DNA of 64,000 nt from Chloroflexota bacterium (GTDB lineage: Bacteria; Chloroflexota; UBA11872): contig JAJDZU010000004.1 in NCBI GenBank assembly GCA_022824495.1, positions 1 through 64,000 on the forward strand. Reading direction: 5' to 3'. Positions within the stretch are counted from its first letter, which is position 1; each line of letters starts with the position of its first letter. The notes beneath the pieces are model-generated. The model searched no databases. It worked only from the letters and a program-made list of their open reading frames with translations, and was not told the origin of the DNA. The position numbers and the translations under genes were made by a program. Positions 1 to 64,000 of the stretch are shown here, piece by piece.

Positions 1-246
1 GAGGCGCCGGACCACGGCCACGGCGGCCCAGGGCTGGCGCCAGGCTCCGAGCCCGCGCCCCGCCGCCTAGCCGCGTCGAACCGCCAACCACAGTCCCACG
101 CCGCCTCCCGCAACAGACCAATGGTGAATCCACGTTCACACCATGGACGCGAATGTGTCAACGCGCGCATGGACGCAGCCCGGATACGGGCGGAACCCGA
201 AACCGGCCCCTATCGGCCACGTCGCCACGCGCCCGGCGGCCGGGGG
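1..246. other. No recognisable gene
   Basis: Very GC-rich sequence downstream of the first minus-strand gene. Open frames here have no ribosome-binding site and no recognisable protein motif. I see no RNA gene or convincing terminator. Confidence 0.4.
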
Positions 247-969
247 TCAAGCGCGGGTGACGGTGGTGGTCTGGCCGTCGCCGGGGGTGATGTCGGCGTA
301 GGCGCCCAGGTCGCGGTATTCCTGCTGGAGCTGATTCACGCGGGTGGCCCGGTTGGTGGACTGGCCGTCGGCGGCCGCGCCGGTTGTGATGCGGCTGGTC
401 AGGTTGGCCAGGGTCTGCGTGTGCTCGGGGTCGCCCGCCGGCGTGTCGTCGCGCACCGCCTGCACCACATTGCTGTCGTCCGTCACCACCGCCCACGAGG
501 CCACGGCCTGCCAGGCCTCGAACCCGATGGCGTTGTGGGCGCCCATGGGGGCCAGGAAGACGACGGCCTCGCGGCCGCCGATCTCCGCGCTCAAGACCTT
601 TTCCGCCGCCACGACCTGCGCCTGTAGCCCCGCCTCGTACGCGCCCCGCGTCTGCAGCGCGTCGGTCCCGTAGGTGCCCGCCTCGTGCTCGCGCACGTAC
701 AGGTCATACGACGCCGCCTCGTCCATCCGGTCGTACGCCACCGTGACCGTCGCCGGCGTGGTGCCGCTGCCCAGCAGGAACCCGGTCACCGCGTAGTCCG
801 CGAAACACGTCAGGAACAGGTAGTCCATCGACTCCCCGCCCCGCGCGATGGCCAGGAATTTGGCCTTGGCGGTTTCGCGGGACTTCGGGTCCAGCGTGTC
901 GATTACAACCGTGAACAGCAGCTCCACGGTAGCCGCGTCCGGGATCGCATCGGTTTCGCCCAATTTCAA
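247..969 (-). CDS. Hypothetical protein, 240 aa
   Basis: I do not recognise this protein. It is a well-formed mixed alpha/beta sequence without a signal peptide or membrane segment. The C-terminal quarter is rich in Thr, Gln and Ala. The TTG at 969 is the only conventional start available. The same frame stays open and protein-like upstream to a stop at 1009-1011, so the true N-terminus may lie a few residues further up at a non-standard codon. It diverges from the solute-binding protein gene at 1120. The plus strand is C-rich here (line 601-660 has 30 C and 16 G), so the coding strand is G-rich, as in the neighbour. No function is assigned. Confidence 0.55.
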   Translation of the reverse strand: MKLGETDAIPDAATVELLFTVVIDTLDPKSRETAKAKFLAIARGGESMDYLFLTCFADYAVTGFLLGSGTTPATVTVAYDRMDEAASYDLYVREHEAGTYGTDALQTRGAYEAGLQAQVVAAEKVLSAEIGGREAVVFLAPMGAHNAIGFEAWQAVASWAVVTDDSNVVQAVRDDTPAGDPEHTQTLANLTSRITTGAAADGQSTNRATRVNQLQQEYRDLGAYADITPGDGQTTTVTRA

Positions 970-1119
970 CCAAGACCGGACGGCGGCTTCCCTTAGCTGG
1001 GCGGTGCTTCAGGGATGATTTTGGGGGCGGGAGGCTGGCAGTTGAAGTATTCGTGCCCGCATCGTAATTTGGCTTGCGGCGTCGAGTGGATGCGGCGCGT
1101 GGAGAGGGAGGCGTTCGAT

Positions 1120-2706
1120 ATGCGCAAAGACTCGCGAATGACACGACGACAGTTGCTGCGAATCGCCGGCGGGGTGGGACTCAGCGCAGCGGGCGTGGCC
1201 GCCCTGGCTGCCTGTGGTGAAACGCAGGTTGTGACGGTGGAGAAGGTGGTTGAGAAGGAAGTTCCGGTCGAGCGGATCGTCGAGAAGGAAGTGCCGGTCG
1301 AGCGAGTCGTAGAGAAGATTGTTCGAGAAGAAGTGCCAGTCGAGACCGTTGTGGAGAAGATCGTCACCCGCGAAGTCCAAGTAATGGTGGAAGCGGCACC
1401 CGAACAGCGGACGGTTAAGATCGAATTCGCCACTGATCACACGTCCGGTCCCCGTGGGGAGGCGATGCAGTGGGCAATCGAGCGATTTGCGGTTGAGCGG
1501 CCCGACATCAAGGTCAAGTTCATCCCACAGAACAACATTTTTTACGAGAAGATTGCGATCGAGGCCGCGGCAGGGACGCTGTCTGAGGTGAACCTGCTGA
1601 ACGGCGGCACGTATCAGCGGCACATCGAAGGTGAATCGTGGCTGCTTATCAACGACCTGCTGGAGAAACGCGACGACCACGATCCGGACAACTATTGGTT
1701 CATCCCGGACTCGTACTCCGATAACAAGGACGAGTCATACCCGTACGAACGCACGATGCACGGGCCGCAGCATGGGATGCCGTACCAGACCGTGATCGGC
1801 GGGATGCTCTACAACATCGACGCGCTGGCGGCGGCGGGCGTGGATGAGCCGGTGGAGGGCTGGCGCTACGACGACCTGCTAGAAGCGGCGAAGCGCGTAA
1901 CCGACCCTGACACCGGGGTCTACGGTCTCAACGCGGATCGTAGCGAGCAGTTCTACGTATTTCCGGCCGCGTTTGGCTACAACGACCAAGCCGAGCGCCC
2001 CCGGGGCGACGATGGCGCACAGGTGTGGGGACCCGCGCTCGGCGACGGCCCGCTGGGGTGGAAGTGGATTGTGGATCTGATCTACGAGCATGGGGTGTCA
2101 TTCGCTCCCGAACAACGGTCCGACGTGGCGGGCGAGTTCGGCAGTCCGTTCGCGGCCGGCAATCAGGTTTTCTGGATCGGCGGGCGCGTCTACAGCACCG
2201 GGTTTGCGATTCCGCGGATCCGGGACCGGTTCCGGTGGTCACTGGGTCCAATGGTCTGGGGCAATGTGACCGATCACGCCAACTTCGTGCTGAACGACCA
2301 GGCGCATCTGGTCGCGCATTCCGCCACCACGACCGGTGTGGAAGAGCAGGCCGTGGCCTGGGCCCATTTCCTGGCCGGGCCGGACGTGCAAGGCCGTGTG
2401 GGGATCGACCGTGGCCACATGCCGTGCTTCAAGGCCGTGGCGGACGACGTGGCGGCCACGTCGCCACCGCCCGAAGGGATGCACCATCTGTTCAGCTACC
2501 CCGCGTCGCCCTACGTGCGGCACGACCAGTGGTACGTGCCGGGCGGCAATTTCCTGGAGCTGCGCGCCGAGTGGCGGCCGGTTCTGGACAAATCGCTTGT
2601 CGGTGAAGCCGATCCGGTTCAGTCCATGCTCGATGCGGCGGAAAAGGTCAACCGCATGCTGGCCCGCTGGCAAGAGCAGCTGGACAAGGGCGACGTGCCG
2701 CGCTAG
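1120..2706 (+). CDS. Extracellular solute-binding lipoprotein (ABC sugar-type)
   Basis: This 528-aa protein resembles family 1 ABC substrate-binding proteins, which capture a sugar or similar solute outside the cell and pass it to a permease. It begins with a twin-arginine-like signal (T-R-R-Q-L-L-R) and a lipobox L-A-A-C, so a Tat-exported lipoprotein is likely. A repetitive Val/Glu/Lys spacer follows, then the two-lobe binding domain from about residue 105. The ATG at 1120 was chosen because a G/A-rich ribosome-binding site lies at about 1101-1111 and the signal peptide starts there; the longer frame from 1015 adds unrelated residues. No permease or ATPase gene is adjacent. The next gene is a Gfo/Idh/MocA oxidoreductase, which suggests a sugar or sugar-acid substrate. 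Confidence 0.9.
   Translation: MRKDSRMTRRQLLRIAGGVGLSAAGVAALAACGETQVVTVEKVVEKEVPVERIVEKEVPVERVVEKIVREEVPVETVVEKIVTREVQVMVEAAPEQRTVKIEFATDHTSGPRGEAMQWAIERFAVERPDIKVKFIPQNNIFYEKIAIEAAAGTLSEVNLLNGGTYQRHIEGESWLLINDLLEKRDDHDPDNYWFIPDSYSDNKDESYPYERTMHGPQHGMPYQTVIGGMLYNIDALAAAGVDEPVEGWRYDDLLEAAKRVTDPDTGVYGLNADRSEQFYVFPAAFGYNDQAERPRGDDGAQVWGPALGDGPLGWKWIVDLIYEHGVSFAPEQRSDVAGEFGSPFAAGNQVFWIGGRVYSTGFAIPRIRDRFRWSLGPMVWGNVTDHANFVLNDQAHLVAHSATTTGVEEQAVAWAHFLAGPDVQGRVGIDRGHMPCFKAVADDVAATSPPPEGMHHLFSYPASPYVRHDQWYVPGGNFLELRAEWRPVLDKSLVGEADPVQSMLDAAEKVNRMLARWQEQLDKGDVPR
1231..1380 (+). repeat. Imperfect tandem repeat coding for E-K-E-V-P-V-E spacer
   Basis: Within the solute-binding protein gene the unit V-E-K-(E/I)-V-P-V-E recurs about five times with small changes, both as protein and as related DNA. 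It directly follows the lipidated cysteine and probably forms a stalk between membrane and binding domain. Such stalks are common in Chloroflexi solute-binding proteins. Confidence 0.8.
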
Positions 2707-2776
2707 TCGGCAGCGGTCCGCGACGGGCTCAACCTGATCCGCTGGCAGGTGCAGGTTGTGATTTGGAGGTGTGGAC

Positions 2777-3955
2777 ATGGTGACGTATCGAGCGGCAATC
2801 CTCGGTGTTGGCCCTCGTGGCCTTAAGCACGGCCGCGCCTATCGTCAGCATCCACGTATCGACCTGGTGGCGCTGTGTGACATGGACGCCGCACGGCTGG
2901 CGCACGCCTCGCAGGAACTCGGCGTGGAGCGGACGTATGGGGACTACCGAGCGATGCTCGACCGGGAGGACCCCGACATCGTCAGCATTCCCACACGCAC
3001 CGATCTGCATGCGCCGTTGACGATGGGGGTTTTGGCGCACCGACCGCCGCGCGCGATCGATGTGGAAAAGCCGATGGCCACCAGTCTCGACGATGCCGAT
3101 CGCATGGTGGCTGCGGCGGCTCGAACGGGCACGCTGCTCGCCGTTCACCATCAATTCCGCTGTACGCCACCTTTTCGAATAGCCACGCGCATGATCGAGG
3201 CCGGTGAGATCGGACCGATCACGACGATCAAGCTCCGCGGCAAGGGGTACTACGGCGGTTATGACCTCATGAACATCGGGACCCACCGCCTGAATGGCAC
3301 GCGCGCTTTCCTTGGCCGGGCGCGGAGCGTCTCGGCCATCTGCACCACCGCTGGCGAACTCACCGGTCCGGAAGGCGTGATCGCCGGACCGTACGGCTTT
3401 GGGTGGATTGCGGGCGAGAACATCTCGGCGGTGTATGACTTCGATGGTGGCGGGACCGTATTTGCCGAGTTTCACCGGCGCAGCGAGTCCAACCGCGGCT
3501 GGGGCCACATCAAGATCTACGGCGAAGACGGCGCCATCTGCCTCTACAACCAAATGAACATGCAGGTGCGCCGCGGGCGCGACTGGCGGGTTGAGGACGT
3601 CAACTGGGAATTGCTGGAGCTTGCGCCCGCCGACCGAATCCTGCACGGGGTGGACTACCTGGATGAGCCGGGAGGCGATTTGTGGATGGCCGATGAGACG
3701 GTCCATGCGCTCGATCAAGATCGACCGCACGAGAACAGCGGCGAAGAAGGCCTGGCCGTGATGGAGATGCTGCTCGGGGCGTGGGAATCGCATTTCACCG
3801 AGCGCCGAGTGCGATTTCCGATGCGTCGGGGCGCACATCCATTGCTGCAGGCGCGGACGCAGGCCGGCCTGGGTGAGCCGGATCCGGCGCCGATGGACCT
3901 ACGCTATCCGGAGTGGCTTCCACGGGAACTGGCCCGAATCGGCGCGGATCACTAG
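2777..3955 (+). CDS. Gfo/Idh/MocA family oxidoreductase
   Basis: A 392-aa NAD(P)-dependent dehydrogenase of the Gfo/Idh/MocA family, which oxidises or reduces sugars, inositols or sugar acids. The N-terminal Rossmann fold begins A-A-I-L-G-V-G-P-R-G, and the family motif E-K-P appears as V-E-K-P-M-A at about residue 100. An alpha/beta catalytic half with G-G-Y-D and N-I-G-T-H follows. A GGAGGT at 2765-2770 sits 6 nt before the ATG at 2777; the GTG at 2771 would touch the ribosome-binding site, so the ATG was preferred. It lies 70 bp downstream of the solute-binding protein gene in the same orientation, probably one transcript for uptake and oxidation of one compound. The exact substrate cannot be read from sequence. 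Confidence 0.9.
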   Translation: MVTYRAAILGVGPRGLKHGRAYRQHPRIDLVALCDMDAARLAHASQELGVERTYGDYRAMLDREDPDIVSIPTRTDLHAPLTMGVLAHRPPRAIDVEKPMATSLDDADRMVAAAARTGTLLAVHHQFRCTPPFRIATRMIEAGEIGPITTIKLRGKGYYGGYDLMNIGTHRLNGTRAFLGRARSVSAICTTAGELTGPEGVIAGPYGFGWIAGENISAVYDFDGGGTVFAEFHRRSESNRGWGHIKIYGEDGAICLYNQMNMQVRRGRDWRVEDVNWELLELAPADRILHGVDYLDEPGGDLWMADETVHALDQDRPHENSGEEGLAVMEMLLGAWESHFTERRVRFPMRRGAHPLLQARTQAGLGEPDPAPMDLRYPEWLPRELARIGADH

Positions 3956-4211
3956 CGGGCAAGGGTCAGATCCAGCGCCCCAGGCGACGTGCCATGGGTG
4001 CGAAGCCGACGGCGTCCGAGTCCCAATGGCCGTTGTGGCCCGGGCGTTCGGGAAAGATGTTCGCCGAACCGATGGTTGCCGGCAGCCGTTTCCATGGCGA
4101 AGTCACCAGGAATTGCTCTCAAGCCGCTGCTCGATAGGTTTGGCCGAGCCTCTCTGACGGCTCCATAGAATGGCCCGTCGCGGGCGGACCGCGGCCAGTC
4201 GGCGAGGTGAC
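3956..4211. other. Intergenic region, nothing recognised
   Basis: About 255 bp between the oxidoreductase and the next lipoprotein gene. Short open frames cross it but lack ribosome-binding sites or homology-like sequence. No clear promoter or terminator was seen. Confidence 0.4.
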
Positions 4212-5426
4212 GTGAAGATTAATTCCTGGGCGCGGACGGTTGTGATTTGCCTTTTGGCTTTGCTGGTGGTGGCGTGCGGTGAGGATTCCGGGACAGCAAC
4301 CGCGGGCACAGCCGCCGCGGAACACGCCACGTCGGAGGCGCCGTTTGTGATTGGGGCGCTGGACTCGTTGACGGGGGTTGGGGAGTCGTATGGGATTCCG
4401 TTGTCGCGATCCAAGCTGCTGGCGGTGGAGGAGATTAACGCGGCGGGCGGCATCAATGGACGAATGCTGAAGCTGGTGATCGAGGACTCGAAGTGCACGT
4501 CCACGGATGCGATTACCGCCTACCAGCGGCTGACGGACGTGGAGGGGATCAAGATCATCCTGGGCGCGACCTGCAGCGGGGCCACGCTGGGCGCCGCTCC
4601 GCTGGCGGAGAAGGACGGCGTGATCCTGTTTTCGCCGTCGTCGACAAGTCCCGACATCACGGGCGCGGGCGATTACATCTTCCGCACGGCCATCAGCTCA
4701 CAAAAGGCCGGCACGGACGTCGGCAACCTGCTGTGGGCCAGCGGGGTGCGAACGATCGTGACGATCAGCGAAGCCACCGACTATGCGGAGGGGAGTCGTC
4801 GGGCGGCCGTGGCGGAGTTCGAGCGGCTGGGCGGCACGGTGGCGGCGGCGGAGAGCTATCCCACGGACGCGATCGACTTTCGCAGCCAACTCTCGAAACT
4901 GCTGCGTGTCGACGCTGACGCGATGTTCCTGGCCGCGCAGGGCGAAGTCTCGGGCGGCACCATCATCAAGCAGGCCCGCGAGCTGGGTTACGACGGTCCC
5001 ATCTACTCGGAGGTGGTGCCCACGGGGCCGAACGCCCTGGAGATTGCCGGCGAGCACGCGACCGGGCTGAAAGCCATCGTTCCGGATCCCGAGCTGAACA
5101 CTTCAACAGGCACGGAGTTCCTTACAAAGTTCAGGGACCGCTTCGGCGGCGTTGCCCCGTGGCCCTGGTTCCAAGGCTCGGCCTACGACGGCGTCTACAT
5201 CGCCGCCGAATGCCTGCGGCAGACCAATGACGATCAAGACGTCGAGGGGTTCCGTGATTGCCTGAACGGCCTGACCTGGAGCGGGGCCATCGGCGACGAC
5301 TACAGCTTTGACGAGAACGGGGACGTGGTTGGGATCTCCCACGTGGTGATCGAAGTCCTGCCGGTGGCGGAGCGGACGGAGGAGAACCTGGGGCACCGGG
5401 TGCTGCGCACGCCGCCCGCGAGCTAG
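4212..5426 (+). CDS. Branched-chain amino-acid type solute-binding lipoprotein (LivK-like)
   Basis: A 404-aa periplasmic-binding protein of the type I fold used by LIV-type transporters. It starts with a lipoprotein signal ending L-V-V-A-C, followed by a short Thr/Ala-rich linker and the motif I-G-A-L-D-S-L-T-G. E-E-I-N-A-A-G-G-I-N-G is typical of the family at about residues 75-85, and S-P-S-S-T-S-P-D marks the ligand loop. The GTG at 4212 is preferred because GAGGTGA precedes it and the signal peptide begins there; the ATG at 4170 would add an Arg-rich leader. There are no LivH, LivM, LivF or LivG genes nearby, so it must work with a transporter encoded elsewhere or act as a sensor. It converges with the aminotransferase gene 29 bp away. 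Confidence 0.88.
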   Translation: MKINSWARTVVICLLALLVVACGEDSGTATAGTAAAEHATSEAPFVIGALDSLTGVGESYGIPLSRSKLLAVEEINAAGGINGRMLKLVIEDSKCTSTDAITAYQRLTDVEGIKIILGATCSGATLGAAPLAEKDGVILFSPSSTSPDITGAGDYIFRTAISSQKAGTDVGNLLWASGVRTIVTISEATDYAEGSRRAAVAEFERLGGTVAAAESYPTDAIDFRSQLSKLLRVDADAMFLAAQGEVSGGTIIKQARELGYDGPIYSEVVPTGPNALEIAGEHATGLKAIVPDPELNTSTGTEFLTKFRDRFGGVAPWPWFQGSAYDGVYIAAECLRQTNDDQDVEGFRDCLNGLTWSGAIGDDYSFDENGDVVGISHVVIEVLPVAERTEENLGHRVLRTPPAS

Positions 5427-5455
5427 CTCGCCCGGCGCGCTGAGACTGGCCGGAC

Positions 5456-6667
5456 CTAGTTGGCTGTAGAGGGCGAGAGTTCGGCCTGGAGGGTTTGGAC
5501 GAGGCGGCGGGTGCCTTCGCGGAGCTGGTCTTCGGGGATGTAGCTGTAGGCGAGGCGGATGCAGCGACGGTTGCGGTCGTGGGCGAAGCAGTGGTGGCCA
5601 GCGAGGTAGGTGACGCAGTTCTCTTCGGCGCGTTCGCGGATGGCCTCGCTGTCGGCGCCTTCGGGAAGCTCCAGCCAGATGAAGAAGCCTCCGACAGGGG
5701 TGATCCAGTGGCAGCCCAGGTCGCGGAGCGGCGCCAGTTCCTCAAGCATGGCATCGCGGCGCCTGCGGTAGAGGTCCAGCAGGCTGGGCAGCCGCTTGGC
5801 CAGGGCGCCGCTTTGCAGGTAGGCGCCGGTGACCCAGGCGGCGAAGGGGCTGGTGGCGCTATCGGCCTTGAGGCCGCACATGCGGGAGATGTCGTCGGGC
5901 TCGGCAACGGCCCAGCCGAGGCGCATGCCGCCGGCGACGAGCTTGGAGAGGGTGCCGAGCTTGATGACGCGCTCGCGGCCGGCGATGCCGTAGAGGGCGG
6001 GCGGACGGTCACCTTCGAATATGAGGTCGCCGTAGGCGTCGTCCTCGAGGAATACCAGGTCCAGTTCCTCGCCGACTTCGGCCAGCGCCCGGCGGCGCTC
6101 CACCGGGGCGTTGAAACCGACGGGGTTGTGGACGGTGGGCATGGTGTAAACGAGGGAGACGTGGTCGCCGGCCTGGCGCTGGCTCGTCACCGTTTCCCGC
6201 AGGGCGGCAGGGACGATGCCCTGGGCGTCGGTGTCGACACCGACAACGTTGATGCCAAGCCCGCGGAAGAACCAGAGGGCGCCGATAAAGGTGGGCGACT
6301 CGACGATGACGGTGCCGCCAGGCGGCACGAGCAGCCGGGCCGCCAGCGCGATGCCCTGGGAGGCGCCGCTGGTGATCATGATGTTGTCGGGGCCGACATT
6401 CAGGCCCTCAGTGGTGCTTATCCAGTCGGCCAGGAAGCTGCGCAGGGGTTCGGGGCCGGAGACGGGGCCGTATTGGAGGGCTTCGGCGTTGTGGTCGGCC
6501 ATGAGGGCGGCGGTGGTTTCGGCCAGTTCGTCGTAGGGGAAGCTGGCGGAATCGGGGAATCCGTAGGCCAGGCTGATGAGGCCGGGCCGCTGCATGGTCC
6601 AACTGGGCCGCAGCGGGTTTTGTTCCATCGCCTGGGCGACGGGGCTGTAGTGGGCTTGCAGGCTCAT
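5456..6667 (-). CDS. PLP-dependent aminotransferase (class I/II, 2-aminoadipate/MocR-like fold)
   Basis: A 403-aa fold-type I aminotransferase that moves an amino group between an amino acid and a 2-oxo acid using pyridoxal phosphate. Visible signatures are Y-G-P-V-S-G near residue 70, T-S-G-A-S-Q-G for phosphate binding, N-P-V-G-F, D-D-A-Y-G-D for the ring aspartate, and the Schiff-base lysine in T-L-S-K at about residue 240. The overall pattern is that of the ARO8/MocR catalytic domain without a DNA-binding domain. The ATG at 6667 gives the usual N-terminus; the upstream TTG at 6685 adds only six residues. Substrate is unknown; 2-aminoadipate or aromatic amino acids are typical for the group. 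Confidence 0.9.
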   Translation of the reverse strand: MSLQAHYSPVAQAMEQNPLRPSWTMQRPGLISLAYGFPDSASFPYDELAETTAALMADHNAEALQYGPVSGPEPLRSFLADWISTTEGLNVGPDNIMITSGASQGIALAARLLVPPGGTVIVESPTFIGALWFFRGLGINVVGVDTDAQGIVPAALRETVTSQRQAGDHVSLVYTMPTVHNPVGFNAPVERRRALAEVGEELDLVFLEDDAYGDLIFEGDRPPALYGIAGRERVIKLGTLSKLVAGGMRLGWAVAEPDDISRMCGLKADSATSPFAAWVTGAYLQSGALAKRLPSLLDLYRRRRDAMLEELAPLRDLGCHWITPVGGFFIWLELPEGADSEAIRERAEENCVTYLAGHHCFAHDRNRRCIRLAYSYIPEDQLREGTRRLVQTLQAELSPSTAN

Positions 6668-6810
6668 GGGAGCGAATCGTAGCAAGTGCGCACGGGCAGT
6701 CCCTGGAACGGAGATGGCTTAGAATCAGCGTGGGCGGACTGGTTGCGGACTTACCGGCCCGCCGTCGCCTCGACTGCGCGGAACGGGAACTCTCGTGCAG
6801 GGAGGAATGG

Positions 6811-7002
6811 ATGACGATGGAACCGCTTACTCGCGCGGAATTGCGCGAGGAACTGGATCGAAGTCTCAGGCACTACGCGACAAAGGCCGACCTCGCCAAC
6901 CTTAAGTTCACGCTCGCGGCCTGGATGTTGCTGCTGGTTTCGGCGGCAACGGGCATCCTCATCGCTGTCGATCGGCTTGCGGGGCCGGCGACCGGGGGCT
7001 GA
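6811..7002 (+). CDS. Small membrane protein with N-terminal helix, 63 aa
   Basis: A short protein with an amphipathic N-terminal helix (R-E-E-L-D-R-S-L-R), the phrase A-T-K-A-D-L-A-N-L-K, and one hydrophobic segment at about residues 34-55. This layout resembles small DUF1640-type proteins with a coiled coil and a C-terminal membrane anchor, but that link is by eye only. GGAGG at 6801-6805 is spaced 5 nt from the ATG at 6811, so I preferred this start to the frame opening at 6730. It stands alone between divergent and co-directional genes. Function unknown. Confidence 0.6.
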   Translation: MTMEPLTRAELREELDRSLRHYATKADLANLKFTLAAWMLLLVSAATGILIAVDRLAGPATGG

Positions 7003-7192
7003 CACGCACGAGTCTCGGCATTCCTGTGGCAGTGCCACGCCCTATGTGCTTGGTGTCGAACGACACCGGTGACGGAGAACTGGCATTGACGGTCCAGCCG
7101 ACGCCGTCGCGCCGCCATTGCAGACGCCATCGGTAAGATCACCGCCAATGTGAGCGGCTGCCCGGTGGCCGCGCTCCTTGCCGGAGACTGTT

Positions 7193-7684
7193 TTGCCTTC
7201 GCAGCGATTGTGGAGTCCTTGGCGGATGGCGTATGTGCGGGGGGAGACGCGGGACGAAGAGGGGTGTCCGTTTTGCGTGACGGTTGAGCTGGCGGAGGAG
7301 TTGCCGGAACTGATCGTGCATGCGGGGCGGTTGGGGTACGTGACGTTGAACCTGTATCCGTACAACAACGGGCATGTGCTGGCGCTGCCGTACCGGCACG
7401 TAGCGGACCTGGACGAGCTGGAACCGGACGAGGCGGGCGAGTTGATGTCGTTGGTGGTGCAGTCGCGGGTGGCACTGCAGGCGGCGTTTGCGCCGGACGG
7501 CTACAACGTGGGGATGAACCTGGGGTCGGCGGCGGGCGCGGGGATTCCAGGCCACCTGCATTTCCACGTGGTTCCGCGCTGGGCGGGCGACACGAATTTC
7601 ATGCCGGTGACGGGCGACGTGAAGGTGATGCCGGAGACGCTGGACCAGACGAAGCGGCGGCTGGTGGAGGCCTGGCCGAGTTAG
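7193..7684 (+). CDS. HIT family nucleotide hydrolase/phosphorylase
   Basis: A 163-aa histidine-triad protein, related to Ap4A phosphorylases and diadenosine polyphosphate hydrolases. It starts with the family phrase R-L-W-S-P-W-R-M-A-Y, has a C-P-F-C pair near residue 25, and carries the catalytic triad as G-H-L-H-F-H-V-V-P-R-W at about residues 122-132. The TTG at 7193 was preferred because a GGAGA lies just upstream and the protein then begins close to the conserved RLWSPWR phrase; TTG at 7178 is the alternative. Its stop codon overlaps that of convergent lepB by 4 nt. It probably clears dinucleoside polyphosphates in the cytoplasm. Confidence 0.9.
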   Translation: MPSQRLWSPWRMAYVRGETRDEEGCPFCVTVELAEELPELIVHAGRLGYVTLNLYPYNNGHVLALPYRHVADLDELEPDEAGELMSLVVQSRVALQAAFAPDGYNVGMNLGSAAGAGIPGHLHFHVVPRWAGDTNFMPVTGDVKVMPETLDQTKRRLVEAWPS

Positions 7685-8274
7685 GGACCTGCCGCACCGG
7701 CGGGCGGGGCAAAGTCGGGGACACGCTCGGGGACTGGCGCGAGGGCTGGGGTGGCGTCGGGCAGGAATCCGAATTTGCCGGGCGGCCAGTAGACGAGCCA
7801 GACCTGTCCGACGATTGAAGCGCGGGGCACCGTGCCGATGTCGCGGGAGTCGCGGCTCTGCAATCGGTTGTCGCCCATGACGAAGTAGGAGTCCTCGGGC
7901 ACGCGCCGGGTCGGCGTGTCGCGGCCGATGGGGCCGCGGAAGTAGCTGGACTCATCGACAAGATGGCCGTTGACATAGACGTGTCCGGCACGGATTTCGA
8001 CCTCATCGTTAGGTAGTCCGATCACGCGCTTGACGAGGTCCTCGTCGGGATTGCGGGGGGATCGGAAGACGATGACGTCGCCGCGCTGTGGATCTTCGGT
8101 CAGGTACGAGAGCTTGTTGACCAACAGGAACTCGGAGTCGGCCAGGTTGGGGGACATGCTGGGGCCCTCGACGAGGAAGTTCTGCACGAGCAGGCGGGTG
8201 CCGAAGAAGATGAGGGCGGCGAGGAGGACGGTTTCGGCGATCTCGAGGAGGATGTTGCTGTTGCGGCTGAACAT
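7681..8274 (-). CDS. lepB: Signal peptidase I
   Basis: A 197-aa membrane-bound serine protease that removes signal peptides from exported proteins. One N-terminal transmembrane helix (about residues 10-30) leads into the catalytic domain. The nucleophile is the serine in E-G-P-S-M-S-P, and the general-base lysine lies in L-V-K-R-V-I-G-L-P near residue 82. The later box V-M-G-D-N-R-x-x-S-x-D-S-R is intact. The C-terminal 25 residues are a Pro/Ala-rich tail not seen in most family members. It uses an ATG at 8274 and converges with the HIT gene with a shared 4-nt stop region. Confidence 0.95.
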   Translation of the reverse strand: MFSRNSNILLEIAETVLLAALIFFGTRLLVQNFLVEGPSMSPNLADSEFLLVNKLSYLTEDPQRGDVIVFRSPRNPDEDLVKRVIGLPNDEVEIRAGHVYVNGHLVDESSYFRGPIGRDTPTRRVPEDSYFVMGDNRLQSRDSRDIGTVPRASIVGQVWLVYWPPGKFGFLPDATPALAPVPERVPDFAPPAGAAGP

Positions 8275-8564
8275 GGGGCCTCAGCGGAGATTGCCGACGC
8301 GGCTGAAATGCCTGACCGGGGTCACTCGTCGTTGGGTGCGCGGAAGACCCTCACCCTAACCCTCTCCGTCGGGGAGAGGGGAAAGACGGCGCCTCAAGCG
8401 ACTGGGTGCAGACTAAATAACCGGCGACCGAAGTGTTCGCGGCGGCGGCGAGTTGGATGACACGAGTATATTGAGGCAAGGCTGCGTTTGCGGCGCGGAG
8501 CACACCCGCGCCGGCGGGATGCCGAGTCCTGGACTCCTTCACACGCGCAGACGAATGGCGGCGG
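8275..8564. other. Intergenic region containing a REP-like hairpin
   Basis: Roughly 290 bp between divergent lepB and the zinc-finger/membrane protein gene. Apart from the palindromic repeat at 8349-8386 I see no gene; the frames here lack ribosome-binding sites. Confidence 0.45.
8349..8386 (-). repeat. REP-like palindromic repeat, copy 1
   Basis: CCCTCTCC at 8360-8367 pairs perfectly with GGAGAGGG at 8373-8380 around a 5-nt loop. On the minus strand it continues into a GGGTGAGGGTC arm. A near-identical sequence occurs in the opposite orientation at 43461-43498. Related G-A-G-rich palindromes are common dispersed intergenic repeats in bacteria. Confidence 0.6.
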
Positions 8565-9437
8565 ATGGGTCCAGCGATGCGAGTTGGCGAGCCGGCGAAG
8601 CGTCCCCCCAGTCGGCGCATATTTGCGGAGAGCGCACGTGAGTTGGCGCTGTACCGCTGCACCGTGTACCCGACGCGGGTGGCCACGCAGCGCTGCGACC
8701 ACTGCGCGCGGCTGTTTTGCGACGAGGCGCTGAACGACTCGGACTGGGGCTACGTGTGCGACGTCTGCCAGGGGCAGTTGGAACGCAGAGTCGAACTGGA
8801 CCGTACGGCGTTGCGCCGGAACGTTATTTCGTGGAACTGGCTGCCGGTGGGGATTGTGCTGGGGCTCTCGTTGCTGATGGCGGTGCAGCTGTTCATCGTG
8901 TCGAACGGGAGCGACCTGCGGGGCGACCTGGCGGTGAAGATGCGGCTGCTGTTCGATGGGGCGGATCGCAGCCGCGGGGCGCTGGTGTCGGCTTCGGCGG
9001 TGGGGGGACGGGCGCATTCGCCGGCGGGAGCGCAGGAGGGACACGGTCCGGAGATGCTGGTGGATGGCCTGAACGAATCGGACTTTGCGGCCTGGCGCTC
9101 GGCCGATGCCGTGTTGCCCCAGGACGTGGTGCTGAAGATGAATCTGCGGACGCCGATCGCGACGATCGACATCATGAATCACCCAGACGAGCCGGCGGAC
9201 AGTTATCCGCGGCAGGTGCAGGTGTTTACCTCGCGGGAGGTGGATCCGCGAGAGGATCCCAGCGGCCTGAAGTTCATTCGGCAGGCGGAACTGGATCCGG
9301 CGCCGAGCGTGCGGATTGAGATTCCGACGGAGGTGACGCGCTACGTGGTGCTGCGGTTGCTGGCGAACGGGGGGCATCGGGACTACGTATCGATTGGGGA
9401 GATCGAAGTGCGGGCGCGGGCGGAGAATGATGGGTAG
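8565..9437 (+). CDS. Zinc-finger, membrane-spanning protein with discoidin-like C-terminal domain
   Basis: A protein of up to 290 aa. Residues 31-70 hold paired cysteines, C-x2-C, C, C-x2-C, arranged like a B-box zinc finger (R-C-D-H-C, then Y-V-C-D-V-C). A hydrophobic segment of about 22 residues (W-L-P-V-G-I-V-L-G) follows near residue 92, and the outer part, from about 150, resembles a discoidin/F5-8C-type beta domain. The likely topology is a cytoplasmic zinc module and an extracellular binding domain. The start is uncertain: ATG at 8565 gives the longest protein, while TTG at 8643 starts just before the first cysteine and has a GGAG 12 nt upstream. Role unknown; adhesion or surface sensing is a guess. 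Confidence 0.7.
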   Translation: MGPAMRVGEPAKRPPSRRIFAESARELALYRCTVYPTRVATQRCDHCARLFCDEALNDSDWGYVCDVCQGQLERRVELDRTALRRNVISWNWLPVGIVLGLSLLMAVQLFIVSNGSDLRGDLAVKMRLLFDGADRSRGALVSASAVGGRAHSPAGAQEGHGPEMLVDGLNESDFAAWRSADAVLPQDVVLKMNLRTPIATIDIMNHPDEPADSYPRQVQVFTSREVDPREDPSGLKFIRQAELDPAPSVRIEIPTEVTRYVVLRLLANGGHRDYVSIGEIEVRARAENDG

Positions 9438-9480
9438 AGGGCGCCTCCCGCGGTTCCACCCCGCCTAGTCGGGAGCCGAT

Positions 9481-10425
9481 ATGGCCGAACCGGCGGAGCG
9501 TTTCGAGTTGACCTATGCGGGCGAGGTGCGGGGGGCGAGGTTGGATGTGGTCCTGGCGGAGTCGTTGGCGGACGTTTCGAGATCTCGGGCGGCGCGGCTG
9601 ATCCGGGACGGGCAGGTGAAAGTGAACGGTCGGGCGGCCGCGCCGTCGCGGCGGCTGCGAGACGGGGACATCGTGCAAGGCCAGGTACCGGCGGTGACGC
9701 AAGAGCTTGAGCCGGAGCCGGGGACGTTGAGCCGGCTGCTGACGACCGGTGAATTCGTGGCGGTGGATAAGCCGGCGGGAATGGTGATGCACCCGGGGGC
9801 GGGCGCCAGCAGCGGGACGCTGGCGCACCGGCTGCTGGCGCACTACCCGGAGCTTGCGGGCGTGGGGCACCCGCGGCGACCGGGCATCGTGCACCGGCTG
9901 GACAAGGGCACGTCGGGGGTGGTGCTGATCGCGCGCACGCCGGCGATGTACGCGCACCTGGCACGGGCGTTCGAGCAGCGGGCGGTGCGCAAGCGGTACT
10001 TGCTGATTGCACGTGGGACGCCGGATCCGCCACGAGGGCGGATCGACGCGCCGATCGGACGGCACCCGTCGCACAGGACGCGGATGGCGGTGGCGCGGCG
10101 GGGACGGGCGGCCGTGACGAATTACCGGGTGCTGAATCGTTCAGGAGGCACGGCGCTGGTGGAGGCCGGCCCAGTGACCGGGCGCACGCACCAGATCCGG
10201 GTGCACATGGCGGCGATCGGTCACCCCATCCTGGGCGACGCGGCCTACGGCGGGCAGACGGCGGCCGGACGGGTGATGTTGCACGCGTGGACGCTGCGTT
10301 TCGAGGACGGTGTTGGAGGTCCCTGGCTGGCGGCCTCAGCGCCGCCGGAGGACTTTCAGCGCGCGGCGGCTGACCTTGGTCTCACGCTGCCGGACACGCC
10401 GGTTTCAGGACCGGAGGCGCGTTAG
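9481..10425 (+). CDS. rluD: RluA/RluD family 23S rRNA pseudouridine synthase
   Basis: A 314-aa enzyme that isomerises uridine to pseudouridine in large-subunit rRNA, matching RluD in architecture. An S4 RNA-binding domain occupies about residues 15-75, and the catalytic core follows. The catalytic aspartate lies in H-R-L-D-K-G-T-S-G near residue 140, and G-R-T-H-Q-I-R-V-H supplies the second conserved box. The ATG at 9481 is in good position. The gene ends in a 4-nt stop-codon overlap with convergent tatC. The exact rRNA target cannot be fixed from sequence; RluD, RluC and RluA paralogues look alike. Confidence 0.9.
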   Translation: MAEPAERFELTYAGEVRGARLDVVLAESLADVSRSRAARLIRDGQVKVNGRAAAPSRRLRDGDIVQGQVPAVTQELEPEPGTLSRLLTTGEFVAVDKPAGMVMHPGAGASSGTLAHRLLAHYPELAGVGHPRRPGIVHRLDKGTSGVVLIARTPAMYAHLARAFEQRAVRKRYLLIARGTPDPPRGRIDAPIGRHPSHRTRMAVARRGRAAVTNYRVLNRSGGTALVEAGPVTGRTHQIRVHMAAIGHPILGDAAYGGQTAAGRVMLHAWTLRFEDGVGGPWLAASAPPEDFQRAAADLGLTLPDTPVSGPEAR

Positions 10426-11246
10426 GCGGTGGTGGGTACCGAGCCGTCGTCAGGGTCCGGTTCGGGCTCCGTCTCGTCGTCATCGGGCCGGTCAGCGGGC
10501 GCAGCCACGCGGGCCAGGACGACGCCGACTTCGTAAAGGGCGTACAGCGGAATCCCCACCGAGGCCTGGGTGAACGGGTCGGGCGTTGGGGTGATGATGG
10601 CCGAGATGACGGCGATGGCCACGATGGCGTAGCGGCGCTGTTGGGCAAGGCTATCGGCGGTGACGATGCCGATTTTGGCGAGGGCAAAGATGATGAACGG
10701 GGTTTCGAACGCCAGCCCGACGGCCAGCAGGATGCGTAAGACAAACGAGACCCAGCCGTCGACGGTGAACTCCGTGCTGATGGTGGCGGGCGCGAATCCG
10801 GCCAGGAAGCCGACCGTGAAGCGCAGCACGATGAACCAGGCGAAGGAAACCCCGGCCAGGAAGGCCAGCGCGATGGCCGGGATACTCATGAATATCCAGC
10901 GGCGTTCGTGCGGATAGAGACCGGGAGCCACGAAGGCCAGGACCTGATAGACGACGATAGGGCTGGCAAGGCCGAAGCCGACGATGAACGAGATCTTGAC
11001 GAAGGTGAAGAGCGTCTCGGTGACGGCGATTTGCTGCAGCACGGCGCCGCGGGGGAGCGGCAGTTGGACGAAGTGGAAGACGAAGTCCTTGAACGGCCAG
11101 ACCACGAAACTGGCGAGGATGATCGCCAGAATGGCAACCGTGAGCCGCTTGCGCAGCTCATCCAGGTGCTCGCGCAGCGACATGACGCCGCCGAGTTCTT
11201 CCTGGGGTTGGGTGGGGTCGGTGAGGGCCTGGTCGGCTTCGGCCAT
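10422..11246 (-). CDS. tatC: Sec-independent protein translocase TatC
   Basis: A 274-aa six-helix membrane protein, the receptor for twin-arginine signal peptides. The N-terminal signature M-S-L-R-E-H-L-D-E-L-R-K-R-L appears at about residues 22-35, and F-x-P-G-L-Y-P-H-E-R-R matches the conserved first cytoplasmic loop. The C-terminal 30 residues form an acidic Asp/Glu/Pro tail. It is the last gene of the fakA-to-tatC operon, 4 bp after nusB. No tatA is in the window. The solute-binding lipoprotein at 1120 is a plausible client. Confidence 0.95.
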   Translation of the reverse strand: MAEADQALTDPTQPQEELGGVMSLREHLDELRKRLTVAILAIILASFVVWPFKDFVFHFVQLPLPRGAVLQQIAVTETLFTFVKISFIVGFGLASPIVVYQVLAFVAPGLYPHERRWIFMSIPAIALAFLAGVSFAWFIVLRFTVGFLAGFAPATISTEFTVDGWVSFVLRILLAVGLAFETPFIIFALAKIGIVTADSLAQQRRYAIVAIAVISAIITPTPDPFTQASVGIPLYALYEVGVVLARVAAPADRPDDDETEPEPDPDDGSVPTTA

Positions 11247-11250
11247 TCGG

Positions 11251-11697
11251 TCAGCCTTGGTGGTAAGGCGCGGCGGAAGTCGCGCCCTGTCGCACGTATG
11301 ATCCTAACGCCCCGTTGATCATTGGGGCGGCGCCTTCGGCGCAATAGCGCTTGGCCAGTTCCACCGCTTCGTTGATGACGACGGCCACGGGGATGTCCCG
11401 GCCGTCGAGTTCGGCGATGGCGATGCGCATGATCGCGACATCCAGACGGGCCATCTGGTCCACAGGCCAGGCGGGGGTAAGGCACCCAATGACGGCGTCA
11501 AGCTGGTCGCGTCTTGCATTGACCATTTCTACGAGCCGGCGCGAATAGGCGGCCGTGTCTTCATCAAGGCGCAGTTCGCGCTCGCGGGTGTCCAGGAGTT
11601 CAAGCGGGGGGCGCTGGGCCATGTCAGCTTCGTAGATCAATCGCATCGCAGTTTCGCGCGCCAGCCGCCGGCCGCGCCGTCGCCGTCGCGCGGCCAC
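11251..11697 (-). CDS. nusB: Transcription antitermination protein NusB
   Basis: A 148-aa all-alpha RNA-binding protein that, with NusE/S10, binds boxA in rRNA leaders. The N-terminus is very basic (A-R-R-R-R-R-G-R-R-L-A-R-E), then A-M-R-L-I-Y-E-A-D, and D-V-A-I-M-R-I-A-I-A-E-L and V-I-N-E-A-V-E-L-A-K-R-Y are classic NusB boxes. The open frame runs back to 12309 through accC, but the GTG at 11697, 4 nt after the accC stop, is the sensible start. Overlapping spacing with accC and tatC implies co-transcription. Confidence 0.92.
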   Translation of the reverse strand: MAARRRRRGRRLARETAMRLIYEADMAQRPPLELLDTRERELRLDEDTAAYSRRLVEMVNARRDQLDAVIGCLTPAWPVDQMARLDVAIMRIAIAELDGRDIPVAVVINEAVELAKRYCAEGAAPMINGALGSYVRQGATSAAPYHQG

Positions 11698-11701
11698 AGG
11701 C

Positions 11702-13060
11702 CTAACCGACGGATTCCGCAAGGGGGACGGGCGTGCCCGAGACGTATTCCAAGTCATAGTCGGCCGAGACAAAGCGCTGATCCTGCAGGATGGCCCTGAG
11801 CAAGTCCAGGTTAGTAGCGGGGCCTTCGATGCGGGCTTCGGCCAGGGCGCGGCGGGAACGTTGGATCGCTTCGTCGCGGGTGTCGCCGTAGACGATGAGC
11901 TTGGCCAGCAGGGAGTCGTAGAAGGGCGAAACTTCGCAGCCGGCGTAAAGGTGAGTGTCCAGTCGAACGCCGGGGCCGCCGGGCAACCGCAGGCCTGTGA
12001 CGGTACCGGCATCGGGGCGGAAGTCGCGTTCGGGGTCTTCGGCGAGCAGGCGGAATTCGATGGCGTGGCCGGTGAGCCGGATGTCGCGCTGGCGCAGGCC
12101 GGTGGGTTCGCCGGCGGCGATCTGGAGTTGCGCCCGCACGATGTCGATGCCGGTGATTTCCTCGGTGGCGGGATGCTCCACCTGGATGCGGGTGTTGGTC
12201 TCGATGAAGTAGAAGCGATTCTGATCGTCGAGGAGGAATTCGACCGTGCCGGCGCCGCGGTAGTTGATGGATTCGGCAAGGCGGACGGCGGCACGCGCGA
12301 CGCGATCACCCTGACGACCGCTGAGGCTCGGGGCTGGGGCTTCCTCGATCAGCTTCTGGAAGCGGCGCTGGATGGAGCACTCGCGGTGGCCGAGGTGCAC
12401 GACGCTGGAGCCATCGCCCAGGACCTGAACCTCGACATGGCGCGAACGTTGAATCTGCTTTTCGACGTAGAGGTCGGCATTGCCGAACGAGCTGCGGGCC
12501 TCGGCCTGGGCCAGCGGGAAGAGGGTGACGAGATCGTCGACATCGCTGATGCGACGGATGCCGCGCCCGCCGCCGCCGCCAGCAGCCTTGAGCATGACGG
12601 GGAAGCCGATTTCGCGGGCGATTGACTTGGCCTCGTTAACGTCGGCCACCGGGCCGTCGGACCCGGGAATGACCGGCAGGCCGGCCTCGAGGGCGGCTTC
12701 GCGGGCGCGGGTTTTTTCGCCCATCATGCGCATGTTTTCGGGTGTGGGACCGATGAAGGTGATGCGGTAGCGTTCGCAGGCTTCGGCGAAATAGGCGTTT
12801 TCGGCCAGGAATCCGGCGCCGGGATGCACGGCGTCGCAGCCGGTGTTGAGTCCGGCGGCGATGATGTGGGGAACATTCAGATAACTGGCCGCGACCGGCG
12901 CGGGGCCGATGCAGACCGATTCATCGGCCATCTGAACAGGGAGCCCGTCGGCGTCGGCTTCGGAGTAGATCGCGACTGTGCGCACGCCCATATCGCGGCA
13001 GGCACGAATGATCCGAACCGCCATCTCGCCCCGGTTGGCGACGAGGACTTTGTCGAACAC
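11702..13060 (-). CDS. accC: Biotin carboxylase subunit of acetyl-CoA carboxylase (or related acyl-CoA carboxylase)
   Basis: A 452-aa ATP-grasp enzyme that carboxylates biotin, the first half-reaction of malonyl-CoA formation. Signatures: F-D-K-V-L-V-A-N-R-G-E at the start, glycine-rich G-G-G-G-G-R-G-I near residue 165, the E-C-S-I-Q-R-R loop, and the catalytic R-I-Q-V-E-H-P near residue 290. The usual H-P-G-Y-G-F is H-P-G-A-G-F here. The start is GTG at 13060, three bases after the fabG stop. No accB, accA or accD is adjacent, so its partners are elsewhere; propionyl- or methylcrotonyl-CoA carboxylase alpha subunits are longer and carry a biotinyl domain, absent here. Confidence 0.92.
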   Translation of the reverse strand: MFDKVLVANRGEMAVRIIRACRDMGVRTVAIYSEADADGLPVQMADESVCIGPAPVAASYLNVPHIIAAGLNTGCDAVHPGAGFLAENAYFAEACERYRITFIGPTPENMRMMGEKTRAREAALEAGLPVIPGSDGPVADVNEAKSIAREIGFPVMLKAAGGGGGRGIRRISDVDDLVTLFPLAQAEARSSFGNADLYVEKQIQRSRHVEVQVLGDGSSVVHLGHRECSIQRRFQKLIEEAPAPSLSGRQGDRVARAAVRLAESINYRGAGTVEFLLDDQNRFYFIETNTRIQVEHPATEEITGIDIVRAQLQIAAGEPTGLRQRDIRLTGHAIEFRLLAEDPERDFRPDAGTVTGLRLPGGPGVRLDTHLYAGCEVSPFYDSLLAKLIVYGDTRDEAIQRSRRALAEARIEGPATNLDLLRAILQDQRFVSADYDLEYVSGTPVPLAESVG

Positions 13061-13063
13061 CGG

Positions 13064-13822
13064 TCAGCCCATGGCGAGGCCGCCGTCAACGGTCAAGACG
13101 TGACCGGTGACGTAGGCGCCGTCATCCGACGCGAGAAAGGCCACCGCGCCGGCGATGTCATCCGCGTCGGCAAACCGGCCCAGCGGGATGGCGTTCAGCG
13201 CTTTGTCGCGCAGTTGCTCGGGGATGACGTCGGTGAGCGGTGAAATGACAAAGCCAGGCGCGACCGCGTTGACGGTAATGCCGCGGCTGCCGACTTCCTG
13301 GGCCAGGGCGCGGGTAAAGCCGATCAAGCCGGCCTTGGCGGCGGCGTAGTTGGCCTGGCCGGCGTTGCCGCGCAGACCGACAACGGACGCGATGTTGATG
13401 ATGCGGCCGCTGCGCTGGCGGATCATGGCCCGGACGGCGCGCCGCGAGCAGACGAAGGCGGAACGGAGGTTGGTGTTCATCACGGTGTCCCACTGTTCGT
13501 CGGACATTCGCATCAGCAGGCTGTCGCGGGTGGTTCCGGCGTTGTTGACGAGCACGTCGAGGCCGCCCAGAGCTTCCTGAGCCTGGTCCACGATTAACTC
13601 GGCGCCTTCGACCGTGGACAGGTCGGCACCAATGACGACGGCGCTTCCGCCGTTGGAGCGAATCTCGGAGGCGAGTTCGTCGGCCTGCTTCGCATTCGAG
13701 TTGTAGTGCAGGACCAGGTCGGCGCCTTCCGCCGCCAGCCGACGCGCAAAGCCGCGGCCGAGCGCGCCGGAAGCGCCGGTGACGAGCGTGCGTGCCCCGG
13801 TCAGGCGCGCGTCATTACTCAT
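13064..13822 (-). CDS. fabG: 3-oxoacyl-[acyl-carrier-protein] reductase
   Basis: A 252-aa classical short-chain dehydrogenase that reduces 3-oxoacyl-ACP with NADPH in fatty-acid elongation. It shows T-G-A-S-G-A-L-G-R-G for cofactor binding, N-N-A-G, the catalytic serine in N-I-A-S-V-V-G, and Y-A-A-A-K. The C-terminal V-T-G-H-V-L-T-V-D-G-G is typical. The first 8 nt overlap the end of fabD, giving translational coupling. Position between fabD and accC makes FabG more likely than a catabolic SDR. Confidence 0.93.
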   Translation of the reverse strand: MSNDARLTGARTLVTGASGALGRGFARRLAAEGADLVLHYNSNAKQADELASEIRSNGGSAVVIGADLSTVEGAELIVDQAQEALGGLDVLVNNAGTTRDSLLMRMSDEQWDTVMNTNLRSAFVCSRRAVRAMIRQRSGRIINIASVVGLRGNAGQANYAAAKAGLIGFTRALAQEVGSRGITVNAVAPGFVISPLTDVIPEQLRDKALNAIPLGRFADADDIAGAVAFLASDDGAYVTGHVLTVDGGLAMG

Positions 13823-14813
13823 TGGTCAGCGCAGCGGCAACCGCGGAGGCCGAATCCATGTCGCTCACGTTATGCAGGGCAATGCCTTTCACCGTGCGCC
13901 GCAGCATGCCGGTAAGGACGGAACCGTGTCCAAATTCGACGATATGTCGCACGCCCAAGGCCTCAACTGCACGAATGCCATCCAGCCAGCGGACGGGCGC
14001 CGCAATGTGATTCGCGAGTTCAGCCCGAATAGCCGATGGGTCAGTAAGTCGAACAGCGTCGATGTTACTGATCAGAGGCACGGCCGGGGGATCAATGCCG
14101 ACGGCCACCAGCCGGTCGTGCATGGCGGCCCGTGCCGGCAACATGGCGACCGAGTGGAACGCGCCGACGACGTTGAGCGGAATCACGCGGCGCGCCCCGG
14201 CCTTGCGGCCCTGGCTGACAATGCGGTCGATCGCAGCCAAGTCGCCCGCCACGACTACCTGTCGCGGAGCATTTACGTTGGCAACGGCCACGTAGCTTCC
14301 GGGGATTTCCGTGCGGATCGACTCGGTCAGATCCTCGACGGCGTCAAGGCCCAAGCCGAGAATCGCCGCCATGCGGCCGGGCTTTTGGAAGGCTGCGGCC
14401 GCCATGAAGCGACCACGGTCGCGAACGAGCGCGACAGCCTCGCCGATCGGCGTGCAGCCAGCAGCCACGACGGCGGACACAAGCCCAACGCTATGTCCGG
14501 CGAGGGCAACAACATTCAGCGGATAGCCGTTGGCCCCAACGGCGGCGCCGTGTGCGCCGAGCACCTGGTTGAAAGCAGCGACGGCAGCCACCGACGCAGC
14601 CACGATGGCTGGTTGCTGGACGTCCGTTGGACGCAAGTCGTCGTCGTTACCGTTCTCGGTCAGACGGCTGAGTGAGGTGCCGTAACCGGCGTCGGCTGCC
14701 TGCCAGACGCCGCGGGCCGCAGCCGAGGAATCCCGCAGATCGCGGCCCATCCCCGGCGCCTGCGAACCCTGACCCGGAAAGACAAACGCAACCCGGGCCA
14801 GTTCAGGGGCCAT
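13815..14813 (-). CDS. fabD: Malonyl CoA-acyl carrier protein transacylase
   Basis: A 332-aa enzyme that transfers malonate from CoA to ACP. F-P-G-Q-G-S-Q-x-x-G-M-G is present at the N-terminus, the nucleophilic serine lies in G-H-S-V-G near residue 107, where most FabD have G-H-S-L-G-E, and the catalytic histidine is in G-A-F-H-S near residue 218. The box Q-P-A-I is also intact. The ATG at 14813 follows rpmF by 24 bp but has no strong ribosome-binding site. plsX and fabH, which usually precede fabD, and acpP, which usually follows fabG, are missing from the cluster. Confidence 0.93.
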   Translation of the reverse strand: MAPELARVAFVFPGQGSQAPGMGRDLRDSSAAARGVWQAADAGYGTSLSRLTENGNDDDLRPTDVQQPAIVAASVAAVAAFNQVLGAHGAAVGANGYPLNVVALAGHSVGLVSAVVAAGCTPIGEAVALVRDRGRFMAAAAFQKPGRMAAILGLGLDAVEDLTESIRTEIPGSYVAVANVNAPRQVVVAGDLAAIDRIVSQGRKAGARRVIPLNVVGAFHSVAMLPARAAMHDRLVAVGIDPPAVPLISNIDAVRLTDPSAIRAELANHIAAPVRWLDGIRAVEALGVRHIVEFGHGSVLTGMLRRTVKGIALHNVSDMDSASAVAAALTNE

Positions 14814-14837
14814 GGAGGTTGGGACGGGATTTCCCGG

Positions 14838-15038
14838 CTAGCGGTACTTGACGGCTTGGTCTGAAGGCTCGATGACCAGATTGCCGCGGTAGTTCCCGCA
14901 AAGGGGACACACCTGGTGACTGACCACCAGCCGATGGCAGGTCGGACAGCGCCCGAGATTCGGCCGGCGCGCACGGGCCGAATGGCGACGAGCGCGCGAA
15001 CGCGAACGGGTGAGCCGACGTTTGGGTAGAGGAGTCAT
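14838..15038 (-). CDS. rpmF: 50S ribosomal protein bL32
   Basis: A 66-aa basic ribosomal protein. The N-terminal half is Arg-rich, and a zinc ribbon is visible as C-P-T-C ... C-P-L-C in residues 31-47. It sits 9 bp after the YceD-family gene, the arrangement seen in many bacteria where yceD, rpmF and fab genes are co-transcribed. ATG start at 15038. Confidence 0.95.
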   Translation of the reverse strand: MTPLPKRRLTRSRSRARRHSARARRPNLGRCPTCHRLVVSHQVCPLCGNYRGNLVIEPSDQAVKYR

Positions 15039-15047
15039 ATCCCGCCA

Positions 15048-15569
15048 TTATCCATGAGAATCACCGTCTTGGTGGAGCATTTGGCGGCGCAGGCGCTCCA
15101 ACGGCGCAAGCCGAGGGTCAAGCGCGCGAGCCGTGACCGGCTGATCGAGCAACGGGCTCCGGCATTGACCAGGGCAGACCACGCGCGGCGGAAGCTCGCT
15201 GATCGCAGCTTCCGCCAGCACCGGCGACAGGTCCAGGTTGTGACCCCGGTCCAGCAGCCAGCGGTCGTCCGGATCCACGGGACCGCCGCGCACCGGGTCG
15301 ATACATGGCACAAACTGATCGTCGAGGTCGAAGGCGAGTTGCAAATCCAGATCGTCCATGCAGCGAGCACAGGGGACGCGGACCACAGTGCGCATCCGCC
15401 CGGTGACGAGAATGGCATCAGAGAGTCGGGTGAGTTGCGCCACACCGCGCACCGTGCCAATGACTTCCGGCACGTCGAGTACATCGGGCCTCGCCGACAC
15501 GTCGACGGTGCGACGTGAGCCTGAGGTCTGCGCTAGCAACCGCGCCACGTTGAAGATGTAATCGGCCAC
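15048..15569 (-). CDS. YceD family (DUF177) rRNA accumulation protein
   Basis: A 173-aa member of the YceD/DUF177 family, linked in other bacteria and plastids to 23S rRNA processing or accumulation. The family pattern of a cysteine pair, here C-A-R-C near residue 68, and an acidic stretch (D-L-D-D-Q-F) is present. A second cysteine pair, C-P-G-Q-C near residue 136, replaces the usual C-x-x-L-C. It starts with GTG at 15569 and is directly upstream of rpmF, its usual partner. Confidence 0.8.
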   Translation of the reverse strand: MADYIFNVARLLAQTSGSRRTVDVSARPDVLDVPEVIGTVRGVAQLTRLSDAILVTGRMRTVVRVPCARCMDDLDLQLAFDLDDQFVPCIDPVRGGPVDPDDRWLLDRGHNLDLSPVLAEAAISELPPRVVCPGQCRSPLLDQPVTARALDPRLAPLERLRRQMLHQDGDSHG

Positions 15570-15610
15570 CGGCGACCCTCGGGTCGAGCCCGCGAGCAGT
15601 TTAACTCGCG

Positions 15611-16090
15611 TTAGGCGGATTCCTCGTCAAACTCAACCGGCTCGACCTCGCCCTGGTCCAGCGCGGCGACGCCACGGCGGATGCTGGTGAGATGCGACTC
15701 GAGCCGGCCCTCCAGATCGCGCAGCATGGTCAGCGCGTAGAGATCCATCTCCTCGCGCGAGGCGTCAAGCCGCTCCTCGGCTTCCTGCACCAGATTGAGG
15801 GCATGCGCCTCGGCCTGCTTTACGATTTCTTCATCGCGAATCATCTGTTCGGACTGCTCGCGGGCCTCCTGGACGATGCGCTCGGCCTCCATCTGGGCCG
15901 CCTGCGGAATCTGATCACGCTGGCGCATTACGCGTCGGGCTTCCCGGATTTCCTCGGGAATACGGATTCGCATTTCGTCCACGACCGTCAGCATGGCGCG
16001 CTCGTCAACCATCACCTTGTGGGTCAATGGCACGCGTTGAGCATGACGCAGCAGCGTCTCCAAGCGTTCAATGAGGTTTATGAGATCGAT
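15611..16090 (-). CDS. Coiled-coil protein, DivIVA/ATP-synthase-b-like, conserved beside rpmF cluster
   Basis: A largely helical cytoplasmic protein of 159 aa. It contains V-P-L-T-H-K-V-M-V-D-E, then R-I-P-E-E-I-R-E-A-R-R-V, a long heptad-rich coiled coil and an acidic tail. Proteins of this pattern are common in Chloroflexi and some Firmicutes genomes near coaD and rpmF, usually labelled ATPase or DivIVA-like; the role is unknown. The first ordinary start codon is TTG at 16063, but homology-like sequence (D-L-I-N-L-I-E-R-L-E) extends to an ATC at 16090. That ATC lies 9 nt after a perfect GGAGGT overlapping the coaD stop, so I place the start there with caution. Confidence 0.7.
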   Translation of the reverse strand: MDLINLIERLETLLRHAQRVPLTHKVMVDERAMLTVVDEMRIRIPEEIREARRVMRQRDQIPQAAQMEAERIVQEAREQSEQMIRDEEIVKQAEAHALNLVQEAEERLDASREEMDLYALTMLRDLEGRLESHLTSIRRGVAALDQGEVEPVEFDEESA

Positions 16091-16096
16091 GGCGAA

Positions 16097-16588
16097 CTAC
16101 CTCCGCCCTTGGGGTACGGCGAATTTCTCGCCGACGGCGGCCGCGACATTTGGCGGGACGAACGGCGCGACCGAACGGCCGAGCGCCCCGATCTCACGAA
16201 TGAGCGATGAACTGACGAATGCGTGCTCGGGCGCCGAGAGAAAGAACATGGTGTCGATATCGGGATGCAAGCGTCGATTCATGGCTGAGAGCGCAAATTC
16301 GTACTCGAAGTCTGACACCGCCCGCAGACCGCGAACCAGCACACCGGCCCCGGTATGTCGAGCAAAGTCTACGGTCAGCCCGGAGTAGATGCGCGCCTCA
16401 ACGTTCGGCAGGTGCGCCAGCGCGGTTTCCAGCAGCGCCAGGCGCTCGTCGGCGGTGAACAACGTGTCGCCGCGTTCGTTTTCGAATACACCGGCCACGA
16501 CCGTGTCGAAGACACCGGCCGTCCGGCTCAGGATGTCCATGTGCCCGTTGGTGACCGGGTCGAAGGTCGCGGGAAACAGCGCGCGCAC
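16097..16588 (-). CDS. coaD: Phosphopantetheine adenylyltransferase
   Basis: A 163-aa nucleotidyltransferase that makes dephospho-CoA from phosphopantetheine and ATP. F-P-A-T-F-D-P-V-T-N-G-H-M-D contains the T-x-G-H motif, R-G-L-R-A-V-S-D-F-E-Y-E matches the substrate loop, and S-S-S-L-I-R-E replaces the common I-S-S-T-x-V-R-E. The frame is open further upstream, but GTG at 16588 with AAGGA 8 nt before it gives the standard N-terminus. It follows rsmD, a very common pairing. Confidence 0.95.
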   Translation of the reverse strand: MRALFPATFDPVTNGHMDILSRTAGVFDTVVAGVFENERGDTLFTADERLALLETALAHLPNVEARIYSGLTVDFARHTGAGVLVRGLRAVSDFEYEFALSAMNRRLHPDIDTMFFLSAPEHAFVSSSLIREIGALGRSVAPFVPPNVAAAVGEKFAVPQGRR

Positions 16589-16616
16589 GGCCTGTCCTTC
16601 CAACACACCCCGCGCA

Positions 16617-17213
16617 TTATAGCGACGGCTCCCCTGATCGAGGCTCGTCGGGCAGGAACGCCTCTCGGACGAAGATCGCAAACGTCGTGTCGCCGTGACG
16701 GCGCTCCTTCAGGCAACGCCATCCATGCGGCGCCAGTGGCGGACCGGCGCGGCTGCCGGTCTCGGTGACAACCAGGGCGTCTTTCGTCAGCACACCGGGC
16801 GTTTCCAGCCTGTCGAACAGCGCCACCCACGGATCGTCGGCGTAGGGGGGATCGGCGAAGATCAGTCCGAACGGCGCTCCGCGGGCCAGTGCTATCCGCC
16901 GCGCGTCCCCGACCACAACCTGGCCCTGTCGGCGAAGATCCAGGAGGTCCAGGTTCTGTCTGATCACCGTTGCGGCGCGGCGGCTGCGCTCAACAAAGCA
17001 CGCGTACCCGGCGCCGCGGCTCAAGGCCTCAATGCCAAATGCGCCGGAACCCGCATAGAGGTCCAGTACACGCTCAGGCGGCGGGCCCTGTAATGCGTCG
17101 AAGACAGCCGCCCTTACCCGGTCCGTGGTGGGGCGGATGCCGGGCGGGACGCGCAGCCGACGCCCCCGATGGACGCCGGCGGTAATTGTCAGACCACGGC
17201 CGCGCGCCGCCAC
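16617..17213 (-). CDS. rsmD: 16S rRNA (guanine(966)-N(2))-methyltransferase
   Basis: A 198-aa SAM-dependent methyltransferase acting on 16S rRNA G966. It has the N-terminal G-x-x-R-G-R-R-L box (H-R-G-R-R-L-R-V-P), R-P-T-T-D-R-V-R, the SAM motif D-L-Y-A-G-S-G-A-F-G, and the catalytic D-P-P-Y near residue 121. GTG at 17213 is preceded by GAGGA overlapping the end of recG. The C-terminal 20 residues are slightly longer than usual. Confidence 0.93.
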   Translation of the reverse strand: MAARGRGLTITAGVHRGRRLRVPPGIRPTTDRVRAAVFDALQGPPPERVLDLYAGSGAFGIEALSRGAGYACFVERSRRAATVIRQNLDLLDLRRQGQVVVGDARRIALARGAPFGLIFADPPYADDPWVALFDRLETPGVLTKDALVVTETGSRAGPPLAPHGWRCLKERRHGDTTFAIFVREAFLPDEPRSGEPSL

Positions 17214-17220
17214 GTCGTCC

Positions 17221-19524
17221 TCAGTTCCATTCGTTGCGTTGCAGCAGACGCGCCACGGCGGAGGCCAGCCCGGTGTGTTCGGGCCGCGTCAACTCGGGAT
17301 CCGCGCGAATCACGGCTTCGGCGTGGACGCGCGCCGACTGGATCGTGGGGAGGTCGGTGACCGACGCAAAGCGGAATCCCAGCGCTCCGCTTTGGCGCGT
17401 CCCAATCACATCGCCCGGCCCACGCAACTCGAGATCGCGCTCGGCCAGGGCAAAACCGTCATTCACCGTCTGGAGCGTGCGGAGCCGCGCATTTTCGCGG
17501 GGGTCGGTCGTCTCACTCATCAACAGGCAGTGCGAGTCCTGACCGCCTCGGCCGACGCGTCCGCGCAGCTGGTGAAGCTGCGCCAGCCCGAAGCGCTCAG
17601 CGCCTTCGATCAGGATTATCGATGCATTTGGGACGTCGATGCCCACCTCGATTACGGCGGTACTGACCAGGATCTTGATTTCGCCGTCACGGAAGGCCCG
17701 CATCACGCGCTCCTTGGCGGCGGCGCTCATGCGGCCGTGCAGCAGTCCCACGTCGTCAGCCAAGTCGGCGAATGTGCCGCGCGTGAGGCGTTTGTGCTCC
17801 TCGGTCGCGGCGCGGGCGTTGAGGCTCTCCGACTCCTCAATGATCGGAAACACGATAAAGGCCTGATGGCCAACCGCCACCTCGCGCCGAATGAACGCAA
17901 AGGCGTCGCCGCGTTTGTGGTTGGGAACGAACGACGTTTTGACCGGGCGGCGCCCCCTGGGAAGCTCGCGCAGGACGCTAACGTCCAGATCTCCATAGAC
18001 AGTCAGCGCCAGCGTGCGTGGGATCGGTGTGGCCGACATGGCCAGCAGGTGCGGGTTGTAGCCCTTGGAGCGAATCTCGCCGCGCTGCTGCACGCCGAAC
18101 CGGTGCTGTTCGTCCACGACGGCCAGGTTCAGACGCGCGAACCTGGCGCTGCGCTGGATGATGGCCTGGGTGCCCACCACCACGTGTACCTCGCCGCGCT
18201 CCACGTCACGCCAAATGCGCCGCTTCTCTCCGGCCGGCACGCTGCCGGTGATCTGTTCCACGCGGACGCCCAGCGGCGTCAGCAGTTCACGCAGGGTGGC
18301 CGCATGCTGTTCGGCCAGTACCTCGGTGGGCGCCATGATGGCGCCCTGCCAGCCGTCGCCGACGATGGCATGCAGCGCGCCGGCGGCCACGACGGTCTTG
18401 CCGGAACCGACGTCGCCCTGCAGCAGCCGGCTCATGGGCCGGTCGCGCCGCAGGTCGTTCAGCACCTCGGCCACGGCCACGCGCTGCCCCTGGGTGAGCT
18501 TGAACGGAAGTTGTCCGCCGAAGGCCGCCAGAGCGTCCCGGTGGATTCGCACCGGGCGGCCGGGCTGGCTCTCGCGCCAGGTCTGACGGCGGCGCAGGAT
18601 CGCGAGCTGGTAAACCAGCAGCTCCGCGAACGCAAAACGCCGCGCGGCGGTCTCCTGAGCAACTGCATCAACTGGAAAGTGGAGATTCCGGATAGCTGTT
18701 GCGATGTCCGGCAGATCATGCGCCTGACGTTGCGCCTCGCTCAGCGTCTCCGGCACGGCGTTCGCATAGTCGTCAACCGCCAGCGACATCCAGCGACGCA
18801 GTTGCCGCTGCGAGAGGCCACGTGTGAGCGGATAGACCGGGACCAGGCGTCCGGCATGGACCATGCGGTGCACGTCAAGCTCGTACTCAGGGCTCGTCAG
18901 CTGGCGGTCGTAGGCGGCCGATTCCACCCGGCCCGCGAAGGCCACGTTGCGACGACCACGCAGGGTCTTGGCCAGGTAGACCTGGTTGAACCAGACGGCC
19001 AGAATCTGCCCGGACTCGTCGGCAATGGCCGCCTCAATCACGCGCACACGCCCCGATCGCGCCGGTCTGGCCCTGATTTCAACCACGTCGCCAATCACGG
19101 TGACTTCGCGTCCCGGTTCGGCTTCGGCAATGGGCACGACCGACGAGTGGTCGATATAGCGGCGCGGCCGGTGGTGGAGCAGGTCGCCGATCGATCTGAT
19201 GTCCAGCGCGGCCAGCCGCTTCTCAGCCGTGGGTCCCACACCGGGCAGCACCGTGACGGGCGCATCGGCATCGCGTCCGCGAGGAGCCACCGTTCTGACG
19301 GTTCCCAGGTCCGACAGAACCGCGCGTGCCAGGTCTTTGCGCGTGCGCGGCCGTAGCCGGGAGTACTGCGACAAGCGAGCAAGTGAACCCGCCTGTCGGC
19401 CCTGACCGGCAATCCAGCGAGACAGCCCACCGGGCGTCGAAGAGTCGTCGAACCCGGCCGCCGCCTCGGCCTCCAGCAAGCGTCGCGCTTCGCGCGCCAG
19501 CGCCGGCTCGGGGTCGGCGGTCAT
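17221..19524 (-). CDS. recG: ATP-dependent DNA helicase RecG
   Basis: A 767-aa helicase that remodels stalled replication forks and Holliday junctions. The N-terminal wedge carries the helix-hairpin-helix-like phrase L-P-G-V-G-P and an OB fold. Helicase motifs are intact: G-D-V-G-S-G-K-T (Walker A) near residue 377, D-E-Q-H, S-A-T-P-I-P-R-T, and Q-L-R-G-R-V-G-R-G. The first 90 residues form a longer N-terminal extension than in E. coli RecG. It lies between fakA and rsmD, as in several Gram-positive genomes. Confidence 0.96.
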   Translation of the reverse strand: MTADPEPALAREARRLLEAEAAAGFDDSSTPGGLSRWIAGQGRQAGSLARLSQYSRLRPRTRKDLARAVLSDLGTVRTVAPRGRDADAPVTVLPGVGPTAEKRLAALDIRSIGDLLHHRPRRYIDHSSVVPIAEAEPGREVTVIGDVVEIRARPARSGRVRVIEAAIADESGQILAVWFNQVYLAKTLRGRRNVAFAGRVESAAYDRQLTSPEYELDVHRMVHAGRLVPVYPLTRGLSQRQLRRWMSLAVDDYANAVPETLSEAQRQAHDLPDIATAIRNLHFPVDAVAQETAARRFAFAELLVYQLAILRRRQTWRESQPGRPVRIHRDALAAFGGQLPFKLTQGQRVAVAEVLNDLRRDRPMSRLLQGDVGSGKTVVAAGALHAIVGDGWQGAIMAPTEVLAEQHAATLRELLTPLGVRVEQITGSVPAGEKRRIWRDVERGEVHVVVGTQAIIQRSARFARLNLAVVDEQHRFGVQQRGEIRSKGYNPHLLAMSATPIPRTLALTVYGDLDVSVLRELPRGRRPVKTSFVPNHKRGDAFAFIRREVAVGHQAFIVFPIIEESESLNARAATEEHKRLTRGTFADLADDVGLLHGRMSAAAKERVMRAFRDGEIKILVSTAVIEVGIDVPNASIILIEGAERFGLAQLHQLRGRVGRGGQDSHCLLMSETTDPRENARLRTLQTVNDGFALAERDLELRGPGDVIGTRQSGALGFRFASVTDLPTIQSARVHAEAVIRADPELTRPEHTGLASAVARLLQRNEWN

Positions 19525-19539
19525 CCGCGCAAGGGGCCG

Positions 19540-21180
19540 CTACTCAGCCGCGATGATGTAGTCGTAGTGGTCCTGGCCGCCCGCCACCGTCTGTACATCC
19601 ATGTCCGGGTAGCGCTCGCTGATCTCGGTTGCCAGTTCGTCGGCCTGATCGGCCGGCGTGGCCTGCCCCACGTAGATGGTCAGCGCCTCCGGCTCGTCGT
19701 CCGCGACACGTTCGAGCATCTGCATGATGACCGGGTGCGGCGTCTTACCGCGCTCCACGAACGTGTCGTTCAGCAGCCCCATGTATTCGCCCTTGGCCAC
19801 GGGATTGCCGTCCAGCACGGCGTCGCGCACGGCCTGGGTGACCTCCAGCGTCGTTACGTCGCCGGCGGCTTCGCTCATAGCCTCGGCATTGTCCGCTGAG
19901 GCGTCGGCGGGGTTGAACGCCAGGGCGGCGGCAAAGCCCTGCGGGAGCGTGCGCGTGGCAATGACATGCACGTTCTTGTCGGACTGCTCAGCCGCTTGCC
20001 GCGCCGTGAGGTAGATGTTGGAGTTGTTGGGCAGTACCACCGCCCAGTCGTCGGGCGTGCGGTCGATGGCTTCCAGCAGTTCGCCGGCGCTGGGGTTCAT
20101 ACTCTGGCCGCCGCGGACGACGTCCACACCCAGGCTGCGGAAGACCTCTTCAAGGCCGTCGCCGCTGGCGACGGCAATCACGCCGTTGGCGGGCGGCGGT
20201 GGTTCGGACGCCTCAGACAGCGCCCCCGCGAGATTTTGCGCCGTTTGCAGGTCCATGTTGTCGGCTTTGAGCTGATCAATCTCGCCGTAGGCCATGGCCG
20301 AGTTGAAGGCGTCGCCCGGTCGCTCGGTATGCATATGCACGCGCACCAGGCTGGCGTCGCCAACGACCAACAGAGACTCGCCGATATCGGCGAAGTCGTT
20401 TCGCATCGCATCAGGGTCCAGGTCGGTGCCGTGGACCACGAACTCGGTGCAGAAGCCGTGCTCGTCGCCCTGGTGGATGTCGGCGAAGACGGCAAAGACG
20501 TCCGTAGCGCGATCCTGGTCGGCCGTCTCGGGCAGGGGCTCGCCGCGCAGCGACCGCAGCAAACCCTCGTAGATCACGTGCAAACCCTGCCCCCCGGCAT
20601 CCACGACGCCGGCCTCGGCCAGGACGTCCAGCAGATTGGGGGTGTTGGCCACGGACTCGCGGGTGGCGTCGACGACCTGGGCGATGAGGTCCTCAACCGA
20701 ATCGACCTGCGACTGCGCCGCCTGGGCCGCCTCGCCGGCGTCGCGCGCCACGGTGAGGATGGTGCCTTCCACCGGGTTGGTGACGGCCTTGTAGCCGACC
20801 TGGTAGGCGCGCTGGAGGGCGGTGCTGAATTCGGGAATCCCGAACTCGCGGTGGCCGTCGAGCCCCTCGGCGAGGCCGCGGATGATCTGCGACAGGATGA
20901 CGCCGGAATTGCCGCGCGCGCCCAACAGGGCCCCACGGGCCAGGTTTGCCGCAACGACATCCACGTTGTTTGACGGGTTTTCGGTGGCCTCGCGAATTGC
21001 AGCGCGCAGCGTCAGCACCATGTTGGTGCCGGTGTCGCCGTCGGGGACCGGGTAGACGTTGAGCCGGTCGATTGCCTCGGCGTTGATCTCCAGCCAGCGC
21101 AGGCTGTACTCAACGGCGCGTATGAAGCGTCGGCCCTCGCGCAGGTCGGCGGCCTCGGTGTGGGAGTCTGCCAGTGTCAT
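19540..21180 (-). CDS. fakA: DAK2-domain fatty acid kinase subunit (FakA/YloV)
   Basis: A 546-aa protein that binds ATP and, with a fatty-acid-binding FakB, phosphorylates free fatty acids for phospholipid synthesis. The DAK phosphatase/kinase signature N-V-Y-P-V-P-D-G-D-T-G-T-N-M is at about residues 41-54, followed by R-G-A-R-G-N-S-G-V-I-L-S-Q. The central and C-terminal parts match the YloV family. It is the first gene of the operon ending in tatC, with a promoter at 21221-21250, and diverges from rpmB, the same pairing as in Bacillus. No FakB is in the window. Confidence 0.92.
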   Translation of the reverse strand: MTLADSHTEAADLREGRRFIRAVEYSLRWLEINAEAIDRLNVYPVPDGDTGTNMVLTLRAAIREATENPSNNVDVVAANLARGALLGARGNSGVILSQIIRGLAEGLDGHREFGIPEFSTALQRAYQVGYKAVTNPVEGTILTVARDAGEAAQAAQSQVDSVEDLIAQVVDATRESVANTPNLLDVLAEAGVVDAGGQGLHVIYEGLLRSLRGEPLPETADQDRATDVFAVFADIHQGDEHGFCTEFVVHGTDLDPDAMRNDFADIGESLLVVGDASLVRVHMHTERPGDAFNSAMAYGEIDQLKADNMDLQTAQNLAGALSEASEPPPPANGVIAVASGDGLEEVFRSLGVDVVRGGQSMNPSAGELLEAIDRTPDDWAVVLPNNSNIYLTARQAAEQSDKNVHVIATRTLPQGFAAALAFNPADASADNAEAMSEAAGDVTTLEVTQAVRDAVLDGNPVAKGEYMGLLNDTFVERGKTPHPVIMQMLERVADDEPEALTIYVGQATPADQADELATEISERYPDMDVQTVAGGQDHYDYIIAAE

Positions 21181-21220
21181 GCTGGGGGGTCTTTTTGCGG
21201 TGCTAGCATGGTGAAACTTG

Positions 21221-21250
21221 ATCTTAGAGACGCGTTCAGGATTGCGTCAA
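21221..21250 (-). promoter_or_regulatory. Sigma-70-type promoter for the fakA-tatC operon
   Basis: On the minus strand TTGACG (21250-21245) and TAAGAT (21226-21221) are separated by 18 nt. The -35 matches 5 of 6 consensus bases and the -10 4 of 6. It lies 40 bp before the fakA start, in the 86-bp gap shared with rpmB. Confidence 0.5.
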
Positions 21251-21266
21251 CGGAGTAGGTGCGCTC

Positions 21267-21473
21267 TTGGCACGTTGTGAAGTTTGCGACGCGGGTCCCC
21301 AGTTTGGCCGACATATTCGCCACTCGGCGTCCGGTCGGTGGGAACGCAAAGCGCCACGCAAACAGAAGAGATGGTCGGTCAACGTCCAGCGCAAGCGGCT
21401 GATGATCGATGGCCGCTATCAGCGCGTGAAGATTTGTACGCGCTGCATTCGCACGGTCGACCGCCTGGGCTAA
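21267..21473 (+). CDS. rpmB: 50S ribosomal protein bL28
   Basis: A 68-aa ribosomal protein with C-E-V-C-D near the N-terminus and C-T-R-C-I-R near the C-terminus, four cysteines that suit a zinc-binding L28. W-S-V-N-V-Q-R-K-R fits the family core. It starts with TTG at 21267, with AGGAG-like sequence upstream. It stands as a single gene between two minus-strand operons. Its TAA overlaps the rpe stop codon by 4 nt. Confidence 0.93.
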   Translation: MARCEVCDAGPQFGRHIRHSASGRWERKAPRKQKRWSVNVQRKRLMIDGRYQRVKICTRCIRTVDRLG

Positions 21474-22135
21474 CCCGCGGCCGCCCCGCGCAGGCCGTCA
21501 ATCGCGGCCGCGACGCCTCCCGCATCTCCAAATACCGCCGATCCGGCAACGATGACCTGCGCTCCGGCCTCTACGGCCGCGCCGGTGGTTGCCGCGTTTA
21601 ACCCACCGTCGACCTGAAGCCAGCGGTCGCCGTCCAGCGCATCCAGCCGTTCGGCCACCTGCTGGATTCGCGGCAGCATCTCCGGCATGAAGGCCTGACC
21701 TCCTCGTCCCGGCTCCACCGTCATCACCAGCACGATGTCAGCCAATTCCAGGTATGGCCACAGAGCCCAGGCCGGCGTACCGGGGCGCAGGGTCAGTCCC
21801 GGTCGAACGCCCAAGTCTCGGATTGTCTGCAGCGTGCGCGCAGGGTCGGGCGTGGCCTCAACGTGGATGGTGATGGAATCCGCGCCCGCGGACGCAAACG
21901 CCTCCAGGTGTGGGTCTACGGGTTCGATCATCAAATGGACATCCAGCGGAAGCGTCGTAACCGGACGCAGGGCGCGAACGATGGGTTCGCCGAAGCTGAT
22001 CTGCGGGACGAAGTGGCCGTCCATGACGTCGACGTGGATCCAGTCGGCGCCGCCGGCCTCGGCCTCGCGGACCTGACGTCCGAGCGACGCAAAGTCGGCC
22101 GACAGAATCGAGGGAGCGATCAGGACCTGGCTCAT
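21470..22135 (-). CDS. rpe: Ribulose-phosphate 3-epimerase
   Basis: A 221-aa TIM-barrel enzyme interconverting ribulose 5-phosphate and xylulose 5-phosphate in the pentose phosphate pathway. A-P-S-I-L-S-A-D-F, H-V-D-V-M-D-G-H-F-V-P, D-V-H-L-M-I and V-D-G-G-L-N carry the metal and phosphate ligands. It ends the rpmE-to-rpe operon, 170 bp after rlmN. ATG at 22135. Confidence 0.96.
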   Translation of the reverse strand: MSQVLIAPSILSADFASLGRQVREAEAGGADWIHVDVMDGHFVPQISFGEPIVRALRPVTTLPLDVHLMIEPVDPHLEAFASAGADSITIHVEATPDPARTLQTIRDLGVRPGLTLRPGTPAWALWPYLELADIVLVMTVEPGRGGQAFMPEMLPRIQQVAERLDALDGDRWLQVDGGLNAATTGAAVEAGAQVIVAGSAVFGDAGGVAAAIDGLRGAAAG

Positions 22136-22305
22136 CGAGGGCGCACCTGAGCATCAGGGCGCTTCGTCACCACCGGCCAGCTTGCCCGATCGTTCACCAG
22201 ACGCAGCGCCTTTCTGCCCGCCGTCGCCCCGAAGATAAGCCGAACCGGTCCGACGCGCACGCCCGGCTAGTGCTCGCCGGGGATTCCCGTGGGCAGGCTC
22301 GCCCG

Positions 22306-23370
22306 CTACCTGCCGGCCAGCGCTCCGGCATGCAACTGGCCGCAGGCGCCGGAAATGTCGCGACCACGGGTTCGCCGAACGGTGGCCCGCAGGCCACGCT
22401 CGCGCAGGACGTCGCGAAATGCTCGGACCCCATCACGCGGCGTAGGGCGATAACGCGCGCCCGGATAGGCGTTGAACGGAATCAGATTCACGTGACAGCG
22501 CTGGCGGCGTAGCAGCCGTGCCAGGTCGGCGGCTTGCGACAGCGAATCGTTCACACCGTCCAGCAACGTGTATTCGTATGTGACCCGTCGCCGGGCCTGC
22601 TGCTGGTAGCGGCGACTGGCCTCCATCAGGGAGCCGAGCGGGAACCGGCGAGCCACGGGCACAAGCTGGGTTCGGACATCGTCGTTTGGCGCATGGAGTG
22701 AGATCGCCAGGCTCACGGGCAGCCCCCAGCCAGCCATGGCGTGAATGCCCCTGGGCAAGCCGACGGTCGACACGGTCACGCGGCGCGGGCTCAGCCCAAC
22801 GGCCGTGGGATTCACCAGCGTGCGCACGGCCCTCTCCACTTCTCGCAGGTTGGCCAACGGCTCGCCCATCCCCATGAATACCGCCCGGTCGGGCGTCTGT
22901 CGCTCGTTCGAGCGCCGCCGGAAGTGCAGGAATTGGTCGACGATCTCGCTGGCGGTCAGATTGCGGGTGAGGCCCATGGCGCCGGTGGCGCAGAAGGTGC
23001 AGCCCATGCCGCAGCCGGCCTGCGAACTGAGGCAGATGGTGGTGGCGCCGGGTCGCTCGGTCGGCATTTGCACGGTCTCCACCGCCGCACCATCGGTGGT
23101 GCGAAACAGGATCTTTCGCGTGCCGTCGGACGAAGTTTCGCTGCGGACGGCCTCGAGCGCTTCATAGTTGAAGCGCTGGGTCAGCACCGCGCGCAAGCCG
23201 GCCGGCAACGTAAGGATCTCTTCGAAGCCGGTGGCCGCTTCACGGTAGATGGCGCGGTTTAGCTGGTCGATTCGGTAGCGCGGTTCGCCGGAGAGAGCTT
23301 CATGCAGAGCGCGCGACGAAGCTCCCGAGATTGGCGGACGATCCGTCGTGGCGCCCGGAGGACCGCTCAC
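22306..23370 (-). CDS. rlmN: 23S rRNA (adenine(2503)-C(2))-methyltransferase
   Basis: A 354-aa radical SAM enzyme that methylates A2503 of 23S rRNA and A37 of some tRNAs. The iron-sulfur motif C-G-M-G-C-T-F-C-A-T-G is near residue 125, M-G-M-G-E-P-L-x-N near residue 165, and the C-terminal catalytic cysteine lies in S-G-A-C-G-Q-L. It starts with GTG at 23370. The gene order fmt, (peptidase), rlmN, rpe resembles the Firmicutes order but lacks rsmB, stp, prkC and rsgA. Confidence 0.95.
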   Translation of the reverse strand: MSGPPGATTDRPPISGASSRALHEALSGEPRYRIDQLNRAIYREAATGFEEILTLPAGLRAVLTQRFNYEALEAVRSETSSDGTRKILFRTTDGAAVETVQMPTERPGATTICLSSQAGCGMGCTFCATGAMGLTRNLTASEIVDQFLHFRRRSNERQTPDRAVFMGMGEPLANLREVERAVRTLVNPTAVGLSPRRVTVSTVGLPRGIHAMAGWGLPVSLAISLHAPNDDVRTQLVPVARRFPLGSLMEASRRYQQQARRRVTYEYTLLDGVNDSLSQAADLARLLRRQRCHVNLIPFNAYPGARYRPTPRDGVRAFRDVLRERGLRATVRRTRGRDISGACGQLHAGALAGR

Positions 23371-23385
23371 GCGAGCGCCGGGACG

Positions 23386-24111
23386 CTAGTCGCGACTGCC
23401 GGAAAAAGCGAGCAGGCGCAGGGCGAAGTAGAGGACCTGCATCAGGGCGATAAACATCGCGGCGATGTAGGTGAGGGCCGCGGCGTCCAGCACTTTCTTG
23501 GCGTGCAGACGCTCCGCTCCGCTGATGACGTAGACGCTCTCCATCATTTGCAGCGCCCGCTTGCTGGCGTCGAACTCGACCGGCAACGTAATCAGCGCGA
23601 ACACAAAGGCCGTGCTGAAGAGCGCCAATCCGATCCAGGCCACCGCAAGGCCCAGTTCGCCGCCGCCCGTGAACATGGCCAGCAGGAAACCGCCGATCAG
23701 CATGAAGTAGCCAAACCGCGATCCGAACGTGGTGATGGGCACCATGGCCGTCCGCAGCACCAGGAAGGGGTAGCGAATCTTGTCCTGCATGGCATGGCCG
23801 GCCTCGTGGGCGGCTATCGCCACCGCGGCCAGGGAGTTGCTGTCGAAGACGCCGTCGGACAGGCGCAGGACTTTCTTGGTCGGGTCGTAGTGATCCGTCA
23901 ATTCGCCCGGTACTCGCTTGACTTCCACGTCGTACAGGCCGACGGCGTCGAGCAGACGCCGCGCCGCCAGATGGGCCGGGATGCCCGAGCTGGACATGAC
24001 CTGGGAGTACTTGCGGTAGGTCCCCTTGACGCGGTTCTGGGCCCACATGGCCAGGATGAACGCCGGGCCGATGAGCAGGAGATACAACGGGTCAAAGAAG
24101 GGGAAAAACAC
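23386..24111 (-). CDS. Zinc metallopeptidase, YugP-like membrane protein
   Basis: A 241-aa membrane protein of the Zn_peptidase_2 family. There is an N-terminal membrane helix, then H-E-A-G-H-A-M-Q near residue 103 with the two zinc histidines and catalytic glutamate, and three to four further hydrophobic segments. The phrase E-F-D-A-S-x-R-A fits the family's third-ligand region. It starts with GTG at 24111. It occupies the position of rsmB in the related Firmicutes operon. Substrate unknown; membrane-protein quality control is possible. Confidence 0.88.
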   Translation of the reverse strand: MFFPFFDPLYLLLIGPAFILAMWAQNRVKGTYRKYSQVMSSSGIPAHLAARRLLDAVGLYDVEVKRVPGELTDHYDPTKKVLRLSDGVFDSNSLAAVAIAAHEAGHAMQDKIRYPFLVLRTAMVPITTFGSRFGYFMLIGGFLLAMFTGGGELGLAVAWIGLALFSTAFVFALITLPVEFDASKRALQMMESVYVISGAERLHAKKVLDAAALTYIAAMFIALMQVLYFALRLLAFSGSRD

Positions 24112-24208
24112 GATTGGCGAGCCTCTTCGCGCAGTCGCTGCGGTACGCGCCGCGTCTCGGATTCAAGCGTAGCACCACGCCGGATCGGCACCGTAGTGGA
24201 GCTTCCAG

Positions 24209-25162
24209 TTACTTGATCAGCGGCGGCCTTGGCTGCGGGTATGGATGCCCCCACGGCGCGGCGAGCAGACGCTGGTAGCCGCGGGCAAACGCCGCGGCGT
24301 CCAGGCGCTTGCGTCCGGCAGGCTGGATGGCGCGAATAGCCAGTGCGCCCGTGCCGCATCCCAGCACGAGATCGTCACCGCACATGCGCGCCTGACCCGG
24401 TTCCAGTTGCTCGGCGCTGAGGCCCACATCCATCAGCCCGCAGAGGGTGTCTCCCACGCGCACGCGCGCCCCGGGCCAGGGATGAAAGGCCCGCCAGCGG
24501 TTGTATAGGTCGCGGGCGGAGAGGCGGAGGTCGACTTCGGCATCGGCGCGTTCGAGCGGCCGGGTGAGGGTTGCCCTTCCCGCGTCCTGGGGTCGTTCGT
24601 CCAGCTGTCCCGCCGCCCACGCCGGCAGCCTGCGAAGCAGAAGGTCGGCGGTCATCTCGGCCAGCCGCGCGTGAAGGTCGGCCGCAGTCTCGTGAGGTTC
24701 GATCCCGGTTCGTTCCACCGCCACGATGGGCCCGGCGTCGAGCGCTTTCACCAGTCGAATAAGTGTGACGCCGGTTTCGCTGGCGCCATCGAGCAGGGCG
24801 CCCTGGATCGGCGACGCGCCGCGGTAGGCAGGCAGCAAGGAAGGATGCGCGTTGAGGATGCCGGGCGGCGCCAGTCGGCGGAGCAACGCACCCAGTAAGC
24901 GTCCATAGGCGACACAGACGACGGCCTGGGGTTCGTAGGACGCGATGGCCTCTACGGCCTCCAGCTTGTTGGGATTGGGAGGTTGAAACAGGTCCAGGTC
25001 CAGGTCGCGGGCCACGGCTGCGATCGGCGGAGGCGTTAGCGTTCCGCCTCGACCTACGGGACGGTCGGGGCGAGTGACCACCAGCGCCACGTCGAAATCC
25101 GAAGCCAGCCGGTGCAGCGATGGGACCGCGAAGTCGGGCGTGCCGAAGAAGACGATTCGCAT
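24209..25162 (-). CDS. fmt: Methionyl-tRNA formyltransferase
   Basis: A 317-aa enzyme that formylates initiator Met-tRNA using 10-formyl-tetrahydrofolate. It begins R-I-V-F-F-G-T-P-D-F-A-V-P; the formyl-binding core N-A-H-P-S-L-L-P-A-Y-R-G-A-S-P-I carries the catalytic asparagine and histidine near residue 108, and the C-terminal domain follows D-L-Y-N-R-W-R-A-F. It starts 5 bp after def, with which it acts in opposite directions on the same formyl group. Confidence 0.95.
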   Translation of the reverse strand: MRIVFFGTPDFAVPSLHRLASDFDVALVVTRPDRPVGRGGTLTPPPIAAVARDLDLDLFQPPNPNKLEAVEAIASYEPQAVVCVAYGRLLGALLRRLAPPGILNAHPSLLPAYRGASPIQGALLDGASETGVTLIRLVKALDAGPIVAVERTGIEPHETAADLHARLAEMTADLLLRRLPAWAAGQLDERPQDAGRATLTRPLERADAEVDLRLSARDLYNRWRAFHPWPGARVRVGDTLCGLMDVGLSAEQLEPGQARMCGDDLVLGCGTGALAIRAIQPAGRKRLDAAAFARGYQRLLAAPWGHPYPQPRPPLIK

Positions 25163-25167
25163 GGCCG

Positions 25168-25668
25168 CTAGGACGCCTGCAGTTCTTGCGCTTCGGGCGA
25201 GCGGGGATCGACGAAGCGCAGTTTCGCGGGATCTACCAGGCGGTCGGTGAAGATCACCCCGTCCAGGTGGTCAATCTCGTGCAGGATCACACGGGCGGCC
25301 AGGTCGTGCAGGCGACGGCGTATGGGCTTGCCGTTCAGACCCAGGCCCTTCACCGTGACGTCCGTGGCGCGCTCGACGGGGCCGTACCAGTTGGGGAGGC
25401 TGAGGCAGCCTTCGTCCAGAATGGCAGCGCCGCTGGCGCGCACGACCTCGGGATTGATCAGGGCGAAGCGTTCGGCGCCGGTGTCGGCCACGATGACGCG
25501 CCAGGGTCGCCCAACCTGCGTTGCCGCAAGCCCGGAGCCGCGATTGGCCTGCATGGTGTCGAACATGTCGTCCACAAACGTTCGCAGGCCGGCCGATACG
25601 CCCCGGACCCGGCTGGCCTTGCGGCGCAGCATGGGGTGGTCGACGGGGAGGACGGTGAGAACAGCCAT
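25168..25668 (-). CDS. def: Peptide deformylase
   Basis: A 166-aa metalloprotease that removes the formyl group from new polypeptides. All three family boxes are present: G-S-G-L-A-A-T-Q (motif 1), E-G-C-L-S (motif 2) and H-E-I-D-H-L-D-G (motif 3). The ATG at 25668 gives the normal N-terminus; an upstream open frame to 25770 runs into priA. It is 5 bp after priA and 5 bp before fmt. Confidence 0.96.
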   Translation of the reverse strand: MAVLTVLPVDHPMLRRKASRVRGVSAGLRTFVDDMFDTMQANRGSGLAATQVGRPWRVIVADTGAERFALINPEVVRASGAAILDEGCLSLPNWYGPVERATDVTVKGLGLNGKPIRRRLHDLAARVILHEIDHLDGVIFTDRLVDPAKLRFVDPRSPEAQELQAS

Positions 25669-25673
25669 GTGCT

Positions 25674-28112
25674 TTATGTCAAGTCCAGCGGGTCGGCGTC
25701 CAGTGTCCAGCCGCCGTGAAAGAGCGGGAGCGCTTTCTCCGCGTCGGCGCCTTGCAAGAGCAGCTGCCACTGGTACTGGCCGCGCTGCCGGTAGATGAAG
25801 GCCGGGGCTGGTCCGAGCACGTCGATGTCGAGCGGGGAGCCGGCGGCGAGGACCGTATTGAGTTCGCGCCGCGCGCGTCTAGCTTCTTCTTCGGCTCGCG
25901 TCTCGCTGGCGTGGCCGAAGGAGGCCTTGATGAGTGGGCGCAATGGCGGTAGACCCTCCACGCGTCGTTGCTCTATCTCGGTTTGGAAGAAACGGGTGTA
26001 GCTTCCAGTTTGCAGGGCCTGGATGACGTGGTGGTGGGGCATGATCGTTTGCACGACTGTTTGTGTACCGGCTTCGCCGCCGGTCGCGAGATGTCGTAAA
26101 CGCGACAACGTCAGAAACACCCGTTCAGGCGCCAGGAAGTCGGGAAACTGTAGCCCGATGTCGGCCTGCACAATGCCCAGCAGGTCGGCCCGAAGGCGCT
26201 TGCCGTAGCCCAGCAGGCGCTGGGTGCCCACCAGGATGTGTATCGCGCCTTGCTCATAGGCCGTGACGTCGGCGTCCATCTCGTGCGCCGGCCGGTCGCT
26301 GTCAATGCGGGCCACGACCGCGCGCGGCAGCAGGTGCGCTACCGCCTCGGCCACGGCTTCGCTGCCGTAGCCCCAGAGGCGCAGGCGGTCGCCCTCACAG
26401 ACCGGGCACCAGCGCGGCACGGGGCCCCGCCAGTTGCAGATGTGACAGACGATCTGGCGCGTCTGGCGATGCTGGACCAGCCCCGTGCTGCATCGCGGGC
26501 ACTCGAAGACGTGGGCGCAGGTTCGGCAGATTGTCAGCGCGGCCATGCCGCGCCGGTTGACGTAAAGGACGGCTCGGCCCTCGCCAACCAGGGTTTCGCG
26601 CAACGCTTCGTAGAGCGGGCGCGAAATCGCGTCGTATCGGCCCACAGTCGGCGCCCTGCGCGTGTCAACGACTTCCGCGTCGCGCGATGATCGGCGTATT
26701 TCGGAGCGGCGCTCCCGGTCGTCCTGCAGTCGCGTCAATCGCATCGGGGATCCGGCGGTGACGAGGTGCGCCTGGCCGGATTCCACGGCGTGAAAGGTCG
26801 ACACGCGCGGGGTCTCGGTGCCGAGTAGCAGCGGACAGCGGAAGAGTTCCGCAAGCTTCGCGGCGCAGACCGGGACGTGGTACCTCGGCGCGACGCGGTT
26901 CTTGTGGCCGGCGTCCTCTTCGCGGTCCACGATCACCAGGCCCAGGCGGGTCAGCGGCGCGAACGTGGCGTCGCGAGTGCCGACCAGCAAGTCGACCTCA
27001 CCGGCCCGTAACGAGCGCCAGAGCGAGACGCGCTGGGCCGGCGTGCGGGCGCGGGTTGCGTCAGCCACGGTTCCGTTAACCCGCGCGGCCAGCCATTCGG
27101 CCAGTTCGGCGGCGGTAGACGCGTCCGGCGCCACGACAAGGGCCTGGCGCTCCCGCGCGGCCATGCGACCAGCGGCGGCGGCGTAGAGCATCCAGCGATC
27201 GGTCTCCGTGCCCTGGACCACCAGCATTTCCGTCGTGTCGGCTTCCAGCGAAGCCTCAATCTGCGACCAGGCAGCTGGTTCGGGCGTTGGGCCGTCGGGC
27301 AGCCCGTTGTCCGATCCATGCACGAGATAGGTGGCCGACCAGCGTTTCTCGATCCGCGCCAGGCCGCGCGCGACCAAACCCTCAAGTGATGATCCGGTAG
27401 CCGAGACCTCGCGTAGGGCCCGGGCGACCGGTACCGGCTCATCGGCGCGGGTCAGGTGCTCCCAGAGCGCCCGTTGCTTGGGGGCGCGCTTGAGCAAGTC
27501 GGACGGCAATTCACCGTTAGGCGGGGGCAGGGCTACGGCAAAGCGCTCGGCCGCCGGCTCCGGCAGGCGCAGGCTGACGTGACGCTCCACTAGCCCCAGG
27601 CGCACCAGACGGGCCACGCCGCGCGTGGCCGCGGTCTTGCCAAGCTGGCTATGCAGGGCGGCCTGGGACAGGGATTCACGCTGGTGCAAGCAGTCGAAAA
27701 CCCGCTGTTCGCTCGGCGCCAGGTTCGCCGGCGGCTCCTTGGGGCTGACGGCCGTAAACGTGGCATGGAGATGGTTGGCGAGACGCGGCGGTCCCACCAG
27801 GTCAAGGGACGCTCGTAGCGGAGCCCCGTAGCGCGCGGCCACCCAGCGCGCGAGGACCAGTTGTCGGGAGCCGATCAATGGCGGGTCCCAGACCAGTTGC
27901 AGCAGGTCGCGTGTCTCCTCGACCGGGGAGGTTGCGTCCAGCGCCGTGACTATCCCCGGGAGTTGCCGTGCGCCGAACGGCGCCATCACCAATTGGCCGG
28001 GGCGCAGCTTGCCCCGCAGGTCGTCCGGCACGCTGTAGTGAAACGTGTGATCGCCGCGCACGTCGCCGGCCGCCACGATGACTTCGGCGTAGGCGGGCGC
28101 CCTCGGGTGCAC
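25674..28112 (-). CDS. priA: Primosomal protein N' (PriA), helicase motifs degenerate
   Basis: An 812-aa replication-restart protein. The N-terminal DNA-binding part (Y-A-E-V-I-V, then G-Q-L-V-M-A-P-F-G) and all eight zinc cysteines (529/532, 538/541, 556/559, 569/572) are kept. The ATPase motifs are not: Walker A is G-T-E-T-D-R-W-M near residue 301 instead of G-x-T-G-S-G-K-T, the D-E-E-H box is D-R-E-E-D-A-G-H, and the Q-V-x-G-R-A-G-R motif is L-R-H-L-A-T-G-G. This protein probably binds forks and zinc but does not unwind DNA, as proposed for actinobacterial PriA. It starts with GTG at 28112, between gmk and def. Confidence 0.92.
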   Translation of the reverse strand: MHPRAPAYAEVIVAAGDVRGDHTFHYSVPDDLRGKLRPGQLVMAPFGARQLPGIVTALDATSPVEETRDLLQLVWDPPLIGSRQLVLARWVAARYGAPLRASLDLVGPPRLANHLHATFTAVSPKEPPANLAPSEQRVFDCLHQRESLSQAALHSQLGKTAATRGVARLVRLGLVERHVSLRLPEPAAERFAVALPPPNGELPSDLLKRAPKQRALWEHLTRADEPVPVARALREVSATGSSLEGLVARGLARIEKRWSATYLVHGSDNGLPDGPTPEPAAWSQIEASLEADTTEMLVVQGTETDRWMLYAAAAGRMAARERQALVVAPDASTAAELAEWLAARVNGTVADATRARTPAQRVSLWRSLRAGEVDLLVGTRDATFAPLTRLGLVIVDREEDAGHKNRVAPRYHVPVCAAKLAELFRCPLLLGTETPRVSTFHAVESGQAHLVTAGSPMRLTRLQDDRERRSEIRRSSRDAEVVDTRRAPTVGRYDAISRPLYEALRETLVGEGRAVLYVNRRGMAALTICRTCAHVFECPRCSTGLVQHRQTRQIVCHICNWRGPVPRWCPVCEGDRLRLWGYGSEAVAEAVAHLLPRAVVARIDSDRPAHEMDADVTAYEQGAIHILVGTQRLLGYGKRLRADLLGIVQADIGLQFPDFLAPERVFLTLSRLRHLATGGEAGTQTVVQTIMPHHHVIQALQTGSYTRFFQTEIEQRRVEGLPPLRPLIKASFGHASETRAEEEARRARRELNTVLAAGSPLDIDVLGPAPAFIYRQRGQYQWQLLLQGADAEKALPLFHGGWTLDADPLDLT

Positions 28113-28115
28113 TGG

Positions 28116-28772
28116 CTAGTCCCGGAGTCGTACCGGGCTCAACGCGGCCGCCACCGCCGTTCGCTCTGCTGTCCGGCGGACCGAGGTCACGATCTCCCAT
28201 ACGCGGTCGGCCGCACGCTCCAGGTCGCCGGTCGTGTTTACGACGCGAAAGTCGGCCTCCTCGGCAAACGACAGCTCGTAGTCGCGCATGGCGGCAATGC
28301 GGCGCTCAATCTCCTTTGGGGACTCGGTGGCGCGGGAGCGCATGCGCCGCTCGGCCTCTTCCGGAGAGGGCGGCTCCACGAAGATGGCGATGGCGCCCGG
28401 ATGGCGCCGCTTCAGCTCGCGTGCGCCCTGCACGTCCAGGCGAAGCATCACGTCCCGACCGGCCAGCAGCGGCTCGCACACCTGGTGAATGGGGGTGCCG
28501 TAGCGCCGGCCGTAGACGGTTGCCGTCTCCAAAAACCAGCCGTTTACCAAGCGATTCTCGAATTCCGCCTCGGTCAGAAAGAAGTGTTCGATACCGTCGC
28601 GCTCACCCTCGCGCGGCGCGCGCGTCAGGGCCGTGATGGCGAAGGCCAGGTCCACGCCGCGTTCGCGTAATACGCCGATCACCGAGTCCTTGCCGGCGCC
28701 GGAGGGGGCAGTGACGAGAAACAGCAGGCCGCTGCGCGGCGAATCTGTCGCAGGTGACACGCGTCGCGACAT
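28116..28772 (-). CDS. gmk: Guanylate kinase
   Basis: A 218-aa kinase that converts GMP to GDP with ATP. The P-loop reads A-P-S-G-A-G-K-D-S, with Asp where Ser or Thr is usual, a variant also familiar from PhnN-type kinases. The GMP-binding segments L-T-R-A-P-R-x-G-E and Y-G-R-R-Y-G-T-P are intact, and D-V-Q-G-A is present. The C-terminus extends about 20 residues past the usual end. It sits between prmC and priA. rpoZ and coaBC, which often separate gmk from priA, are absent. Confidence 0.92.
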   Translation of the reverse strand: MSRRVSPATDSPRSGLLFLVTAPSGAGKDSVIGVLRERGVDLAFAITALTRAPREGERDGIEHFFLTEAEFENRLVNGWFLETATVYGRRYGTPIHQVCEPLLAGRDVMLRLDVQGARELKRRHPGAIAIFVEPPSPEEAERRMRSRATESPKEIERRIAAMRDYELSFAEEADFRVVNTTGDLERAADRVWEIVTSVRRTAERTAVAAALSPVRLRD

Positions 28773-28809
28773 CCTCCCGTATGCAGGGACCGCAAACAGC
28801 AGCCTGCGC

Positions 28810-29667
28810 TCAGCTTACGCGGGTGCCGGTGACGACGCGCGGATGGCCCGCGAGGTCTCGATGCACAGCCGTCTGTTCGAATCCCGCGCCAATTAACAGC
28901 GCCGCCATCGACTCCGCCTGACCCAGGCCGATCTCGAACGCGGCCGCCCTTGCCTTGCCGCGTCCAGCTTGAGCAACGACCTTTCGAATCACACTCAAAC
29001 CATCAGTCCCTGCGATCACCGCCGCCCTGGGTTCCCAGCGCGAAATTTCCGGCTGCAGCGTGCGTAGCTCCGCAGACGAGATGTAGGGCAGGTTGGCGAA
29101 CACGACGGCGTCCTGCAGGTTCACGCCCGCGGCACCGTCGGTCAGGCAGAGCTTCACTCGATCCGCCAGTCGCAGGCGTTGCGCGTTGTCAGCGGCCACC
29201 TGCAAAGCAGCCGGCGAACTATCGGTACCGACCACCCACCGTCCGGGCCGCTCGTCGGCCAGGGCCAGGGCAATGGCCCCGCTGCCGGTCCCAATATCCA
29301 CTGCTCTGGCGCAAGGGCTTGCGTCCCACAGGTGCAGACCAACCTCGACCAGCAACTCGGTCTCCGGCCGGGGAATCAGCACATCCCGGTTCACCGCGAT
29401 GTCCAGCCGCCGGAACGCCTTGGTTCCGGTGATGTAGGCCACCGGCTCACGCCGCTCACGACGTTGCGCCGCGGCTTCGATCGCTCGCAGATCCTCATGA
29501 CCGAGCTCAGCGTCCGATCGCAGCACAACCTGTTCGGGAGTAATCCCAAGCACATGCCCGATCAGAACATTGGCGTCCAGCGCCGGCGAAGCGACGCCTG
29601 CCATGCGCAGCCGCGCGATCACCGCGCGGCGCAAATCCGCGAGCGAGTTAGCCAGCGCCGTCGGCAA
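28810..29667 (-). CDS. prmC: Peptide chain release factor N(5)-glutamine methyltransferase
   Basis: A 285-aa enzyme that methylates the glutamine of the GGQ motif in release factors. The N-terminal helical domain contains Y-I-T-G-x-K-x-F, with R-P-E-T-E-L-L-V and the SAM motif [10 protein letters not shown] near residue 120. The catalytic N-P-P-Y is N-L-P-Y here, a substitution also seen in relatives. TTG at 29667 gives a 20-bp overlap with prfA, its substrate gene. Confidence 0.93.
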
Positions 29668-30724
29668 GCCCCGCCAGTTCGCGGTCCCGCTCGGCCTGTC
29701 GCAGCGGGTCGACCAGCCGGTCGAGGTTCCCGTCCAGGATTGACGGCAGGTTATGGACGGTCAGGCCCACGCGGTGGTCGGTGATCCGATCCTGCGGGAA
29801 GTTGTAGGTACGAATCTTCTCGCTGCGGTCGCCGCTGCCGATCTGGTCGCGTCGCGCCTGCCCTCGCTCGGCCGCCTGGCGTTCGCGTTCCTGTTCCAGC
29901 AGGCGCGCCCGCAACACCTGCATGGCCTTCACTCGATTCTGCAACTGCGACTTCTCGTCCTGGATGCTGACCACGGTGTTGGTCGGCAGGTGCGTGACCC
30001 GAACGGCGGAGTCCGTGGTATTCACACTCTGGCCGCCGTGACCGCTCGAGCGAAAGACGTCCACCCTGACGTCGGACTCGGGGATCTCGATATCGATTTC
30101 TTCGGCTTCCGGCAACACGGCCACGCTGGCCGCCGAGGTATGGATACGGCCGCCGGCCTCCGTGACCGGCACGCGTTGCACGCGGTGCACGCCGCTCTCG
30201 AAGCGGAACGCGCCGAAGGCCTGGGCGCCGACGACGCGCAGGATGCCTTCCTTGATGCCGCCGCGGTCGGTGCCGCTCACGGTCAACGGCTCCACTTTGA
30301 GACGCAGTTGCTCGGCGTAGCGCGAATACATGCGCAGCAGGTCACCCGCGAACAGCGCCGCCTCCTCGCCACCAGTCCCCGCGCGGACCTCCACGATCGC
30401 GTTGCGCGCATCATCCGGGTTGTCGCTGACAAGCACTTCAACGGCCCGTTCCCGGATCTCCGCGATCACGGCCCGCGCCTCGTCCAGTTCGTCGCGCGCC
30501 AGCTCCACAAGCTCGGGATCCGACGACTCAAGCAGTTCGCGAGCCTCGCTCACTCGCTCGTGGGCTTCCGTCAACTCGTCATGCAGCCGCGCCGCCGTCT
30601 CCAGTTGGGCCATCTCGCGGCCCACGCTCGCCAGGCGCCGTGGGTCAAGCGCTCCGCCGGCGGAGGCAAGTTCCGAGGTCAGCTCGTCGTAGCGGCGACG
30701 CGCCTCGGCCAGCCGGTCAATCAT
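29648..30724 (-). CDS. prfA: Peptide chain release factor 1
   Basis: A 358-aa factor that reads UAA and UAG and releases the finished chain. The catalytic [15 protein letters not shown] is near residue 235. The N-terminal coiled-coil domain and G-T-G-G-E-E-A are as in RF1. The first 8 nt overlap the DUF1385 gene and the last 20 overlap prmC, so the trio is translationally coupled. Confidence 0.96.
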
Positions 30725-31697
30725 CGACGACGACCGCCTTCACAGTGGCCGGCCGCAACTCGGCCAACGAGTCCTCGCGCGCCAGCACGTGATCCATGGC
30801 CGTGATGGCCACCTCGAGTTGATCGTCATCGGGCTCGCGCGTGGTCATTTTCTGGAACCACATGCCGGGTTTGGATGCCCAGCGGGCAATGGCGAGACCC
30901 TGGTAGCGGGCCGTAAGCATGATGTACTCGTAGCCGACGCCCGCGATCAGCGGCAGCAGCACGATGCGGGACACGACCCGAACCGCCATCGGCGGGCGCC
31001 CCAGCAGCGCAAAGACGATGATCGAGATCGCCACCAGCGTGACGATGAACGACGTCCCGCAGCGCGGGTGCGCCAGGCCAAACCGCCGCACGTTCGGCAC
31101 GGTCAGTTGCTCTCCTGCCTCCAGGGTATTGATGGTCTTGTGCTCGGCGCCGTGATACATCCACACCCGCCGGATATCGGGCATCAGGCCGATCAGTGCG
31201 ATGTAGGTCACGAACACCGCCATCCGCACGCCGCCCTCGATCACGTTGCTGAGAAAGTCGGACTCGACCAGGCCGTCCGTGAATGACGTCAATACCAGCG
31301 GGAGCACGAAGAACAGCGCCACGCCGATCACCAGCCCGATCACCATGCTGCCGGTCATCATCCCGCCGGCAGCGCCTCCTGGGCCTTCGTCCTGCTCTTC
31401 CTCCTCGGCCAGTTGCACGTTGGCCGAGAAGTTGAGCGCCCGCAGACCAATGGCCAGCATTTCCCACAACGCCACCATGCCGCGCACGAACGGGACCCGC
31501 CGCAGCCGTTGCGAGAGCCTGTTGGGATCAAGCTCCTCGGCCTTCAGCACGATGTGCCCGGCCGGATGCCGCACCGCCGTGGCGGCCGACCGGCGGCCGC
31601 GCATCATCACGCCTTCCAGCACGGCCTGGCCGCCGTAGTTGATGCGCAGTTCGTTGCTGTCGTCGGACGACGCGGAATGTGGAACCGGGGTGCTCAT
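30717..31697 (-). CDS. DUF1385 domain protein (YqhQ-like)
   Basis: A 326-aa membrane protein of the DUF1385 family. It starts with the family signature [14 protein letters not shown] near residue 20, has P-F-V-R-G, four to five hydrophobic helices between residues 110 and 270, and H-G-A-E-H-K-T-I and H-P-R-C-G-T-S-F. The neighbouring rpmE, prfA and prmC are its usual partners in Firmicutes and Chloroflexi. Biochemical role unknown. Confidence 0.9.
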
Positions 31698-31736
31698 CCG
31701 GGAAACACGGCGGTGCTCAGCCGCCCTTGGGACGAT

Positions 31737-31943
31737 CTAGCCGCGGGATCTGCGACGGCGCCGCTCGAATCGCTCCACCTGACCGGTCGAGTCAACCAGC
31801 CGTTGCTGACCCGTATAGAACGGGTGGCAACTGGAGCACACGTCCACGTGGATCGAGGATGTCGTTGCGCGCGTTTCGAACAAGTTGCCGCAGGAGCAAG
31901 TCACGCGGCAGTCCATGTAGTCGGGATGGATATCGGGGTTCAA
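31737..31943 (-). CDS. rpmE: 50S ribosomal protein bL31
   Basis: A 68-aa ribosomal protein with N-P-D-I-H-P-x-Y at the start and a zinc ribbon C-x-C ... C-S-S-C-H-P-F-Y-T-G, the C+ zinc-binding form. It starts with TTG at 31943, preceded by GGAGG. It is the first gene of the rpmE-to-rpe operon. Confidence 0.95.
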   Translation of the reverse strand: MNPDIHPDYMDCRVTCSCGNLFETRATTSSIHVDVCSSCHPFYTGQQRLVDSTGQVERFERRRRRSRG

Positions 31944-31972
31944 CGTTTGGGGCCTCCGTCGGTCACGGCTCT

Positions 31973-31978
31973 AGTATA
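31973..31978 (-). promoter_or_regulatory. Possible -10 element upstream of rpmE
   Basis: TATACT on the minus strand lies 30 bp before the rpmE start in the gap after the WecA-like gene. No good -35 hexamer is found 16-18 bp further upstream, so this is weak. Confidence 0.3.
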
Positions 31979-32016
31979 GGTTCGACCACGCCACCGCCCT
32001 ACGGACTTCGACGGGG

Positions 32017-33030
32017 CTAGCGGCGGGGGATGCCGCGACGCCGCGGCGCCCGGCTCAGCACCGCCAGCAGCACGCCCAGGAAGGCCGCAAGGCCCGCGAA
32101 CGCGAAAATCTTGTCCAGTCGCTCCACCAGGAGCGCGATCACGCCCAGTACTCCCGCCAGCGCGTAGTACATCAGCGCGATGGCCGGCTGTGGCACGCCC
32201 GCCTCCCAGAGCCGGTGATGCAGGTGCTCGGCGTCTCGTTCGGCAAAGCGGCGACCGCTGGCCAACCGCCGCCCGATGGACCAGGCGATGTCGAGAATCG
32301 GAACGCCAAGCACCAGGATCGCCGTGGCCAGTTTGGCTGGACCCATGATGGCGATTACGGCCAGCGCAAAGCCCAGGAAGTGGGAGCCGGCGTCGCCCAT
32401 GATGATGCTTGACCGGTAGGCGTTGAACGGCAGAAAGCCGAGGACGACAGCCACCAGTACCAGCGCCAGCGTCGCGGTTTCCGGCAGGCCCAGCCGCAAC
32501 GACAGGGCGATCAGCACGATGGCCGCGATCGTCACGACCCCGCCGGCCAGCCCGTCCAGTCCGTCCACGAAGTTGATGGCATTCATCATTCCGGTAATCC
32601 AGAACAGGGTGAACGGGATCACGATCGCGATGTGCAGCAGCACGACGCCCGCCTCGAAGGGATTGCTCACCGCATCGATACGGACGCCGAACACCAGCGG
32701 CACGGCCGCCGCCGCCAGTTGGGCCAGGAACTTGTCGCGCGGACGCATCCCGCGAAGGTCGTCCACGACGATGAAGACCACCAGCAGCGTCGCCCCGAGC
32801 AGCAGCCCCAGGGTCGGTCCATCCAACGGCCAGGCCACCACCAGCACCGTGATCACGAATGCCGCGTACATCGCTACCCCGCCCAACCTGGGGACCGGCA
32901 CGGCGTGGATGCGCGCGGCTCCCGGTCTGTCCATCCAGCCCTGCCGGGCGGCGAGCGTCCGAACGCCCAGCGTGAAGACGAGCGCCAGCGGCGCGCCGAT
33001 CGCCAGCGCCAGCCAGTTCAGATCAGCCAC
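32017..33030 (-). CDS. WecA/TagO-type undecaprenyl-phosphate sugar-1-phosphate transferase (MraY family)
   Basis: A 337-aa polytopic membrane enzyme that joins a UDP-amino-sugar phosphate to undecaprenyl phosphate to start a surface polymer. It has P-R-L-G-G-V-A near residue 47, D-D-L-R-G near residue 90, the catalytic N-F-V-D-G-L-D-G-L-A-G near residue 152, I-M-G-D-A-G-S near residue 210 and H-L-H-H-R near residue 270. The histidine-rich loop fits WecA/TagO better than MraY. GTG start at 33030. It diverges from rpsU. Confidence 0.9.
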   Translation of the reverse strand: MADLNWLALAIGAPLALVFTLGVRTLAARQGWMDRPGAARIHAVPVPRLGGVAMYAAFVITVLVVAWPLDGPTLGLLLGATLLVVFIVVDDLRGMRPRDKFLAQLAAAAVPLVFGVRIDAVSNPFEAGVVLLHIAIVIPFTLFWITGMMNAINFVDGLDGLAGGVVTIAAIVLIALSLRLGLPETATLALVLVAVVLGFLPFNAYRSSIIMGDAGSHFLGFALAVIAIMGPAKLATAILVLGVPILDIAWSIGRRLASGRRFAERDAEHLHHRLWEAGVPQPAIALMYYALAGVLGVIALLVERLDKIFAFAGLAAFLGVLLAVLSRAPRRRGIPRR

Positions 33031-33060
33031 GGCGGACGCCTACCGCGAAACCGGTCTTTG

Positions 33061-33090
33061 TTGACCCGGTATTTCGGCGCCGCATATACT
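33061..33090 (+). promoter_or_regulatory. Sigma-70-type promoter for the rpsU operon
   Basis: TTGACC at 33061-33066 and TATACT at 33085-33090 are 18 bp apart, each matching 5 of 6 consensus bases. Transcription should begin near 33097, leaving a leader of about 125 nt before rpsU. This is the best promoter by eye in the window. Confidence 0.65.
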
Positions 33091-33105
33091 CAAACCAGTT
33101 AGCGG

Positions 33106-33198
33106 GGTGGCGGGTCATCACCAGGAGGCGCCTGACCGAAATCGCGCGGCCCGGTTGACCAACCCGCCAGCACCCGCCCGTACGGCGGGTTTCGTTTT
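33106..33198 (+). terminator. Terminator-like hairpin in the rpsU leader with alternative pairing
   Basis: ACCCGCC at 33172-33178 pairs with GGCGGGT at 33184-33190 around a 5-nt loop and is followed by TTCGTTTT, which looks like an intrinsic terminator or attenuator between promoter and rpsU. A second ACCCGCC at 33162-33168 and an upstream GGTGGCGGGT at 33106-33115 can pair with each other or with the terminator arm, giving mutually exclusive folds. Confidence 0.5.
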
Positions 33199-33221
33199 GC
33201 CCGTCCGAATTGGGGGGTTCA

Positions 33222-33437
33222 TTGGTTCATATCACGATCGGCGCGAACGAGAGCTTTGATGCGGCACTGCGCCGTTTCAACAAGAAGGTGCAGCAAGAGG
33301 GCATTATCACCGAGACTCGGCGCCGGAAGGCGTACGACAAGCCCAGCGTGCTGCGCAAGAAGAAGGAAGCCACCAAGCGCCGCAAGGCCCGGCGGGCGGC
33401 CATGAAGGCGGCCGAAGCCGAGGCCCGCGCCCTTTAG
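33222..33437 (+). CDS. rpsU: 30S ribosomal protein bS21
   Basis: A 71-aa basic protein with S-F-D-A-A-L-R-R-F-x-K-K-V-Q and Y-D-K-P-S-V-x-R-K-K-K, typical of S21. TTG at 33222 was chosen because a run of six G at 33212-33217 can serve as ribosome-binding site and the protein then starts V-H-I-T; TTG at 33210 adds four residues. First gene of a plus-strand run with yqeY, ybeY and ispE. Confidence 0.92.
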   Translation: MVHITIGANESFDAALRRFNKKVQQEGIITETRRRKAYDKPSVLRKKKEATKRRKARRAAMKAAEAEARAL

Positions 33438-33458
33438 CCAACGTAGTACCAGCCCCGC

Positions 33459-33914
33459 ATGGCGTTAATCGACCGCCTCACCGGGGATTTGCGAGCGGCG
33501 CAGCGCGGCGGTGATGCCGATCGTGTCCGTGTGCTGCGCACGCTCATCTCCCAGATCAAGTACGAGGCCAAGGAATCCGGCGCATCCACCGATGACGCCC
33601 TGGTCGTTCGTGTCATCCAGCGCGACATCCGCCGGCGCGACGAAGCTATCCAACTTTATGTCAACGGCGACCGCCCCGAGCAGGCCGACACCGAACGAGC
33701 CGAGCGCGCCATCATCAGCGCCTACCAGCCCGACGAGATCGACAGCGCCGCCATGGAGGCCATCGCCCGCGCGGTGATCGAGGAAGTCGGCGCCACCAGC
33801 CGCCGGGACATGGGCAAAGTCATGCGCCCCCTGATGGCTCGACTGCGCGAACAGGGAACGGTCGACGGCCGCGCGGTGAATGCGCTCGTTGGCGAACTCC
33901 TCAGCCAGGGCTAA
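33459..33914 (+). CDS. GatB/YqeY domain protein
   Basis: A 151-aa helical protein of the YqeY family, related to the tRNA-binding tail of GatB, the amidotransferase that makes Gln-tRNA from Glu-tRNA. The phrases V-L-R-T-L-I-S-Q-I-K, R-R-D-E-A-I-x-x-Y and G-A-T-S-R-R-D-M-G-K-V-M are typical. It usually follows rpsU, as here. A link to the nearby tRNA-Gln gene is tempting but unproven. Its end overlaps ybeY by 35 nt. Confidence 0.9.
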   Translation: MALIDRLTGDLRAAQRGGDADRVRVLRTLISQIKYEAKESGASTDDALVVRVIQRDIRRRDEAIQLYVNGDRPEQADTERAERAIISAYQPDEIDSAAMEAIARAVIEEVGATSRRDMGKVMRPLMARLREQGTVDGRAVNALVGELLSQG

Positions 33915-34374
33915 CCCGCCTGCGGGCGCGGAGCCCCATCTGCGCATCGATCCCGGCGACGGATTGGCCTTGCCCTCCAACTTGGGCCCGCTCCTGGCAT
34001 CGATTACCGCCGCGGTTGAGCGCGAGGCAGGGCTGACCGGGCGCGTTGCCCTGCGCCTGACTGACGACGCGGACATGGCCCGCCTCAACCGGAGGTTTGC
34101 CGGCAAGTCCGCTCCCACGGATGTCCTGGCGTTCCCCAGCGGCGATCGACAGCGTCCCGGCGACGTGGCGATCTCGCTGGAGCGCGTGCAAGCCCAGGCC
34201 GCCGCCTACGGACACAGCGTCGAGCGCGAATTCGGCTACCTGCTCACGCACGCGCTGCTGCACCTGGCCGGTCTGGGTCACGAAGACGACGCGCGCCGGC
34301 ATGAGATGCGGCGAGTCGAGGAATCGGTCATGGCTTCTGTGGGCTTGCCGCGCACCCCTCAGATCGTCGAGTGA
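33880..34374 (+). CDS. ybeY: Endoribonuclease YbeY
   Basis: A 164-aa zinc-dependent RNase needed for 16S rRNA 3'-end maturation and ribosome quality control. The metal site appears as H-A-L-L-H-L-A-G-L-G-H-E-D near residue 126, a close variant of H-G-x-L-H-L-x-G-Y-D-H. T-D-V-L-A-F-P is also present. ATG at 33880 overlaps the YqeY gene by 35 nt; no other good start is seen. Its stop overlaps the ispE start by 4 nt (GTGA). Confidence 0.92.
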   Translation: MRSLANSSARANPPAGAEPHLRIDPGDGLALPSNLGPLLASITAAVEREAGLTGRVALRLTDDADMARLNRRFAGKSAPTDVLAFPSGDRQRPGDVAISLERVQAQAAAYGHSVEREFGYLLTHALLHLAGLGHEDDARRHEMRRVEESVMASVGLPRTPQIVE

Positions 34375-35234
34375 CCGCAACCGCCTTGGTCGTCCCCGCT
34401 CCGGCCAAGATCAACCTGGGGCTCGAAGTCCTTGGCCGGCGCGACGACGGCTATCACGAGATCGTCACTATCTTCCAGGCGCTCGAGTTCGGGGACACCG
34501 TGCACCTGTCGCCGGCGCCGACCATTCAAGGCGAGAGCGCGGTAGCAGGACTTGATCCCGCCGCCGACCTGGCCTTCCAGGCGGCGCACGCGCTGCAAGC
34601 ACGGATTGGCACGACCGACGGAGTCCACATCCGGATCGAAAAGCACATCCCCGTCGCCGCCGGTCTGGCGGGCGGAAGCACGGACGCGGCCGCGGTGCTC
34701 TTGGGTCTTCGCCGTCTCTGGAACGCGGAGGCGCGGGCGGTAGCTGAAACCGCCCGGATGCTGGGTGCCGACGTTTCGTTTTTTCTGCGTCCGGGGACCG
34801 CCCTGGGTCTGGCCCGCGGTGATGAGTTGCACGAGCTGCCGCCTGCCCGGCCGCGCTGGGTGCTCCTGGCCCGGCCCGACGCCACGATTTCCGCGCGCGA
34901 CGCCTATGTCGAGTTGCAACCGGCCGAGTGGTCGGGCGGCGAGGCGACGCGGAAGCAGGTCGACGCCATTCGCCGCGGCACGTTGGCCCCGCACCTGGCA
35001 ACCAACGATTTGCAGGCGGCGGCAATCCGTCTGGTACCCGAAGTCGCGGACGTACTGGGCGCCCTGGATGCCGCGGGTGCCCGGCCGGCGCTCCTGGCCG
35101 GCAGCGGACCTACATGCTTTGGGCTGTTTCCATCCAAGTCGGTCGCTCAAGGCGCCCAGGTGCAACTGCGGTCGCACGGCTGGTGGACGCAGATGACACG
35201 CTTCGCGGCGCCCGACGATGCGACGGACGGCTAG
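34371..35234 (+). CDS. ispE: 4-diphosphocytidyl-2-C-methyl-D-erythritol kinase
   Basis: A 287-aa GHMP kinase of the non-mevalonate isoprenoid pathway. It begins P-A-P-A-K-I-N-L-G-L-x-V with R-R-D-D-G-Y-H-E-I, carries P-V-A-A-G-L-A-G-G-S-T-D-A-A-A as the phosphate loop near residue 95, and ends with A-G-S-G-P-T-C-F. GTG start at 34371 overlaps ybeY. Undecaprenyl phosphate for the WecA-like enzyme depends on this pathway. Confidence 0.95.
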   Translation: MTATALVVPAPAKINLGLEVLGRRDDGYHEIVTIFQALEFGDTVHLSPAPTIQGESAVAGLDPAADLAFQAAHALQARIGTTDGVHIRIEKHIPVAAGLAGGSTDAAAVLLGLRRLWNAEARAVAETARMLGADVSFFLRPGTALGLARGDELHELPPARPRWVLLARPDATISARDAYVELQPAEWSGGEATRKQVDAIRRGTLAPHLATNDLQAAAIRLVPEVADVLGALDAAGARPALLAGSGPTCFGLFPSKSVAQGAQVQLRSHGWWTQMTRFAAPDDATDG

Positions 35235-35272
35235 CTTTGACCGGCCACCAGCGCCTGCCTACGCTTACCCTG

Positions 35273-35343
35273 TGGGGAGTGGCCAAGTGGTAAGGCAACG
35301 GGTTTTGGATCCGTGATCGAAGGTTCGAACCCTTCCTCCCCAG
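35273..35343 (+). tRNA. tRNA-Gln (TTG anticodon)
   Basis: A complete cloverleaf. The acceptor stem TGGGGAG/CTCCCCA has 7 bp, the D arm is GCC...GGC, the anticodon stem is ACGGG/TCCGT with loop TTTTGGA and anticodon TTG at 35305-35307. The T arm GAAGG-TTCGAAC-CCTTC is perfect. Position 35343 is the discriminator G; CCA is not fully encoded. Confidence 0.95.
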
Positions 35344-35352
35344 CCGATACGC

Positions 35353-35371
35353 GCGGACTCGGCGAGTCCGC
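35353..35371 (+). other. Perfect hairpin between tRNA-Gln and the GlmU-like gene
   Basis: GCGGACTC at 35353-35360 pairs with GAGTCCGC at 35364-35371, an 8-bp stem with a GGC loop starting 10 nt after the tRNA. No T-run follows, so it is not a classic terminator. After tRNA 3' processing it would lie at the new mRNA 5' end. Confidence 0.55.
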
Positions 35372-35396
35372 CGGAAGCACAGCCGCCGGCATCGTC

Positions 35397-36104
35397 ATGG
35401 CGGCCGGCCAGGGCACGCGCTTCGCATCCGACGTGCCCAAGGTGATGCACCAGGTCGCCGGGCGCCCCATGCTGGCGCATGTGGTGGATACCGGGCTGGC
35501 CGCCGGCCTGGAACCGCTGGTCGTCGTGATTCGAGCAGGTATGGACGTTGGTTCGGTGGCGGACGGCACGGTCACTGTGAATCAGCCTCCCGATGGCCGG
35601 GGCACCGCGTTTGCCGTCGAGATCGGACTGAGTGCCGTTCCCGGCGACGTCGACACGGTCGTCGCGCTCTACGGCGACTCCCCCCTGGTTCGTCCGGCGA
35701 CCGTGCGCGGCGTCATCGAGGCACTCCGACGCACTGACGCCGTGGCCGCCATCAGCTGGGCCGACGTGTCGGATCCGGGGGCGTTTGGCCGCGTCCGCCT
35801 TGCCGCGACCGGCCTCGTGGAGGGCATCGTGGAATCCGCCGACGCTTCACCTGAAGATCTGGCGATAACGACTGTCAACGCGGGACCGGCAGCCTTCCGC
35901 GCCAACTGGCTGCGCCGCGCCTTGCCGCGAGTGCAACCCAGCCCGACCTCCGGCGAGCGTTATCTGACGCAACTCGTGGACCTGGCCATCGAGGGCGGCG
36001 AGCTCGTGGCCGGCTACCAGATCACCGATCTCGACGAGACCATCGGCTGCGACGACCTGGAGCGTCTGGAGGCGGCGGACGCAGCCTTTCGGCGACGCGC
36101 CTGA
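35397..36104 (+). CDS. GlmU-type N-terminal uridylyltransferase domain protein
   Basis: A nucleotidyltransferase of at least 235 aa matching only the first half of GlmU, which makes UDP-GlcNAc from GlcNAc-1-P. It has A-A-G-Q-G-T-R-F, P-K-V-M-H-Q-V-A-G-R-P-M-L, Q-P-P-D-G-R-G-T-A near residue 65 and Y-G-D-S-P-L-V-R. The left-handed beta-helix acetyltransferase half is missing: the gene stops cleanly after V-A-G-Y-Q-I-T-D. The start is uncertain. ATG at 35397 loses part of the first beta strand (A-G-I-V-M-A-A-G); GTG at 35313, inside the tRNA, keeps it; ATC at 35391 is a third option. It probably supplies UDP-sugar for surface polymers. Confidence 0.85.
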   Translation: MAAGQGTRFASDVPKVMHQVAGRPMLAHVVDTGLAAGLEPLVVVIRAGMDVGSVADGTVTVNQPPDGRGTAFAVEIGLSAVPGDVDTVVALYGDSPLVRPATVRGVIEALRRTDAVAAISWADVSDPGAFGRVRLAATGLVEGIVESADASPEDLAITTVNAGPAAFRANWLRRALPRVQPSPTSGERYLTQLVDLAIEGGELVAGYQITDLDETIGCDDLERLEAADAAFRRRA

Positions 36105-36247
36105 CGCTTAGCGCTCTGTCCCAAAACAAACTCGCGATATTGCCGTCGGCACCCGGCAACGGCTCGCGCCCGGCCGGATATGATGTGCCCGAGAGTGCGC
36201 GTGTAGGGTCGGCGCCCCTGCACTGCAGGCCGCACAAGGCGACGACA

Positions 36248-37189
<942 letters not shown>

Positions 37190-37275
37190 CCGCGATGAGG
37201 CCCCGCATGCGAGCGGGGACCGGCATCTGGGCGTGAGCACCCGTCTGTGCCGCGCGGCAGGGGAGTGGATCCTTT

Positions 37276-38547
37276 TTGGATCCGGTTAGTTGGATAGGGC
37301 TTGCCCTCATACTCGTGCTGACTGTCATCAGCACGCTGCTGGTATTGGCCGAAAACGCCGCGCTGGAACTCTCGCAGACCGCGCTGGATTCGCTGGACGG
37401 CACCGAACCCCGCGCCGCGCGCCGACTCCGTATTCTGCTCGACAACCGATTCCGGTTTTGGGCCAGCGCTCGCATCGGCGCGGCCGTGCTGATCTTCGCC
37501 TCGGCGGCTTTGGCCGCCACCACCGTCGGCGATCAACTTGGCGTGCTGCTGGGGACGCGCCCCGGCGGCGTTGTCCTAGCGCTGGCCGTCCTATCCGTGC
37601 TTCACGCCGGCGGAGCGCGCGTGACCCCACGAATCCTCGCCCAGCGGTATCCGCTGCGGATTGCCCGGCGCTACTGGTGGCTGATCTACGCACAGTACGT
37701 GGTATTCCTACCGGCCAGCCTGCCGTTTGAACGCCTGCTGTCGCCCCGGGAGCAGGAAGCCTGGCGCGGCCCCGACCCACAGGACGCCGCCGTGATCGAA
37801 GCCGTGGAAGGCGCCCGCGAAGGCGCCATCGACGCCACCGACATCGAGATGATCACCAACGTGATCGAGTTGGGCGACCGGGTCGTTCGCCAGGTCATGA
37901 CCCCGCGCCCCGACATCGTGGCCGTTGGCGTCGACTCTTCCCTGCGCGGTGCGTTGCGTACCGCCTACGCGCGCGGCCTGTCCCGAATGCCGGTCTACGA
38001 AGGCGACCTGGACAACGTGATCGGAATCATCCACGTCCGCGACGGTCTGGCGGAACTGTTGGAACCCAGCCAGACCCCGGATCTGCGCTCGCTGCTGCGC
38101 GAACCGCTGTTCGTGCCGGACTCCAAGTACGTGGACCGGCTGCTGCGCGAGATGCAGGCCGACAATCTGCACATGGCCATCGTCGTAAACGAGTACGGCG
38201 ACACGGCCGGGCTGGTAACCATCGAGGACCTGCTGGAAGAAATCGTCGGCGAGATCGAGGACGAATACGACATTCCCGGCGTCCTGATCGAGCCCATCGG
38301 GCCGGGCCGCCTGGTCGTGGACGCCGGCCTGCCAATCTCGGACCTGAACGACGAGCTTGGCCTCGCTCTTACCGCCGACGGCGTGGACACCGTGGGCGGC
38401 CTGGCCTTCAGCGCCTTTGGCCGGGTGCCGGCGGTTGGCGAGTCGGTCAACGTGAACGGCGCGGTCCTGCGCGTGCATGCGGTCAAGGAAACCCGCATAA
38501 CTCGCTTGGAGGTCACTCGCCTGGACGAAGACGGCAATGCCGCCTGA
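37276..38547 (+). CDS. CNNM/HlyC-CorC family membrane protein with CBS pair, copy 1
   Basis: A 423-aa protein with a DUF21-type membrane half (about residues 1-140), two CBS domains (V-M-T-P-R-P-D-I-V near residue 212, then V-N-E-Y-G-D-T-A-G-L-V-T near 300) and a C-terminal CorC_HlyC/TerC-associated domain. Relatives are implicated in Mg2+/Co2+ efflux. The DUF21 part is the most divergent of three neighbouring copies: the usual L-G-E-x-x-P-K is reduced to A-R-V-T-P-R. TTG start at 37276 lies in the loop of a GGATCC hairpin. Confidence 0.88.
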   Translation: MDPVSWIGLALILVLTVISTLLVLAENAALELSQTALDSLDGTEPRAARRLRILLDNRFRFWASARIGAAVLIFASAALAATTVGDQLGVLLGTRPGGVVLALAVLSVLHAGGARVTPRILAQRYPLRIARRYWWLIYAQYVVFLPASLPFERLLSPREQEAWRGPDPQDAAVIEAVEGAREGAIDATDIEMITNVIELGDRVVRQVMTPRPDIVAVGVDSSLRGALRTAYARGLSRMPVYEGDLDNVIGIIHVRDGLAELLEPSQTPDLRSLLREPLFVPDSKYVDRLLREMQADNLHMAIVVNEYGDTAGLVTIEDLLEEIVGEIEDEYDIPGVLIEPIGPGRLVVDAGLPISDLNDELGLALTADGVDTVGGLAFSAFGRVPAVGESVNVNGAVLRVHAVKETRITRLEVTRLDEDGNAA

Positions 38548-38605
38548 CGCCGCCTTGTCCTTGACCCGCGCTCAGAGCACCCCGAGCTAACCGGGGAGTT
38601 CCGTC

Positions 38606-39925
38606 ATCGACATCCTGTTCGGCCTCCTGATCTTTCTTGGCCTGATCGCCATCAACGGGCTGTTTGCGGGCGCCCAGTTCGCGCTGGTTGCCGTTGACCG
38701 CTACGAGGTCGAGACCGCCGCCGCCCGCGGCGCTCGGCGCGACCGCACTGTTCGGCGCGGCCTCGAGACGCTCTCGTTCCAGCTCTCCGGGGCGCAGTTG
38801 GGCATCACGGTCAGCTCGCTCGTCCTGGGATTCGTGGTGGATAACGCCATCGGCCCCTTGCTACGGCCGGCGCTTGAGTGGATTCCGGGCATTGATAACG
38901 GCTCGCTGGTCGCCCTGACCGCGGCGCTGGCGCTCGTCCTGGCCACGGTGATTCAGATGGTGTTGGGCGAATTGGGTCCCAAGAACCTGGCCATTGCCCG
39001 GCCCATGGCCACCGCCCGGCTCTTCGTGCCACCGGCGATGTTCGTGAATGCCGTCTTCTCGCCGGTGATTCGCCTGCTCAACGCCATGGCCAATGCCTCG
39101 ATGCGTGCGGTCGGGCTGGTCCCCCGTGAAGAGCTCGAGGGGTTCCAGTCCCTGGAAGAGATGCACGAGGCGCTGCGTTGGGCTGCGCACGAAAACACCA
39201 TCGAGGGCGTCGAGTATGAAGTGCTTGACCGAGCGCTGGGCCTGGGCCGCACCACCGCCGGCGACGTGATGGTTCCCAGGTCGCAGGTCATCGCCATCTC
39301 CTCCACCGCCAACCTGGCCGACCTGGCTCGCCTGTCGATGGACACCGGCTACTCGCGCTTTCCGATCCGGGAAGCGGATGGCCGCGAATTCATCGGCATC
39401 GCCCACGTCAAGGACGTCCTGGCGCTTCCCGCGCCCGCCCGCGCCGCTACGCCGGTGTCGGCCAAGGCGCAGCAGGCACTGGTGGTGCCAACGGGTCGCG
39501 ATCTGCGCACCTTGCTGCTCGAAATGCAGGCCGCCCAGCACGCCATGGTCATCGTCCATGACGAGTTTGGACAGGCCGCCGGCATCGTCACGCTGGAAGA
39601 CATCGTGGAGGAATTGCTCGGCAGCATCGAGGACGAATACGACAAGCCCGAACCCGCGCTGGTCACGCCGCTGGACGACGGCGCCTTTGACGTGGCGGCT
39701 CGGATTCGCCGGGACGAACTCAGCGAAGCCACTGGTTTCGAGATGCCCGAGGGTCGGTTTGAAACCCTGGCCGGGCTTGTTACGACCCTCCTGCAGCGCA
39801 TCCCGAGGGCCGGGGACGCCGTCTCGTTTCGCGGCTGGACCTTCCGCGTAACTGAAATGGATGGCCGACGCGTCGACCGAGTTCGCATGGAACGCCCTGG
39901 CATGACACGACGGAGTGTCGGATGA
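38606..39925 (+). CDS. CNNM/HlyC-CorC family membrane protein with CBS pair, copy 2
   Basis: A protein of about 439 aa with DUF21 membrane domain, two CBS domains and transporter-associated C-terminal domain. D-I-L-F-G-L-L-I-F-L-G-L-I starts the first membrane helix, L-S-G-A-Q-L-G-I-T and M-V-L-G-E-L-G-P-K-N-L-A follow, then V-M-V-P-R-S-Q-V. The first ordinary start codon is TTG at 38798, which would delete the first helix. GGGGAG at 38593-38598 lies 7 nt before an ATC at 38606, so I place the start there. The last 4 nt overlap copy 3. Confidence 0.85.
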   Translation: MDILFGLLIFLGLIAINGLFAGAQFALVAVDRYEVETAAARGARRDRTVRRGLETLSFQLSGAQLGITVSSLVLGFVVDNAIGPLLRPALEWIPGIDNGSLVALTAALALVLATVIQMVLGELGPKNLAIARPMATARLFVPPAMFVNAVFSPVIRLLNAMANASMRAVGLVPREELEGFQSLEEMHEALRWAAHENTIEGVEYEVLDRALGLGRTTAGDVMVPRSQVIAISSTANLADLARLSMDTGYSRFPIREADGREFIGIAHVKDVLALPAPARAATPVSAKAQQALVVPTGRDLRTLLLEMQAAQHAMVIVHDEFGQAAGIVTLEDIVEELLGSIEDEYDKPEPALVTPLDDGAFDVAARIRRDELSEATGFEMPEGRFETLAGLVTTLLQRIPRAGDAVSFRGWTFRVTEMDGRRVDRVRMERPGMTRRSVG

Positions 39926-41259
39926 CCCCCGTCCTGCTGGTGGTAGCTCTGCTGCTGCTCGTTGTGAACGGCTTCTTCGTCGGCGCCGAAGTCGCCATAA
40001 CAGCCGCCGCCGCCAGCCGCAGGGGCGAATTGGAGCGTCGGGCCGCCGAGGGGCGTCGCTCCGCCCGCCTGGCCGTTGCCTCCATGCGCGAACTCTCGTT
40101 CATGCTCACCGGCGCGCAGTTGGGCATCACCATGGCCTCGCTGGGTCTGGGCTTCGTGGCCGAGCCGGCCATCGCCGATGTGCTGGAAGCGGCCCTGGCC
40201 GATCGGATCGGCCTGACCGGTGCCCCGTTGCACGCGCTGGCCAGCGTTATTGCCCTGAGCATCGTCGTCGTCTTGCACATGGTCCTGGGCGAGATGGCCC
40301 CCAAGAACATCGCCATTGCCGAGCCCGTACGCACGCTGCTATGGCTCGCCCTTCCGTACCGGCTGTACGCCAACACCATGCGCGGCCTTCTCTGGGTGTT
40401 GAACGAACTGGCCAACCTGACCATCCGCGCATTTGGCGTGGCGCCGCGCGACGAATTGGCGCCCGCCTACACACCGGCCCAGATCGGCTCCATGCTCGGC
40501 GAGCTAAGGCGGCTTGGCGCCATCAGCGCGCCGCAGCAGCAACTGGCCGACCGCGCCCTGCGCTTCGCCGCACGGCCGGTCGAAGACGTCATGGCGCCCC
40601 GCTCGGCGGTCCATGCGGTGCCGGCCGGTATGCCCGTGCGCGAAATCGAGCGCCAGGCCGTCATGACGGGCTATTCGCGCTTTCCTCTCTATCGCGACAC
40701 ACCGGACACCATCGTTGGCTTCGTGCACGTCAAGGACCTGCTGGCTATCGATCCCGAGGCGACGGACGAGCCCGTGCCAGACACCGCCATTCGCCCGCTG
40801 CACGTCACGCCGGGCACCGCCCTTGTCGGCGAATTGCTGGTGGCCATGCGGCGCGACCGCTCCCACATGGCCCTGGTCGTCGACGAACACGGCTCGCCAG
40901 CCGGCATCGTCACGCTGGAGGACCTGGTCGAGGAAGTCGTCGGCGAGATTCGCGACGAGCACGATGCGCCACTCGAGGACGTGCAGCAATTCGGTCACGA
41001 CAGGTTTGTGGTGTCCGGGACGCTGCGCACGGATCGCCTGGCCGAGGCCACCGGCTGTCGCCTGCCGGAGGGCGACTTTGCCACGGTGGCCGGGTATGTC
41101 ATGCACCGGCTTGGCGCCGTGCCCACTCCCGGCGACGCGGTGGAGTACGACGGCTGGATATTGCGAGTCCGACGCACCCGCGGCCCCCGGCTGGAGACCG
41201 TGGACGTGATCCGCCGGCCCACGGCCGGGGCGCAGTCCGAGCCCGCCGGGCCGCGCTAG
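39922..41259 (+). CDS. CNNM/HlyC-CorC family membrane protein with CBS pair, copy 3
   Basis: A 445-aa paralogue of the two preceding genes. Membrane part with N-G-F-F-V-G-A-E-V-A-I, L-T-G-A-Q-L-G-I-T-M and H-M-V-L-G-E-M-A-P-K-N, then D-V-M-A-P-R-S-A-V and V-D-E-H-G-S-P-A-G-I-V-T in the CBS pair. ATG start with ATGA overlap to copy 2, so they are translated together. Recall of the family suggests divalent-cation handling at the membrane. Followed 8 bp later by recO. Confidence 0.9.
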   Translation: MTPVLLVVALLLLVVNGFFVGAEVAITAAAASRRGELERRAAEGRRSARLAVASMRELSFMLTGAQLGITMASLGLGFVAEPAIADVLEAALADRIGLTGAPLHALASVIALSIVVVLHMVLGEMAPKNIAIAEPVRTLLWLALPYRLYANTMRGLLWVLNELANLTIRAFGVAPRDELAPAYTPAQIGSMLGELRRLGAISAPQQQLADRALRFAARPVEDVMAPRSAVHAVPAGMPVREIERQAVMTGYSRFPLYRDTPDTIVGFVHVKDLLAIDPEATDEPVPDTAIRPLHVTPGTALVGELLVAMRRDRSHMALVVDEHGSPAGIVTLEDLVEEVVGEIRDEHDAPLEDVQQFGHDRFVVSGTLRTDRLAEATGCRLPEGDFATVAGYVMHRLGAVPTPGDAVEYDGWILRVRRTRGPRLETVDVIRRPTAGAQSEPAGPR

Positions 41260-41267
41260 GCTTGCCC

Positions 41268-42062
41268 GTGGCCGTTCTCCAGCGTTCCAGCACCTACAAA
41301 GCCGAGGGCGTCGTGCTCAGCCGCCGCGACCTGGGCGACGCGGACCGTATCGTCACGTTCTTCACGCGTGAGTTTGGCCGCCGCCGCCTGGTGGCCCGTG
41401 GCTGTCGGCGGCCTACCAGTCAGCTCGCCCCCCACATCGAACTCTTCAGCCGCGTGCGCCTGGTGGGCGTGGTGGGAGCCAATCTCGATGTACTTACCCA
41501 GGCGCAGAGCCTGGAGACCTATCCACGCTTCCGCGACGACCTGACTGCCTTTGCCTCCGCCGGCTGGGCCGTCGAACTGCTGGATGGCCTCAGCGAAGAC
41601 GGTGAGGCGGAGCCTGACGCCTATTCGACCTTGATCGCGTTCCTCAGCGCGCTGAACCAGCGGACGGCGGATCCCGAACCACTCCTGTCCGCCCTCGCCC
41701 TCAACCTGCTGGACCAGCACGGCTACGCTCCCGAACTCTGGCGCTGCACCGTCTGCGGTCTCGCCATTGAAGCCAACGCCCATGTCTTCGCGCCCCGCAC
41801 CGGCGGCGTCGTGTGCTCAGGCTGTTCGCGCGATCAGGCCAGCCATCCGCTGAGCGTTGACACGCTGAAGACCCTGCGCTTCATCGCCCACGACGGACTG
41901 GCAGGCGCGGCCCGCCTGCGCGCCGACCCGCGAACTCGGGCCGAGCTTCGGACCACGCTCCGCGCCTACGCCACAGCCGTCGTCGAACGCGACATCTCAT
42001 CCGCCCACATCCTGGAACGGGCCGGCGCGGGTTCCGCGCCCCGGCCAGCGCCCGGGGCTTAA
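41268..42062 (+). CDS. recO: DNA repair protein RecO
   Basis: A 264-aa recombination mediator with N-terminal OB fold (Y-K-A-E-G-V-V-L-S-R-R-D-L-G-D-A-D-R), a central helical part and a zinc site C-T-V-C ... C-S-G-C near residues 164-188. It loads RecA on SSB-coated DNA with RecR. GTG at 41268 was chosen 8 bp after the previous gene; the open frame extends far upstream but there overlaps the CNNM genes. Usual neighbours ybeY, CNNM and glyS are present, era is not. Confidence 0.92.
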   Translation: MAVLQRSSTYKAEGVVLSRRDLGDADRIVTFFTREFGRRRLVARGCRRPTSQLAPHIELFSRVRLVGVVGANLDVLTQAQSLETYPRFRDDLTAFASAGWAVELLDGLSEDGEAEPDAYSTLIAFLSALNQRTADPEPLLSALALNLLDQHGYAPELWRCTVCGLAIEANAHVFAPRTGGVVCSGCSRDQASHPLSVDTLKTLRFIAHDGLAGAARLRADPRTRAELRTTLRAYATAVVERDISSAHILERAGAGSAPRPAPGA

Positions 42063-42126
42063 CACCGACGATATGGCGTCACAGCGCACGCCATCACCAT
42101 GACCCTGGATACCCACGAGGAAACCC

Positions 42127-43431
42127 ATGCCTGCACATGACCTTGAAACCCTGACCTCCCTGGCCAAGCGCCGCGGGTTCGTCTTTCCCAGCTCCGAGAT
42201 TTACGGCGGCTTCGCCAGCACCTGGGACTACGGCCCGCTGGGCGCCGAACTGATCCGCAACATCAAGGACGCCTGGTGGCGCCGCGTCGTGCACGTGCGG
42301 CCGGAAGTCGTCGGTCTCAACGCCTCCATCCTCATGCACCCACGCATCTGGGAGGTCTCCGGGCACATCGAGCACTTCGCCGACCAACTGGTGGAGTGTC
42401 CGCAGTGCGGCCGCCGCTTCCGTGTGGAAGACGTGCCCGACGGGAAGTGCCCCTACGACGGCACCGAACTCACCGCGCCCCGCATGTTCAACACCATGTT
42501 CCGCACGTTCGTTGGCCCGGTGGAAGACGACGCCTCCGTCGCCTATCTGCGGCCCGAGACCGCCCAGTCCACCTACGTCAACTTCAAGAACGTGCGCGAC
42601 ACCGCGCGCGTGCAGATGCCCTTCGGCATCGCCCAGATCGGCAAGGCCTTCCGCAACGAAATCACCACCGGCAACTTCATCTTCCGCAGCCGCGAGTTCG
42701 AGCAGATGGAGTTGCAGTACTTCGTCGAGCCCGGCCAGGACGACGAATCCCACGAGGAGTGGGTCGATGCACGCTTCGCCTGGTGGCAGGACCTAGGGCT
42801 GGATTCGCGTCGCTTGCGCCTGCGCCCCCACACGCCTGAAGAGCTGGCCCACTACGCCAAGGCCACCACCGACATCGAGTACCAGTTCCCGTTCGGCTGG
42901 GGCGAACTGGAAGGCATCGCCAACCGCACCGACTTCGACCTCAAACGCCACGCCGAGGCCAGCGGCACCGACCTCTCGTACTTCGACGACGAGGCCAAAG
43001 CGCACGTCACGCCCTACGTCATCGAACCCGCCGCCGGCGTGGACCGCGCCGCCCTGGCCTTCCTCGGGGACGCCTATACCGTGCAGGAAGTCGCCGGCAA
43101 ACAGCGCACCTTCCTGAACCTGGACCCGCGGCTCGCCCCGTTCAAAGTCGCCGTCTTCCCACTCGCCCGCAACCGGCCGCCGCTGGTGGAACTGGCCACG
43201 CGCATTGCTGACGACCTGCGCGCCGCCTGGCCGGTGTTCTACGACGCCAGCGGCTCCATCGGCCGCCGCTACGCCCGCCAGGACGAGGCTGGAACACCCT
43301 TCGCCGTGACAGTCGACTTCGACTCCCTCGACGACCAGACGGTCACCGTCCGCGAACGGACGTCCATGCGCCAGGAACGCGTCGCCGCCGACAACCTGCG
43401 CGCCTACTTCGCCGACCAGCTCGCCTGGTAA
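42127..43431 (+). CDS. glyS: Glycyl-tRNA synthetase, dimeric (alpha2) type
   Basis: A 434-aa class II aminoacyl-tRNA synthetase. Y-G-G-F-A-S-T-W-D-Y-G-P-L-G (motif 1 region), a zinc insert C-P-Q-C ... C-P-Y-D near residues 95-116, Y-L-R-P-E-T-A-Q and G-K-A-F-R-N-E-I (motif 2), and G-I-A-N-R-T-D-F are present. It is the single-chain type of archaea, eukaryotes and many Gram-positives, not the alpha2-beta2 enzyme. GAGGAAACCC precedes the ATG at 42127. Confidence 0.96.
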   Translation: MPAHDLETLTSLAKRRGFVFPSSEIYGGFASTWDYGPLGAELIRNIKDAWWRRVVHVRPEVVGLNASILMHPRIWEVSGHIEHFADQLVECPQCGRRFRVEDVPDGKCPYDGTELTAPRMFNTMFRTFVGPVEDDASVAYLRPETAQSTYVNFKNVRDTARVQMPFGIAQIGKAFRNEITTGNFIFRSREFEQMELQYFVEPGQDDESHEEWVDARFAWWQDLGLDSRRLRLRPHTPEELAHYAKATTDIEYQFPFGWGELEGIANRTDFDLKRHAEASGTDLSYFDDEAKAHVTPYVIEPAAGVDRAALAFLGDAYTVQEVAGKQRTFLNLDPRLAPFKVAVFPLARNRPPLVELATRIADDLRAAWPVFYDASGSIGRRYARQDEAGTPFAVTVDFDSLDDQTVTVRERTSMRQERVAADNLRAYFADQLAW

Positions 43432-43440
43432 CCCACGCCA

Positions 43441-44136
43441 ATGCCGGCCCCCGCTCCGACCTCTTCCGCTGGGAGAGGGCCGGGTGAGGGTCCTCCGTCC
43501 AAGTCGCCGCCGCCCGGCTCCTACTCCACCTTTGAACGCCTGCTGCTAGCCCCGCTGCGGCGGCTGGGCGGGCACCTGGTGCGGCCGGTCATCAAGGCCC
43601 TCGTCCTCGCGCGCGTCCACCCCAACGCGCTCTCGCTCAGCCAGATTCCCCTCGGATTCGTCGTCGCCGCCCTGATCGTCCCGTTCCCCCGCCTGGCTCT
43701 GGCGTTGTTCATCGGCACGCTCGTCCTCGATTTCCTGGACGGCGAACTGGCCCGCGCCCGCGGCCTCGCCTCCAACTTCGGCGCTCTCCTCGACCAGGTG
43801 TGCGACCACCTCCGCGAACTCACCGTGGTGGGCGGCCTCGTGGCCGTGGGGGCGCTGCGCGGCGAAATCGGCGTGGCCTACGCCGCGGCGTACCCTGTAG
43901 CCAACGTCCTGCTCTACTTGGCCGACCGCTTCCGCACACCCCTGCCGGTCAGCGTCAAGAGTTGGATGGTCTACTACCCCTTCCTGATTGCCTACCTCGG
44001 CTGGGGCCTCAACCTCCTCGACTACGCCGCCGCCGCCGCCGCCGCCTTCCTCACCGTCGCCAGCGCCCAGGCCTTATGGCGAATCCGCACGGCGATATTG
44101 CGTTCGAGCGCCGCACAGACGAACCCCGACTATTAA
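43441..44136 (+). CDS. CDP-alcohol phosphatidyltransferase family membrane protein
   Basis: A 231-aa enzyme that transfers a phospho-alcohol to or from a CDP-alcohol in lipid synthesis. The full motif D-G-x2-A-R-x8-G-x3-D-x3-D is present: D-G-E-L-A-R, then G-A-L-L-D-Q-V-C-D near residues 101-124. Five to six hydrophobic segments follow. Residues 6-20 (S-S-A-G-R-G-P-G-E-G-P-P) are encoded by a REP-like repeat, so the N-terminal tail is probably an acquired, disordered extension. No ordinary downstream start preserves the conserved S-T-F-E-R-L-L region. Head group unknown. Confidence 0.88.
   Translation: MPAPAPTSSAGRGPGEGPPSKSPPPGSYSTFERLLLAPLRRLGGHLVRPVIKALVLARVHPNALSLSQIPLGFVVAALIVPFPRLALALFIGTLVLDFLDGELARARGLASNFGALLDQVCDHLRELTVVGGLVAVGALRGEIGVAYAAAYPVANVLLYLADRFRTPLPVSVKSWMVYYPFLIAYLGWGLNLLDYAAAAAAAFLTVASAQALWRIRTAILRSSAAQTNPDY
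43461..43498 (+). repeat. REP-like palindromic repeat, copy 2, inside a coding region
   Basis: GGGAGAGGG at 43471-43479 pairs imperfectly with CCTCTTCC just upstream and is followed by GGGTGAGGGTC. Over about 27 nt it differs from the minus strand of the 8349-8386 repeat at only a few positions. It lies in the first 20 codons of the CDP-alcohol transferase gene. Confidence 0.55.
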
Positions 44137-44309
44137 CGACGCCCTTCACGGATTGCGGCCAGGATCTCTTCGGTGGACATCTTGATGCGCTTCATCTTGG
44201 CCCGCCGTCGGCGGAATCGGGCGACCGCCGCCCTTCGCGCTTCTCGGACGCGTTCGCCAGCGGCATCCGAACAAGCCGTTTCTTGAAAATCGCCGTTGTG
44301 GTCCTTCAC
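44133..44309 (-). CDS. Small basic protein, 58 aa
   Basis: A short protein too small for most gene lists. It opens with GTG overlapping the MetE-like gene's TGA by 4 nt (GTGA), and closes with TAA overlapping the convergent transferase stop by 4 nt. Composition: an acidic N-terminus, a strongly basic middle (R-F-R-R-R-R-A-K-M-K) and the end S-T-E-E-I-L-A-A-I-R-E-G-R-R. I do not recognise a family; the C-terminus recalls short antitoxin or DNA-binding tails, but no toxin gene is adjacent. Translational coupling suggests it belongs to the SDR/MetE-like operon. Confidence 0.55.
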   Translation of the reverse strand: MKDHNGDFQETACSDAAGERVREARRAAVARFRRRRAKMKRIKMSTEEILAAIREGRR

Positions 44310-45385
44310 TTCCCGTGCCTTTCCCTCAGCAACTCAGCCCCCACACACAACGCCCGCAACTTCAAGTACGCCTCGTCCAAATCCATCGGGTTGATGCTGG
44401 ATGGCGCAAACCCGCAATCGGGATTCAGCGTGAGCCGCTCCGCCGGCACGTACCGCATGGCCGCCTCGGCCCGCTCCACGACCGTCTCCGGCGTTTCGAC
44501 GTTGATATCGGTGTGGTCGATCACGCCCAAGCCCAGCAGCTTGTCCTCGGGAAACTCCGCCAGCACCTCGATGCCGCCGGCGTCCGGGGTGGCGAACTCC
44601 ATGGCAAAGCGCTGAACGTTCATCCGGCCCAGCGCGCCAATCACCAGGTCGTACGGTCCCCGCGTGCTGTGCCGCCGATTGGCGTGCGCGTGGCACAAAT
44701 GCACCGAGATCAGCGGATGATCCACGCCCTCCACGGCCCCGTTCACGCCCTGCACCGCCATCTCGATTTCGTGTTCCACGTCCTCGATCTCCATGCGCGC
44801 CCGGTACTGCGGATCGACCAGCAGCGCCAGCCACGGATCGTCCAACTGGATCGCGTCCACGCCCAACGACGTCAGCCGCTGCAGCTCCCCGTTGATGATC
44901 GGAATGCACGCCGCCATGAAGTCCTCGCGCGTCGCATACGCCGCGGTCGAATGCTCCGGGCTCCACATCCGCCGCGCGATCGTGTATGGCGACGGCACCG
45001 CCGTCAGCGTCCGCCGCCTGGTCGACCGTTGCACGAACCGCGCCTCGTCCAGCGCGATCGGCCGCTCCTGCCGCAGCGGCTGCGTCACCGCCGGATACGC
45101 CGCCCCTCGGCCGCCCGCGATCAGGTCCGGCTCGAACCCCGCCACGGCGTCGGCAAACACCTTCACATAGCTCTCGCGCCGCCACTCCCCGTCGGACACG
45201 TAGTCCAGCCCGGCCGCTTCCTGCATCCGAATCGCGGAGGGCACGGCATCGTCCAGCACACGTTCGGCCGCGGCCGGACTCACCTCACCGCGCTTGCGCC
45301 GCTCGATCAGCTCCCGCACCCACACCGGCCGCGGCAGGCTGCCAACCACGAATGTCGGAAACAGCGGCTCGCCCGCCTGGCTCAA
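44306..45385 (-). CDS. MetE-like cobalamin-independent methyltransferase (single catalytic domain)
   Basis: A 359-aa protein matching the C-terminal catalytic barrel of cobalamin-independent methionine synthase. F-V-V-G-S-L-P-R-P starts the barrel, L-D-D-P-W-L and H-L-C-H-A-H (zinc His and Cys) appear at about residues 172 and 228, and the third zinc ligand is in N-P-D-C-G-F near residue 333. The N-terminal half of true MetE is missing. Single-domain relatives in many genomes demethylate varied substrates, so methionine synthesis is not assured. The TTG at 45385 overlaps the SDR stop (TTGA). It is coupled to the 58-aa gene. Confidence 0.85.
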   Translation of the reverse strand: MSQAGEPLFPTFVVGSLPRPVWVRELIERRKRGEVSPAAAERVLDDAVPSAIRMQEAAGLDYVSDGEWRRESYVKVFADAVAGFEPDLIAGGRGAAYPAVTQPLRQERPIALDEARFVQRSTRRRTLTAVPSPYTIARRMWSPEHSTAAYATREDFMAACIPIINGELQRLTSLGVDAIQLDDPWLALLVDPQYRARMEIEDVEHEIEMAVQGVNGAVEGVDHPLISVHLCHAHANRRHSTRGPYDLVIGALGRMNVQRFAMEFATPDAGGIEVLAEFPEDKLLGLGVIDHTDINVETPETVVERAEAAMRYVPAERLTLNPDCGFAPSSINPMDLDEAYLKLRALCVGAELLRERHGK

Positions 45386-46167
45386 TGCAGCACCATCCCG
45401 CCGTCCACGCTCAGCGAAATCCCGGTGATGTATGAGGCGTCGTCGCTGGCCAGCATGTAGGCCGCGTTCGCCACGTCTTCGGCAACCTGGTGCCGGCCGA
45501 TCGGGATGTTGGCAACCCGCACGTCCCAGGCCGACTCGTCCTCGCGGCCCTCCAACTCGGTCAGGTCCGGGTTCAGATCCTCCCGCCAGAGCCGCGTGTC
45601 CACGATGCCGGGGCACAGCGCAACCACCCGCACGCCATGCGGCGCCAGTTCCATCGCCGCTGCCCGCGTGATCCCCACCACCGCATGCTTGCCTGCGCAG
45701 TAGCAGGTCATGTACGGCCGGCCGATCTTCCCCGCCGCCGACGCCAGGTTGATGATGAGCCCGGAACCGCGCGGCAGCATGCGCCGGGTCGCCTCTTGCA
45801 CGCCCAGGAACACCCCGCGCACGTTGATGGCGAACATGTTGTCCCAGTCGTCCACCGTCTGGTCCAGGATGGACGTCGCCCCGCCGATGCCGGCGTTATT
45901 CACCACGATGTCCACCGGACCGAACGCCGCCTCGGCGGCATCGAACATGGCGGAAATATCTGCCGGATTCCGCACGTCGGCGGCCTGCGCCCGAGCCGAT
46001 CCGCCGGCCGACACGATGCCTCCCGCGACCACCTCCGCAGCCTCCACATCAACGTCGGCCACCAGCACCGCCGCGCCCTCGGCGGCAAACCGTTCGGCAA
46101 TGGCTTGCCCAATGCCCCGCCCCGCGCCGGTAATCACGGCTACCTTGCCACCAAGTCCCTTTGCCAC
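45382..46167 (-). CDS. Short-chain dehydrogenase/reductase
   Basis: A 261-aa classical SDR. T-G-A-G-R-G-I-G for NAD(P), N-N-A-G, the catalytic serine in N-L-A-S-A-A-G, and Y-C-A-G-K. D-V-D in the second strand favours NAD over NADP. First gene of the minus-strand trio and divergent from the isomerase gene across about 200 bp. Substrate is unknown; sugar or hydroxy acid oxidation fits the setting. Confidence 0.9.
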   Translation of the reverse strand: MAKGLGGKVAVITGAGRGIGQAIAERFAAEGAAVLVADVDVEAAEVVAGGIVSAGGSARAQAADVRNPADISAMFDAAEAAFGPVDIVVNNAGIGGATSILDQTVDDWDNMFAINVRGVFLGVQEATRRMLPRGSGLIINLASAAGKIGRPYMTCYCAGKHAVVGITRAAAMELAPHGVRVVALCPGIVDTRLWREDLNPDLTELEGREDESAWDVRVANIPIGRHQVAEDVANAAYMLASDDASYITGISLSVDGGMVLH

Positions 46168-46368
46168 GTTCAGACCTCAACTCACGCGCGTCGCTTCCCG
46201 TCCGATAGTGGCACAGGCCGACGCGGCGAATCCCGTCTGTACCGTGAGATTGCGAAGCACGACGCGGGTGCCAAAAGCGCTTCCTAGTTGCCCCGCGGCC
46301 CCGCAGAACGTACGTTCACGCCGCCGAGATCGGCGCCTTCCCGCGCCTTCGCATCGCGAGGTTGTCCT

Positions 46369-47217
46369 GTGGCCGTCTTTCGCTGTTCCTGCCACCAGAT
46401 CACCTGGGGCGACAACCTCGTCGAGGCCATCGACGACATCGGCAGCTTCGGCTATGCCGGCACCGAGACCTTCGGCACCGTCGTCACCCAGTTCGCCGGC
46501 CGCGCCCACGACTTCCAGGCCATGCTCCAGGCCCGCGGCCTCCAGCTCTCGGCGCTCTACGGCGGCGGTCCGTTGCACGACCCGGCCCAGCAGGCCGACG
46601 CCATCGCCAACAATCTCGCCATCATCGACTTCCTGCACGAAATGGGATCGGACCGCCTCGTCGTGGGTCCCGGCAAGCGCACCGGCACGCCCACCGCTCA
46701 GGACATGGCCAGGTTCGCCAGCGGCGTAAGCGAAGTCGCCGCCGCGGCTCGCGACAAGGGCATCGTGGCCGGCATGCACCCGCACTGGAACACGGTCGTC
46801 GAGCAGCGCGACGAGATCACTCGTTTCTTCGACGCCGTCGACACTGACCTCGTCAAGCTCGCGCTCGACCCCGCCCACATCGCCAAGGCCGGCGACGACC
46901 CGGTTGAGGTGGCCTCCACCTATCGCGACATCCTCACCTACATGCACATCAAGGACTACGTGCCGGAATTCGACGTCGAGACTCCGGACGTAGCCAGCGC
47001 CCAGGATCACGCCCCCCGCATCGCCTTCTTTGGCGAACTGGGCACCGGCGTGGTGGACCTCCCCGCACTGCTGGACGTAGCCCGTGAAGCCGGCTACGAC
47101 GGCTGGCTCACGGTCGAACTCGACCGTTCGCAGACCACCCCCCGCCAGAGCCTGGACGTCAACTCCCGCTACCTCACCGAGCGCCTGGGCTTCGACCTCG
47201 GCGGCGAGAACGCCTGA
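46369..47217 (+). CDS. Sugar phosphate isomerase/epimerase family protein (TIM barrel)
   Basis: A 282-aa xylose-isomerase-like barrel (AP-endonuclease 2 fold). Metal-site residues can be seen in G-T-E-T-F, G-M-H-P-H-W-N, A-L-D-P-A-H and M-H-I-K-D-Y. GTG at 46369 with GAGG 8 nt upstream gives the natural start; the longer frame from 46288 adds a Pro/Arg-rich leader. Its stop overlaps the next gene's ATG by one base (TGATG). These proteins interconvert keto sugars or inosose intermediates. Confidence 0.88.
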   Translation: MAVFRCSCHQITWGDNLVEAIDDIGSFGYAGTETFGTVVTQFAGRAHDFQAMLQARGLQLSALYGGGPLHDPAQQADAIANNLAIIDFLHEMGSDRLVVGPGKRTGTPTAQDMARFASGVSEVAAAARDKGIVAGMHPHWNTVVEQRDEITRFFDAVDTDLVKLALDPAHIAKAGDDPVEVASTYRDILTYMHIKDYVPEFDVETPDVASAQDHAPRIAFFGELGTGVVDLPALLDVAREAGYDGWLTVELDRSQTTPRQSLDVNSRYLTERLGFDLGGENA

Positions 47218-48230
47218 TGGCCGCGCCCCTGCGCCTGGGCCTGATTGGCTGCGGCCGCATCCAGGAACAGGGCCACGCGCCCGTCCTTCAGCGAATGCCG
47301 GATGTCTGGCGGGTCACCGCCGTCGCCGACCCCACACCCGAGCGCCTCAATCTCATCAGTGACTGCTTCGGCGTCCCACACGAGGCCCGTTTCCCCGACT
47401 ACCGCGACCTGCTGCGTTCCGGGCTGGTGGACGCCGTGGACATCGCCGTGCCCCATCGTTTTCACGCCCCCGTCTGCATCGGCGCCGCCCGCACCCGCAC
47501 GCCCTTCCTCAGCGAGAAGCCGCTGGCCACCTCGCTGGCGCAGGCCGACGAGATCATCGACGAGGTCGAACGCAACGACATCCCCGCCGGCATCATGCAC
47601 AACTACCTCAACCGGCCCAGCACCGCCGCGGCCCTGGCGGCCATCGAGGCCGGACGCATCGGCAACCCCTTCATGTTTCGCATGGAGCACATGGGCAGCG
47701 GCTGGTACGTGGGAGCGGCCGCCTACGACCCGACCTGGCGCAGCCGTCGCGAGGACGCCGGCGGCGGGGCCTTGCTCGACAACGGCTACCACAACCTCTA
47801 CACCGCCGAGGCCATGTTGCAGTCCCCCATCACCCAGGTTTTCGCCCGCGTTGACACCCACGTGCGGGAGCAGGACGTGGACGACACCGCCGCCGTCATG
47901 CTCGGTCACGCCAGCGGCGCCACCTCGCTCGTCCTGGCCGCTTGGAGCGCCACCAGCGCCACCGGCTTAACGGAAGTCCACGGCGACCTCGGCTCCATCC
48001 GCCTCGACCGCGGCGAAGCCGTCCTGCACACCGGCGATCGAACCGAGGTGCTGGAAAACACCGACGCCGACGAACTCGGCTTCACCCCCATCTTTCGAGA
48101 CTTCGCCGAAGCCGTCCGCGGAAACGCCCCGCCACGACACACCCTTGCCGAGGGCCGCCGCAACCTCCAACTCGTCTTCGCCGGCTACGACTCCGCCATC
48201 GACAACCAGGTCATCCATGTCGAGAACTGA
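47217..48230 (+). CDS. Gfo/Idh/MocA family oxidoreductase
   Basis: A 337-aa NAD(P)-dependent oxidoreductase. G-L-I-G-C-G-R-I at the start, S-E-K-P-L-A-T near residue 100, G-G-G-A-L-L-D-N-G-Y-H-N near residue 180. It is translationally coupled to the isomerase and followed by an MFS transporter 66 bp later. The isomerase-MocA pair is common in inositol and sugar-acid catabolism. Confidence 0.92.
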   Translation: MAAPLRLGLIGCGRIQEQGHAPVLQRMPDVWRVTAVADPTPERLNLISDCFGVPHEARFPDYRDLLRSGLVDAVDIAVPHRFHAPVCIGAARTRTPFLSEKPLATSLAQADEIIDEVERNDIPAGIMHNYLNRPSTAAALAAIEAGRIGNPFMFRMEHMGSGWYVGAAAYDPTWRSRREDAGGGALLDNGYHNLYTAEAMLQSPITQVFARVDTHVREQDVDDTAAVMLGHASGATSLVLAAWSATSATGLTEVHGDLGSIRLDRGEAVLHTGDRTEVLENTDADELGFTPIFRDFAEAVRGNAPPRHTLAEGRRNLQLVFAGYDSAIDNQVIHVEN

Positions 48231-48296
48231 CCCCGCCACACCTGCCGTCGGAGGCGCCGTACGGGCCAGCTGACCCGAACACCTGACCGGCCCTGA

Positions 48297-49544
48297 ATGC
48301 CGCCCCGACGCCGCCTCCCCTGGCTCGCCATCCTGGACCTGCCGCGCGATGTCCTGGCATCTATGGCCATCACCGTCGCGGTGGCCTTCGGCAACGGTTC
48401 CATTGCGTCGGTGCTCGCGCCGATCAGCCGCGACTTTAATTTCGAAGACTCGGCCGGGACGGCCCTGGCGGCGCTGATCGCCAGCTTTGCCGTCGCCCGC
48501 CTCATCATCAACCTCCCCATGGGAGCCCTGGTCGACCGGATGCGCCTGCATCCGCTCTTCTACGGCGGCGGCGCGCTGGCCATCGTCGGCGTCATTCTCA
48601 CGGTCGCGGCGCCCTTCTACTGGCTGCTCCTGCTCGGACGCATCGTCGAGGGCGCCGGGTCAATCACCGCCAGCGCCGCCGCCCAGGCCTACGTCGCGCG
48701 CCAGGCCCCCGAGCGCGAACGCGGCCGCATGTTGGGCGCCGTCAGCTCCGCCACCATGATGGGCGGCTTTCTCTCGCCGGTCGTCGTCGGCGCGGTCGCC
48801 ACCGTGGCCCACTGGCGCATTGGAATGCTCCTGACCGTCCTGGCCATCCTGACCGGGATGTTCATGGTGAAGCGTTATGTAAAGGACGAGCCGCCGCCGG
48901 TCCGATCGTCCACACGCACACCCATCCGACGAGAAAGCCCGCTGCAGTTCGCCCGCCGCGCCGTGTACAGCCCCGGCCGGCTCTTGTTCGTCAACGGCAT
49001 GGCCATGGCGCTCGCCGTCCCGATCTTCGGCTTCAAGGCCTTCTTTTATCCGCTCTTCGGCGGCGAGGTACTGGACCTTCAACCATTCCTGATCGGCATT
49101 GCCATCTCGCTTTCAACCCTCATGCGCTTCCCCGTCGCCATCGTCGCCGGCGCCATGTCCGACCGCTACGGACGCCTTTGGGTCTACGTGCCCAGCGCCC
49201 TGGCCATGGGTCTGGTCAGCGTCCTCGTCAGTCAGGCCGACAGCGCCGCCACCTACGTGCTGTTCGGCCTGGCCTTTGGCCTGGGCGGCGGCGCCATCCC
49301 CACCATCACTTCCACCGTGGTGGATCGCGCCCCGCGCGAGCGTCTGGGCGCCGCCCTCGGCACCCACGCCTTCCTGCGCGACATCGGCGTGGCCCTCACT
49401 CCCCTGGGTCTCGGCGTCGCCGTCGATGCCCTCGACTTCACCTCCACGGCCTTCACCATGCTCGCCTTCGCCGCCCTCTCCGCCCTCCTCGCCATCGCCG
49501 CCGGCGAATCCGCCCCTATCCGCAGGAAGCGAGCCCGAATCTAG
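48297..49544 (+). CDS. Major facilitator superfamily transporter
   Basis: A 415-aa transporter with about 12 hydrophobic segments in two halves. The MFS loop signature appears as G-A-L-V-D-R-M-R near residue 75 and again as G-A-M-S-D-R-Y-G-R near residue 285. ATG at 48297 has only a weak ribosome-binding site. It likely imports or exports the substrate of the isomerase/MocA pair. The plus strand is very C-rich here (line 49441-49500: 34 C, 10 G). Confidence 0.9.
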   Translation: MPPRRRLPWLAILDLPRDVLASMAITVAVAFGNGSIASVLAPISRDFNFEDSAGTALAALIASFAVARLIINLPMGALVDRMRLHPLFYGGGALAIVGVILTVAAPFYWLLLLGRIVEGAGSITASAAAQAYVARQAPERERGRMLGAVSSATMMGGFLSPVVVGAVATVAHWRIGMLLTVLAILTGMFMVKRYVKDEPPPVRSSTRTPIRRESPLQFARRAVYSPGRLLFVNGMAMALAVPIFGFKAFFYPLFGGEVLDLQPFLIGIAISLSTLMRFPVAIVAGAMSDRYGRLWVYVPSALAMGLVSVLVSQADSAATYVLFGLAFGLGGGAIPTITSTVVDRAPRERLGAALGTHAFLRDIGVALTPLGLGVAVDALDFTSTAFTMLAFAALSALLAIAAGESAPIRRKRARI

Positions 49545-49710
49545 CCAGTTCCGGGGACATTGAGCGCGAGTCCGCCGGACTGATCAACCACCACGACCAC
49601 GAGATCTGTGAAGGCCCATTCGACGATGTCCCCACCGACATCAGGACGCGGTTCAATGGCCTGAAAGCATGGGGCCTCACCCGCGAAATCCAACAGTCAC
49701 GACCCCGGCG
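49545..49710. other. Intergenic junction with GC-skew reversal
   Basis: No clear gene. A plus-strand frame through 49726 looks somewhat protein-like (D-V-P-T-D-I-R-T-R-F-N-G-L) but has no start here. GC skew of the plus strand changes from C-rich to G-rich across this gap. No DnaA-box cluster or insertion-sequence ends were seen. Confidence 0.5.
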
Positions 49711-50559
49711 TCAATACGGAAGCTGAGTTTCCGGGTGGTCTTGCATGTATTTGGCCTGCGCGACGCCAAAGTTCTCCTGGATCTGGAGGGAGTGGCCGCC
49801 GTCGACGACGAGGGTGTGGCCGGTAATGAAGGAGGCGTCCTGGGAGCAGAGGAAGGCGACGGCGGCGGCGATATCCTCGGGCCGGCCGCAGCGGCCGACG
49901 GGGTACTGGGCTTCGAAGAACTCGTAGCCGGAGGGATTGTCGTCCCAGATGCCGGCCTGGATGTTCTCGGTGACGATGTGGCCGGGGGCGATGGCGTTGA
50001 TGCGGATGCCGTCGCGGCCGTACTCGACCGCCATCTGTCTGGTGGCGGCAATGAGGGCAGCTTTGCCGGTCTCGTAGACGAGCGCGCCGGGAGCGACAAG
50101 CAGGCCGTGGATGCTGGAGATGTTGACGATGCTGCCGCCGCCGGCCCGGCGCAGGTGGGGCACGCCGAATTTGGCCGAAAGGTAGCTGGCCTTGACTAGG
50201 ACGGCCATGGCGCGATCGTAGTCGTCGGGCGGGACCTCTTCGGCGCCACCGGTCACGGCTTCCATGGCGGGGTAGGCGTTGTTGACGATTATGTCGAGAC
50301 GGCCCCACCGATCTACGGCGGCCTGGATCATGGCCCGGACCTGATCGATTTCACCGACGTTGGTGGCACAGGCGGCGGCGGTGCCGCCGCTGGCCTGGAT
50401 GCGGGCGGCGCGTTCTTCGGCGCCTTCAGTGTCGATGTCGGCGATGAGGACTGAGGCGCCTTCAGCGGCGAGGCGTTCAGCGATAGCACCGCCAATGCCG
50501 GTGGCGCCGCCGGTGACGACCGCTCCGCAGTCCTGGAATCGACCGGTTGCCGCTGTCAT
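49711..50559 (-). CDS. Short-chain dehydrogenase/reductase
   Basis: A 282-aa SDR with T-G-G-A-T-G-I-G-G-A, A-D-I-D-T in strand two (NAD preference), N-N-A-Y, catalytic serine in N-I-S-S-I-H and Y-E-T-G-K. A C-terminal extension of some 20 residues follows V-D-G-G. The ATG at 50559 has AAGGA upstream; the open frame to 50661 is not needed. It follows the Mrr-like gene by 47 bp on the same strand. Confidence 0.88.
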   Translation of the reverse strand: MTAATGRFQDCGAVVTGGATGIGGAIAERLAAEGASVLIADIDTEGAEERAARIQASGGTAAACATNVGEIDQVRAMIQAAVDRWGRLDIIVNNAYPAMEAVTGGAEEVPPDDYDRAMAVLVKASYLSAKFGVPHLRRAGGGSIVNISSIHGLLVAPGALVYETGKAALIAATRQMAVEYGRDGIRINAIAPGHIVTENIQAGIWDDNPSGYEFFEAQYPVGRCGRPEDIAAAVAFLCSQDASFITGHTLVVDGGHSLQIQENFGVAQAKYMQDHPETQLPY

Positions 50560-50606
50560 GGATGCCTGTCCTTCACTGAGAGTCCGGTGGTTACGGGTGC
50601 GTCCAG

Positions 50607-51572
50607 TCAGCCGGTCAAGCTGAGGTAGTGGACGGGGGCGAGGCCGGATTGGGTGCGCCATTGGTTGAAGGTCATGCCGTCAATGAGGAAGAGGCGGTCG
50701 TTCATGGTTCCGCTTTCAATCATGCGCTGAGCATCGTCCGAGAAGCTGCCGGTGGTGATGAGGTAGGCGCGTTCGGCGCCGTGGAGCGACATGGATCCGA
50801 GGAGGTCGCTGACGGCCCGGTACTCGACGGCCTCGTCATGCGATTGCAGCTTGCACTGCACGATGGCTGATGGCTGCGATTTACTTCCGCCGGACTCGAA
50901 CAGCTTGAGGGCGATGCCCCGGCTGGCGGCATCGTCCTCGGCTTCGACTTCTTGATTGCTGAAGCGGCGGCTGAGCGTTTCGGCGACGACACGCTCGAAC
51001 TGGCTGGGGACGACGACGTAAAGCGCCTCGCCTTCGTATTCGGCCTGCGCCGGGAGACCCTGAGGTTCCGGGCTCGGCTGGGCCTCGGGCTGGGACGCGG
51101 CAGTGACCTGGGGCTGCGGCTGGCTGGCGGCCTGGCGATTTTCTTCAGAGAGTGCGCGCAGTCTTTCCTCGTATTCCGACTTCAGGCTATCCAGTTCGGC
51201 TTCGCGGGTGGAGAGTTCGGCCTGGCGGTTGGAGAGTTCCGCATCGTATTGCGATGAGTCGGCCGTCCGTTGAGGTCGTTGCGCACTGTAGAGCTCACGG
51301 TTTTTACGCCGAAGCTCCTTGATCTCAGATTCGTACTGGCCCTTCAGCGCGTCAACGGTGATCGCCTGATTGGCTTGCAGCTGTTCAATGCCCTCTCGCG
51401 AAAGCGACATATAGAGGGCAATAAACCAACAAATCAGTGTCCAACCCAGGAAGACATTAAGCGCGACTACCATTGTCTTTTCGCGATGAATCTTGGTTGC
51501 AACTATGATTGTTGGAAGAAAATACAGAACAATTATTGCGATAATCGTGAAGAAGCCGCCGATACCTTCCAC
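50607..51572 (-). CDS. Superinfection-immunity-like membrane domain fused to coiled coil and Mrr-like nuclease domain
   Basis: A 321-aa protein with three parts. Residues 5-60 carry two membrane helices and Y-F-L-P-T-I-I, then N-V-F-L-G-W-T, the pattern of the superinfection immunity family. Residues 70-150 form a charged coiled coil with repeats of E-L-S-x-R-x-A-E-L, then a Gln/Pro-rich linker. Residues 185-305 resemble an Mrr-type PD-(D/E)xK fold: F-E-R-V-V-A, V-Q-C-K (Q-x-K), Y-L-I-T-T-G-S-F-S and L-F-L-I-D-G-M. The expected G-x-D aspartate is replaced in R-G-I-A-L. GTG at 51572 has AAAGGAAA upstream. The 5' part is AT-rich. A defence or immunity role is inferred. Confidence 0.72.
   Translation of the reverse strand: MEGIGGFFTIIAIIVLYFLPTIIVATKIHREKTMVVALNVFLGWTLICWFIALYMSLSREGIEQLQANQAITVDALKGQYESEIKELRRKNRELYSAQRPQRTADSSQYDAELSNRQAELSTREAELDSLKSEYEERLRALSEENRQAASQPQPQVTAASQPEAQPSPEPQGLPAQAEYEGEALYVVVPSQFERVVAETLSRRFSNQEVEAEDDAASRGIALKLFESGGSKSQPSAIVQCKLQSHDEAVEYRAVSDLLGSMSLHGAERAYLITTGSFSDDAQRMIESGTMNDRLFLIDGMTFNQWRTQSGLAPVHYLSLTG

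Positions 51573-64000: not shown

What the first reader, a model, noticed from the sequence alone, without database searches (positions are those of the whole stretch)
50607..51572. Superinfection-immunity-like membrane domain fused to an Mrr-like nuclease domain
One 321-aa protein joins an N-terminal two-helix domain with the superinfection-immunity pattern (Y-F-L-P-T-I, N-V-F-L-G-W-T), a coiled coil, a Gln/Pro-rich linker and a C-terminal Mrr-type domain with V-Q-C-K, T-T-G-S-F-S and L-I-D-G. Mrr domains cut foreign or modified DNA, and phage superinfection proteins block DNA entry at the membrane. The fusion would place nuclease recognition at the site of DNA entry. The usual catalytic Asp (G-x-D) is not seen, so it may sense DNA rather than cut it. 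I know of no described system with this exact layout.
Basis: partly seen in the sequence, partly recalled or inferred. Interest (0 to 1): 0.72.

Follow-up and report, generated by a model that had tools for sequence, protein, structure and literature searches.

The report
Membrane-anchored Mrr protein, eroding active site
A small group of Chloroflexota bacteria carries, right behind the DNA-repair gene uvrA, a protein that ties a DNA-cutting-enzyme fold to the cell membrane through a phage-immunity-type anchor, and in several species, including this one, cutting residues have been lost while the rest of the protein is kept, so it may bind or sense DNA instead of cutting it.

Summary
The 321-aa ORF joins a PF14373 Imm_superinfect two-helix domain (47.5 bits, cut-off 27.9) to a PF04471 Mrr_cat domain (51.9 bits, cut-off 21) through a coiled coil and Q/P linker. 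The C-terminal model (pLDDT 87) matches MspJI, AspBHI and AF1548: a true PD-(D/E)xK fold. The catalytic Asp is Ala221; all eight related genes keep Asp, but three have lost the catalytic Lys. The fold stays under purifying selection (dN/dS about 0.2; 0.08 between two Lys-less copies). The fusion occurs in 8 of 13 genomes of the genus, always between uvrA and an SDR gene, and nowhere else in the Chloroflexota genomes searched. Three genomes of the genus without it have uvrA directly followed by the SDR gene. Best reading: a membrane-tethered Mrr module drifting from cutting to non-catalytic DNA binding or sensing. New variant of a known kind, moderate interest.

The parts
50607..51572 (-). CDS, 321 aa, GTG start: Imm_superinfect - coiled coil - Q/P linker - Mrr_cat fusion protein
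   Evidence: orthologues and dN/dS
51402..51527 (-). Imm_superinfect (PF14373) two-helix membrane domain, residues 16-57
   Evidence: (47.5 bits, cut-off 27.9); phrog_1039 'immunity to superinfection' 2.5e-18
51126..51395 (-). long helices / coiled coil, residues 60-149
   Evidence: AF2 full-length model helices 60-97 and 107-149 (block pLDDT 45-84); sequence
51042..51125 (-). Gln/Pro-rich linker, residues 150-177, variable in length and sequence among relatives
   Evidence: alignments
50658..51008 (-). Mrr_cat (PF04471) domain, residues 189-305, PD-(D/E)xK fold
   Evidence: model m9ab415b6d59b pLDDT 86.8; Foldseek MspJI, AF1548, AspBHI
50994..50996 (-). Glu193 (F-E motif), invariant in all 30 aligned Mrr sequences
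50910..50912 (-). Ala221 (GCC) where 29 of 30 aligned Mrr domains have the catalytic Asp
50850..50858 (-). Q239-C240-K241 (QxK motif); Gln invariant, Lys lost in three relatives (Ala, Gln, Gln)
50610..50681 (-). C-terminal signature DGMTFNQWRTxxGLAPVHYLSLxG, residues 298-321, 21 of 24 positions invariant in the family
51611..54628 (-). uvrA, directly upstream (38 bp gap), same strand
   Evidence: the gene follows uvrA in all 8 genomes with the fusion
49711..50559 (-). SDR oxidoreductase gene, downstream, same strand

Best explanation
The gene encodes a membrane-tethered Mrr/MspJI-type protein. The N-terminal Imm_superinfect hairpin is an anchor, the coiled coil is probably an oligomerisation stalk, and the C-terminal PD-(D/E)xK fold engages DNA (or a similar target) next to the membrane. 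The family probably derives from a nuclease but no longer depends on cutting: the window copy lacks the catalytic Asp and other copies lack the catalytic Lys, while the rest of the fold is kept. I infer that it binds or senses incoming or foreign DNA at the membrane, as an accessory barrier or dominant-negative binder. SHOWN: domains, fold, residue losses, selection, conserved locus. INFERRED: membrane location, oligomerisation, DNA binding, biological role, and on which side of the membrane the Mrr domain lies.
For: Both domains score over Pfam cut-offs. The C-terminal model has pLDDT 86.8; best Foldseek hits are MspJI 9e-5, AF1548 1.1e-3 and AspBHI 2e-3, and a profile search finds MspJI at 9.8e-11. 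The window is the only one of 30 aligned Mrr domains without Asp; Lys is missing only in three relatives of this family, while all 23 other Chloroflexota Mrr domains aligned keep both. At least three independent losses given the gene tree. Selection persists: Mrr-half dN/dS 0.19-0.24 window versus relatives, and 0.077 between the two Lys-less copies of G012 and G011. Other Chloroflexota use short membrane-anchored Mrr proteins.
Against: The other eight genes keep Asp and five of them also keep Lys, so some family members may still cut. The single-base change in the window could be an assembly error or a recent private mutation. No defence genes lie nearby. DNA binding is untested. The charge pattern (loop +2, C-flank -1 in the window; loop more positive than C-flank in 16 of 23 family members) weakly predicts that the C-terminus faces outside, which would not fit a cytoplasmic DNA-binding role.
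Confidence: 0.42

Rival explanations
1. An active membrane-anchored Mrr nuclease family with occasional dead alleles: relatives cut foreign or modified DNA, and the window copy is a recent loss-of-function allele.
For: Five of nine genes keep Asp, Gln and Lys; other membrane-anchored Mrr proteins in the phylum are intact; genomes G015 and G017 lack the gene, with uvrA directly followed by the SDR gene, within the clade that has it, so it is dispensable.
Against: Four of nine genes lack a catalytic residue; two of them (G011, G012) share a dead site and still show dN/dS 0.077 between them in the Mrr half; all nine reading frames are intact.
Confidence: 0.25
2. One reading: a phage-entry defence protein that combines a T4 Imm-like block of DNA entry with Mrr recognition at the entry site.
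For: The N-terminal domain matches PF14373 and phrog_1039 'immunity to superinfection' and phage superinfection immunity proteins at about 40% identity over 60 residues; the gene evolves faster than its neighbour uvrA (68-93% against 94-97% identity) and is patchily present.
Against: The same domain is fused to TPR, FN3 and DUF2510 modules in other Chloroflexota, which points to a generic anchor; there is no defence island; sharing a 42-residue hairpin does not transfer the function of T4 Imm.
Confidence: 0.15
3. A repair-linked membrane protein co-transcribed with uvrA that tethers damaged or modified DNA or the repair machinery.
For: Same strand and 38 bp behind uvrA in the window, and behind uvrA in all 8 genomes; a 3-methyladenine glycosylase gene lies nearby.
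Against: uvrA is followed directly by the SDR gene in relatives without the gene, so uvrA works without it; one conserved insertion site does not show a shared function.
Confidence: 0.1
4. An extracytoplasmic-facing protein in which the PD-(D/E)xK fold is a scaffold without nucleic-acid function.
For: The positive-inside rule favours a cytoplasmic loop and external C-terminus; catalytic residues vary while an unusual C-terminal 24-residue signature is 21/24 invariant.
Against: The topology inference is weak, based on a simple charge count; Glu193 and Gln239 of the active site stay invariant.
Confidence: 0.08

Closest known systems
EcoKMrr and Mrr_cat (PF04471) type IV restriction endonucleases
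   Same: Mrr_cat domain over the curated cut-off; PD-(D/E)xK fold; Q-x-K motif; TTGxFS and LIDG motifs
   Different: No winged-helix N-terminal domain; membrane hairpin and coiled coil instead; catalytic Asp replaced by Ala in the window
MspJI / AspBHI modification-dependent endonucleases (catalytic domain)
   Same: Best solved-structure matches by fold and by profile
   Different: No SRA-like reader domain; membrane-anchored; active site incomplete
Short membrane-anchored Mrr_cat proteins of Chloroflexota (such as L151, L152, L155, L159, L079)
   Same: N-terminal predicted membrane helices followed by Mrr_cat
   Different: Their anchors are other helices, without the long coiled coil and Q/P linker, and all examined keep GxD and QxK
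T4 Imm and PF14373 Imm_superinfect proteins (phage and bacterial)
   Same: Two-helix domain with YFLPTI ... NxxLGWT signature, over cut-off
   Different: Those are mostly small standalone proteins; here the domain is a module of a larger protein
NA-iREase1 (PF22722), inactive REase domains of NACHT conflict systems
   Same: Concept of a catalytically dead REase fold kept as a module; weak similarity (22.1 bits)
   Different: Below the curated cut-off of 27 bits; no NACHT NTPase

Membership tests
Imm_superinfect (PF14373) | profile match over gathering score | tested here: met
   47.5 bits against 27.9, full 1-42 of the model; relatives also
Imm_superinfect (PF14373) | confers superinfection immunity / blocks DNA entry | not testable with these tools
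   needs phage challenge; the domain is also joined to unrelated modules
Mrr_cat (PF04471) | profile match over gathering score | tested here: met
   51.9 bits against 21
Mrr_cat (PF04471) | PD-(D/E)xK fold | tested here: met
   AF2 pLDDT 86.8 and Foldseek hits to MspJI, AF1548, AspBHI, EcoT38I
Mrr_cat (PF04471) | complete D ... QxK active site | tested here: not met
   Asp replaced by Ala221 in the window; QxK kept; three relatives lack Lys. PD-QxK as the catalytic site: PMC12707154
Type IV restriction enzyme of EcoKMrr type | N-terminal winged-helix reader domain | tested here: not met
   no such domain in the Pfam scan; the N-terminal part is membrane hairpin and coiled coil
Type IV restriction enzyme of EcoKMrr type | cuts modified DNA | not testable with these tools
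   needs biochemistry
NA-iREase1 (PF22722) | profile match over gathering score | tested here: not met
   22.1 bits against 27; relatives 20-26 bits
Known anti-phage defence system | defence genes in the neighbourhood | tested here: not met
   ten neighbours scanned against PADLOC; hits only for UvrA, to ATPase-type models

The most novel reading that the evidence does not exclude
A nuclease-dead membrane sensor family: an Mrr fold locked to the membrane by a phage-type immunity hairpin that captures incoming DNA at the site of entry without cutting it, with repeated independent loss of catalysis as a switch from cutting to sensing.
Probability: 0.18. Interest if true: 0.68.

Novelty: new variant of a known kind. 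Interest (0 to 1): 0.42.

Why it matters
Restriction-type domains are usually thought of as soluble cutters. A conserved membrane-anchored version that repeatedly loses its catalytic residues yet stays under purifying selection would be a natural case of a restriction fold turned into a DNA-binding or sensing module, and its close relatives with intact, Asp-less and Lys-less active sites give a ready-made comparison set for testing this.

Tried and rejected
Chance or artefact ORF: rejected, because orthologues are intact and dN/dS is about 0.2. Phage or plasmid gene: no full-length match in phages, plasmids or IMG/VR; only the N-terminal part matches phage proteins, and the C-terminal part weakly matches two plasmid restriction endonucleases. 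Defence island: not found. Pfam and NCBIfam hits to coiled-coil families are low-complexity matches and were discarded. The full-length AlphaFold model was poor (pLDDT 54) and used only for helix positions; the C-terminal domain was refolded with a 30-row alignment. Literature searches with family names gave nothing on the fusion. The fusion could not be searched for in other phyla except by one pattern scan of genome contigs, which finds close relatives only.

Full report
OBSERVATION. The ORF at 50607-51572 (-) is real: 321 aa, GTG start, ribosome-binding-like GAAAGGA, 38 bp after uvrA. hmmscan gives PF14373 Imm_superinfect at 16-57 (1.6e-12, 47.5 bits, cut-off 27.9) and PF04471 Mrr_cat at 189-305 (9.6e-14, 51.9 bits, cut-off 21). 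PHROGs gives phrog_1039 'immunity to superinfection' at 2.5e-18 for the N-terminal part. PADLOC gives only weak hits to the candidate PDC-S02 and a type IV REase model over the Mrr part.

FOLD. A full-length AlphaFold model on nine close relatives was poor (pLDDT 54) but placed helices 4-27, 30-57, 60-97 and 107-149. The C-terminal 146 residues with a 30-row alignment gave pLDDT 86.8, pTM 0.84. Foldseek against PDB: MspJI 9.0e-5, AF1548 1.1e-3, AspBHI 2.0e-3, EcoT38I 2.4e-3; the profile finds MspJI at 9.8e-11 and LlaBIII at 1e-8; viral structures named restriction endonuclease match down to 2e-7. So the C-terminus is a PD-(D/E)xK fold of the Mrr/MspJI kind.

ACTIVE SITE. The Mrr_cat site is described as PD-QxK (PMC12707154). 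In the 30-row alignment Glu (FE) and Gln (QxK) are invariant; the Asp column is D in 29 rows and A only in the window; the Lys column is K in 27 rows, A in L020 and Q in L023 and L024. In the nine-gene family, five genes have a complete site, one lacks Asp and three lack Lys. On the gene tree this needs at least three events, since G011 and G012 are sisters. The window change is one base (GAC to GCC) in a draft genome and is not checked against reads.

SELECTION. Pairwise NG86 dN/dS is about 0.2 for the whole gene against close relatives, 0.19-0.24 in the Mrr half of the window against the others, and 0.077 in the Mrr half between the two sister Lys-less copies. 84 of 145 Mrr-half positions and 21 of the last 24 residues are invariant. 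The fold is thus under selection while its catalytic residues are not held constant. I did not run a branch-specific test.

DISTRIBUTION AND SETTING. The window lies in a Chloroflexota genome (titles of near relatives). The fusion was found in 8 genomes (9 genes) out of 13 of the genus, in none of the 6 genomes of the other genus in the family, in none of the other 22 genomes held for the class, and in none of 400 phylum genomes beyond these. It lies between uvrA and an SDR gene in all. G015, G017 and G007 of the same genus have uvrA directly followed by the SDR gene with nothing between. In the uvrA tree G015 and G017 lie inside the group that has the gene, so loss or exchange has occurred. 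The gene evolves faster than uvrA (68-93% against 94-97% identity). Neighbours are uvrA, SDR, MFS, Gfo/Idh, TIM-barrel, methyladenine glycosylase, GNAT and other genes, with no defence system.

WHAT THE PARTS ARE ELSEWHERE. PF14373 was over cut-off in 48 of 400 Chloroflexota genomes, mostly in short open frames of about 70-120 aa; others are fused to TPR (L073), FN3 (L071) and DUF2510 (L067). Short standalone copies also exist in this genus. So the domain looks like a generic two-helix anchor and its name does not transfer a function. Mrr_cat was found in 149 of 301 genomes; of the 21 fetched about half are short proteins with one to three predicted N-terminal membrane helices, and all examined keep GxD and QxK. 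So a membrane-anchored Mrr is not new, but this anchor, the coiled coil and the eroding site are.

TOPOLOGY. A simple charge count gives a more positive inter-helix loop than C-flank in 16 of 23 family members (3 opposite) and in the window (+2 against -1). By the positive-inside rule the C-terminus would face out. This is weak and needs a reporter test; it matters because it decides whether the Mrr domain can meet cytoplasmic DNA at all.

MECHANISM. I commit to a membrane-tethered Mrr module that has moved from cutting towards binding or sensing DNA (0.42). Shown: domains, fold, residue losses, selection, locus. Inferred: membrane location, oligomerisation by the coiled coil, DNA binding and role. 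Inactive enzyme domains kept as binding or dominant-negative modules in conflict systems are described in PMC7159879. Rivals are listed with their tests.

NOVELTY. New variant of a known kind: the domain pair and the repeated active-site loss at a conserved chromosomal locus are unusual; the parts are known. Other phyla were not searched in depth.

Noticed in passing
L015:1495-2418 and L021:9059-9982 (genome G014): A tandem second copy of the fusion gene (54% identical to the window protein), with intact Asp and Lys, directly behind the first copy.
   Followed up: partly
L015:2552-3058 and L020:4156-4662: A 168-aa ORF with no Pfam match (scanned for the G014 copy) sits between the fusion gene and the SDR gene in two genomes (G014, G009); in the other genomes the SDR gene follows at once.
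   Followed up: partly
window:51399-51572: The membrane-domain coding part has GC3 0.48 against 0.81 in the Mrr half and 0.87 in uvrA; the other copies show the same in weaker form. It may be a more recent acquisition.
   Followed up: partly
L023, L024 against window: Synonymous divergence differs strongly between segments (membrane 0.13, coil 1.53, Mrr 0.44 for window-L023), so the gene looks mosaic, with segments exchanged between lineages.
   Followed up: partly
L010, L011, L013, L016, L017: Short standalone Imm_superinfect proteins elsewhere in genomes of the same genus.
   Followed up: no
L073, L071, L067: Imm_superinfect fused to TPR repeats, FN3 and DUF2510 modules in other Chloroflexota.
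   Followed up: partly
window:56592-57155: A methyladenine DNA glycosylase (Tag-like, PF03352) lies about 2 kb past the start of uvrA, a second repair gene in the area.
   Followed up: no
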